Assembly (NCBI GenBank): GCA_027083345.1
Contig: JALWOZ010000028.1
Span: 1-45,507, forward strand
Origin: Candidatus Kaiserbacteria bacterium
GTDB taxonomy: Bacteria; Patescibacteriota; Minisyncoccia; Phycocordibacterales; UBA2100
Length of the DNA: 45,507 nucleotides
Reading direction: 5' to 3'
The notes beneath the pieces were generated by a model that searched no databases, had not been told where the DNA came from, and was given only the letters and a program-made list of their open reading frames with translations. This document shows, one piece after another, positions 1-45,507 of the stretch. Position 1 is the first letter of the stretch. Every line of letters starts with the position of its first letter. The position numbers were made by a program, and so were the translations under genes.

Positions 1-2
1 GT

Positions 3-320
3 ACTCCAGACTCATCAAACAATCAAGACTTTGCAACCGGCACCTCTACAACTACAAATGAGACAACATCTACAACAACAGATGACACTGCGACAACCAC
101 AGCAAGTACAACAGACTCTACGGCTACCACTACAAACTCTACGGCAACAACAACCACTCCTGTAACCTCAGACAATAGCACGGCAACAAGCACAGACCCT
201 ACAGCAACATCTACCCCGCCAGACTCAGGGCAGTCTACCGCTACCTCAACTGATGTTGGTGCTACAGACAACGCTACAAGTACAAGTAGTAGTGCAGCTA
301 CTAGTATAAATGCAGGGTAG
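3..320 (+). CDS. C-terminal fragment of a Thr/Ser-rich (probably surface/secreted) protein, 5' end outside window
   Basis: Open frame from position 3 to TAG at 318-320 encodes TPDSSNNQDFATGTSTTTNETTSTTTDDTATTT...SSSAATSINAG*; low-complexity Thr/Ser/Asp/Ala typical of surface stalk regions. The ORF track lists only the antisense Val-rich frame. Confidence 0.65.
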   Translation, partial: TPDSSNNQDFATGTSTTTNETTSTTTDDTATTTASTTDSTATTTNSTATTTTPVTSDNSTATSTDPTATSTPPDSGQSTATSTDVGATDNATSTSSSAATSINAG

Positions 321-362
321 TATGGTTATAAATTATTATTAAAATTATAAATTGAAATCAAT

Positions 363-1325
363 ATGAGAGTAGCAATAAATGGGTTTGGTAGGATTGGGCG
401 TGCATTTTATAAAGCAGTATATACAATGCCTGAGGTGGAGGTCATAGCAGTGAATGACTTGGGAGACAAGGAGAATTTAGAGTACTTATTAAAGTACGAC
501 TCTGTATATGGACAGTTCGATGGAGATTTGTCTGGAGTTGAGTTTTTACAAGAGAGAGTGCCGAGTGAGTTGCCATGGGCAAAAATGGATGTTGACGTAG
601 TGGTGGAGAGTACAGGACTCTTCCGCACTAAGGAGCTTGCGCAAGGGCATATAGATGCTGGAGCTAAGCGAGTGGTTATCTCTGCTCCGAGTGCAGATGC
701 TACTACAGTGCTAGTGGGGGTAAATGAGGAGGCTTTGCAAGCATGCTCTATAAGCTCTAATGCTTCTTGTACTACTAATGCCACTAGCCCTGTGATAGGT
801 ATACTTAGTGAGGCAATAGGGATAGAGAAGGCTATACTTAATACTGTGCATGGTTATACTGCTACTCAGCGTACTGTAGACGGACCTTCTAAAAAAGACT
901 TTAGACGAGGTAGGGCGGCGGCTGTTAATATCATACCTACCACTACTGGTGCAGCAGAGGCGACCACTAAGGCGCATACCTCTCTAGTTGGTAAATTTGA
1001 CGGGGTGGCTATGCGTGTGCCGGTGCCGGCTGGCTCTATAGTAGACATAACATTTATAGCAAGTAGAGACACTACAGTAGAAGAGGTCAATAATGCGCTT
1101 GAGGGGGCCTCTGGTAGTCAGCGGTGGGGGGATATATTTGCTGTTACTGAGGATCCGTTAGTGTCTACCGATATATTGGGGTCTAAATATGCCTCTATAG
1201 CAGACCTATCTATGACACATGTAGTAGGAGGTAATCTAGTAAAGGTTTTGGCATGGTATGACAATGAGACTGGCTACGTGAGCTCTCTTGTGCAACATGT
1301 GCTAGCTGTTGATAACTCAAAGTAG
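363..1325 (+). CDS. gap: Glyceraldehyde-3-phosphate dehydrogenase, type I
   Basis: INGFGRIGR NAD-binding start, SNASCTTNATSP catalytic Cys motif, HGYTATQRTVDGPSKKDFRRGRAAAVNIIPTTTGAA, WYDNETGY. Confidence 0.97.
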   Translation: MRVAINGFGRIGRAFYKAVYTMPEVEVIAVNDLGDKENLEYLLKYDSVYGQFDGDLSGVEFLQERVPSELPWAKMDVDVVVESTGLFRTKELAQGHIDAGAKRVVISAPSADATTVLVGVNEEALQACSISSNASCTTNATSPVIGILSEAIGIEKAILNTVHGYTATQRTVDGPSKKDFRRGRAAAVNIIPTTTGAAEATTKAHTSLVGKFDGVAMRVPVPAGSIVDITFIASRDTTVEEVNNALEGASGSQRWGDIFAVTEDPLVSTDILGSKYASIADLSMTHVVGGNLVKVLAWYDNETGYVSSLVQHVLAVDNSK

Positions 1326-1357
1326 CTTGTTTTGTTAAGGTATAATATGAGATAGTT

Positions 1358-2443
1358 ATGAAGAGGTATTTAACAGTTTTAATTATTTTACTTTTAATAG
1401 TGCTGGGTTTTGGACTTGTAGGGGCATATGTTGTACAACATCCCAACTTCTTAAATTCTATTAAGTCTTTATTGGGTATTAAAGTAGAGCGATCTGTGGA
1501 GACTAAGTCTTTAGAGGAGGTGCGGGCAGAGTTGATTAAGCAAGGAGACCTTTTTTTGACTTTAACTCCTAAAGGTGGTGGCTCTACAGGAGGTTATACT
1601 TATAGTTTTGATAGTAATGAGGTTAATGAGATATCTAATGATGATAATTTAGATAATTATATTTCTGTTCTTTACTCTTTTAATAAAGACTCTAATACCA
1701 GAGCATATGTTGAGGCACAGGCAGAAGACATAGTAAATAAGAAGGTCAACCCTTACTCGATTTTGCTATCTAATAGGAGCAATAAGGAGTCTATAGAGAC
1801 AGTTGCAAGGTTGAACGAGTCGCCTAGAGGCCCTGTGGCAGTCTCTCCGGATGGTAAGCAGGTTTTGTATGTAGAGCGCGCGCCTCAGAAGGAGGGAGGC
1901 ATTATAGCAGACGCAAATGAACTCACTATACATTATGCAAAAAGGGAGCAGGAGGGTAAATGGCAGTCTCAAAAACTGTGGAGTGGTGTGAGTCCAAAGT
2001 GGCTGAATGATGACCTATTTTTCTACCTGAAGAATGATGGTATATATTTAGGCATATTGAGTGAGGGAGTAGAAGACAAAGTGTGGGCTACCACAGATAC
2101 TCTAGGCAGTAACTCTAATTTAGCTATTACAAATGATGGTAGGTATTTGGCTTGGGTGTTGCCGGACGCAGGGAAGGTGTATATATTTGAAATCTCTTAC
2201 AATAATAAACTAAGTATATTTGAGTTAAATATGGTGCAGACGTTGAATGTACATGCTTTTTGGGCCGTGTTCTCTCCAAGTGGTCAACATTTGGCATTGC
2301 AAACAGTAGATTGGGATAATCTTAAACTCGACCCTAAGCCTAGTATACAAATATATTCTGTAGACTTCGGAGATAATAGTATATTTGGCGTAGACCTAAA
2401 TGCCTTTGTGCAGGAGTCAATGTTTTTAACAGATTGGAGATAA
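1358..2443 (+). CDS. Membrane-anchored protein with TolB/WD40-like beta-propeller character
   Basis: N-terminal TM segment (LTVLIILLLIVLGFGLVGAYVV) then repeated SPDGKQVLYVE / NDGRYLAWV / FSPSGQHLALQ blade-like motifs. Confidence 0.6.
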   Translation: MKRYLTVLIILLLIVLGFGLVGAYVVQHPNFLNSIKSLLGIKVERSVETKSLEEVRAELIKQGDLFLTLTPKGGGSTGGYTYSFDSNEVNEISNDDNLDNYISVLYSFNKDSNTRAYVEAQAEDIVNKKVNPYSILLSNRSNKESIETVARLNESPRGPVAVSPDGKQVLYVERAPQKEGGIIADANELTIHYAKREQEGKWQSQKLWSGVSPKWLNDDLFFYLKNDGIYLGILSEGVEDKVWATTDTLGSNSNLAITNDGRYLAWVLPDAGKVYIFEISYNNKLSIFELNMVQTLNVHAFWAVFSPSGQHLALQTVDWDNLKLDPKPSIQIYSVDFGDNSIFGVDLNAFVQESMFLTDWR

Positions 2444-2455
2444 GTTATAATAAAT

Positions 2456-3820
2456 ATGGTTAATAGAATATCACAATTAATTTTTACTCTTAGCATCATC
2501 TTTGCTCTAGTATTTACTCTATTTGTGATTGTTACTCCGAGTGTTGTAGATGCACGTTATGCTAGGGATGTGGTTAGATCTGGTAAACATCAATCTAGAA
2601 GCAATAATAATAGTAGTGTGGGTAGTCAAGGGTCTGGTAGCGGGTGGGGAAGTTCTTTATTTAGTAGTAACGTAAGTACTGCAAGTACTTTTAGTACTAA
2701 TTATAATAATTCTACTGGTAGTAGCTGGGGTAAGACTTATACCGGAGCTGGGAGCGTGTATAAAAGTAGTAGTAATTATACTGGGCATAGGTTAAATTCG
2801 AACTTTAAAGCAGGTAACATACAGAATCTTAATACATCAAGATTAGATAAAAGGAGTTCGTCGAGTTTAAATAACAATACTTCATCTAATAATAAATCGT
2901 CTTGGTTTAGTATAGTAAGTCGTGGTGGCAGTACTCCTGATAGTTCGAATAATGGAGTGAGTTTATCAAAGGGTAACTCGACTGTTCATACTTCACAATC
3001 AACACACACAGTTACCCCGACTGTGCACAATAAGAGAGTTGTTATTTATGTTAGAGATAAAGATGGTAATGTAGTTAGGGAGGTAGTTGTGCAGATCAAT
3101 TGTCCTAATGGCTTTACAAGATTGGTAGATCAGTATGGTAGGACGATACCGGGCTCAAGACATAAGACGACCTGTAGAGATCTTGGTACTTGCCCTGCGC
3201 CTGATCCTAAAGATCCTAGTTCACCGCCAGACTCTCTAGTGCCCGTAAATACCAATGTGAGTTGTGTGGTAACAAAATGCCAATCTCCTCTCCCTAATGT
3301 GTGTGGTGAGTATGGAGAGGGTGAGATTAGCCAATGCTCAGATCCTAATTATGGACATACTTGTGATGCCTTACAACCTCCAGACCCCTCTGGCACGTGC
3401 TCAGTGCAGACAAGTTGTGGTATAGCAACCGGAGTAAGGGGATGTAATAATACATGCATAATAACAAGGTACCCATATTGCCCACTACCTTCAGAGAATA
3501 CCAATAACAACACAATCTGGCTAACTTTGCCTAACTCCGGGCAGGCCGGAGAGATAACCGCTAAGATATATGCTAAACCTATCTTGGTTAAAAACGCTAC
3601 AAAGACAAAGATAGTCTGGCTCTCTGCTTGGGCTGAGTCTTGTGTAGTTAGTGGCTCTAATGGCGACTCGGGAGTAGGGTGGTCTGGAGTGTTTGGAGAG
3701 CACCTCTCTAGTGATATAGTCTCTGAGACTACTTATACTGTAACATGCAAGAATAAAGCCGGAGCTACAGCAACAGACTCTGTGAAGGTTAGGTTATTAC
3801 CTGAGTGGCAGGAGATATAG
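2456..3820 (+). CDS. Secreted Ser/Asn-rich protein with Cys-rich middle and C-terminal Ig-like domain
   Basis: Signal/TM N-terminus (ISQLIFTLSIIFALVFTLFVIVTPSVVDA), long Ser/Asn-rich segment, many Cys, then KTKIVWLSAWAESCVVSGSNGDSGVGWSG...TTYTVTCKNKAGATATDSVKV, resembling Ig-like domains common in Parcubacteria surface proteins. Confidence 0.65.
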   Translation: MVNRISQLIFTLSIIFALVFTLFVIVTPSVVDARYARDVVRSGKHQSRSNNNSSVGSQGSGSGWGSSLFSSNVSTASTFSTNYNNSTGSSWGKTYTGAGSVYKSSSNYTGHRLNSNFKAGNIQNLNTSRLDKRSSSSLNNNTSSNNKSSWFSIVSRGGSTPDSSNNGVSLSKGNSTVHTSQSTHTVTPTVHNKRVVIYVRDKDGNVVREVVVQINCPNGFTRLVDQYGRTIPGSRHKTTCRDLGTCPAPDPKDPSSPPDSLVPVNTNVSCVVTKCQSPLPNVCGEYGEGEISQCSDPNYGHTCDALQPPDPSGTCSVQTSCGIATGVRGCNNTCIITRYPYCPLPSENTNNNTIWLTLPNSGQAGEITAKIYAKPILVKNATKTKIVWLSAWAESCVVSGSNGDSGVGWSGVFGEHLSSDIVSETTYTVTCKNKAGATATDSVKVRLLPEWQEI

Positions 3821-3839
3821 AAGAGGAGACTCATAACTA

Positions 3840-3867
3840 TTGACAAATGCAGGATATATTGCATTAT
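3840..3867 (+). promoter_or_regulatory. Candidate sigma-70-type promoter for the small secreted protein gene
   Basis: TTGACA at 3840-3845, about 16 nt spacer, CATTAT -10-like hexamer. Confidence 0.5.
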
Positions 3868-3894
3868 GTCAATAGTTCTTTACGGGAGAAAAAC

Positions 3895-4212
3895 ATGAAA
3901 AAAATTTGGTTCTGCATTGCCGCCTTTTTGGCGGTAGCGCAGGCACAGGCAAAGCCGACTAGTCTTTGCGCTGTGCCGAATTTACCATCAGAGGCAATTG
4001 TTGCCTCTGATGGATGGACCCAGTCGTACGTCGTACTGATTGGGCTCGGTGCAAAAAGAGCTGAAGAGGCTCTCAACCTATTCTCCAGCTATGATGCTGG
4101 GGATTTGCTTGGGGGAGAAAATATTGCCGAGTTTGCATTGCTTGGCAAACCCAACGTTTTTGGCACTCAGAGCGCCGGTAACATTAACAAGGGGGCTGGT
4201 GTATGGTGTTAA
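3895..4212 (+). CDS. Small secreted protein (105 aa) with signal peptide and two mature Cys
   Basis: ATG at 3895 preceded by SD-like GGGAG; MKKIWFCIAAFLAVAQAQA signal peptide; higher GC than neighbours. Start at 3895 preferred over the 3847 ORF start. Confidence 0.6.
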   Translation: MKKIWFCIAAFLAVAQAQAKPTSLCAVPNLPSEAIVASDGWTQSYVVLIGLGAKRAEEALNLFSSYDAGDLLGGENIAEFALLGKPNVFGTQSAGNINKGAGVWC

Positions 4213-4231
4213 CGACTGACACTTATGCCTT

Positions 4232-4270
4232 GCCTCCGAGCTCATCGCGATTTGCATTGCGGTGGGCTTT
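4232..4270 (+). terminator. Candidate intrinsic terminator (bulged stem GCCTCCG/CGGTGGGC then TTTT)
   Basis: Imperfect inverted repeat followed by short T run after the small gene. Confidence 0.35.
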
Positions 4271-4315
4271 TGATATTTAGTAAAGGTAGCTGAGTATGGT
4301 ATAATTTAGTCTGTT

Positions 4316-4789
4316 ATGAAAGTGTATTTTGCAACAGATCATGCTGGATTTGAGTTGAAAGAGATACTTTTGGATTATGTAAGGAGTCTTTCTATTGCTC
4401 TCGAGAGTGGTGTGCAATATGATGTGGAGGATGTTGGGGCGTATAAACTAGACCCTCAAGACGATTATCCGGATTTTATGCATAAGGTTGCTGAAGCAGT
4501 GGGTAAGGATAATAGCTCACGAGCTATTATATTAGGAGGCTCCGGGCAAGGCGAGGCTATAGTAGCTAATAGGCACAGTGGCGTGCGGGCTGTGGTGTAT
4601 AATGCGCCAAATTTGGAGATTATAAAATTAAGCAGAGAGCATAATGACGCTAATGTGCTAAGCTTGGGCGCAAGATTTTTGACGGTAGAGGAGGCTAAAA
4701 AGGCGGTTAAGCTTTGGTTGATGACGAGCTTCTCTAACGATGAGAGACACATAAGAAGGATTGAGAAGATTGATTTAAAATATGAATGA
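4316..4789 (+). CDS. rpiB: Ribose-5-phosphate isomerase B
   Basis: FATDHAGFELKE start, GGSGQGEAIVANRHSGVRA, REHNDANVLSLGARF. Confidence 0.95.
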   Translation: MKVYFATDHAGFELKEILLDYVRSLSIALESGVQYDVEDVGAYKLDPQDDYPDFMHKVAEAVGKDNSSRAIILGGSGQGEAIVANRHSGVRAVVYNAPNLEIIKLSREHNDANVLSLGARFLTVEEAKKAVKLWLMTSFSNDERHIRRIEKIDLKYE

Positions 4790-5474
4790 GTCAATAAAGT
4801 ATATACAAGTAATCCCCGCCATCTTAGAGGCGAGTTTTGCAGATGTAGAAAAAAGGTTTGCCAAAGTTAGTGGGTTAGTGCCTATGGTGCAGGTGGATAT
4901 TTGTGATGGTAAGTTTGTACCCTCTAGAACCGTTGGTTATGATGGAAGGGTAGAGAGTTTTGATAAGTTGAGTACTTTAGCCAGTGAGCATAGCCTACAG
5001 ATTGAGCTAGATATGATGGTAAGGCTAGACGATAATCTCAATAGGTGGTTAACAAACATAAAAGCCTCAGGTGCTAAGCGGGCGGTATTGCATTTTGGGT
5101 CTACCAATAATTGGAGTGATGTATTTGCCATCATAGGAGAGTCTGAGGCAAAAATCGGGTTAGCTATACATATTGATACCAGTTTACTTGACGTGTATGA
5201 GTTGCTAGATAATTATGACTTTGATTTGGTACAAGTGATGGGTATTGCTAAAGTTGGGTATGGAGGTCAGTCTTTTGACAAGAAAGCTCTTAATATAGTA
5301 AGAAGTATTAAAGCCAAGTATCCTGATATGTTAATCTCTGCTGATGGAGGAGTTAATATTGATACTGCGAGTAGTTTAGTAAGAGCAGGAGTGAATAATT
5401 TGGTTGCAGGCTCTGCTATTTTTAAGTCTGGTAATCCACAGCAGGCTATAGATAAACTTAAGCAAATTGTTTAG
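4782..5474 (+). CDS. rpe: Ribulose-phosphate 3-epimerase
   Basis: VIPAILEASF, VQVDICDGKFVPS, GYGGQSFD, SADGGVNIDTA, VAGSAIFKS; overlaps rpiB stop. Confidence 0.93.
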   Translation: MNESIKYIQVIPAILEASFADVEKRFAKVSGLVPMVQVDICDGKFVPSRTVGYDGRVESFDKLSTLASEHSLQIELDMMVRLDDNLNRWLTNIKASGAKRAVLHFGSTNNWSDVFAIIGESEAKIGLAIHIDTSLLDVYELLDNYDFDLVQVMGIAKVGYGGQSFDKKALNIVRSIKAKYPDMLISADGGVNIDTASSLVRAGVNNLVAGSAIFKSGNPQQAIDKLKQIV

Positions 5475-5492
5475 ATGTAGTATGATATAAAG

Positions 5493-6344
5493 ATGTTAAG
5501 TGAGAGTGAGTTGCAGGTTTTACAAGAGAAAGCTAATCTTATAAGACAAGATATAATACGTATGTTGGCTATTGCTGGGTCGGGGCATACGGCGGGGCCG
5601 TTAGGTATGGCGGATATTTTTGCTTTATTATATTTTCATACATTGAAACACAATCCCAGGGATCCGTTTTGGGAGGGTAGAGACAGATTAGTTTTGAGTA
5701 ATGGTCATATATGTCCTGTGCAATATGCTACTATGGCTCGTAGTGGATATTTTGATGTTGCAGAGCTCTCCACTTTGCGTAAATTTGGTAGTCGCCTACA
5801 GGGGCACCCGCATAGAGAATTTTTACCCGGTATAGAGACAAGCTCCGGGCCTCTTGGTTCGGGACTTTCTCAAGCTTTGGGAATGGCACTCTCTACAAGG
5901 ATGGATGGAGAGAATACGCATAAATTTATATATTGTTGTATGGGAGATGGGGAGTTAAATGAGGGTCAGGTTTGGGAAGCTGCTTTATGTGCAGGCAAAG
6001 AGAAGTGTAATAATCTTATAGGTATAATAGATAGAAATGACATACAAATAGATGGACATACTCAAGATGTTATGCCTATGGATTCTCTAAAAAAGAAGTG
6101 GAGGAGCTTTAAGTGGCATGTACAAGAGGTAGATGGGCATAACTTTCAAGAAGTAGACAATGCTATAGAGCTCGCAAAGTCTATTAACGATAAGCCGAGT
6201 ATGATTATAGCCATCACTGTACCTGGTAAAGGAGTATCTGAAATAGAGAAGGATTATAAATGGCACGGTAAGCCACCGAGTAAAGAGGAGGCAGAGAGAT
6301 TTTTGGAAGAACTCCAACATAATTTTGACTTTTTAAAGTCATAA
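5493..6344 (+). CDS. Transketolase, N-terminal (TPP-binding) subunit
   Basis: GSGHTAGPLGMADIFALLYF, GDGELNEGQVWEAAL, NNLIGIIDRNDIQIDG. Confidence 0.95.
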   Translation: MLSESELQVLQEKANLIRQDIIRMLAIAGSGHTAGPLGMADIFALLYFHTLKHNPRDPFWEGRDRLVLSNGHICPVQYATMARSGYFDVAELSTLRKFGSRLQGHPHREFLPGIETSSGPLGSGLSQALGMALSTRMDGENTHKFIYCCMGDGELNEGQVWEAALCAGKEKCNNLIGIIDRNDIQIDGHTQDVMPMDSLKKKWRSFKWHVQEVDGHNFQEVDNAIELAKSINDKPSMIIAITVPGKGVSEIEKDYKWHGKPPSKEEAERFLEELQHNFDFLKS

Positions 6345-6364
6345 AACTAAAAACTCTAATAGTC

Positions 6365-7348
6365 ATGATAAACAAGAATCTAAAACTCAATACAAAATTA
6401 TTTGATAAAGATGTAGAGCAAATAGCTCTCCGTAATGGTTTTGGGGATGGATTATTAGAGGTGGCTAAGACAAATGAGAACATAGTGGGTCTATGTGCTG
6501 ATTTGTTAGAGAGTACTCGTATGCACTTATTTGCTAGAGAGTTCCCCAATAGGTTTATAGAGGTGGGTATTACAGAACAGCACATGGCAAGTTGTGCAGC
6601 TGGGCTTGCTACTATGGGTAAGGTACCTTTTATAAGCTCATATGCTATGTTTAACCCAGGTAGAAATTGGGAGCAGATTCGTACTACTGTTTGTTATAAT
6701 AATGTACCTGTAAAAATAGTGGGCTCTCATGCCGGAATCTCAGTTGGCCCAGACGGAGGTACTCACCAAGCCATTGAGGATATAGCCATTATGAGAGTTG
6801 TCCCAAATATCGAGGTTATTGTGCCGTGCGATGCATTAGAAGCTCATAAGGCCACTATTGCTATTGCTGAGAGTGGTAAGCCGTCGTATTTAAGATTAGC
6901 GAGAGAGAAGACTCCAATAGTTACAACAAAAGAGACTCCTTTTGAGATAGGTAAGGCGCAAATTTTATACGAGAGCAATAATCCTGATGTGGCCATAATA
7001 GCCATAGGCCCTATGGTACATCAAGCATTACTCTCGGCTAAGATTTTAGAAGATCAAGGTGTAGGCACAATGGTTATTAACAGTGCTACAGTAAAACCCC
7101 TTGATGAAGAGACTATCTTAAAAGTAGCAAAGAGAGTAAAAGGAGTTATAACAGCAGAGACTCACCAAGTAGCGGGCGGACTCGGTGGAGCGGTGGCAGA
7201 GCTACTCTCCCAAAAGCTTCCAACTAAGATGGCATTTGTTGGTGTACAAGACAAATTCGGTCAGTCTGGTACGGGTGCTGAGCTTATGAAGCAGTACGGA
7301 TTGGATGTTGTAGATATTGTTAACTCTGCACAAAAGATTGTTGGTTAA
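6365..7348 (+). CDS. Transketolase, C-terminal (pyrimidine-binding) subunit
   Basis: RFIEVGITEQHMASCAAGLATMGKVPFISSYAMF, GPDGGTHQAIEDIAIMR; separate ORF following the N-terminal subunit. Confidence 0.95.
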   Translation: MINKNLKLNTKLFDKDVEQIALRNGFGDGLLEVAKTNENIVGLCADLLESTRMHLFAREFPNRFIEVGITEQHMASCAAGLATMGKVPFISSYAMFNPGRNWEQIRTTVCYNNVPVKIVGSHAGISVGPDGGTHQAIEDIAIMRVVPNIEVIVPCDALEAHKATIAIAESGKPSYLRLAREKTPIVTTKETPFEIGKAQILYESNNPDVAIIAIGPMVHQALLSAKILEDQGVGTMVINSATVKPLDEETILKVAKRVKGVITAETHQVAGGLGGAVAELLSQKLPTKMAFVGVQDKFGQSGTGAELMKQYGLDVVDIVNSAQKIVG

Positions 7349-7364
7349 TGTTTGATTAATTTTA

Positions 7365-8360
7365 TTATATTAAAGAGTTGATTTGGTATCCTGTTGGAGC
7401 GTTTGTCAATAGCTCCTCTAGAGCATCTCTTGATAAGAGGCCTTTTTGAGCGCCTATGTGTTGTACTACGCTCATAGAGTTGATAGGTCCACGCATTAGG
7501 GCTTCTGGCAAGCTCATACCCAGTGCAAGCATTGCCACTACGGTGGAGCTAAATGAGTCGCCAGCACCCGTGCGGTCTACAGGAGGTGCCGGGTCCGGAT
7601 ACATAGGCATACTCCAGCTACCCTCGCTATCTTGAGCGTATGCTCCATTTGGGCCATCTGTTATAATTACTATATTGGGGCCAAGTTTACGAAATTCTCC
7701 TAAAAGAGTTAGCATGTCTTGTGTGTCTGTCTTTAGGATTTTCTGTGCTTCTTGCTTGTTACAGAAGAAAATGTTGGTTACTGAGTATAGGTCTTTTAGA
7801 GGTTCGTAACCCAAATTTATTTGGAAGGTGCCAGGCTGGAAGGCTAGTTTGGTAGCGGGGTTGTTTTTTACAAAGTTAGCTATCTCATGGTGATAAGGCA
7901 AGGAGTCACTGCCTACGGAAGAGAAGTAGATCCAGCTGGGAGCATCTTCAAAAATTGGAAGTTTGTAATCATATTTATAATGTTTGATTAAGATGGTACG
8001 CTCTGCTCCGTGTCGGAGTACAAAGTGGTAGTTTGTTTTTTGACCTTTTTGAATTGTAACAAACTCAGTAGAGACTCCTTCTTTTTGTAAATGTTTTATA
8101 GTATCGGAGCCGTTTTCGTCATCTCCGACATGTGTTACCAGGCCTGTATTCAGGCCTAAACGTTTAGCGCTTGTGGCCGCGTTGGGACTATTGCCCACAG
8201 CTTTAACAACAGTTATATTTTCATATTCTATTTTGTCTCCAAAGTTTACGCAGAGTTGCTCTCTGTCTTTTTGGTCTTTTGAGATATGAGCCCCAGAATC
8301 TAGTTGTATAAAAGCATCCGTTGTAATATCCCCAATAGCTACGAAGTCTAGGTTACTCAT
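7365..8360 (-). CDS. PfkB-family carbohydrate kinase
   Basis: DRTGAGDSFSSTVVAMLALG PfkB signature, NSPNAATSAKRLGL substrate motif. Confidence 0.9.
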   Translation of the reverse strand: MSNLDFVAIGDITTDAFIQLDSGAHISKDQKDREQLCVNFGDKIEYENITVVKAVGNSPNAATSAKRLGLNTGLVTHVGDDENGSDTIKHLQKEGVSTEFVTIQKGQKTNYHFVLRHGAERTILIKHYKYDYKLPIFEDAPSWIYFSSVGSDSLPYHHEIANFVKNNPATKLAFQPGTFQINLGYEPLKDLYSVTNIFFCNKQEAQKILKTDTQDMLTLLGEFRKLGPNIVIITDGPNGAYAQDSEGSWSMPMYPDPAPPVDRTGAGDSFSSTVVAMLALGMSLPEALMRGPINSMSVVQHIGAQKGLLSRDALEELLTNAPTGYQINSLI

Positions 8361-8364
8361 GTGT

Positions 8365-8374
8365 TATGATTATA
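8365..8374. promoter_or_regulatory. Overlapping divergent extended -10 boxes for the PfkB kinase (-) and FBA (+)
   Basis: Plus TGTTATGAT with TATGAT 8365-8370, 6 nt before ATG 8377; minus TGTTATAAT with TATAAT 8369-8374, 8 nt before ATG 8360. Confidence 0.6.
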
Positions 8375-8376
8375 AC

Positions 8377-9270
8377 ATGAGAAATTTAAAACAAGTCATT
8401 AGAGATGCAAAAGTGGGGAGATCGGCAGTGGGGCATTTTAATATATCTGACTCTACTCAATTTAATGCAATTATAGGAACATCTTCTAAGCTCAAGTTGC
8501 CTGTTATCGTGGGTGTATCAGAAGGAGAGAAGAAGTTTATAGGTCTAGAGAATGCCATCGCATTGGTTAAAGGAGCTCAAGCTAGAGGGGTAGAGGTCTA
8601 CTTAAATCTAGATCATGGGCATAGTGTTGATGATTGTAAAGAGGCAATAGACGCCGGCTTTGACTCGGTGATGTTTGATGGATCCAAGCTTAGCTTTGAG
8701 GAGAATGTAGAGCACACTAAAGAAGTGGTGGAATACGCTCAAGGTAGGAGTCCTGCTTGGTGCAAGGCTACGCAGGACGACCAAAATGCTAGCATTTTGG
8801 TCGAGGGGGAGCTTGGCTATATCGGGTCTTCTAGCAAGATGTTAGATGCAGTGCCCGAAGAGGTGGAGAGTGCAATGACAACCGCAGAGCAAGCAGTGAG
8901 GTTTGTAGAGGAGACCGGTGTAGATATTTTGGCTCCAAGTGTTGGTAATTTGCACGGTATGCTTAAAGGGTTACAGAATCCTGCTATAGACACTAGTAGG
9001 ATAAAAGAGATAGCAGATAGCGTACCAGAGACAATGTTGGTACTGCATGGTGGGTCTGGGGTTACAGATCAGGATTTCGTAAAGGCCATTGAGTCTGGGA
9101 TAAGTATAGTGCATATCAATACTGAAATACGACGTGCTTATAGAGCAGGCATAGAACAAGCTTTTAAAGACGATTCCGAGCAAATATCTCCTTATAAATA
9201 TTTAAATAAAGGTAGAGATGCTGTCTCTGAGATAGTGGAGCGTAGATTGGAGCTATTTGCTATAAGGTAA
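8377..9270 (+). CDS. fba: Class II fructose-bisphosphate aldolase
   Basis: VGHFNISDSTQFNAII, LNLDHGHSVDDCKEAIDAGFDSVMFDGS, LVLHGGSGV, HINTEIRRAY. ORF track start 8359; 8377 fits homology and promoter spacing better. Confidence 0.93.
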   Translation: MRNLKQVIRDAKVGRSAVGHFNISDSTQFNAIIGTSSKLKLPVIVGVSEGEKKFIGLENAIALVKGAQARGVEVYLNLDHGHSVDDCKEAIDAGFDSVMFDGSKLSFEENVEHTKEVVEYAQGRSPAWCKATQDDQNASILVEGELGYIGSSSKMLDAVPEEVESAMTTAEQAVRFVEETGVDILAPSVGNLHGMLKGLQNPAIDTSRIKEIADSVPETMLVLHGGSGVTDQDFVKAIESGISIVHINTEIRRAYRAGIEQAFKDDSEQISPYKYLNKGRDAVSEIVERRLELFAIR

Positions 9271-9296
9271 TTATTAATCACACAAATTTATATAAA

Positions 9297-10262
9297 ATGA
9301 AAGTATATATAACGAGAAGGATACCAGAGAGTGGCATTAAGTTGCTAAGAGAGGCCGGACACGAGGTGGCAGTGAGTGATAAAGATGGGGTGCTAACCAA
9401 GCAAGAGTTAGTAGGGGCTTTAAAAGAGCATAATCCTGACGCTGTAATCCCATTATTAACAGATACTATAGATGCTGAAGTTTTTGACTCTGCTCCACAG
9501 GCTAAGGTCTTTGCGTCTTACTCTGTTGGCTTTAATCATATAAATCTTGATGATGCCAAGTCTAGAGGAGTTATTATAACTAATACTCCCGGAGTGCTTA
9601 CAGACACGGTAGCTGAATATGCTGTTAGTATGATATGTGCGATGACAAAGAGAATTGTAGAAGGAGATCAATTTACAAAAAAGGGAGAGTATAAAGGCTG
9701 GGCACCTATGCTCTTATTAGGAGCAGATCTTAAAGGTAAGACTTTGGGAGTTTTAGGAGCGGGGCGCATAGGCTCTAGGGTATCTGAGATTATGAGTAAA
9801 GGCTTTGATATGAATATTGTTTATTATGACATTAAAGAGAATGAATTTTTAAATACTCAAGTGAATGCTGAGTTTCGTAGTACACCGGAGGACGTGCTTA
9901 AAGAGGCAGATGTAGTAACTGTGCACGTACCTCTCTTAGACTCTACACGGCACTTGCTGAATGCTGATAGATTGGCGATGATGAAGCCGTCTGCATATTT
10001 GGTGAATACCTCACGAGGGCCTGTTATAGATGAGCAGGCTTTAGTAGATGTGTTGAAAAGTAACAAAATAAAAGGAGCTGCACTTGATGTGTATGAAGAT
10101 GAGCCAAACTTAGCTCCCGGTTTGGCAGAGCTAGACAATGTGATACTCACACCACACATAGCCAGTGCTACTCAAGAGACTCGAGAGAAAATGAGTGAGA
10201 TGGCAGCTAAAAATGTGATTGCCGTGCTGAGTGGAGGTGAACCTATAAATAAAGTAGAGTAA
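9297..10262 (+). CDS. D-isomer-specific 2-hydroxyacid dehydrogenase (glyoxylate/hydroxypyruvate reductase-like)
   Basis: GKTLGVLGAGRIGSRVSEIM Rossmann motif, NTSRGPVIDEQALVDVL, ALDVYEDEP, LTPHIASATQETR. Confidence 0.93.
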   Translation: MKVYITRRIPESGIKLLREAGHEVAVSDKDGVLTKQELVGALKEHNPDAVIPLLTDTIDAEVFDSAPQAKVFASYSVGFNHINLDDAKSRGVIITNTPGVLTDTVAEYAVSMICAMTKRIVEGDQFTKKGEYKGWAPMLLLGADLKGKTLGVLGAGRIGSRVSEIMSKGFDMNIVYYDIKENEFLNTQVNAEFRSTPEDVLKEADVVTVHVPLLDSTRHLLNADRLAMMKPSAYLVNTSRGPVIDEQALVDVLKSNKIKGAALDVYEDEPNLAPGLAELDNVILTPHIASATQETREKMSEMAAKNVIAVLSGGEPINKVE

Positions 10263-10357
10263 TTTAATAGAATAAATACTGTTGACATATTTGAGTATAT
10301 ATGTTAGTTGTATATATAACCTCCGCAATTGTGCTGGGGTAACGAAAGGATAGGAAT

Positions 10358-10576
10358 ATGAGACACGTCGTCGTTCTTGTTTTGATGGCTTTCTCTCCGT
10401 TTTTACCGGCCAGGCCGGCCTCTGCCGCCGATGCGTGGCGGCCCGCTGGCCCGGCCGTTTGCCGCGGCCAGGCAGATTGCTTGAACGCCTATTGGGCGTT
10501 CAAGAATATCGCCAAACAGGCTGAGCTGGCGTCGGCCAACTCGGTGACATGCATCACCAAACTGAAAGGGTGGTGA
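10358..10576 (+). CDS. Small secreted protein (72 aa), signal peptide, Cys-containing
   Basis: Purine-rich GAAAGGATAGGAAT before ATG; MRHVVVLVLMAFSPFLPARPASA signal peptide; strikingly GC-rich; TTGACA upstream at 10282; strong terminator immediately downstream. Confidence 0.6.
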   Translation: MRHVVVLVLMAFSPFLPARPASAADAWRPAGPAVCRGQADCLNAYWAFKNIAKQAELASANSVTCITKLKGW

Positions 10577-10593
10577 CGTGGCCGAGAGTGTGT

Positions 10594-10635
10594 GGCCCCT
10601 GTCTGCAGATAAATATCTGCAGACAGGGGCCTTTT
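10594..10635 (+). terminator. Strong intrinsic terminator
   Basis: GGCCCCTGTCTGCAGAT-AAAT-ATCTGCAGACAGGGGCC, perfect 17-bp stem, then TTTT. Confidence 0.9.
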
Positions 10636-10642
10636 GATTTAA

Positions 10643-12556
10643 TTATACACTAACAACTACAGGTATGACTATTGGTCTTTTGTGGGTTTGTTGGGTTAGG
10701 TATTTTTGTACCTGAGTGGCTACCTCAGCCTTTATCCTATCTGTGTCTATTAATCTTTGGTTTTTTGTTATATTTTCAGTAGTTTTTTTAATTATTATTC
10801 TTGTTTGCTGTAGTAGCTCTTGAGACTCCCTCAGATAGACGAATCCTCTTGAGATAATATCTGGAGATTTGCGTAGGCGTCCGGTGCGTTGATCTATCGT
10901 AACGACTACTACAAATATACCTTCCTCAGATAAGTCCTTCCTATCTCTCATTACCGTTGTTTGTATATCTGATATTTTGTGTCCCTCCACTACACGTAGG
11001 GTAGAGGCAACCTTCTCTTTAAGCTGTACTAATTTAGTACCATTATCTTGTATCTCTATAACTGCACTATTGCCATCAGGAATAGCTATGTTCTCATATG
11101 GTAGGCCTATGGACTCGTGTATAGTGTCTGCATGAGCACGGAGCATGTAGTAGTGCCCATGTTGAGGCATAAAGAATTTAGGCTTTATTTGATTGTGTAT
11201 CCATTTGGCCTCCTCTGCATAACCGTGTCCAGAGGCGTGCACATCTGAGGATTCGTAAGTGATCATATGAGCTCCTTGTCTTGAGAATTTGTCTTTAAGT
11301 ACTTGTACTGCTCGCTCATTACCTGGTATAACAGAAGAGGAGAGGACTATGGTGTCGTCTTTGGTTAGGGTTATGTATTTGTGAGACTTATCTCCTATCC
11401 TACGCAGTGCCGCATAGGTGTCTCCTTGTGCTCCTGTTGCCAATACAACTATTTTACTCGGAGCATACTCCACTACCTGCTCTACGCCAATTATTGTACC
11501 TTTTTGAGGTTTAAAGTAGCCTATCTTCTCTGCTATGGTCATGTTTTGCTTCATGCTCCTACCTTCCAAGACTACCTTTTTGCCATATTTCTCCGCCAGG
11601 CTTATTATTTTTGCAAGACGCTCTATTTGAGATGCAAATGCCCCTATGATGAGTCTACCTTTTTTATGGTTTGATAAAATCTCGTCAAAGGTGTCAAATA
11701 CTCTCTTCTCCGGTATAGACCAACCTTGCTTCCATACATTGGTAGAGTCCATAAGCAACATTAATGGAGGGTTGTTTTTAAATCTAGAGAAGTTGTTAAC
11801 TTCGTCTTTGGTCGGTACTCCGTCTTTATGGTCTAGTTTTATATCTCCGGTTATCGCTACATCTCCTATTGGGGTCTTAACAACTATACCTATAGAATCG
11901 GGGAAGGTGTGAGTAGTAGCAAAAAACTCTAATGTTAGGTGTTCTCCTATTTTTATTTTCTCGTCTCCTATTACTGTGCGTAAGTCTAATGGGTCAGCGT
12001 GAGGGAATTCGGCTTGCCTACCCTTTATCATTTGTATAACGAGGTTGGTGGAGTATATCGGTATGTCTGCTCCAATCTCCTCCATAAGGTATGGCAAGCC
12101 ACCGATGTGGTCTAGGTGTCCATGTGTTATACCCACCGCTTTTATTTTATGTTTGTTATCTCGCAAATAGCCTGTGTTAGCCAAGATATAGTCTACTCCC
12201 GGAGTCTCCTCAGACTCAAATTGGAAGCCGGCGTCTATGACGATTATCTCGTTATCATATTCTATGGCTGTCATATTGCGCCCAATCTCTTCTACTCCAC
12301 CGAGTGGCAAAATACGTACATCTCCCTTTTTAAGAGCAGGTACGGGAGATGCCCCTTTAGCTAAGCGCGTAGGAGCACTCATAAGTGCTTGAGGTTTTTG
12401 GTTTAATGGTCTTGATCGATTAACTCTGGGCATCTTTACGCCACTGCGTATCGTATTGTTTTGGGCTTTTTTGCGCTGTGAACTCTTATTGTTTGGGGTA
12501 TACCCAGCATTGTATGTACGCCTTCGTCTGGGCGTTTTCTCTTTTTGCTCTGTCAT
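10643..12556 (-). CDS. rnj: Ribonuclease J (metallo-beta-lactamase/beta-CASP)
   Basis: THGHLDHIGGLPYL, beta-CASP IGAFASQIERL, HASGHGYAEEAKW, MPQHGHYYMLRAHA. Confidence 0.95.
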   Translation of the reverse strand: MTEQKEKTPRRRRTYNAGYTPNNKSSQRKKAQNNTIRSGVKMPRVNRSRPLNQKPQALMSAPTRLAKGASPVPALKKGDVRILPLGGVEEIGRNMTAIEYDNEIIVIDAGFQFESEETPGVDYILANTGYLRDNKHKIKAVGITHGHLDHIGGLPYLMEEIGADIPIYSTNLVIQMIKGRQAEFPHADPLDLRTVIGDEKIKIGEHLTLEFFATTHTFPDSIGIVVKTPIGDVAITGDIKLDHKDGVPTKDEVNNFSRFKNNPPLMLLMDSTNVWKQGWSIPEKRVFDTFDEILSNHKKGRLIIGAFASQIERLAKIISLAEKYGKKVVLEGRSMKQNMTIAEKIGYFKPQKGTIIGVEQVVEYAPSKIVVLATGAQGDTYAALRRIGDKSHKYITLTKDDTIVLSSSVIPGNERAVQVLKDKFSRQGAHMITYESSDVHASGHGYAEEAKWIHNQIKPKFFMPQHGHYYMLRAHADTIHESIGLPYENIAIPDGNSAVIEIQDNGTKLVQLKEKVASTLRVVEGHKISDIQTTVMRDRKDLSEEGIFVVVVTIDQRTGRLRKSPDIISRGFVYLRESQELLQQTRIIIKKTTENITKNQRLIDTDRIKAEVATQVQKYLTQQTHKRPIVIPVVVSV

Positions 12557-12583
12557 TATGTTCTGTTATTTAGTTTAGTAATT

Positions 12584-14278
12584 TTAGAATCTTAGTGTTC
12601 TAGTTGTTTTTATATGCCATAAATGGATATTATTAAATCTGTCGCTAGGCTCTGCATTAGAGGGGAGTTGCACTCCTAGTATGTTGTTATCTTTAATATA
12701 TATAAAAGAAGGTGCATATAAGAATATTGCGGGGATATCCTTGTTTATTTGAGTAGCTACTTTTTTGTAAATGCCAGCTCTCTTTTCAGCGTCTATTGTT
12801 TTACGTGCTTCTACTAAAAGATTATCTACTGAGCCGTTTGTATAATTGGCGATGTTTAGTCCCGGATCATTCCTTTGAGATGAATGCCAAAAGGCATAAG
12901 GGTCGGGATCTGTGCCCACTATTGTACCAAATAAGAGCGCTTCGAACTCCCTTGTCCTTAATACATTCTGTGCTAGGTCTCCAGGTTCAAATACCTCAGA
13001 CTTTACTTGTACTCCTATATTTTGCCATATATTAGAGATTGTGGTCGCTATATTCTTTAGTTCCGTGCTGTTTACGGTTGTCAGAGTTATAGAGAGTGTT
13101 TCCCCGTCTTTTTTGTAAAATCCGCTTTCTTCATCTAACTTCCAACCATTTTTCTCTAATCTATTTTTGGCGTCTTTTATAGATAGGGGTTTTGTTGTGG
13201 TTGTATCGTGTTTGTCAATTAATATAGAATCTACTTTTTGAGCATAACCATTTAAAGAGTTTTGTATTAAGGAGTCTTTATCTATAACATCTCTTAAAAT
13301 TTCTCTTATGTATTTATTTTTTAATATTTTGTTTTGATTTTGATTAAAGAATATAGCAAATATACGAGGCAGTGTAGTCGTAATCACCGACACTGACTTA
13401 GACTTTACTATACTGTCTACACTCTCAGGAGATACCTCACTCATTGAGGTAATATCTCCTTTTAACATTGCTTCAGTTAATCGGTCTTTGTTGGGGTAGA
13501 AGTTCATCTCCATCTTTTTTATAAAGGGCTTACCTCTAACATATTTTTTAAATCTCTCTAAAATAAATTTTGTAGGTATACCAGAATTGCTGTGTGTAGA
13601 GCTTATAAACTTATAAGGGCCACTACCTATAGGCTCGGTATTGAATTTGCTAAATATAAATTCGTCAGCAGTTAAATCTCCCAAATGCTCTTGCGGTAGG
13701 ATGCCTATTAAAGTATTTTGTAAAAATTGTGCATATGGCTTCTCTAAAGAGAAGGTTATTGTATAATCGTCTACTTTTTGGACTGCTACTCCTTCCCAAT
13801 GGGCTCTCTCAGGACTTTTTATGTCAGGTTGTTTCGCCTTCTCGATAGTGAAGATGATATCATCAGCAGTCAATGGTGTACCATCGTGAAATGTTAACCC
13901 TTTGTGCAATTTGAAGGTATATTTTTTGGCGTCTTTAGATACTGTATAACTCTTTGCTAGCTCTGGTATTAGATTACCATTAACATCTTTAGTCATTAGG
14001 CCGGCATATATGAGGTTTGATAAGTCTTTGTCTGTTTGAGATATTGCCAGTACAGGGTTTATAAATCTTGGAGCACCGATCACTCCTTCTATTATTTTGC
14101 CTCCCGAGCTGGGGACTACAGTAGAGGCGTTGATGTATACTTTATTTATTATAGATAGAGCACTTAAGATTAATAGGAGGGTCAGCACATAAAATACCCA
14201 TCTTTCTGTTGGTCTCATTACTTTATGAGTATTCTCCATATTGGACAATACTGGTATGGTAAATTGTTTTTTAAACAT
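12584..14278 (-). CDS. Membrane-anchored ABC transporter substrate-binding protein, family 5 (oligopeptide type)
   Basis: N-terminal TM; LSNLIYAGLMTKDVNGNLIPELAKSYTVSKDAKKYTFKLHKGLTFHDGTPLTADDIIFTIEKAK. Confidence 0.9.
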   Translation of the reverse strand: MFKKQFTIPVLSNMENTHKVMRPTERWVFYVLTLLLILSALSIINKVYINASTVVPSSGGKIIEGVIGAPRFINPVLAISQTDKDLSNLIYAGLMTKDVNGNLIPELAKSYTVSKDAKKYTFKLHKGLTFHDGTPLTADDIIFTIEKAKQPDIKSPERAHWEGVAVQKVDDYTITFSLEKPYAQFLQNTLIGILPQEHLGDLTADEFIFSKFNTEPIGSGPYKFISSTHSNSGIPTKFILERFKKYVRGKPFIKKMEMNFYPNKDRLTEAMLKGDITSMSEVSPESVDSIVKSKSVSVITTTLPRIFAIFFNQNQNKILKNKYIREILRDVIDKDSLIQNSLNGYAQKVDSILIDKHDTTTTKPLSIKDAKNRLEKNGWKLDEESGFYKKDGETLSITLTTVNSTELKNIATTISNIWQNIGVQVKSEVFEPGDLAQNVLRTREFEALLFGTIVGTDPDPYAFWHSSQRNDPGLNIANYTNGSVDNLLVEARKTIDAEKRAGIYKKVATQINKDIPAIFLYAPSFIYIKDNNILGVQLPSNAEPSDRFNNIHLWHIKTTRTLRF

Positions 14279-14296
14279 TGTCTTAATGTCTTGATG

Positions 14297-14581
14297 TTAA
14301 GCAATAAACAAAGATGCAAATGTTGTGAGTACAAATAATATTGCAATAATTATGGTCGCATTAAATAGAGTCTTCTCTACTCCTCGTCTTGTATTGAAGG
14401 TGCTACTGCCCGAGTCTGCACCAAAAGCTCCTCCCAATCCGGATGCAGACCTCTGCATAAGGATCATAATGATTAGAAGTATAGATAAAGCTATTTGAAT
14501 GTATGGTAATATGCTTACTACTGATTCCATTATCGGCAATGCTAACATAGCGTCAAAAATACGCAAGTAATCTATATACAC
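14297..14581 (-). CDS. secG: Preprotein translocase subunit SecG
   Basis: LLIIMILMQRSASGLGGAFG, FNTRRGVEKTLFNATIIIAILFVLTTFA. Start codon uncertain (GTG 14581 or downstream ATG). Confidence 0.88.
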   Translation of the reverse strand: MYIDYLRIFDAMLALPIMESVVSILPYIQIALSILLIIMILMQRSASGLGGAFGADSGSSTFNTRRGVEKTLFNATIIIAILFVLTTFASLFIA

Positions 14582-14622
14582 TTAGTTAGCATAGTATAAA
14601 TGCATATGTTAAAATAATTTTA

Positions 14623-17052
14623 ATGAAAGATTTTAAGGTGTATGATCATAAAAAGTTAGACCAAAAGTGGCGCAAGGCTTGGGACGAGGCAAATGTGTAT
14701 AAGACCACTGAGGATGCTGACAAAGAGGAGTTTTACATCTTAGACATGTTCCCTTATCCGTCTGGGGCGGGCCTACATGTTGGGCACCCTAAGGGCTACA
14801 TTGCGACAGACATAATAAGTAGGTATAAGAAGATGAAGGGCTTTAACGTACTCCACCCGATGGGTTGGGATGCCTTTGGCTTACCTGCGGAGCAACACGC
14901 ACTTAAGAATAAGGTGCATCCAAAGATAAATACTGATGAGAACATCGCCAGGTATAAAGAGCAGTTAGAGAAGATATCACTCAATTACGATTGGGAGAGA
15001 GAGATAAGCACCACAGACCCAGAGTTTTATAAATGGACGCAATGGGCATTTATACAGATGTTTAAGAAGGGCTTGGTATTTGAGAGTAATGAGCCGATAA
15101 ACTGGTGCCCGTCTTGTAAGACCGGGCTTGCCAATGAAGATTTGGAAGATGGCAAATGCGAGAGATGCGACTCTGAGATAGAGCAAAAGCCGATACGCCA
15201 GTGGGTGATAAGAATTACAGACTATGCAGATAGACTCTTGGCAGACTTAGACAAGCTGGACTGGCAAGAGAGCATAAAGGAGTCACAGAGGAAATGGATT
15301 GGGCGCTCAGAGGGTGCAGAGATTGATTTTGCCGTTAAGGACTCTGATGATAAGATTAAGGTCTTTACTACTCGCCCTGATACACTCTTTGGTGCAACAT
15401 ATATGGTGCTTGCCCCGGAGCATAAGTTTGTGCAAAAATGGATTGATGAAGGAGTGATAGAGAATAAAGAAGAAGTTGAGAATTACGCAAAAGAGGCGAG
15501 CAAAAAGAGCCACATAGAGCGGGGGGATATGACTAAAGAGAAGACGGGTGTGGAACTGAAGGGGATAAAGGCAATCAACCCGGCCCTAAATAAATCGGGC
15601 GAAGCAAATAATGAGGAGTTGCCGATATACATTGCCGACTATGTAATGGCAGACTACGGCACCGGAGCCATAATGGCCGTACCGGCACACGATGAACGCG
15701 ACTTTGAATTCGCTAAAAAGTACAAGATAGAAATAAAAGATGTTATTTCCGGACGTAAAAATGAAGATGAGGCATTTATTGGTTCAGGTAAGTTAATAAA
15801 CTCCGGTAAGTTTGATGGGATGGACAGTGAGGAGGCTAAGAAGGCTATTACTGAGTTTGTGGGCGGTAAGATGACTGTGAGTTATAAATTGCGTGACTGG
15901 GTATTTGCACGGCAGAGGTATTGGGGTGAGCCTATACCGCTGGTGCATTGTGATAAGTGCGGAGTTGTGCCAGTGCCGGAGGAGGAGTTGCCACTTAAGT
16001 TACCAGAGGTAGAGAGTTATGAGCCGACAGGCACAGGTGAGAGTCCTCTGGCAGGCATAGACGAGTGGGTGAATGTGAAGTGCCCTGAGTGTGGTGGCGA
16101 CGCCAAGCGAGAGACAAATACAATGCCACAATGGGCAGGCTCAAGCTGGTATTACTTGCGCTACATAGACCCGCATAATAGCGAGGCGTTGGTAGATAAG
16201 GAGAAGGAGGCGTATTGGAGTCCTGTAGATTTCTACGTTGGTGGGGCAGAGCATGCTACTCGGCATCTTATATATGCACGCTTCTGGCATAAATTCTTAT
16301 ACGATATTGGAGTAGTTAAATATAATGAGCCATTTAAGAAGCTCCAGACAGTGGGGCTTATAATGGCAGAGGACGGGCGCAAGATGAGCAAGCGTTGGGG
16401 TAATGTTATCAATCCTGATGACATAATAGACGAGTATGGTGCAGATGCCTTCCGTACTTATGAGATGTTTATGGGACCATTTGACCAAGCAGTTAATTGG
16501 AGTACTAAGGGTCTTATGGGTCCGAAGAGGTTTTTAGATAAGGTGTGGAAGATGCAAGATGACCTAGCTAGTGAATCATCCAAAAAGGTGCAAGCGCAGT
16601 TGCATAAGACTATTAAGAAAGTGGGTGAGGATATAGAGGGTATGAAATATAATACGGCTATCTCTGAGATGATGATACTTGTAAATTTGGCAGAGAAGGA
16701 GTGTATAAGCAAGAATGACTTTGAGAAGTTATTGTTGATATTAAGTCCATTTGCACCGCATATGACTCAAGAACTTTGGAGCATATTAGGACATAATACA
16801 TTTTTAATAGGAGAACAGTGGCCAAATTACGATAATCTTTTGCTAATAGAGGATGTCGTAACAGTGGTAGTACAAGTAAATGGTAAAAATAGAGCAGAAC
16901 TTATCCTACCTCAAGACACTTCAGAGCAAGAGGTTAGAGAGTTAGCGTTGGCAAATGAGGCTGTGGATAAGTGGGTCAAAAAGACAGGAAGTGGCGAAGT
17001 TAAGCGCTTTATTTATATAACTGGACGAGTGGCAAATATTGTGGTACAGTAG
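14623..17052 (+). CDS. leuS: Leucyl-tRNA synthetase
   Basis: DMFPYPSGAGLHVGHPKGY, MAVPAHDERDFEF editing motif, GRKMSKRWGNVINPDD (KMSKR). Confidence 0.97.
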   Translation: MKDFKVYDHKKLDQKWRKAWDEANVYKTTEDADKEEFYILDMFPYPSGAGLHVGHPKGYIATDIISRYKKMKGFNVLHPMGWDAFGLPAEQHALKNKVHPKINTDENIARYKEQLEKISLNYDWEREISTTDPEFYKWTQWAFIQMFKKGLVFESNEPINWCPSCKTGLANEDLEDGKCERCDSEIEQKPIRQWVIRITDYADRLLADLDKLDWQESIKESQRKWIGRSEGAEIDFAVKDSDDKIKVFTTRPDTLFGATYMVLAPEHKFVQKWIDEGVIENKEEVENYAKEASKKSHIERGDMTKEKTGVELKGIKAINPALNKSGEANNEELPIYIADYVMADYGTGAIMAVPAHDERDFEFAKKYKIEIKDVISGRKNEDEAFIGSGKLINSGKFDGMDSEEAKKAITEFVGGKMTVSYKLRDWVFARQRYWGEPIPLVHCDKCGVVPVPEEELPLKLPEVESYEPTGTGESPLAGIDEWVNVKCPECGGDAKRETNTMPQWAGSSWYYLRYIDPHNSEALVDKEKEAYWSPVDFYVGGAEHATRHLIYARFWHKFLYDIGVVKYNEPFKKLQTVGLIMAEDGRKMSKRWGNVINPDDIIDEYGADAFRTYEMFMGPFDQAVNWSTKGLMGPKRFLDKVWKMQDDLASESSKKVQAQLHKTIKKVGEDIEGMKYNTAISEMMILVNLAEKECISKNDFEKLLLILSPFAPHMTQELWSILGHNTFLIGEQWPNYDNLLLIEDVVTVVVQVNGKNRAELILPQDTSEQEVRELALANEAVDKWVKKTGSGEVKRFIYITGRVANIVVQ

Positions 17053-17058
17053 TTTGTA

Positions 17059-18096
17059 ATGGCAATAAAAATATCATTTAAACCAAAAGAAATAAGTAAA
17101 AAGTTACTCAAGGCATTACCCGAGCGCTCTGCTGATGTGCTTACTAGGAGATTTGGCTTAGGTAAGAGTGTGAAAAGGGAGACACTGGAGAGTGTTGGAC
17201 GCTCTTACGGTATTACAAGAGAGAGAGTGCGCCAGATAGAGACTAGTGCTATATCAAATATTCAAAAGAGTGATCAATACAAAGCTTGTGAGGATATTTT
17301 TACAGAGTTTGCAGGAGTTATACAAGATTTAGGTTCGGTTGTACCAGAGGAGGTATTGCTAAATGAGATAAGTAACAGTGAGTCTGTACATAATCATATC
17401 CATTTTTTACTTGTAGTAGGTAGCGCTTTTGGTAAGTTGAAGGAGAATACTAAGTTTGTGAGTCGTTGGTATGCTGATAAATATATTAGTGAGCTTGTGC
17501 ATGATGCTATTGAGCGGGTGTATAAGAAGATTAATAGAGACCAATTGTTGGCTGAGAGAGAGATTATAGATATGTTATTAGCTGAGTTGGGGGATGATAT
17601 AGATGACAAGTATAAGCGAGATGATATAGTAAAAGGTTGGTTGAATCTCTCTAAAGATTTAAGTAAGAATAAATTAGGAGATTGGGGTAGAGTAGGCTCA
17701 CCGGGTATTAATATTAGAGGTATAAGAGATATGGCATGGTTGGTGTTGCGTAGGCATGGGTCTCCAATGCATTATGGAGAGGTGGCAAAAGCCATAGAGG
17801 ATACATTTGACCGCAGTGCGCATAGTGCCACTTGTCATAATGAGTTGATTAAAGATGATAGGTTTGTTCTTGTGGGGCGTGGTTTGTATGCTCTCTCAGA
17901 GTGGGGTTATTCTACAGGTTTGGTTAAAGATGTTATAAGAGACATATTAGAGAAGGAGGGACCTTTAAGTAAAGAAGATTTAATAGATGCCGTGAAGCGT
18001 GAGCGCTATGTAAAAACAAATACCATAATGGTCAACTTGCAAGATACTGATATCTTTGGTGTGAGTGAGGACGGGAAGTATTTTGCTGTTGCTTAA
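17059..18096 (+). CDS. Sigma-70 region-4-like HTH protein with C-terminal HARE-HTH-like winged helix
   Basis: N-term ERSADVLTRRFGLGKSVKRETLESVGRSYGITRERVRQIE resembles sigma region 4; C-term AWLVLRRHGSPMHYGEVAKAIEDTF...DDRFVLVGRGLYALSEWGY resembles HARE-HTH. Confidence 0.75.
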   Translation: MAIKISFKPKEISKKLLKALPERSADVLTRRFGLGKSVKRETLESVGRSYGITRERVRQIETSAISNIQKSDQYKACEDIFTEFAGVIQDLGSVVPEEVLLNEISNSESVHNHIHFLLVVGSAFGKLKENTKFVSRWYADKYISELVHDAIERVYKKINRDQLLAEREIIDMLLAELGDDIDDKYKRDDIVKGWLNLSKDLSKNKLGDWGRVGSPGINIRGIRDMAWLVLRRHGSPMHYGEVAKAIEDTFDRSAHSATCHNELIKDDRFVLVGRGLYALSEWGYSTGLVKDVIRDILEKEGPLSKEDLIDAVKRERYVKTNTIMVNLQDTDIFGVSEDGKYFAVA

Positions 18097-18145
18097 GTTA
18101 ATGTATATAAGTATTTGCAAAATACTTTAGTGTATTCGGACATTA

Positions 18146-20365
18146 CTATGACTTATGAGGATTATGATTTGGGCAAGTTTTGTCTGAGCATCTTTCCGGA
18201 ATTGTTTTGGTGCCCTCCATCATAAGCTTGCCACACATTGGACAATGGTTGCCAGTTGGGCGAGTTTTTATAATATGCTTGCAGTCAGGGTAATTAGAGC
18301 AACTGTAAAATGGGCCAAAGCGACCATGGCGTTCTATCATCTCTCCGTTACTGCATTCAGTACACTCTACGCCTGTACTATTGAGTAGTGCGTCTTGTTT
18401 TATATATTTACATTTAGGGTAGTTAGAGCAGGATATAAATAGTCCAAAGCGACCTTCTCTTTGGACTAATTTGCCCGGAGATTTTTTATTGGGTTTTTCT
18501 CCACTTTCTCCACATTTTGGGCATTCTTCTCCTATTTCTTTTGGAGGTTCTATTATGCTACCATCAGCTTTGCGAGCCCCATTGCACTCGGGGAACTTGC
18601 TACAACTCATAAACTTGCCTCCCTTACTTAACTTGTAAACCATATTAGATCCACACTCAGGACATTTAAACTCCTCGGGAGTGTCTCCCATGTTCGTAAC
18701 TTTTGGTATATTGGCTTTACTGTCTATGTCTTTGGTAAAAGGCGTGTAGAACTCTGTAAGCGTCTTAACATACTCGCGCTTGCCTTCTGCTATCTCATCT
18801 AACTCACTCTCCATTTCAGCAGTGAAGGTATCTGATATGTATTTATTAAAATGATCTTCAAGGAAGCTACTCACAACATCGCCGGTGTCTGTTGGCATTA
18901 AGGTTTTGCCCTCCTTACTTACATAACCTCTGTCGTTTAAGGTCTTCATTATGCTTGCATATGTAGATGGTCTGCCTATCCCACGCTTCTCCAGTTCTTT
19001 GATAAGCCCTGCCTCTGTGTATCTGTTTGGTGGTTGTGTCTGTTTGCCCTCTGCCTCTACATTGTTTACATCTAAAGCATCTCCCTTACTTACAGCCGGT
19101 ACTTGTACTTCTTCACCTTTGGCAGTCGGGTCTGCCTTAAGCCAACCATCAAAGATTACCCTAGAGCCTCGCACAGCAAAGTCGGGTATCTGCTCTTGAG
19201 AGTCTGTGATGTTGGCAAGAACTTTCATCCTCTTTACATGTGCATCTGTCATTTGACTGGCTACTGTGCGGGCCCATATTAGCTTGTAGAGCTTTTGTTG
19301 CTCCGCTGTGGCACCGGCAATCTTTTTGCCTAAATTACTTGGACGTATGGCCTCGTGAGCTTCTTGAGCACTTTTGCTTTTGCTTTTGAAGTTGCGAGGT
19401 TGTACAAATTCTTTACCAAATTCAGAGTCTATGACAGCTAGAGCTTGCGCCTGTGCTTGCTTAGAGAGAGTTGGGCTGTCTGTACGCATATAGGTGATGA
19501 GGCCCTTCTCATAGAGCTTTTGCGCTATGCGCATAGTGTTGCTAGGTGAGTAGCCAAGTCGAGTGCTGGCAGTTTGTTGCAGTGTTGAGGTGGTGAAGGG
19601 TGCACGAGGTACTCGTTTAGTCTCAGACTCTTTAATGTTTGTTACTACCCAGTTATGTTTCTTACCTAAGTTTACAATCTCGTCGGCTTTACTTTGGGTT
19701 TTAGGATTTTCTACGCAAGTGAGTGTAAATTTCTCTGGGTTTGCGCTTGTTGAGGCATCGGCAGTGAGCACCCAGAAGTCCTCTGGCACAAAGGCGCGTA
19801 TCTCTCGCTCCCTCTCCATCAATATTCTTAATGCCGGAGACTGTACTCTGCCGGCTGAGAGTCCGTAGCGGACCTTTTGCCAGATTAACCCTGAGAGGTC
19901 GTAGCCCACGAGTCTGTCTAGCACTCGGCGAGCCTCTTGAGCCTGGCGCATATGCTGGTCTATAGTGCGCGGATGCTTAAAGGCCTCTTGTACAGCCTCT
20001 TTAGTTATCTCTTGATACACCACTCGTTTAGGGTCCTTAAGCTCAAGCAGTTCGGATAAGTGCCAGGCTATGGCTTCTCCTTCGCGGTCGGGGTCGGTTG
20101 CTAATATAACCTCTTTAGCCTCATTGGCTAGGCTCTCAAGTTCGGCTATAACCTTATGTTTACCCTTACTTATCTCGTAATGAGGTTTGAAGCCAGCGTT
20201 AATATCTATAGCTTTTTTGTTACTTTTTGGTAAGTCGCGTACATGCCCCACGGACGCACGCACTATGTAATCTTTGCCAAGATATTTCTCTATAGTCTTT
20301 GCCTTAGCCGGAGACTCCACTATTACCAGTGTCTTGCCTGTTGCATTCTTTAAAGTTGCCATCAT
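18146..20365 (-). CDS. topA: DNA topoisomerase I with C-terminal zinc ribbons
   Basis: LVIVESPAKAKTIEKYLG, ATDPDREGEAIAWHL, ITYMRTDSP, repeated CPxCG/CSNYPxC zinc fingers. Confidence 0.97.
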   Translation of the reverse strand: MMATLKNATGKTLVIVESPAKAKTIEKYLGKDYIVRASVGHVRDLPKSNKKAIDINAGFKPHYEISKGKHKVIAELESLANEAKEVILATDPDREGEAIAWHLSELLELKDPKRVVYQEITKEAVQEAFKHPRTIDQHMRQAQEARRVLDRLVGYDLSGLIWQKVRYGLSAGRVQSPALRILMEREREIRAFVPEDFWVLTADASTSANPEKFTLTCVENPKTQSKADEIVNLGKKHNWVVTNIKESETKRVPRAPFTTSTLQQTASTRLGYSPSNTMRIAQKLYEKGLITYMRTDSPTLSKQAQAQALAVIDSEFGKEFVQPRNFKSKSKSAQEAHEAIRPSNLGKKIAGATAEQQKLYKLIWARTVASQMTDAHVKRMKVLANITDSQEQIPDFAVRGSRVIFDGWLKADPTAKGEEVQVPAVSKGDALDVNNVEAEGKQTQPPNRYTEAGLIKELEKRGIGRPSTYASIMKTLNDRGYVSKEGKTLMPTDTGDVVSSFLEDHFNKYISDTFTAEMESELDEIAEGKREYVKTLTEFYTPFTKDIDSKANIPKVTNMGDTPEEFKCPECGSNMVYKLSKGGKFMSCSKFPECNGARKADGSIIEPPKEIGEECPKCGESGEKPNKKSPGKLVQREGRFGLFISCSNYPKCKYIKQDALLNSTGVECTECSNGEMIERHGRFGPFYSCSNYPDCKHIIKTRPTGNHCPMCGKLMMEGTKTIPERCSDKTCPNHNPHKS

Positions 20366-20422
20366 AAGCTCACAGGATTACACAAAAGCAAATAAATGCA
20401 AATATGATATACTACTTGCATT

Positions 20423-21589
20423 ATGACTGGTATAAGTAGGGAGAGTATAGCTTTGCATAAAAAGTACAGAGGTAAATTTGAGATAAAGAGCCTTATGCCA
20501 GTGAGCAACAATGATGAGCTTGCCTTAGCATATACACCCGGAGTAGGAGTCGTGTGTTCTGCTATAAATAGTGGTGAAGTGGAGGCGAAAGAAGTAGTGA
20601 GTAGTAGAAATACAGTAGCTATAATTACAGACGGCTCTGCTGTGCTCGGCTTAGGTAATATCGGCGCCGAGGCTGGTCTGCCGGTGATGGAGGGCAAGGC
20701 CGTGATACTTAAAGAGTTCGCTGGTATAAATGCTTTCCCAATAGCTCTAGCAACACAAGATACTGAAGAGATTATAAAAACCATTAAAAATATTGCACCA
20801 ACTTTTGGAGCTATCAACCTTGAGGACATTTCGGCTCCAAAGTGCTTTGAGATAGAGCAGGGGCTTATAGAGGAGCTCGATATACCTGTCTTCCATGATG
20901 ACCAGCATGGTACGGCAATAGTTGTGTTGGCGGGGCTTATAAATGCCCTTAAGATAGTGAGTAAAAACAAGGATGATGTTAAGATCGTTATAAATGGTGC
21001 TGGAGCTGCCGGACATGCTATTACTGAGTTGCTTACAGCTTACGGATTTAAAGTTTTAACTGTACTCGATAGTAAAGGTGTGTTGAATGAGGGTAAGGTC
21101 TGTGGTACGGGTAACAAAGAGCACTTTTGTAAGGTTATCTCAAAGACTTGCGCTAATGGAGATCCTGGAAGATGCAAAATGGAGACACTAGAAGAGGCTG
21201 TTAAGGGTGCTGATATTTTTATAGGAGTATCAGCTTCAAACATACTTACTAAAGAGATGGTGCAGAGTATGAGTGATGAGCCTATAATATTTGCACTAGC
21301 AAATCCAAATCCAGAGATATCTCCCAGTGATGCTAAAGATGGTGGTGCAGTTGTAGTTGCAACGGGTAGGAGCGACTTCCCAAACCAGGTTAACAATGCA
21401 CTCGTCTTCCCTGGTTTGTTTAAGGGACTATTAGAGAGTGGGAAGTCTAAAGTTACAATGCAAATGAAGATCTCAATTGCTGGGGCTTTAGCTGGTTTGG
21501 TACAAATACCTAATCCTGATAAAATAATCCCAAGTATGTTTGATAAAGGAGTTGTACACACAGTTGCTTCTGTTATAAATACAAAATAA
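20423..21589 (+). CDS. NAD(P)-dependent malic enzyme
   Basis: AYTPGVGVVCSAI, PVMEGKAVILKEFAGINAFPIAL, DDQHGTAIVVLAGLINAL, GAGAAGHAITELL. Confidence 0.93.
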   Translation: MTGISRESIALHKKYRGKFEIKSLMPVSNNDELALAYTPGVGVVCSAINSGEVEAKEVVSSRNTVAIITDGSAVLGLGNIGAEAGLPVMEGKAVILKEFAGINAFPIALATQDTEEIIKTIKNIAPTFGAINLEDISAPKCFEIEQGLIEELDIPVFHDDQHGTAIVVLAGLINALKIVSKNKDDVKIVINGAGAAGHAITELLTAYGFKVLTVLDSKGVLNEGKVCGTGNKEHFCKVISKTCANGDPGRCKMETLEEAVKGADIFIGVSASNILTKEMVQSMSDEPIIFALANPNPEISPSDAKDGGAVVVATGRSDFPNQVNNALVFPGLFKGLLESGKSKVTMQMKISIAGALAGLVQIPNPDKIIPSMFDKGVVHTVASVINTK

Positions 21590-21613
21590 TTTAATTTGTG
21601 ATATTATATTTTT

Positions 21614-22618
21614 ATGAAGAGTGTGCGCATTATAGGAGGAAGCTCCAATCAAAAATTAGTTAGAGATGTTTCTAAGTTATTAAAGCGTAAGCCTATCGGT
21701 AATGTATTTGAATATTTTGCTAATACTGAGTTTCGACCTGTTATACCTGAGAGTGTACGTAATAAAAAAGTCTTTGTTTTGCAAACAGGAGGCTATTACT
21801 CTACAGAGCAGGGTAGGTCTGCTAATGATTACCTTATGGAGACATATATTTTAGCAAAAACACTAAGACGTTCTGATGCACAAACTGTTAATCTCATATT
21901 GCCTTTCTTCCCTTACTCTAGAGAAGAAAAGAAAGACAATCCGAGAGGAGCAATAAGCGCTCGTGATGTAGCAGATTTATTTGAGTTAGCTAATGTAGAC
22001 AGGGTGATAACATTTGATTTACATGCGCCACAGATACAAGGATTCTTTAATGTACCTTGTGATAATTTGTATACAACCAAAGAGATAAAAAAGTATTTAG
22101 ACAAACACATATTTAATAAATATAAAAATTATAAAAATAAATTTGTATTGGTAGCTCCTGATGAAGGTGCAATGAAGAGGATTAAAGAATTTGCAGGATT
22201 ATTTGAATTACCCTTTCTTGTATTGTCTAAAGAGAGGGATTATAGTAAGAAGAATACGGTAGCCAAGACTGTTTTAATAGGAGACAAAAAGTATTTGCAG
22301 GGTAGGATAGCTATTATAATAGATGATATGATAGACACTTTTGGTACTGTTAACAAGGCTACAGATGTACTTAAAAAGAAGGGTGCAGACTCTCTCATTG
22401 TGTGTGCTACGCACGGTATTTTATCAGGCAAGGCAATAGATCTCATAAATAAGAATGATTTTATTAAGACGGTACTTGTCAGTGATTCAATTCCGCAAGA
22501 CTTGCACAAAAAGAAATGCAAGAAGTTGAAGGTATTTACCATAGCACCGATGATCGCTGATATAGTCAAGAGATTATCTAATGGTAGGTCTGTTTCAGAG
22601 ATGTTCTCTAGAGGATAA
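21614..22618 (+). CDS. prs: Ribose-phosphate pyrophosphokinase
   Basis: PFFPYSREEKKDNPRGAISARDVADLFELANVDRVITFDLHA, VLVAPDEGA, IIIDDMIDTFGTVNKA PRPP loop. Confidence 0.95.
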   Translation: MKSVRIIGGSSNQKLVRDVSKLLKRKPIGNVFEYFANTEFRPVIPESVRNKKVFVLQTGGYYSTEQGRSANDYLMETYILAKTLRRSDAQTVNLILPFFPYSREEKKDNPRGAISARDVADLFELANVDRVITFDLHAPQIQGFFNVPCDNLYTTKEIKKYLDKHIFNKYKNYKNKFVLVAPDEGAMKRIKEFAGLFELPFLVLSKERDYSKKNTVAKTVLIGDKKYLQGRIAIIIDDMIDTFGTVNKATDVLKKKGADSLIVCATHGILSGKAIDLINKNDFIKTVLVSDSIPQDLHKKKCKKLKVFTIAPMIADIVKRLSNGRSVSEMFSRG

Positions 22619-22695
22619 TTTATTTAAAGTATTTATTATGGCTAACGATCCACCTACAAAATAGTCGTTTATTAGGCAGGTAATTATTTTATATC

Positions 22696-24096
22696 ATGAA
22701 GAAGACAATTAAGAAGAAGGTTAGGAGTACTCGCATTACTATGCCAAAGATACGAAGTACAAAACAGAAGTTTAGTAAAATAAAAGAACAAGATAAGACT
22801 TTATATAAGTTGTTGCAGGCAGAGCAAAAGAGGCAGGCAGATTCTCTAGAGCTTATACCTTCAGAGAATATTGTGAGCAAAGCTGTGCTTGAGGCTATGG
22901 GCTCAATGTTGACTAATAAATACTCAGAGGGGTATCCCGGTGCAAGGTATTATGGGGGAAATGAGGAGATAGATAAAATAGAGAATTTAGCTAGGGATAG
23001 AGTTAAAGAGCTTTTTGGAGTACCTTATGCAAATGTGCAACCATACTCTGGCTCGCCGGCAAACATGGCTGTCTACATTGCTACTTGTGAGGCAGGAGAC
23101 ACCGTGCTTGGGCAGCATCTATTTGATGGTGGGCACTTAACTCATGGGTGGAAGGCGAGTGCTACGGCTAAATTCTTTAACACAGTGCAATATCATGTTA
23201 AAGAGGATGGGTATATAGACCTTGATGAGGTTAAGAGGTTGGCAAAGAAACATAAACCAAAACTTATATGGGTTGGAGCTACTGCATATGTGCGCGAGTT
23301 CCCTTTTAAAGAACTTGGCAAAGTTGCAGACTCTGTGGGTGCATATTTAGTTGCAGATATTGCACATATTGCGGGGCTTATTGTAGCGGGGGTACATATA
23401 AGCCCCGTAAAATATGTGGACATAATAACAACTACAACTCATAAGACTTTAAGAGGGCCCAGAGGAGGACTTATAATGGTTACAAATAAAGGGTTAAAGA
23501 AAGATTCTAAATTAGGAGTTAAAATAGATAAATCCATTATGCCCGGATCCCAAGGTGGGCCACACAATCATACTACAGCCGCTATGGCGGTAGCGTTTAA
23601 AGAGGCTTCTAGGCCAGCCTTTAAGAGATATGGTAAGCAAGTAGTAAAAAACGCAGAAGCTCTAGCCAATACCCTTATAAAGGGTGGGGCTGAGTTAGTA
23701 AGTGGAGGGACGGATAATCATTTAATGTTACTTAATTGTGGGGAGGGTAGGGGTGCTATAGTAGAGATTGCTCTAGACACAGTTGGTCTTACTGTTAATA
23801 AAAATACTATACCTAAAGAACCTGCTAGTCCTATGTATCCTAGTGGCATACGTTTAGGTACACCCAGCATAACAACAAGAGGAATGAAGACAAAAGAGAT
23901 GAAGAAGATAGCAAAGTGGATTTTAAGAGTATTAGACATAACAAAAGATGAGAGTCTACCTGAGAATAGTAAAGATAGAGCTTTATATTTAAAGGATTTT
24001 ACGGAAAATATAAAACATAATAAAGATATTAAAGCAATAAAATCAGAAGTCCTCACTCTTAGTAGAGACTTTCCCATACCAGATGTTTTGGTTTGA
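22696..24096 (+). CDS. glyA: Serine hydroxymethyltransferase, with basic N-terminal extension
   Basis: LELIPSENIVSKAVLEAMGSMLTNKYSEGYPGARYYGG, TTTTHKTLRGPRGG PLP-Lys motif. Confidence 0.96.
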   Translation: MKKTIKKKVRSTRITMPKIRSTKQKFSKIKEQDKTLYKLLQAEQKRQADSLELIPSENIVSKAVLEAMGSMLTNKYSEGYPGARYYGGNEEIDKIENLARDRVKELFGVPYANVQPYSGSPANMAVYIATCEAGDTVLGQHLFDGGHLTHGWKASATAKFFNTVQYHVKEDGYIDLDEVKRLAKKHKPKLIWVGATAYVREFPFKELGKVADSVGAYLVADIAHIAGLIVAGVHISPVKYVDIITTTTHKTLRGPRGGLIMVTNKGLKKDSKLGVKIDKSIMPGSQGGPHNHTTAAMAVAFKEASRPAFKRYGKQVVKNAEALANTLIKGGAELVSGGTDNHLMLLNCGEGRGAIVEIALDTVGLTVNKNTIPKEPASPMYPSGIRLGTPSITTRGMKTKEMKKIAKWILRVLDITKDESLPENSKDRALYLKDFTENIKHNKDIKAIKSEVLTLSRDFPIPDVLV

Positions 24097-24148
24097 GTTA
24101 GTGGATAAGTGATTAGTTGTAATATAGATAAGTTGTTATAATGAAGCA

Positions 24149-25210
24149 ATGCAATATGATAGTGCATTGAGAAAATATATAAATGTTCTAGTCCATGAGG
24201 GTGGCTCAGACTTACACTTATCATCAGAGTCTCGACCGACATTAAGAGTTGATGGGGTTTTGGTGCCGATGATGAATGAGTCTCCATTGACTAATCAAGA
24301 TACGCAAGGGCTTTTAGGTGAGCTTGTTTCTAAAGAGCAGATGAGTCAGTTTAAGGAGGATCAAGAATTAGATTTTTCTTATGCTGTAGAAGGTGGCGAC
24401 AGGTTTAGGTGTAATGCCTTCTATCAAAGGGGTAGCATAGGTATGGTTTTAAGGCGTATACCTAGAGAAATTCGTACAATAGAGGAGCTGGGCCTGCCTC
24501 CTATACTTGAAACATTTGCTCAGAGGAGACAAGGCTTCTTTCTAGTGGTTGGCCCCGTAGGACAAGGTAAGTCTACTACATTGACAGCAATGATAGATAT
24601 TATAAATAGAGAAAGAGCCGCACATATAGTAACCATAGAAGACCCAATTGAGTACGTACATGAGCCTAATTTGTCTCTTATAGACCAAAGAGAGGTTAAA
24701 ATAGATACTAAAGATTTTGCCACTGCGCTCCGTAGCGCCTTTAGACAGGACATAGATGTGCTTTTAGTTGGGGAGATGAGAGGTCCAGAAACTATGTCTG
24801 CAGCTGTAACCGCCGCCGAAACGGGACACTTAGTCTTCTCTACGTTGCATACAAACAATGCAGCACAAACGATAGATAGGATTATAGACTCATTCCCAGC
24901 TGAGCAACAAGATCAAATACGTCTTCAGTTAGCTGCCTCTTTGGCGGGGATATTCTCTCAGAGATTAATACCGCGCGTATCAGGAGGTATGGTACCCGCT
25001 TATGAGCTTTTAATTTCTAATAAAGCAGTACAAAACTTAATAAGAGAGGGTCGTACTCACGAGATAAATACGGTCATAGAAACCAATGCAGAAAATGGCA
25101 TGATATCTATGGAACATTCTTTAGCTGATCTGGTATCTAGGGGTGAGATAACACCTCAAAGTGCATATGATCACTCAATTAATCCTAAAGTCTTAGATAG
25201 ATTATTATAG
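24149..25210 (+). CDS. pilT: Type IV pilus twitching motility ATPase PilT
   Basis: GPVGQGKSTTLTAMIDIIN Walker A variant, ITIEDPIEYVH, REVKIDTKDFATALRSAFRQDIDVLLVGEMRGPETMSAAVTAAETGHLVFSTLHT. Confidence 0.95.
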   Translation: MQYDSALRKYINVLVHEGGSDLHLSSESRPTLRVDGVLVPMMNESPLTNQDTQGLLGELVSKEQMSQFKEDQELDFSYAVEGGDRFRCNAFYQRGSIGMVLRRIPREIRTIEELGLPPILETFAQRRQGFFLVVGPVGQGKSTTLTAMIDIINRERAAHIVTIEDPIEYVHEPNLSLIDQREVKIDTKDFATALRSAFRQDIDVLLVGEMRGPETMSAAVTAAETGHLVFSTLHTNNAAQTIDRIIDSFPAEQQDQIRLQLAASLAGIFSQRLIPRVSGGMVPAYELLISNKAVQNLIREGRTHEINTVIETNAENGMISMEHSLADLVSRGEITPQSAYDHSINPKVLDRLL

Positions 25211-25220
25211 TTTAAATAAA

Positions 25221-26432
25221 ATGTCAGTATTTGAATACAAAGCAGTTGACCAATCCGGAGCAACAAGAGAGGGTACCATAGACGCTGTTAATGAGAGTAT
25301 AGCCGTCAGCTCTCTCCAAAGGAGAGGATTGGTTTTGGAGTATATAAGAAAGAAGGGCACAGGAGGCTCTATATTAAATAAGAATCTTACTATATTTGAG
25401 ACTGTTAAGTCTAAGGACATTGTTTTGTTATCTAGGCAGATAGCTACATTGTTTGAGGCGCAAGTTTCTGCTTTAAGGATTTTTAGACTTTTATCTACAG
25501 AGACAGAGAACAGCATATTGCGAGCAAGGTTGAGTGATGTTGCAGATGATTTGCAGAGTGGTAGTAATATTAGCGATGCTTTAGCTAAACACCCTAAGGT
25601 GTTCTCTAGTTTTTTTGTTAGTATGGTGCGCACTGGAGAGGAGACGGGTAAGCTAGACACCACCTTCTCTTATTTGGCCGATTATATAGACAGGACATAT
25701 GAGGTTACAGCAAAAGCTAAAAATGCATTGATATATCCAGCTTTTGTTATTTTGACTTTTATAGCGGTTATGGTTTTGATGTTAACCACAGTTATACCTA
25801 GATTATCCGATATACTTTTAGAGACTGGTCAAGAGATACCAATATATACTAAAATAGTTATTGGCGTTAGTAGCTTCTTAACTAACTACTTCTTACTTAT
25901 CATAGTGGCTGTAGTGGTTGGAGGTTTTATATTGTTTAAATATTATACTTCAAAAGAGGGTAAGGTGCGTTTGTCGGCAATTAGGATGGCTATACCATAT
26001 GTAGGTACTCTATATCAGAAATTATTTTTATCTAGATTAGCAGATAATCTTAGTACCATGCTAGATAGTGGTATACAAATGGTTAGAGCTGTAGAGATAA
26101 CTGCTGATGTTGTAGATGATGCTGTTTATGGGTCAGTGTTAAAGAAGGCTGCTTTAGAGATACAAGGAGGGCGCCCTGCCTCTGAGGTGTTTGCTAAGTA
26201 TCCAGAGTTCCCAGGTATTATGGTTGCAATGGTTCATATTGGAGAGGAGACAGGTGAGTTGGGTAAAATATTGAGTACTATGGCCAAATTTTACAGGAGA
26301 GAGGTTCAAAATGCGGTGGATACTTTGGTATCTATGATAGAGCCGTTAATGATAGTAACACTGGCTATAGGAGTTGGAGTATTGTTAGCATCTGTATTGG
26401 TACCTATATATAACATCTCTGCCGGTCTGTAA
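25221..26432 (+). CDS. pilC: Type IV pilus/type II secretion inner-membrane protein PilC/GspF
   Basis: FEYKAVDQSGATREGTIDA, LSRQIATLFEAQVSAL, GEETGKLDTTFSYLADY, repeated T2SSF domains with TM segments. Confidence 0.93.
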   Translation: MSVFEYKAVDQSGATREGTIDAVNESIAVSSLQRRGLVLEYIRKKGTGGSILNKNLTIFETVKSKDIVLLSRQIATLFEAQVSALRIFRLLSTETENSILRARLSDVADDLQSGSNISDALAKHPKVFSSFFVSMVRTGEETGKLDTTFSYLADYIDRTYEVTAKAKNALIYPAFVILTFIAVMVLMLTTVIPRLSDILLETGQEIPIYTKIVIGVSSFLTNYFLLIIVAVVVGGFILFKYYTSKEGKVRLSAIRMAIPYVGTLYQKLFLSRLADNLSTMLDSGIQMVRAVEITADVVDDAVYGSVLKKAALEIQGGRPASEVFAKYPEFPGIMVAMVHIGEETGELGKILSTMAKFYRREVQNAVDTLVSMIEPLMIVTLAIGVGVLLASVLVPIYNISAGL

Positions 26433-26537
26433 AGTTATGCACAGTTTACTCTCTTGGTTATTTGCGCCTTAAGATAAAGGGTTTATACTAAAGAGTAGCG
26501 ATAAGCTAAATTATTAATTAGTAAGTAAATTATAAAT

Positions 26538-26981
26538 ATGAAATTTAAAAATAGTCAGGAAGGTTTTACATTGATAGAGCTTCTAGTGGTAATTGCCATT
26601 ATAGGTATCTTGTCATCAGTTGTATTGGCATCTATGAATACTGCACGTAAGAAGGCACGTGACGCTCGTCGTCAGGCAGACCTTAAGAGTTTGCAATTAG
26701 CACTTGAGTCTTATTATGACACTAACAGTGCGTACCCTGTGCAGACAACTGAGGTAGATGTTTCAAGTTCAACACTAGGAGGCTTAACTTCTGGAGGGTA
26801 TATAACAGCTTTGCCAGATGACCCATCTTCAAGCCAGAATTATAGGTACATCTCTGCTTCAGGTGGGTCTGCGTATTGTCTAGGAGCTAATTTAGAGGGT
26901 ACACCTCCTACCCCAGCTGATACTTGCCCAAGTGGTACTAAAGTGTCCGGTGGCAGTGTGGACTATATGGTTGGGCAATAA
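26538..26981 (+). CDS. Type IV prepilin-like protein
   Basis: MKFKNSQEGFTLIELLVVIAIIGILSSVVLASMNTARKKARDARRQADLKSLQLALESYYDTNSAYP class III leader and pilin helix. Confidence 0.95.
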   Translation: MKFKNSQEGFTLIELLVVIAIIGILSSVVLASMNTARKKARDARRQADLKSLQLALESYYDTNSAYPVQTTEVDVSSSTLGGLTSGGYITALPDDPSSSQNYRYISASGGSAYCLGANLEGTPPTPADTCPSGTKVSGGSVDYMVGQ

Positions 26982-27004
26982 TAATCTAAACATTTAGATT
27001 AAAC

Positions 27005-27028
27005 AAAACCCGCCAACCGGCGGGTTTT
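27005..27028. terminator. Intrinsic terminator, potentially bidirectional (pilin + / dnaE -)
   Basis: AAAACCCGCC-AACC-GGCGGGTTTT perfect 10-bp inverted repeat between convergent genes. Confidence 0.88.
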
Positions 27029-27048
27029 GTTATGGTAAGGTTTATAAT

Positions 27049-30000
27049 TTATAAGTTTTTCACGGCATCGGCCATAAAGCTTTGTTCACTATCTCTTAAT
27101 GATATTTTGCCTTTTATTAACACGCATTTATCAGTTTTTAGTCTGTCTTTATATAATTCATAGACTTTAGGGAATACAATAACCTCTATAGTGTCGTTAT
27201 AATCTCCTATACGCACAAAGGCCATCTTATCTCCCTTTTTTGTTAAGATTATCTTTACTTCCTCTATGAGGCCGGCTAATGCTGTGGTTACTCCAGGTCT
27301 GGTATCTTTCTTGGTGGTGGCTATGTCTTGTTTACCCTTGAGTTTGTCTTTGTGAGTATCTAGTGGGTGTCCTGATAAAAATAGACCAAGGAGCTCTTTT
27401 TCATAACCTAACTTTTCTTCTGGTGGCATGCTGGGGTGATCTTGCAATTCTATATATGATGTTGAAGAACTTGTCTCTGTAGATCCAAATAAAGAGTCTT
27501 GATCTTTTGGTTTGTTATGCTCTTCTTTGTAATATTGGAGTATAGTATCTACATTTGCCAATAGTCTACCTCGTTCGGCAAATTCATCTAGAGTTCCCGA
27601 TTTTATTAGAGCCTCTATAGAACGTTTATTTAAGTTATTGTCATCTATGCGGATTAAGAAATCAGCAAGACTCTTATATTTACCATTAGCTTTTCTTTCT
27701 TCTACTATGGTCTTTGCTATACTCTCCCCAAAGTTCTTTATAGAATTAAGTCCGAAGCGTATTTGCCCAACAGGGTATTTTACAGCGTCTATTGATTTGG
27801 CAAAACTACCATCATCATTAAGGACAACTGAAAATACACCGAGTGAGTCATTTATACTCGGTGGCAGTATATCTATGCCCATCTTTTTACATTCTTCAAC
27901 TATTTCAAATATTTTTTCTGTATCTCCTGCGTCGGCAGTTAATAGAGCAGCCATGTATTCAAGAGGGTAGTTGGCCTTCATGTATGCAGTTTTATATGCC
28001 AGAGCTCCGTAGCTCACGGCATGAGCTTTGTTAAAGCCGTATGCTGCAAACGTCTCTATACTCTCCCATAGTTTTTTTTGTGCACTCTCTTTCATCCCTC
28101 TTTCTACACATCCATCGTGGAATTTTTGTTTTTGTTCTGCCATTATCTCTGGTATCTTCTTGCCCATAGCTTTCCTAAACTTGTCGGCCTCAAGCCAAGT
28201 GTACCCAGCCAATTCAACAGCAATAAGCATAATGTCATCTTGGTACATTAGTATTCCGTAAGTGGATTTTAGGTACTTCTCTAATCTTGGGTCTGCATAT
28301 GTAACACTATTTGGGTCGTACTTGCCTTTTATGTAATTAGGGATGAATTCCATCGGCCCAGGTCTATATAAAGCCACCATAGCGTTTAGGTCATGTATTT
28401 CAGTGGGCTTTAACTCCATTAACCATTTAGTCATGCCCGAGCTCGCCATTTGGAATACCCCCATAGTGTGACCCGCAGAGAGCATTTTATAAGTTTTCTT
28501 ATCGTCTAGAGGCAACTTATTTACATTTATATCTATATTTTGTATTTTTTTAACCCTTTTAACAGCGTCTGCAAGTATCCCTAAGTTTTTAAGTCCTAGG
28601 AAGTCAAATTTTAATAATCCTGCATCTTCTACTCCATGCATGTCATATTGGGTTATTAGTTTACCTTGACCTGTTGTACTTTTAGGGTCATATTGTACAG
28701 GTATGTAGTCCGTAACATCTCCTGTGTCTGAAATAACAACTCCTGCTGCGTGGACTCCTACATGTCTCGCATTGCCTTCTAGCTGTTTAGCATAATCTAT
28801 TATCTCTCTAACTTCGTGCATTGTCTTATATGCTTTAGCAAGTTCTGGCTCTAACTCCATAGCTCTGTCTATTGTCATGGGGAAGCCTTGAGCACCAAAA
28901 GGTATTAATTTTGCTATTTTATCTCCAAGTCCATAAGATCCACCCAGAGCTCTATTAACATCGCGTACTACGGCTCTGGATGCCATAGTACCAAAAGTAC
29001 CTATTTGGGCTACAGCATTAAAACCATATTTCTCTCTAGCATAATTTATCATATCGTCTCTTTTATTGTTAGGTATGTCCATGTCTATGTCGGGTGGGCT
29101 TGGGCGTTCTGGGTTTAGGAAGCGTTCAAAAGGGAGGTTATACTCTAGAGGATTGATAGATGTAATGTCTATTAAATAAGAGACAAAAGAGCCGGCCGCA
29201 GAGCCTCGTGTATTGGTAAGTATATTTACGCTCTCGGCCCACCGCATTAGGTCTGACACTACTAAAAAGTATGGAGAGTATCCTTTTGTTTTTATTATAC
29301 CTAGTTCGTATTCTATGCGCTTATTGATATATTCAGTAGGCTTTATATTTCTGCGTTGTAGGCCGGCCAGAGTATCCTCTCTTAGCATATCGTCATAATT
29401 CTTACCATCTTTTTTAGGGAATGCGGGGAAGCGCCAATCTCCTAAATTCAGGTCTACATTACTACACATCTCAGCAACCTTTTGGGTATTTTTTAATAAA
29501 TCAGGTTCATTTTTAAAGAGTTTATGCATTTCGTTCGTCGTTTTGAAAGAATAGTCTTCCTCATTTTCTAAATCTTCATCTGTTAGTCGTCTAGCCTGTT
29601 GTATTTTATTGGCTAGAGTCCTTGCTACTCTGTCTTTTGGATTTAGATAATATACATCGTGAGAAGCAAGCATGGGTATATTTACCTCTAGAGCTATTTT
29701 CTTTATTTTCTTTATTTTATCTTCGTGTCCCAGTAGTTCTGGGTGATGTGTTATCTCAAAATATAATCTATCTTTATATATTTTTAGATACTGTTTTGCT
29801 CTTTGGGTCGCTACTTCTAAATCTGCATTATCTATAGCTTGACTTACAGAGCTATTGTTAGTCGGTAATATTGCTATTAATCCCTCATTAAATTCGTCTA
29901 ATAATTCTAAGTCTACTCTCGGTATGCTATTGTGCATACCTTCTAAGTTGGCTTTAGTTACCAGTTTGATCATGTTTAGATATCCTTGCTTAGTTTTAGC

Positions 30001-30297
30001 TAACAATACTAAGCGAGTGTATGCATCATCCGTCTTATGCTCTTTGTCTTGCATTTTGCGAGGAGAGATGTATAGGTCTACTCCTATTATTGGCTTTATA
30101 TCATTCTTTTTACATTCTTTATAAAACTCTATTGTAGAGTACATATTACCATCCTCTGTTATAGCTAGAGCCTGCATACTGTCCTTCTTAGCTACACTTA
30201 CAAGCTCTGGAATCTTTGGTAGAGCATTAAGCAGAGAGTAATGCGAATGTGTATGTAAGTGTGTAAAAGGAGTTTTTGAAGATGCGTCTTTAGTCAT
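27049..30297 (-). CDS. dnaE: DNA polymerase III subunit alpha
   Basis: PHP-like THLHTHSHYSLL, RGSAAGSFVSYLIDIT, PDIDMDIPN, ALYRPGPMEFIPNYIKGK, YGFNKAHAVSYGALAYKTAYMKANYP. Start at 30297 preferred over 30336 (TATAAT lies between). Confidence 0.96.
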   Translation of the reverse strand: MTKDASSKTPFTHLHTHSHYSLLNALPKIPELVSVAKKDSMQALAITEDGNMYSTIEFYKECKKNDIKPIIGVDLYISPRKMQDKEHKTDDAYTRLVLLAKTKQGYLNMIKLVTKANLEGMHNSIPRVDLELLDEFNEGLIAILPTNNSSVSQAIDNADLEVATQRAKQYLKIYKDRLYFEITHHPELLGHEDKIKKIKKIALEVNIPMLASHDVYYLNPKDRVARTLANKIQQARRLTDEDLENEEDYSFKTTNEMHKLFKNEPDLLKNTQKVAEMCSNVDLNLGDWRFPAFPKKDGKNYDDMLREDTLAGLQRRNIKPTEYINKRIEYELGIIKTKGYSPYFLVVSDLMRWAESVNILTNTRGSAAGSFVSYLIDITSINPLEYNLPFERFLNPERPSPPDIDMDIPNNKRDDMINYAREKYGFNAVAQIGTFGTMASRAVVRDVNRALGGSYGLGDKIAKLIPFGAQGFPMTIDRAMELEPELAKAYKTMHEVREIIDYAKQLEGNARHVGVHAAGVVISDTGDVTDYIPVQYDPKSTTGQGKLITQYDMHGVEDAGLLKFDFLGLKNLGILADAVKRVKKIQNIDINVNKLPLDDKKTYKMLSAGHTMGVFQMASSGMTKWLMELKPTEIHDLNAMVALYRPGPMEFIPNYIKGKYDPNSVTYADPRLEKYLKSTYGILMYQDDIMLIAVELAGYTWLEADKFRKAMGKKIPEIMAEQKQKFHDGCVERGMKESAQKKLWESIETFAAYGFNKAHAVSYGALAYKTAYMKANYPLEYMAALLTADAGDTEKIFEIVEECKKMGIDILPPSINDSLGVFSVVLNDDGSFAKSIDAVKYPVGQIRFGLNSIKNFGESIAKTIVEERKANGKYKSLADFLIRIDDNNLNKRSIEALIKSGTLDEFAERGRLLANVDTILQYYKEEHNKPKDQDSLFGSTETSSSTSYIELQDHPSMPPEEKLGYEKELLGLFLSGHPLDTHKDKLKGKQDIATTKKDTRPGVTTALAGLIEEVKIILTKKGDKMAFVRIGDYNDTIEVIVFPKVYELYKDRLKTDKCVLIKGKISLRDSEQSFMADAVKNL

Positions 30298-30335
30298 TAA
30301 GTAGATTATACCATTTAGTAGTATAATTATGAACA

Positions 30336-30965
30336 ATGAGCAAACAAGAGTATGTTATAGGTATAGATGAGGCTGGTAGGGGGCCTATTGCCGGGCCAGT
30401 GGCTGTTGGGGGATGCATAATACCAAACTTAGTACTTGAAGTACTAAGTAAAGAGCTTTTGGATAAGTTTATGAGGGGTAAGTTAAAGGACTCTAAGAAG
30501 CTGAGTGAGAAAAAGAGGGAAGAGATATTGAAATGGATGCAAGAGTTGCAAAAGGTAGGCAAGCTAGACTTTGCTGTGAGTATGGGTAGTGCAAAGACAA
30601 TAGATAAGTATGGTATAGTGCCAACAATATCTCGCGCAACATCGCGCGTATTAACAAAGCTCGCATTAGGCAGAGAAGGTGACGTACAAGTAAAGCTAGA
30701 TGGTGGACTCAAAGCCCCAGAGGCCTTTAAACACCAAAAGGCCATCGTAAGAGGAGACGAGCTAGAAGTGGCCATATCTCTTGCAAGTATAGTGGCTAAA
30801 GTTACTAGAGATAAGTATATGAGAGATTTGGCAGAAGAATTTAAAAAAGAAGGTAAAGACTATGGATTTGAAAGGCATAAGGGTTATGGCACTAAGGCGC
30901 ATTATAATGCACTAGGCGAGTATGGGTTTTGCAAAGAGCATCGTAAAAGCTTTATACATTTGTAA
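30336..30965 (+). CDS. rnhB: Ribonuclease HII
   Basis: VIGIDEAGRGPIAGPVAVGGCI, LKDSKKLSEKKREEI, DRYMR-type ending, YGFERHKGYGTKAHYNAL. Confidence 0.95.
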   Translation: MSKQEYVIGIDEAGRGPIAGPVAVGGCIIPNLVLEVLSKELLDKFMRGKLKDSKKLSEKKREEILKWMQELQKVGKLDFAVSMGSAKTIDKYGIVPTISRATSRVLTKLALGREGDVQVKLDGGLKAPEAFKHQKAIVRGDELEVAISLASIVAKVTRDKYMRDLAEEFKKEGKDYGFERHKGYGTKAHYNALGEYGFCKEHRKSFIHL

Positions 30966-30987
30966 GCGTGTGCTAATCTTATAAGTA

Positions 30988-31764
30988 ATGCAGCAATTTA
31001 AATTAGATAAAGTTCCATATCCGCTAGTATTAGAGTTATTAAGTCCTAGTGACATAAAAATAACAGTAAGTCCTTCTAATTTAGAGTTACCAGAAGATAT
31101 TGAAGAACAGATAGAAAATATTTGGGCAGTAAAGCAAAAAGAAGTCACAGAGAAAGGCCTCAACTTTTATAATGGGACATCGTATCGCTTAAATGACTGG
31201 AAATATGATGATGGTATTCTCTATATTGATTTTAGTATTTTTGATTACAAGCATCGTTATGGGTTGATGACACTCACAAAAAATGGTCAGCTAGACGAAA
31301 GTAAATATAGGCACAACGGATGTTATGTGGGAGGTACTGTAAAAACATCTGATGGTAAATACTTGATGGTAGAGCTAAGCGGAAAGAGTACTAACACAAA
31401 TAAGTATGATGTTTTAGGAGGTATACTTGAGACAGACGTGTCGTGTGATTCTGGAGAATATATTTTCAATGTTATGAGGAATGAGTTATTGGAAGAGGCT
31501 GATATAGAAGCAGGTGAAATAACTAAGATGACGTTAGAGATGTTTTTCGTGGCCCTTACTGGTCATATTGGTTTTTATATGGATGTTGAGCTTAGTATTA
31601 CTGCCGAGGAGCTGCAAGAACGTGCAAAAAGCAATAAAGATATTGATATAGAGTCATTACTTTTGTTTAGTAAAGAGGAATATATAACTACTCTGCGCAA
31701 GAGTAGTGCAGCTAAAGTAATGTTTGCTAATATTGTTGATGGTGAGTCAATCTCAGGGTCATAG
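30988..31764 (+). CDS. Divergent Nudix-like domain protein
   Basis: GGILETDVSCDSGEYIFNVMRNELLEEADIE resembles a degenerate Nudix box. Confidence 0.5.
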   Translation: MQQFKLDKVPYPLVLELLSPSDIKITVSPSNLELPEDIEEQIENIWAVKQKEVTEKGLNFYNGTSYRLNDWKYDDGILYIDFSIFDYKHRYGLMTLTKNGQLDESKYRHNGCYVGGTVKTSDGKYLMVELSGKSTNTNKYDVLGGILETDVSCDSGEYIFNVMRNELLEEADIEAGEITKMTLEMFFVALTGHIGFYMDVELSITAEELQERAKSNKDIDIESLLLFSKEEYITTLRKSSAAKVMFANIVDGESISGS

Positions 31765-31817
31765 TTTTGCAGGTGATCAGTAAGTTACATGTAAGTAATA
31801 TATAGATGTTAACTATA

Positions 31818-32084
31818 TTATCTTTTTGTATTCAGTCCAGTTTTGTAACTATCAATTAATGCTTCCTTTTTATCACGACGCCATTTTTTCAGTTGGATTT
31901 CTCTTTGTCTTGCATCTGCTAAGTTATTATATTTTTCAAGAAATACTATTTCAAAATCTAGCTTATTTTTAGTAAATTTCGCACCCATTTTTGTATTGTG
32001 ATATATGATGCGTTCGTTTGGGTTTTCTGAGACGCCGATATATAAATCGTTATTTTTATTTTTTATCATATATACATATGTCAT
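31818..32084 (-). CDS. GIY-YIG nuclease domain protein (UPF0213/URI type)
   Basis: MTYVYMIKNKNNDLYIGVSENPNERIIYHN...LDFEIVFLEKYNNLADARQREIQLKKW. Confidence 0.9.
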   Translation of the reverse strand: MTYVYMIKNKNNDLYIGVSENPNERIIYHNTKMGAKFTKNKLDFEIVFLEKYNNLADARQREIQLKKWRRDKKEALIDSYKTGLNTKR

Positions 32085-32151
32085 ATTTGGATTGTAACAT
32101 AAGCCCATTCGACTCGGCCTAGGCCTCGCTCAGGGCACTCGACTCACAAAC

Positions 32152-32183
32152 GCAAAACCACCCGCATAGTAAATACGAGTGGT
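32152..32183 (-). terminator. Candidate tmRNA terminator
   Basis: On minus: AACCAC-T-CG...CG-G-GTGGTTTT hairpin then T-rich, about 50 nt past the tmRNA 3' end. Confidence 0.55.
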
Positions 32184-32230
32184 TTGTGGCTTGCCACGAG
32201 CGAGCCCCTCCGTAAGAGGGGTAAGTCGAG

Positions 32231-32607
32231 TGGAGATGGGGAGTAGTGAACTCCCGTGCAAGTAAGGTTGTCTAATTGAGTTTACGAGATCTAGATTACT
32301 CTGGAAATTTAAGTTATATACCTAAAGAGTAAACAAAAAAGTATATAACCGAGATTTAAGTTGTCGGGCCCTTAGTCAATCAAGTTAAGAGCCTTAACTC
32401 AAGATATAACGCCAGGTACACTCTATTGAGTATCAAGTGGCTGACGGTTGCATAGACCTATATTTAGGCGTATGCAAGGCTGAGATTAAGTGGTGACTTA
32501 ACCCCCCGTGAAAATTGCTTTGCACTTAAAGTTTGAGTAGCTTAATGCGTATACTCACCGCAATCTCGAACAAGAAGACGCACTTATTGTCGAATCAAGT
32601 CATCCCC
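32231..32607 (-). ncRNA. ssrA: tmRNA
   Basis: Minus strand: 5' GGGGATG pairs with 3' CATCTCC+A; T arm GGGAG-TTCACTA-CTCCC; 5' GGGGATGACTTGATTCGACA; tag frame GCA AAG CAA TTT TCA ... GCA TAC GCC TAA with stop in a TTGCATA/TATGCAA hairpin; next to smpB. CCA not encoded. Confidence 0.9.
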
Positions 32608-32741
32608 AAATAATGTACGAGTATATTTAAGCAGGCTACACAAAATACATTCTCAAACCCTCTATCCATAGCCGCCCACTGCCCCGGGTTTGATAATATA
32701 TTTTGTATATCCTGCCTCTCGCATTCTATTTGCGAATGACT

Positions 32742-33212
32742 TTAATACTCAGTTTTCAATGAACGGTTTATTTTACGTTTAGAGTCTCTTTCTTTAATGC
32801 TCTCGCGTTTGTCGTACTCCTTTTTACCCTTTGCTATAGCTATTTCTAGCTTTAGTTTTCGATTATTATTATACCACGCTAACGGCACTACTGTCAAACC
32901 TTTAGTGTTTTCAGCGTCGGCAAGCTCGAGTATTTCCTTTTTATGTAAAAGTAATTTACGTGTGCGGTATGGGTCGTATTCTTTAGGAGTATTGGCTTCT
33001 TGGTAATGGCTTATGCTGGAGTTGACAAGGTATGCCTCGTCGTCTCTCACCACTATGTGCGCCCCCATTAAACTTGCTTTACCACTGCGCACAGCCTTAA
33101 CCTCGTGACCAAATAGTTGTACACCGGCCTCAAACTTTTTCAATAAAGCATAGTCAAAACACGCCTTCTTGTTTTGGATTTTTATCGGTTTTGATTTATT
33201 TATTTTAGCCAT
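32742..33212 (-). CDS. smpB: SsrA-binding protein SmpB
   Basis: KKACFDYALLKKFEAGVQLFGHEVKAVRSGKASLMGAHIVV, EANTPKEYDPYRTRKLLLHKKEI, basic C-tail. Confidence 0.96.
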   Translation of the reverse strand: MAKINKSKPIKIQNKKACFDYALLKKFEAGVQLFGHEVKAVRSGKASLMGAHIVVRDDEAYLVNSSISHYQEANTPKEYDPYRTRKLLLHKKEILELADAENTKGLTVVPLAWYNNNRKLKLEIAIAKGKKEYDKRESIKERDSKRKINRSLKTEY

Positions 33213-33244
33213 GCTGGTACTATAACATAATATGCATAAAACAG

Positions 33245-33272
33245 TTGCTAATTGTAAAGTTTTGCGTATAAT
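33245..33272 (+). promoter_or_regulatory. Promoter for rpmF-nusB-rnc operon
   Basis: TTGCTA - 16 nt - TATAAT (33267-33272), 8 nt before ATG 33281. Confidence 0.65.
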
Positions 33273-33280
33273 GTGGCGCT

Positions 33281-33652
33281 ATGGTAAGAATGAGAATAAA
33301 CAGAAGCGCGACACGTAAGCGCCGCAGTCATCACGGACTCACAGAGCCTCGTCTTAGTACATGTAAGGATTGTGGAGCAAAATACTTACGCCACAGGGCG
33401 TGTTTAGAGTGTGGTAAGTATAGAGGGCGAATTGTTATAGATGTTGAAGCTAAGAAAGCTAAAAAGGCAACTAAGAAGATAGCTCAGCTTGAGGCTATAC
33501 ATCAAGAGAAGACCAATGAGCTTGAGGCAAAAGAAGAAGATAAAAAGAGCGTAAACAATAAGTCGAAAGTCTCTTCAAATAAAATAAAAGCGGAAAAGAA
33601 AACAAAAACTACTACTAAAAAAACCGGTAAAGACGCTAAAAAAGACAAGTAA
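33281..33652 (+). CDS. rpmF: 50S ribosomal protein L32 with long Lys-rich C-terminal extension
   Basis: RKRRSHHGL, CKDCGAKYLRHRACLECGKYRGR zinc ribbon; about 70-aa Lys/Thr-rich tail. Confidence 0.9.
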   Translation: MVRMRINRSATRKRRSHHGLTEPRLSTCKDCGAKYLRHRACLECGKYRGRIVIDVEAKKAKKATKKIAQLEAIHQEKTNELEAKEEDKKSVNNKSKVSSNKIKAEKKTKTTTKKTGKDAKKDK

Positions 33653-33658
33653 TACAAC

Positions 33659-34546
33659 ATGAGTGCACGACACATATCTAGGGGTGTAGCATTACAGACT
33701 TTGTTTGGTTTAGAGGCATTGGATTGGGATACTACAAAAGTAGAGGGGTTACTAAATAATAATGAGGAGTTATTGGAAGGGGGAGATAGAGCCTATACTA
33801 AATTGTTATTAGACGTTGTGTTGGCTAAAAAGCCAGAAATTGATACCATAATGAGCAAAGCGGCCCCTGACTGGCCTTTAGAAAAGATAGCGACAATGGA
33901 TAGAAACATCTTGAGGATAGGATTGTCAGAATTATTGTTTGATAATATCTTGGGGGTACCCCCTAAAGTGGCTATAAATGAGTCTATAGAGTTAGCTAAG
34001 GAATATGGATCTGAGAATTCTAGTAAGTTTGTTAATGGAGTGTTGGGTAGTGTATATGCGGAGATGGGGGCACCGCGCAAAGATGAGGGTAATAAGCATA
34101 AGGTAGTAGATCATTCTCCGTTAAAGAAAGAGGAGTTAGCAGGGGCTGTTGTGTATGCTCATCACGATAATGATATATATTTAGCCTTAGTGCACGATGT
34201 GTTTGGACACTGGACTTTGTCTAAAGGTAGGGTGGAGGTAGATGAGTCTCCAGAGGATACTGCAATAAGAGAGGTCAAGGAGGAGATGGATTTAGATATT
34301 AAGATAAAAGATGTTTTGGGAGATAATGAGTATATAGCAAATGACCCAAATGAAGGGCGCAAGAGTAAAAAGGTAACTTATTTTTTGGGAGAGTCTGAGT
34401 TTAACGATATAAGACTTGGCTCTAGTAGTGGCCTTGATGACGCCAGGTGGTTTAAACTTAAAGATGTAGTAAACTTAAATATATATAAAGATATTTTACA
34501 TATAGTTACTATAGCTGTAACAAAATTAGCAGAGGGGGTAAAATAA
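33659..34546 (+). CDS. nusB: NusB antitermination factor fused to a Nudix hydrolase domain
   Basis: NusB: MDRNILRIGLSELLFDNILGVPPKVAINESIELAKEYGSENSSKFVNGVLGSV. Nudix box: GRVEVDESPEDTAIREVKEEMDLDI. Confidence 0.9.
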   Translation: MSARHISRGVALQTLFGLEALDWDTTKVEGLLNNNEELLEGGDRAYTKLLLDVVLAKKPEIDTIMSKAAPDWPLEKIATMDRNILRIGLSELLFDNILGVPPKVAINESIELAKEYGSENSSKFVNGVLGSVYAEMGAPRKDEGNKHKVVDHSPLKKEELAGAVVYAHHDNDIYLALVHDVFGHWTLSKGRVEVDESPEDTAIREVKEEMDLDIKIKDVLGDNEYIANDPNEGRKSKKVTYFLGESEFNDIRLGSSSGLDDARWFKLKDVVNLNIYKDILHIVTIAVTKLAEGVK

Positions 34547-34548
34547 AT

Positions 34549-35241
34549 ATGAACATAAGAGAGTTTAAAAGTTTTGAAGATAAAATAGGCTTTAGCTTTA
34601 GAGACAAGTCTCTTTTGCAATTAGCATTTACTCATCGTTCTTTTGTTAATGAGCATAGAGAGCTTAAAGAGCATAACGAACGACTTGAGTTCTTGGGGGA
34701 TGCTGTTTTAGAGTTGGCTGTAACTGAATATTTGTTTGAGCGTTATCCAGACAAGGCAGAGGGAGAACTAACTGCTGTGCGAGCCGCTTTGGTGAATACT
34801 CAAAGTATAAGCGCTACTGCACAAGAACTAGGGATGAATGATTACTTATTACTCTCTAAAGGAGAAGAAAAAGACACAGGCAGAGCTAGACAATATATAT
34901 TAGCTAATACATTTGAGGCTCTTATAGGAGCTATACATTTAGATTCTGGTTATGGTGCGTCGCAAAAATTTATAGCAGATAATTTATTTGATAAAACTGA
35001 TAAGATAGTTGAAGGTAGACTTTGGCAAGATGCTAAAAGCAAGTTACAAGAGCTGGCTCAAGATAGGGTAAGTATAACCCCGAGTTATACACTTATTAAA
35101 GAGATGGGTCCAGATCATAATAAAGTGTTCACCGTTGGTGTAATGTTTGATGGCGTGGAGATTGCCAGAGGAGACGGTAAGAGTAAGCAAGAAGCAGAAC
35201 AGGCTGCTGCTAAGACTGCACTTGAGCTAAAGCAGTGGTAA
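34549..35241 (+). CDS. rnc: Ribonuclease III
   Basis: LAFTHRSFVNEH, HNERLEFLGDAVLELAVTEYLF, ANTFEALIGAIHLDSGY, C-terminal dsRBD. Confidence 0.96.
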   Translation: MNIREFKSFEDKIGFSFRDKSLLQLAFTHRSFVNEHRELKEHNERLEFLGDAVLELAVTEYLFERYPDKAEGELTAVRAALVNTQSISATAQELGMNDYLLLSKGEEKDTGRARQYILANTFEALIGAIHLDSGYGASQKFIADNLFDKTDKIVEGRLWQDAKSKLQELAQDRVSITPSYTLIKEMGPDHNKVFTVGVMFDGVEIARGDGKSKQEAEQAAAKTALELKQW

Positions 35242-35285
35242 TATAAGCTTATTCGACTCAATTTGTTCGCTCAGAGTAAAACAAA

Positions 35286-35303
35286 ACCCCTTTACGGGGC
35301 TTT
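35286..35303. terminator. Short intrinsic terminator, usable on both strands
   Basis: CCCC-TTTAC-GGGG; minus strand continues TTTTGTTTT, plus CTTTCTGTTTT. Confidence 0.6.
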
Positions 35304-35311
35304 CTGTTTTG

Positions 35312-35382
35312 TAGCGGGGCCTGGAATTGCACCAGGGCCTGGAGGTTATGAGCCTCCCGAGATACTTCTTCTCCACCCCGCT
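35312..35382 (-). tRNA. tRNA-Met (CAT), possibly initiator
   Basis: Minus: AGCGGGG TG GAGA-AGAAGTA-TCTC G GGAGG-CTCATAA-CCTCC AGGC CCTGG-TGCAATT-CCAGG CCCCGCT A; anticodon CAT. Confidence 0.88.
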
Positions 35383-35498
35383 ATGGGGTAGTGAGTATTA
35401 TAGATTAAATATAAGTATATGCAAGATATTTATTGAAGTTAGCGCTATACTATTAGTTATGTTAACATAAGTTTTATTAATTAGTTAATTTTTATATT

Positions 35499-35810
35499 AT
35501 GGGTATATTTGGGAATATAGGTAAAAAGGTAAAAGATAAGGCAATAAATGTTGCTTTGCAAAGCCAGCTTAAAAAGATGGATCCGGCTCAGAGAGAGATG
35601 TTTGAGGCACTTATGAGTAGCAACCCAGAGTTATTGGAGAAGATTGCAAAAGAGAGTCAAGCTCTTATTAAAAGCGGTAAAAGCGAGATGCAGGCAATGA
35701 TGGAGGTGGGCAAGAAGTACCAGACAGAGCTTGCTCAAGCAATGCAGAGTGCTGGAGTAAACCCAGCACAGATGCGAGGTAAGGTTGCGGATGTTAAAGG
35801 GCCATTTTAA
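35499..35810 (+). CDS. Conserved-looking small protein of unknown function (103 aa)
   Basis: Complete ORF with helical composition between rnc/tRNA and ychF; no recognised domain. Confidence 0.6.
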   Translation: MGIFGNIGKKVKDKAINVALQSQLKKMDPAQREMFEALMSSNPELLEKIAKESQALIKSGKSEMQAMMEVGKKYQTELAQAMQSAGVNPAQMRGKVADVKGPF

Positions 35811-35815
35811 TAATT

Positions 35816-36910
35816 ATGAAAATAGGAATAGTAGGATTACCAAATGTAGGGAAGAGTACGCTCTTTAATGCTCTCACGCGTAAGGCGGTAGCTGCAGAGA
35901 ATTTCCCGTTTTGCACCATTGAGCCATCTATAGGTACTGTTGTAGTGCCAGACAGGCGCTTAGACAAGCTAGCCAAGATGGCAGATACGCAGAAGGAGGT
36001 ACCGGCTATTGTAGAGTTTGTAGACATCGCAGGGCTTGTGCAAGGTGCTAGTGAGGGTGAAGGTCTTGGGAACCAGTTCTTAGCCAACATACGTGAGTGT
36101 GATGCTATAGCTGAGGTAGTGAGAGTGTTTGATGATGAGGATGTTGTGCACGTGAGTGGTACAGTGAATCCTAAGAGGGACATTGACGTTATCAACCTTG
36201 AGCTAGTGCTAGCAGATATGCAGACGGTGAGCAAGAGACTCGGTAGCATAGAGAAGGATGTAAAGAAGGGAAACAAAGACGCAATAATCTTAAAAAGAGC
36301 ATTAGAGAAGCTAAATATCGTGTTACAAGCAGGTAAGCTGGCAAATACAGCAGAGCTTGATGACAAAGAGCAGGAGTTGGTTAAGGGCCTGCATCTGCTA
36401 ACCATGAAGCCATTTATGTATATCTTAAATTCTAAAAATGGAGCATTAAACTTGAGTGACCAAGAGGACGGTCGTTTTACTGAGCTTAAGGACTTCTTAG
36501 ATTCTGCAGGAGCAACATACGTGCATGTAGATGCCGGAGTTGAGGCGGAGCTTTCAGATGTAAGCGATGAGGACAAAGAGGAGTTTAGGCGCGAGCTCGG
36601 GGTGCTAGAGAGTGGCATAGATGCACTTATACGTAAGGGGTACGAGCTCCTTGACCTTATAAGTTACTTCACAGTGGGGGAGAAGGAGACAAGAGCGTGG
36701 ACAATAAAGCGGGGCAGTACAGCTCCACAGGCTGCCGGAGTGATACATACAGACTTCCAAGACAAGTTTATCCGCGCACAAGTGATAGGCTGGCAGGAGT
36801 TGCTTGATGCAGGATCTAAGGCTGTTGCTAAAGAGAGTGGAGTACTCCGCACTGAGGGTAAGGAGTATGTGGTGCAAGATGGAGATGTGATGGAATTTTT
36901 ACACAGCTAA
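35816..36910 (+). CDS. ychF: Redox-regulated ATPase YchF
   Basis: IGIVGLPNVGKSTLFNALT, NFPFCTIEPSIGTVVVPDRRLDKLA, FVDIAGLVQGASEGEGLGNQFLANIRECDAIAEVVR. Confidence 0.97.
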   Translation: MKIGIVGLPNVGKSTLFNALTRKAVAAENFPFCTIEPSIGTVVVPDRRLDKLAKMADTQKEVPAIVEFVDIAGLVQGASEGEGLGNQFLANIRECDAIAEVVRVFDDEDVVHVSGTVNPKRDIDVINLELVLADMQTVSKRLGSIEKDVKKGNKDAIILKRALEKLNIVLQAGKLANTAELDDKEQELVKGLHLLTMKPFMYILNSKNGALNLSDQEDGRFTELKDFLDSAGATYVHVDAGVEAELSDVSDEDKEEFRRELGVLESGIDALIRKGYELLDLISYFTVGEKETRAWTIKRGSTAPQAAGVIHTDFQDKFIRAQVIGWQELLDAGSKAVAKESGVLRTEGKEYVVQDGDVMEFLHS

Positions 36911-36918
36911 TAGTTAAT

Positions 36919-37734
36919 ATGATAGTAAATGGCAAACAAATCGCTGAAAGTATTAAGAGTGAGTTAATTACCAAGGTTAGTAGTATGCAAGAGGCTCCAG
37001 CTTTGCATATTTTTGTAGTAGGGGAGAATCCTGTTATAGAGAGCTTTGTAAAGTATAAGAGGTTCTTTGCTGACACCATTAAGGTGAAGTTTATAGAGCA
37101 TCGTTTTGATACTGACATTAGCGAGGATGAGCTAATTGCTGAGATTAAGCAAGTGAGTCAGGGGAGTCCTGGCTCACAAGGTAGTGTCGGCATAGTTGTG
37201 CAGTTGCCACTGCCAATCCACCTAAATACTCAAAGAGTGCTAGATGCAGTGCCTAGCGAGTTGGATATTGATGGATTAACTACAGAGAGTAAGCACTTGG
37301 CACCAGTGGCCGGTGCAGTGCGTGAGATACTTGAGCGCGAGGATATTAGCGTAGAAGGCAAGGAGGCTCTGGTCGTGGGTAAGGGTAAACTTGTGGGCAA
37401 ACCCGTGGCAAATCTTTTGGCAAACCTTGGTGTAAAAGTAACAGTGGTAGACAAAACAACAGAGCATAGTGAACTAGCAAAACTCTGTAAGTATAGTGAT
37501 ATAATAGTCAGTGGTGCAGGAGTGCCAAATCTTATTACAGAAGACATGATTAAGAATGGAGTTATCTTATTAGACGCTGGCACAAGTACGCAAAATAACT
37601 CTGTAGTAGGTGATATAGATATAAATTGTCAAGAGCAAGCAAGCTATTTTGCCAAGACTCCTGGAGGTATTGGACCTATAACTATAGCCGTATTGTTTAA
37701 GAATCTTGTTGGTGGTGCAGTGATGACAAAGTAA
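36919..37734 (+). CDS. folD: Bifunctional methylenetetrahydrofolate dehydrogenase/cyclohydrolase
   Basis: GIVVQLPLPIHLN, DIDGLT, VVGKGKLVGKPVANLL, TPGGIGPITIAVL. Confidence 0.94.
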   Translation: MIVNGKQIAESIKSELITKVSSMQEAPALHIFVVGENPVIESFVKYKRFFADTIKVKFIEHRFDTDISEDELIAEIKQVSQGSPGSQGSVGIVVQLPLPIHLNTQRVLDAVPSELDIDGLTTESKHLAPVAGAVREILEREDISVEGKEALVVGKGKLVGKPVANLLANLGVKVTVVDKTTEHSELAKLCKYSDIIVSGAGVPNLITEDMIKNGVILLDAGTSTQNNSVVGDIDINCQEQASYFAKTPGGIGPITIAVLFKNLVGGAVMTK

Positions 37735-37771
37735 AAATTTATGATAATATGATGCAACAGCTTTACTAAAT

Positions 37772-37845
37772 GCTCGGGTAGCTCAGTTGGTTAGAGCACT
37801 TGATTGAAGCTCAAGGTGTCGGCAGTTCGAGTCTGCCCCCGAGCA
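37772..37845 (+). tRNA. tRNA-Phe (GAA)
   Basis: GCTCGGG/CCCGAGC acceptor, anticodon arm CTTGA-TTGAAGC-TCAAG, T arm GGCAG-TTCGAGT-CTGCC; CCA not encoded. Confidence 0.95.
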
Positions 37846-37850
37846 CAAAA

Positions 37851-37883
37851 CAAAAGCCCCGATACTTTGTATCGGGGCTTTTG
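37851..37883. terminator. Strong bidirectional intrinsic terminator
   Basis: CAAAAGCCCCGATAC-TTT-GTATCGGGGCTTTTG, 15-bp perfect stem between convergent tRNA-Phe and hsp20. Confidence 0.9.
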
Positions 37884-37894
37884 TTTGAGTATAT

Positions 37895-38422
37895 TTAACG
37901 ACTTTTGACTTTGATTTTAGCTTGACGCTCTTTGTTTATCTTCGGTAGTCTTATTGTTAGTACGCCATGCTTCTCTTGAGCATCGGCCTCATCTACCTCC
38001 ACCTCGGCAGGGAGCATAATAGTACGGGTGAATGAGCCCCAAGAGAGCTCTCGGTAGAAGTAATTATCTTCTGTAACTTCTTTACTTTCTTGGCGCTCTC
38101 CATTTATGGTTATCATGTCTCTGGTTAGAGATATGTCTATATTGCCAGGTGGCACTCCTGCGACCATAGTGCGTATCACTATCTCTTCTGGAGTTTGGTA
38201 AACATCTACAGTCAGCTCGTCTGTCTCAGTCTCCTCAGGTGGAGTCATATCTTGTTCAGAGTTAGATTCGTCGTCTGAGTCGCGTAGTGATATGTGTTGA
38301 CTTAGAGAGTTATCTTGGTTTTGATCTATATCCTCAGAGTCTATGTATCCATCGTCAAATACATCATCATATTCTTGATAAGTATCATTTACTAATTTGT
38401 TTAAGAATTTAGGTTTCCACAT
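37895..38422 (-). CDS. Hsp20/alpha-crystallin family small heat shock protein
   Basis: LTVDVYQTPEEIVIRTMVAGVPPGNIDISLTRDMITINGERQ...FTRTIMLPAEVEVDEADAQEKHGVLTIRLPK. Confidence 0.93.
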   Translation of the reverse strand: MWKPKFLNKLVNDTYQEYDDVFDDGYIDSEDIDQNQDNSLSQHISLRDSDDESNSEQDMTPPEETETDELTVDVYQTPEEIVIRTMVAGVPPGNIDISLTRDMITINGERQESKEVTEDNYFYRELSWGSFTRTIMLPAEVEVDEADAQEKHGVLTIRLPKINKERQAKIKVKSR

Positions 38423-38447
38423 GGATATTTAATTATAAGTTTATAAA

Positions 38448-39149
38448 TTATTTTCGCGGTAGGATCTTTATTTGTTTAATTTTCTCAAAAAATAAGAGTA
38501 ATATAACTATGCCCAACCAAACAAAAGCAAATATTTGTATTATTTTACCGCTGGTACTATTAAGTATAAACAAGTTAAACGATGCATGCAAAATTACAGC
38601 TAGGATAACTCCTATAATTATATATGATATTTTGGTCAACTCAGTTTTATAAAAAGATAAAGCCAGAGTGATACCTATTATAGATGAGGATAGAGTATGC
38701 AGTAAAGTGGCTCCAAGAAATCTAAAGTTACCCATGATTATAAAGCTTGTAATTTTGCCTGTGGCCACTGGGTGTACTAAAAATAACGTATTTTCTATAG
38801 CTGAGAAGCCTAATGCTATAGTTATCATGTATATAAGAGCATCTATAGGTTCGTCAACTGCTTTGCGCCACAGTATTAATGTTAATACCATTAAGAACTT
38901 CATAACCTCTTCTATACCTGCCCATGCAACTATTAATTGTGGGGACATATCACTTACACCCAGCAGACTCCTAGCGTATTGTTGTAAAGGTATAACGAGT
39001 GCTACTGTAAAGCCTCCAGCTAAGAAGGTTAGCAATAGCAGTTGCTTAGGCTCTGGGTGTAGGCGATCTTCTTTAGTCCAATACCAGAGCCATAATAACA
39101 CGGGCAAAATACCTCCAGATAGGGCTAGTAAGATGTTTGTTATTTGCAT
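38448..39149 (-). CDS. PrsW family intramembrane protease
   Basis: Multi-TM; GIEEVMKFLMVLTLILWRKAVDEPIDALIYMITIALGFSAIENTLFL. Confidence 0.88.
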   Translation of the reverse strand: MQITNILLALSGGILPVLLWLWYWTKEDRLHPEPKQLLLLTFLAGGFTVALVIPLQQYARSLLGVSDMSPQLIVAWAGIEEVMKFLMVLTLILWRKAVDEPIDALIYMITIALGFSAIENTLFLVHPVATGKITSFIIMGNFRFLGATLLHTLSSSIIGITLALSFYKTELTKISYIIIGVILAVILHASFNLFILNSTSGKIIQIFAFVWLGIVILLLFFEKIKQIKILPRK

Positions 39150-39219
39150 TGAGTTATTTTACCACAAGCTTTAGGGTAGTAGTACTATGACTAGTGTATA
39201 GAGCTTAGTAATTTAATTT

Positions 39220-41400
39220 TTAGCTATTAGGCCACTTTGCGACCATGAGCATTCCCTCTTCGTTTTTTTCAGGTAGGCTCCGCCATATCTCCTCAGTGAT
39301 GAATGGCATGAAAGGGTGTAAGAGCTTAAGTGTTGTGGTCAAGATCGTGTATAGAGTATATTGGCGTGAGAGTTTTGCAGTTTTATCTACCTCTTGCTCT
39401 GAGCTTGTCGAAGAGTGTAGTATGGATTTAGACTCCTCAAGAATCTTATCTGCCAGCTCGTGCCAAGCGTAGTGGTATATTCTGTCGGCAGCAAGGTGAT
39501 ACTGATAGTTATTTAACTCTTTGGTTACTTGTTCTACTATTGCGTTTAAATTATCTATTATCTGTTTATCTGTATCAGTTGTAATCGCAGTTTTAGACAG
39601 GTCTACGCCGTTCGTCTCTGTGAGTATGAATCTTGTGATATTCCAAAGTTTGTTAGAAAATTTTTTATAAGCATTTATCTTTTGTATATCTAAGTTGAGG
39701 TCTGAGCCTGGAGCATTACCCACTATAAGGCCCATGCGGAGGGCATCTGTGCCGTATTGTTCAGAGATGTCTAATGGGTTTATAACATTACCTTTGCTCT
39801 TGCTCATCTTTTTGCCCTTAGCGTCATTAACCATCCCGTGGAAGAATACTGTCTTAAAGGGCACCTCACCCGTGCGGTACAATCCTAGCATAATCATGCG
39901 TGATACCCAGAAGAAGACTAAGTCGCGCCCTGTCTCCATGATACTCGTAGGGTAGTAGGTTTTAAAATCGTCATTATTTGGGTAGCCGAGAGTAGTGAAG
40001 GGCCATTGTCCACTAGAGAACCAAGTGTCAAAGGTGTCTGGGTCTTGCTCAACCTTGCCTCCACACTTTGGGCACTCTGTAATCTTATCGTCAATATCTA
40101 CCTCGCCATGCTTACATTCTGTGCAGATTTTGGCGGGTATTGGTATACCCCAAGTTATTTGGCGAGAGATATTCCAGTCTTCAATATTTTCTAGCCAATG
40201 TAGGGCTACCTTCTTTTGCTCGTCTGTGATTATCTTAATTTTGTCTGACTCTATGGCCTCCTTAGCTTTGTCTGCAAGTGGTTGAGTCTTTACAAACCAC
40301 TGCTCTTTAAGTTGAGGCTCTATCTCTCTAGAGCACTTGTAACATACTGGCACTGAGTGCTCATAACTCTCGTCGGTTTTTATTAAGAGGCCCATCTTAT
40401 CTAGCTTCTCCACTATTTTAGGTCGAGCTTCTGTGATAGGCATGCCAGCAAACTCTCCGGCTATGTCTAATAATTTACCTCGCTCGTCTATTATCTGCTC
40501 GTAGTCTAGATTGTGCCTTTGAGCTATCTCCCAGTCTATTGCTGAATGCCATGGGGTTATAGTCATAACCCCACTACCTATCTCTGGGTCTCCAGCCTCG
40601 TCTTTTATAATCGTAGCTGTAATCTTACCATTTAGCCAGTCTACTTCCACTGAGTCTCCGTGCTTATACTCACCATAGCGCTTGTCATCTGGGTGCATTA
40701 CTATGTACTTATCTCCAAACTTGGTTTCTGGGCGGGCTGTACCAATAGTAAATGGGCCGTATTTAATATAGTAGAAGGGGTCTTTACGCTCTTGATAGTC
40801 TACTTCTAAGTTAGAGAGGCCTGTCTGATGTTTGGGGCACCAATTTATACTGCGGAGGCCTCTATAGAGCAAGTCGTCTTTAGCGAGTTGCTCAAATGTC
40901 CCGTAGACAGTTTTTATAACTCTGTCATCTAAGGTAAAGAGCTCTCGCGACCAATCGCAAGATGCTCCAAGTTGGCGGATTTGCCCCTCCATAAAGCTCT
41001 TGTTCTCTTGGGTAAAATCCCATATCTCTTTATACAATTCTTCTCGAGTCATTTGGAAGCGGGAGCGACCCTCCTTGGCCAGCTTCTTCTCATACACTAC
41101 TTGTGTCTCAAAGCCTGCGTGGTCTGCCCCGGGGAGCCATAGAGTACGCTTGCCCTGCATACGAGCAAAGCGCGTCATTATGTCTTGCAAGGTTACAAAG
41201 AGTGCGTGCCCAGCATGTAGAGAGCCATTGGCATTTGGCGGTGGCATTATAATAGAGAAAGGCTCGGCATCTGTCTTGCATACTCCATTCTCTATGCACT
41301 TGTCGGGGTTAAAGTAGCCAGACTCTTGCCAGAGTTTGTAAAGATCACTCTCCACGGCTTGTGGATCATATGGCTTTAAGAACTTCTCTGGTATAGACAT
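39220..41400 (-). CDS. valS: Valyl-tRNA synthetase (short form, 726 aa)
   Basis: IIMPPPNANGSLHAGHALFVTLQDIMTRFARMQGKRTLWLPGADHAGFETQ, GKKMSKSKGNVINPLDI, LLHPFMPFITEEIW. Confidence 0.95.
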   Translation of the reverse strand: MSIPEKFLKPYDPQAVESDLYKLWQESGYFNPDKCIENGVCKTDAEPFSIIMPPPNANGSLHAGHALFVTLQDIMTRFARMQGKRTLWLPGADHAGFETQVVYEKKLAKEGRSRFQMTREELYKEIWDFTQENKSFMEGQIRQLGASCDWSRELFTLDDRVIKTVYGTFEQLAKDDLLYRGLRSINWCPKHQTGLSNLEVDYQERKDPFYYIKYGPFTIGTARPETKFGDKYIVMHPDDKRYGEYKHGDSVEVDWLNGKITATIIKDEAGDPEIGSGVMTITPWHSAIDWEIAQRHNLDYEQIIDERGKLLDIAGEFAGMPITEARPKIVEKLDKMGLLIKTDESYEHSVPVCYKCSREIEPQLKEQWFVKTQPLADKAKEAIESDKIKIITDEQKKVALHWLENIEDWNISRQITWGIPIPAKICTECKHGEVDIDDKITECPKCGGKVEQDPDTFDTWFSSGQWPFTTLGYPNNDDFKTYYPTSIMETGRDLVFFWVSRMIMLGLYRTGEVPFKTVFFHGMVNDAKGKKMSKSKGNVINPLDISEQYGTDALRMGLIVGNAPGSDLNLDIQKINAYKKFSNKLWNITRFILTETNGVDLSKTAITTDTDKQIIDNLNAIVEQVTKELNNYQYHLAADRIYHYAWHELADKILEESKSILHSSTSSEQEVDKTAKLSRQYTLYTILTTTLKLLHPFMPFITEEIWRSLPEKNEEGMLMVAKWPNS

Positions 41401-41439
41401 GCTTAATAATATAGCATTAAGAATCTTAAATGTAAAAGT

Positions 41440-42174
41440 TTATTGATTTAGTATGTTCTCTATAATACTCTTCATGCCGGGATGCCCATTGTAATCATCG
41501 AAGGGGATACCTCCCTCTAGTGGTATTTGTTTATCTTTGTATAGTAATACACTGTAAGGAGTACCCGTACCTCCGCTGGCAATAGCTTCATCAGAGTCCT
41601 CTTTTACGAGATTTTTTATATCCTCATCTTCTAGGCAGGCGTTAAATGAGTCTACATTTAGTCCAATTTCTTTGGCAAACTTTGGTAGTAGATTGGGGTC
41701 TAAACTGTCGTTACTGTTTGTCCTGCTGTACACCATATTTGTGTACTCCCAAAATTTATCATTGCCTCCGAGTTTATTGGCACACTCTAGCGCAACGGCT
41801 TCTCTTAGGGTCTTTTTATGTAGCGTAGTGAGAGGGAAGTTGCGATAGACCCATGCAACCTTGCCACTCTTGCCAAATTCATCTATAACTCTTTGCATAG
41901 TGCTATGGAATTTTTTACAATAAGGGCATTCCGTGTCTGAATACTCAACTATAATAAGCTCAGCATTGGCATCTCCTTGTATGTGGTCATCTTCTTGGAT
42001 CCCTCTTATATCTTTATGATTTTGCCCTGCTACTACTGGTTTCGGGTATAGATCATCGGGATTTTGCTTTTTATTATTATTTATTAAATACAATCCTACA
42101 GCTAATAATACACTTATGAGTATTATACTAACAGGAGCTATTAGATTGCTTTGTCCTTTTTGTGATTTTGTCAT
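41440..42174 (-). CDS. DsbA-like thioredoxin-fold protein, membrane anchored
   Basis: N-terminal TM; EYSDTECPYCKKFHSTMQRVIDEFGKSGKVAWVYRNFPL CxxC; GTPYSVLL cis-Pro-like. Confidence 0.92.
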   Translation of the reverse strand: MTKSQKGQSNLIAPVSIILISVLLAVGLYLINNNKKQNPDDLYPKPVVAGQNHKDIRGIQEDDHIQGDANAELIIVEYSDTECPYCKKFHSTMQRVIDEFGKSGKVAWVYRNFPLTTLHKKTLREAVALECANKLGGNDKFWEYTNMVYSRTNSNDSLDPNLLPKFAKEIGLNVDSFNACLEDEDIKNLVKEDSDEAIASGGTGTPYSVLLYKDKQIPLEGGIPFDDYNGHPGMKSIIENILNQ

Positions 42175-42229
42175 TTTAGTTATAAGTTTTATTTTATAAT
42201 TTATATGATTATATCATATTTTGATATAA

Positions 42230-42823
42230 CTAAAATCCGAGAGTATGAGTTATTGCGAACTTGTCTGGCTTTAGCCAATCAGAGGTGTCTATCGATGCCT
42301 CCTTCTTTTTGTTAAAGTCTTTATATTTTATAGAATCATGCTCTAGCATGTAGTCAAATACTTTTTTTGTTATCTCTACATCTTTTTGACAATATTTGCG
42401 TATGTTCTCTATGTCTCCGGCTTGCCACCAGCGTATGGCGTCTAGACCGCCGCCTATCTTTTTAGTTCCTAATGTTGCTGATGCGATGTCGTCTAATTTT
42501 ATCCTTCTCCCTATGGATTTTTGGATCTCTACCATTAGATCTAAACTCTTTATAGCCTCTAAGTCTCCAGGATAGTATTTGTTTAATAAAGGTATATCAA
42601 AGTGGTCTGAGTTGTAGCCTATTAACATGTCGGTGTTTTCTATAATAGGCCATAGTTTATGCAATTCATCATGCATAAAGCTTTGGTATTCTTTAGTCTT
42701 GGAATCCCATATTACAAGTAGAGATATGTCTAGAGCAGTAACATCTCGAGAACCTACTTGATCAAATGTATTTTGAGTCTCTATATCAAATATTATGTAG
42801 TTTGTGTTATCTTGATTATTCAT
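42230..42823 (-). CDS. DEDD-family 3'-5' exonuclease (RNase H-like)
   Basis: IIFDIETQ, LIGYNSDHFDIPLL, YCQKDVEITKKVFDY. Confidence 0.82.
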   Translation of the reverse strand: MNNQDNTNYIIFDIETQNTFDQVGSRDVTALDISLLVIWDSKTKEYQSFMHDELHKLWPIIENTDMLIGYNSDHFDIPLLNKYYPGDLEAIKSLDLMVEIQKSIGRRIKLDDIASATLGTKKIGGGLDAIRWWQAGDIENIRKYCQKDVEITKKVFDYMLEHDSIKYKDFNKKKEASIDTSDWLKPDKFAITHTLGF

Positions 42824-42852
42824 AGTGAGCGATTATATCATATAAATAAAAA

Positions 42853-42882
42853 AACATCCCGATCTTGTTTTGTCGGGATGTT
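42853..42882 (-). terminator. Intrinsic terminator overlapping the stop codon of the 73-aa gene
   Basis: Minus: AACATCCCGA...TCGGGATGTT followed by TTTTTATTTA. Confidence 0.85.
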
Positions 42883-43102
42883 AGTTTATGGGGCAGATGT
42901 TTGCGTTGATCTCTCTTTGCAAATGATCCCAACCTCGTTCGGCCTCTTCTTCACGAAGCATTTGCAGGGCATCTTCTTCATCTTTTCTTCTTTTTATATT
43001 TTCAGCCCTTTTGAGTCCGCCTTTGCGCCCCATTTTGCGCAAGGCATGTCGGTCCCCTCGGTGGATTGCGGAGAGGACATGTTTTGGCTTTTGTCTTGGC
43101 AT
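42881..43102 (-). CDS. Small basic/charged protein (73 aa), unknown function
   Basis: MPRQKPKHVLSAIHRGDRHALRKMGRKGGLKRAENIKRRKDEEDALQMLREEEAERGWDHLQREINANICPIN; strong SD GAAAGGGGGTGAT upstream of ATG 43102. Confidence 0.75.
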   Translation of the reverse strand: MPRQKPKHVLSAIHRGDRHALRKMGRKGGLKRAENIKRRKDEEDALQMLREEEAERGWDHLQREINANICPIN

Positions 43103-43142
43103 CTGTATCACCCCCTTTCGCCAAGTCCGTGTAAATAGTAAT

Positions 43143-44456
43143 CTATTTATCGGATAGTTGCAATATATTTACTATTTCAGTGAGGATATTCTCTTTGTCT
43201 ATTTGTGTCTGAGTGCCGGTAGTCATATTTTTAAGTGTGTAATAACTTTTTGCTAGCTCATCTTCTCCTATGATTATTACTTTGTTTATATTTAATTTAT
43301 CTGCATACTTGATAGCTTTGTCTAATTTAAATATAGTAGATACTTCTGTTGGTATTTTGACATCTCGCAGAGTATCTGCAATCCTGTAAGCCTCATATAC
43401 ACACTCTACAGAAGAGCTGATAGGGATTATAAAAACTTTAGTTGGAGTACTGCTATTGGTTTTCAATAAATCATAAGTTTTAAGTTGGTCAAATAGGCGA
43501 GAGAGCCCTATGGAGATTCCGACTCCGGGTAGTTTAGTGTTGGAGTATGTGCCTATCAGGTTGTCATATCTACCACCACTACATATTGATCCAATTTGTG
43601 GGTAATCGTTTAGAGTTGTCTCATATACCGTGCCGGTGTAGTAATCTAGTCCGCGCGCTACAGATAAGTCTATTTGTAATATAGAGAGGGAGTTTGCTAT
43701 TTGGGCCAACTCTTTAATACCGGTTACAAATTGTTCATTTTTTATATCCATTTGCTCTAGTTGTTGGATAACGCACTCATTCGCACCTTTTATGTTCACA
43801 AAGTCTAGTATTTTATTTATTGTTGTATCTTCTACGCCCGAGTTAGAGAGCTCTTTAGATATTCCTTCTACTCCTATTTTATCTAGTTTATCTACTATGC
43901 GCAGGGTGCTCTCTTGATCTACACCAAGCTCCTCATAAAAACCATTGAGTATTTTGCGGTTGTTGACTTTGATGGTGAATTTTAAGTTAGGTAATATATC
44001 ATCAAATATCCTGTTTATTATCTGAGGTATCTCGATGTCTGCAGTAAGAGAGAGTTCGCCTTTATCTATGATGTCTATGTCGCATTGGTAAAATTCTCTT
44101 AGACGCCCTGCTTGCGGTCGTTCGCCACGGTATACCTTGCCGATAGCATATCTGCGGAAGGGGAATGAAAGCTCTCGCGCATGCTCGGCTACATAGCGCG
44201 CAAGGGGTACGGTGAGGTCAAAGCGCATTGCGTAGTCTGTCTTGCCTTTGGTAAATTGGTATATCTGCTTCTCTGTCTCTCCGCCGGCTTTAGCCAGGAG
44301 CGCCTCAGCGCGCTCAAGCACAGGTGTGTCTAGAGGGATGAATCCGTAGAGCTCGTATGTATCGCGGATTATTCCAAGCATCTTATTAAAAGCCATTTGC
44401 TCTGCTGGTAACAACTCCCTAAATCCCTTAAGTGTTTTTGTATTAACTTTATTCAT
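43143..44456 (-). CDS. hisS: Histidyl-tRNA synthetase
   Basis: FRYAIGKVYRGERPQAGRLREFYQCDIDII, ARGLDYYTGTVYE, GRYDNLIG, GVGISIGLSRL. Confidence 0.96.
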   Translation of the reverse strand: MNKVNTKTLKGFRELLPAEQMAFNKMLGIIRDTYELYGFIPLDTPVLERAEALLAKAGGETEKQIYQFTKGKTDYAMRFDLTVPLARYVAEHARELSFPFRRYAIGKVYRGERPQAGRLREFYQCDIDIIDKGELSLTADIEIPQIINRIFDDILPNLKFTIKVNNRKILNGFYEELGVDQESTLRIVDKLDKIGVEGISKELSNSGVEDTTINKILDFVNIKGANECVIQQLEQMDIKNEQFVTGIKELAQIANSLSILQIDLSVARGLDYYTGTVYETTLNDYPQIGSICSGGRYDNLIGTYSNTKLPGVGISIGLSRLFDQLKTYDLLKTNSSTPTKVFIIPISSSVECVYEAYRIADTLRDVKIPTEVSTIFKLDKAIKYADKLNINKVIIIGEDELAKSYYTLKNMTTGTQTQIDKENILTEIVNILQLSDK

Positions 44457-44460
44457 AATA

Positions 44461-45507
44461 TTAAGATAATTCTAGCATAGTTAAAAAAATATGGTAATAT
44501 TTGCTTGCACGGAGAGTTGGCTGAGTGGCCAGAATGCAAATTGCTTTGCTTTCTGGGGGAGGAGCTCTCCGACCGGCAGACACGAAGCCGACGGTCTCAA
44601 ACTTGTTTGAGACGACAATTCGAGCGAAGCGAAGTATATTGGAGAGTTGGCTGAGTGGCTGAAAGCGCACCCTTGCTAAGGGTGTAAGGGGGAAACTCCT
44701 TCGAGGGTTCGAATCCCTCACTCTCCGCCAATTTACGATTTTGTCATTTTGGAAAGATATTGCCTCGCGGCAAAGCCGCTCGGCAGGCGCGCTTCGCGCG
44801 CCAAAGCCCCATTTTGCAACGATTTGCCACGCTCCGCGCGGACAAAAAGAAATGTTTTGGTTTTGGAGCTGGAAGTTCGAACCAATCTTTTTTAGAAAAT
44901 CCCGAATCCCTTCGGGATTTTCTTTGGAAGCGATAATTTTGGCTTGTTTGCTTGCTTTTACGAATCGGGCGGCGAGTTCGAACCGATTATCGCTTTTTTG
45001 CTCAAAAGACTTCAATTTGTCTTTCAAAACTTGTTTTTGATTGATGAGTTTGTTTTTCGCTTTTTGGTATTCTTTGATGTTCAAAACACTTTCCAGATAA
45101 GCGTTCATCAGCTTTTCCAGTTTCTCGTCAATTTTTGAGATTTCCTGCTTTATCTTTTGAGCAAAAAAGCTTGATGATTGCGCCTTTGCTTTTCTTGCCT
45201 TTTCAATCTCTTTCAACATCCAATCGGCGCAATCATCAGGCAAAGAAACTTTTTGAATTTCCTTTTTTATTTGAGATGAAATTTTTTCTTCTCTTGTAAA
45301 TATATTTTGCGAGCATTTATGATTTGGATTTTTCCTCGTGCAATAATAGTAAATATATTCTTTTCCGCTTTTCTTGATTTTCTTGTCCGCCGTGATTGAG
45401 TATCCGCACTCTCCGCATTTAAAAATTCCCCGATAAAGAAAAAATTTCATCTTATCCGCTTTTTGCGGTTTAGATTTTCTTTTCATCACTTCTTGTACTT
45501 GATCAAA
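44461..45507 (-). CDS. Serine recombinase, C-terminal part (zinc ribbon and coiled coil); N-terminus beyond window; frame runs through antisense of tRNA-Ser
   Basis: FDQVQEVMKRKSKPQKADKMKFFLYRGIFKCGECGYSITADKKIKKSGKEYIYYYCTRKNPNHKCSQ recombinase zinc beta ribbon. Frame open to the window edge and down to 44461. Confidence 0.85.
   Translation of the reverse strand, partial: FDQVQEVMKRKSKPQKADKMKFFLYRGIFKCGECGYSITADKKIKKSGKEYIYYYCTRKNPNHKCSQNIFTREEKISSQIKKEIQKVSLPDDCADWMLKEIEKARKAKAQSSSFFAQKIKQEISKIDEKLEKLMNAYLESVLNIKEYQKAKNKLINQKQVLKDKLKSFEQKSDNRFELAARFVKASKQAKIIASKENPEGIRDFLKKIGSNFQLQNQNISFCPRGAWQIVAKWGFGARSAPAERLCREAISFQNDKIVNWRRVRDSNPRRSFPLTPLARVRFQPLSQLSNILRFARIVVSNKFETVGFVSAGRRAPPPESKAICILATQPTLRASKYYHIFLTMLELS
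44511..44574 (+). pseudogene. Truncated/rearranged tRNA-Ser 5' copy (tRNA-like remnant)
   Basis: 44511-44529 GGAGAGTTGGCTGAGTGGC identical to 44641-44659; followed by unrelated hairpin and CTCTCCG that can pair with GGAGAG; no anticodon or T arm. Confidence 0.7.
44641..44730 (+). tRNA. tRNA-Ser (GCT), CCA encoded
   Basis: GGAGAGT...ACTCTCC-G-CCA, anticodon arm CACCC-TTGCTAA-GGGTG, long variable arm, T arm GAGGG-TTCGAAT-CCCTC. Confidence 0.95.

What the first reader, a model, noticed from the sequence alone, without database searches (positions are those of the whole stretch)
42853..43140. Mini-cassette 3: small basic protein with strong Shine-Dalgarno in an SD-poor genome
Minus strand: TTGCAA-17-TACTAT, then GAAAGGGGGTGATACAG-ATG (extended match to a bacterial anti-SD), a 73-aa protein with a Lys/Arg-rich GRKGGLKRAENIKRRKDEE helix and C-terminal NANICPIN, and a terminator stem overlapping the stop codon. 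It lies between hisS and the exonuclease. Together with cassettes 1 and 2 this suggests a class of SD-driven small-gene modules distinct from the leaderless housekeeping genes.
Basis: partly seen in the sequence, partly recalled or inferred. Interest (0 to 1): 0.65.

Follow-up and report, generated by a model that had tools for sequence, protein, structure and literature searches.

The report
SD-led small-gene cassette, no anti-SD rRNA
A tiny self-contained gene has slipped in between two housekeeping genes of an ultra-small bacterium, and it carries a near-perfect copy of the classical ribosome-binding signal although that bacterium's ribosomal RNA, like every other one examined in its order, lacks the sequence that normally reads that signal.

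Summary
Window 42881-43102(-) encodes a 73-aa protein behind GAAAGGGGGTGATACAG-ATG (-18.0 kcal/mol to a canonical anti-SD, far beyond any housekeeping gene here) and ends in a terminator hairpin (z -5.3). Housekeeping genes are leaderless-like and not SD-enriched. The promoter is weak (8/12). In a same-genus genome hisS and the exonuclease overlap directly, so the 319-bp spacer holding the cassette is most simply an insertion. The protein belongs to an unnamed, patchy family (seven complete members) found almost only in this order; no Pfam, NCBIfam, PHROG, PDB, phage or plasmid match. New: the genome's 16S rRNA, and all ~60 16S tails examined in the order, lack CCUCC. Yet AAAGGAGGTGAN{4,9}ATG occurs 115 times in 297 order genomes against 25 for the reversed control, with a sharp spacing peak at 5 nt (the spacing seen here), mostly before small intergenic ORFs without known homologues. 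Best reading: moron-like, horizontally spreading small-gene cassettes whose SD reflects ribosomes other than this order's; an unconventional in-cell reader of the SD is the main rival. Protein function is inferred only.

The parts
42824..43142 (-). Whole inter-hisS/exonuclease segment (319 bp) that holds the cassette; absent in same-genus genome G001, where hisS and the exonuclease overlap by ATGA
43158..43163 (-). -35-like hexamer TTGCAA (inside the 3' end of hisS)
   Evidence: sequence; 4/6 match to consensus, weak
43135..43140 (-). -10-like hexamer TACTAT, spacer 17
   Evidence: sequence; 4/6 match, weak
43107..43119 (-). Extended Shine-Dalgarno GAAAGGGGGTGAT; 5 nt from GGTGA to ATG
   Evidence: -18.0 kcal/mol to GAUCACCUCCUUA; stronger than before any first start of a long ORF in 440 kb; spacing equals the order-wide mode
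42881..43102 (-). 73-aa protein gene (MPRQKPKHVLSAIHRGDRHALRKMGRKGGLKRAENIKRRKDEEDALQMLREEEAERGWDHLQREINANICPIN)
   Evidence: relatives in other genomes at 26-38% identity; GC 0.47 against mean 0.40, sd 0.03, of genes of 150 aa or more
42848..42882 (-). Intrinsic-terminator-like hairpin AACATCCCGA...TCGGGATGTT + U-run, overlapping the stop codon
   Evidence: -18.3 kcal/mol, z -5.3
42832..42837 (-). TATAAT box 14 nt before the exonuclease ATG (leaderless-type promoter of the downstream gene)
   Evidence: sequence; genome-wide peak of TATAAT at -16..-12
43143..44456 (-). hisS, upstream neighbour
   Evidence: Pfam tRNA-synt_His 6.7e-38
42230..42823 (-). RNase H-like 3'-5' exonuclease, downstream neighbour
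   Evidence: Pfam RNase_H_2 2.8e-11

Best explanation
This is a self-contained 'moron-like' small-gene cassette (weak promoter, leader with a canonical extended SD, 73-aa ORF, terminator) that entered the ancestral hisS-exonuclease junction of this Patescibacteria-type genome. It encodes a member of a new, patchily spread family of small proteins: a short helix, then one long helix with a basic first half and an acidic second half, then a conserved C-terminal tail. It belongs to an order-wide class of such SD-led mini-cassettes. Inferred: the SD does not work by classical pairing in this cell, because the 16S rRNA has lost CCUCC. It is there because the cassettes circulate horizontally, by mobile DNA or natural transformation, through cells whose ribosomes do have an anti-SD, and in this order they are translated without it from a short purine-rich leader. 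Also inferred: the protein acts by binding nucleic acid or a partner protein, as a small regulator or accessory factor, not as housekeeping machinery.
For: Shown: hisS and the exonuclease overlap directly in same-genus G001 and lie about 30 bp or less apart in another genus of the family, so the 319-bp spacer is most simply an insertion. A second small SD-led ORF, downstream of the 16S gene in this genome, is likewise missing from the matching G001 stretch, and in G011 an unrelated small cassette with promoter, SD-like leader and terminator sits upstream of the same exonuclease gene. GC 0.47 against 0.40. Patchy: family hits in 10 of 297 order genomes, some of them weak, and none in the three same-genus genomes. 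No CCUCC in about 60 of 60 16S tails. The SD class is 115 against 25 control hits with a spacing peak at 5 nt, chi-square p 5e-19; ORFs mostly intergenic, median 74 aa, GC about 5 points above the locus; nine of ten tested class proteins have no Pfam match, the tenth being HypC. Model: helices 7-15 and 18-67, mean pLDDT 90, pTM 0.54.
Against: No donor was found: no relative in the phage or plasmid collections, in IMG/VR or in GTDB genomes by peptide pattern, and only weak hits outside the order in a class-wide sample. Six of ten family genes at about 30% identity still carry SDs of -9.3 kcal/mol or better (Mann-Whitney p 0.004 against neighbouring genes), which suggests the SD is kept useful inside the order rather than freshly imported each time. 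HypC with an SD in two genomes of one genus points the same way. Loss of the cassette in G001 instead of gain here is not formally excluded.
Confidence: 0.45

Rival explanations
1. The SD is functional in this cell by a route other than the 16S 3' tail: a trans-acting RNA or ribosomal element with CCUCC, or a protein that recognises the purine-rich GGAGGTGA leader. It would give a small set of regulated, leadered genes a separate initiation channel beside the leaderless housekeeping genes.
For: SDs are enriched and precisely spaced in the whole order and kept in diverged family members; HypC keeps an SD in two genomes of one genus.
Against: No conserved CCUCC elsewhere in 60 16S genes. No intergenic TCACCTCC in the scanned 440 kb that looks like an anti-SD RNA; one of the few intergenic hits is the complement of an SD itself. 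One third of the genome was not scanned.
Confidence: 0.27
2. The cassettes are meant to be translated by another cell's ribosomes: the episymbiont's bacterial host (or a virus-infected host) has a canonical anti-SD, and DNA or RNA carrying these small genes is delivered there.
For: The SD and its spacing are those of anti-SD-bearing bacteria; several products are small secreted-, membrane- or Cys/Gly-rich-looking peptides; cultivated Patescibacteria are obligate episymbionts (PMC12206443, abstract).
Against: No delivery system was tied to the cassettes; terminators and local promoters suit ordinary expression; the host is unknown.
Confidence: 0.08
3. The purine-rich leader resembles an SD by chance in this one gene, which is otherwise an ordinary orphan gene.
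For: Scrambled anti-SDs give similar numbers of strong-energy small ORFs in this genome.
Against: -18 kcal/mol at the order's modal spacing, SDs in most family members and the 115-to-25 order-wide excess.
Confidence: 0.07
4. The family is an ancestral gene of the order, lost in most lineages, with the SD an ancestral relic from before the anti-SD was lost.
For: Shared neighbours in different taxonomic families: Mpg glycosylase, exchanger and P-type ATPase near the gene in G248 and G203, GatB/YqeY in G150 and G203; ung in G014 and G017 of one genus (gene names read from the sequences, not profile-tested).
Against: Clean hisS-exonuclease junctions in the same genus and in another genus of the family, higher GC, and a relic would not be kept with exact spacing long after the anti-SD was lost.
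Confidence: 0.13

Closest known systems
Phage 'morons' (autonomous promoter-ORF-terminator units inserted between phage genes; own knowledge)
   Same: Small, foreign-composition, self-contained unit inserted between two genes that are otherwise adjacent, with its own signals
   Different: Lies in a bacterial chromosome next to housekeeping genes; no phage relative found; carries an SD that the resident 16S rRNA cannot read
Non-anti-SD genomes (Lim, Furuta and Kobayashi; PMC3522020)
   Same: 16S rRNA without CCUCC and few SDs before genes
   Different: There the loss of anti-SD is reported as always accompanied by loss of SD-like sequences; here a class of genes keeps near-perfect SDs. Reported in Flavobacteria, Proteobacteria and Mycoplasma; no report for this order was found in the searched library
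Ribosomal protein bS21 (small, basic, two helices; PMC9723584)
   Same: Size range, helical, basic, conserved C-terminal tail
   Different: No sequence match by Pfam or NCBIfam, no fold match in PDB; acidic C-terminal half; present in few genomes
Leaderless versus SD-led translation
   Same: Two initiation signal types in one genome
   Different: The SD-led set here lacks its rRNA partner

Membership tests
Moron-like inserted cassette | Neighbouring genes adjacent in relatives without the cassette | tested here: met
   G001 hisS/exonuclease overlap; G014, G010, G006 of another genus of the family also adjacent
Moron-like inserted cassette | Own terminator | tested here: met
Moron-like inserted cassette | Own promoter | tested here: inconclusive
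   8/12 consensus bases, not above chance
Moron-like inserted cassette | Phage or mobile-element origin | tested here: not met
   no match in PHROGs, phage or plasmid records, IMG/VR; hence 'works like', not 'is', a moron
Classical SD-driven gene | SD complementary to CCUCC at suitable spacing | tested here: met
Classical SD-driven gene | Anti-SD CCUCC in the cell's 16S rRNA | tested here: not met
bS21 | bS21 sequence family | tested here: not met
Known nucleic-acid-binding family | Profile or fold match | tested here: not met
Nucleic-acid-binding protein (function) | Binds DNA or RNA | not testable with these tools
   only charge: K+R 15 against D+E 3 in residues 1-41

The most novel reading that the evidence does not exclude
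A whole bacterial order has lost the 16S anti-SD yet keeps a dedicated class of SD-led small-gene cassettes, so either it has a second, non-rRNA reader of Shine-Dalgarno sequences or these cassettes are built for translation in another organism's cytoplasm.
Probability: 0.3. Interest if true: 0.9.

Novelty: new variant of a known kind. Interest (0 to 1): 0.68.

Why it matters
[quoted passage not shown] Here a large order without CCUCC keeps a set of small genes with near-perfect, correctly spaced SDs. That makes two questions testable: what reads these SDs, and how small genes enter and spread among ultra-small, genome-reduced bacteria. It also gives a simple search handle (AAAGGAGGTGA-N5-ATG in CCUCC-less genomes) for many small proteins that lack any family, including the new family described here.

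Tried and rejected
Phage, plasmid or IMG/VR origin: no relatives (for other class members 112-115). A second rRNA site or trans RNA with CCUCC: not found in what was scanned. An intron hiding the 16S 3' end: the gene does carry an intron with an ORF further upstream, but the tail after h45 lacks CCUCC in every one of about 60 genomes, so an intron exactly there in all is unlikely. A contaminant contig: the cassette sits on the 45-kb window contig beside genes with syntenic relatives. A count-based claim for the class within this genome alone: rejected, since scrambled anti-SDs give similar counts. The 51-aa fragment in L009/L019 is a member broken by a frameshift. L011 and L014 share only the N-terminal half and were treated as doubtful members, as were the other hits near E 0.005. 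Profile-based peptide scans of the collections could not be run because the family alignment is too variable. Weak class-level hits outside the order (L056-L062) were not accepted as members. Fold search found nothing usable for a long single helix.

Full report
Observation. The minus strand of 42848-43163 carries TTGCAA-17-TACTAT, a short leader with GAAAGGGGGTGATACAG, an ATG at 43102, a 73-codon ORF ending at 42881 and a hairpin with a U-run that starts inside the stop codon. The hairpin folds at -18.3 kcal/mol (shuffles -5.9, z -5.3). The promoter hexamers reach only 8 of 12 consensus bases and prove nothing alone. The neighbours are hisS and an RNase H-like 3'-5' exonuclease.

Is the SD exceptional? 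About 440 kb of the 658-kb genome was taken out; some short contigs and stretches are withheld and read N. Pairing energy to GAUCACCUCCUUA in the 17 nt ending 3 nt before the start is -18.0 kcal/mol here. Among 383 ORFs of 80 aa or more the best first start is -13.6, and energies of -8 or better are no commoner at gene starts (7.8%) than at internal in-frame starts (9.8%). A TATAAT-like box lies within 30 nt of 62% of gene starts against 19% of internal ATGs, with a peak at -16 to -12: leaderless genes. The exonuclease itself follows this rule (TATAAT 14 nt before its ATG).

The missing partner. The single 16S gene found is interrupted by an intron; its 3' end reads GTCGTAACAAGGCACGGCTAGCGGAAGCTGGTCGTGGAATCAATCCAAATGG, with no CCUCC (Rfam reports a group II D1-D4 match in the intron). 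No genome among 59 relatives has the canonical GGATCACCTC after the conserved site. Reading 16S tails directly gave 37 and then 23 more (chosen among SD-module genomes; a few genomes were read twice): none has CCUCC in the tail proper. CCUCC elsewhere in these 16S genes is rare and not conserved. Non-anti-SD genomes are known in other bacteria, and there SDs vanish too (PMC3522020). No paper in the searched library describes this for Patescibacteria; one notes that CPR 16S 3' ends are often incompletely annotated (PMC12641178). Preprints and most subscription papers are not held, so this is not proof of priority. The assignment to Patescibacteria/CPR rests on genome size, the 16S intron and general character (own knowledge), not on a named record; the only named relative is from a metagenome bin listed as 'uncultured bacterium'.

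The insertion. In G001, same genus, the hisS stop overlaps the exonuclease start (TTATGAC); in G014, G010 and G006, another genus of the same family, the two genes lie within about 30 bp. In the window they are 319 bp apart, and this segment holds the whole cassette. GC of the ORF is 0.47 against 0.40 (sd 0.03) for genes of 150 aa or more. A second SD-led small ORF of this genome (48 aa, between 16S and clpC) is absent from the corresponding G001 stretch, and in G011 a different small gene with SD-like leader and terminator precedes the same exonuclease. Gain is the simpler reading; loss in G001 is possible.

The family. Protein search finds relatives only at 26-38% identity, in genomes of several taxonomic families of the order: L003, L004, L006, L007, L008, L010 and a frameshifted one, L009. 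Ten of 297 order genomes gave hits at E 0.01 or better, four of them weak or partial; in a class-wide sample of 384 nothing convincing lies outside the order. Common features: P near the N-terminus followed by [VI] and A, a GD/GE turn, [MLF]-x-[RK]-x-[GA]-[GA], and a C-terminal N-x-x-x-x-P-[IVL]. AlphaFold gives helices 7-15 and 18-67, mean pLDDT 90 but pTM 0.54 with seven sequences; no PDB or convincing viral fold match. Residues 1-41 hold 15 K/R and 3 D/E, the rest 3 K/R and 9 D/E. Family genes carry better SDs than their neighbours: 6 of 10 at -9.3 or better against about 10% of neighbouring genes, p 0.004 (two of the ten are doubtful members).

The class. AAGGAGGTGAN{4,9}ATG: 18 hits against 9 control in 59 genomes. 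AAAGGAGGTGAN{4,9}ATG: 115 hits in 84 of 297 genomes against 25 for the reversed pattern (counts by hand from the table, two of the 115 overlap at one site). Spacers of 4, 5, 6, 7, 8, 9 nt: 20, 55, 22, 6, 9, 3 (chi-square p 5e-19). The finding has GGTGA+TACAG+ATG, i.e. 5 nt. Of 30 loci read, 23 starts are not inside longer genes; median ORF 74 aa, GC 5 points above the locus. One cassette lies antisense between rpsN and rplE in a ribosomal operon, another beside rnhB and rpmF (names read from sequence). HypC is the only product with a Pfam family among ten tested; no PHROG matched. Some hits on small AT-rich contigs may be binning errors. Within this single genome the number of strong-SD small ORFs does not exceed scrambled controls, so the class rests on the order-wide test.

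Mechanism. Shown: gene, SD, terminator, extra segment at the hisS-exonuclease junction, absence of CCUCC, order-wide class. Inferred: horizontal spread, SD-independent translation in this cell, nucleic-acid or partner binding. The persistence of well-spaced SDs in diverged members is the main evidence against simple import and keeps the 'second reader' rival alive.

Noticed in passing
L015 (G000:C12) around 32,560-33,600; tails in L025-L054, L063-L069, L156-L179: 16S rRNA 3' ends in the whole order end ...CGUGGAAUAUUUCAA... with no CCUCC; many tails contain a short inverted repeat such as UUCCAAAUUGGAA right after h45.
   Followed up: yes
G000:C12:32,650-33,600 (L015): 16S gene interrupted near its 3' end by an intron with a homing-endonuclease-like ORF and a group II D1-D4 Rfam match; a mixed or mis-called intron type.
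   Followed up: partly
L098:18981-19106 (-), G000:C29: 41-aa membrane peptide with the best intergenic SD of the scanned genome (AAAGGAGGTGATTTTAG-ATG, -19.2 kcal/mol), GC 0.52, very strong terminator.
   Followed up: partly
L105:13852-14031 (+) and L015:8111-8257 (+): Two more GC-rich (0.52) small SD-led ORFs with terminators; the second (48 aa, Arg-rich, between 16S and clpC) is absent at the same place in G001.
   Followed up: partly
L188 (G011), upstream of the exonuclease gene: An unrelated small membrane-protein cassette with TATAAT, GGAGG/AAAGGA leader and terminator sits next to the same exonuclease gene: a possible shared insertion hot spot.
   Followed up: no
L142 (G133) around 1519: SD-led 74-aa cassette, GC 0.53 against 0.38, inserted antisense between rpsN and rplE in a ribosomal protein operon.
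   Followed up: no
L097 (G000:C27, 14 kb): This contig has unusually many SD-preceded genes for this genome; it may be a mobile element or a foreign contig.
   Followed up: no
L113, L148, L141, L154: Class members with Gly/Cys- or Asp/Gly-rich short peptides (e.g. MKNRNSFGPNDPECGGSCSPGGSPCDGDCDG) that look like modified-peptide precursors.
   Followed up: no
window 44461-45489 (-): C-terminal part of a large serine recombinase (zinc-ribbon domain, phrog_95 integrase) next to hisS at the contig end; a possible source of mobility nearby.
   Followed up: no
L019:7443-7700 (-) and L020:4140-4340 (+): Further small SD-led genes near family members (85 aa basic; 66 aa with GGAGGTG, -14.1 kcal/mol).
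   Followed up: no
window 3847-4212 (+) and 10358-10576 (+): Presumed 'cassettes 1 and 2': small secreted Cys-containing proteins with signal peptides and strong terminators but weak SDs.
   Followed up: partly
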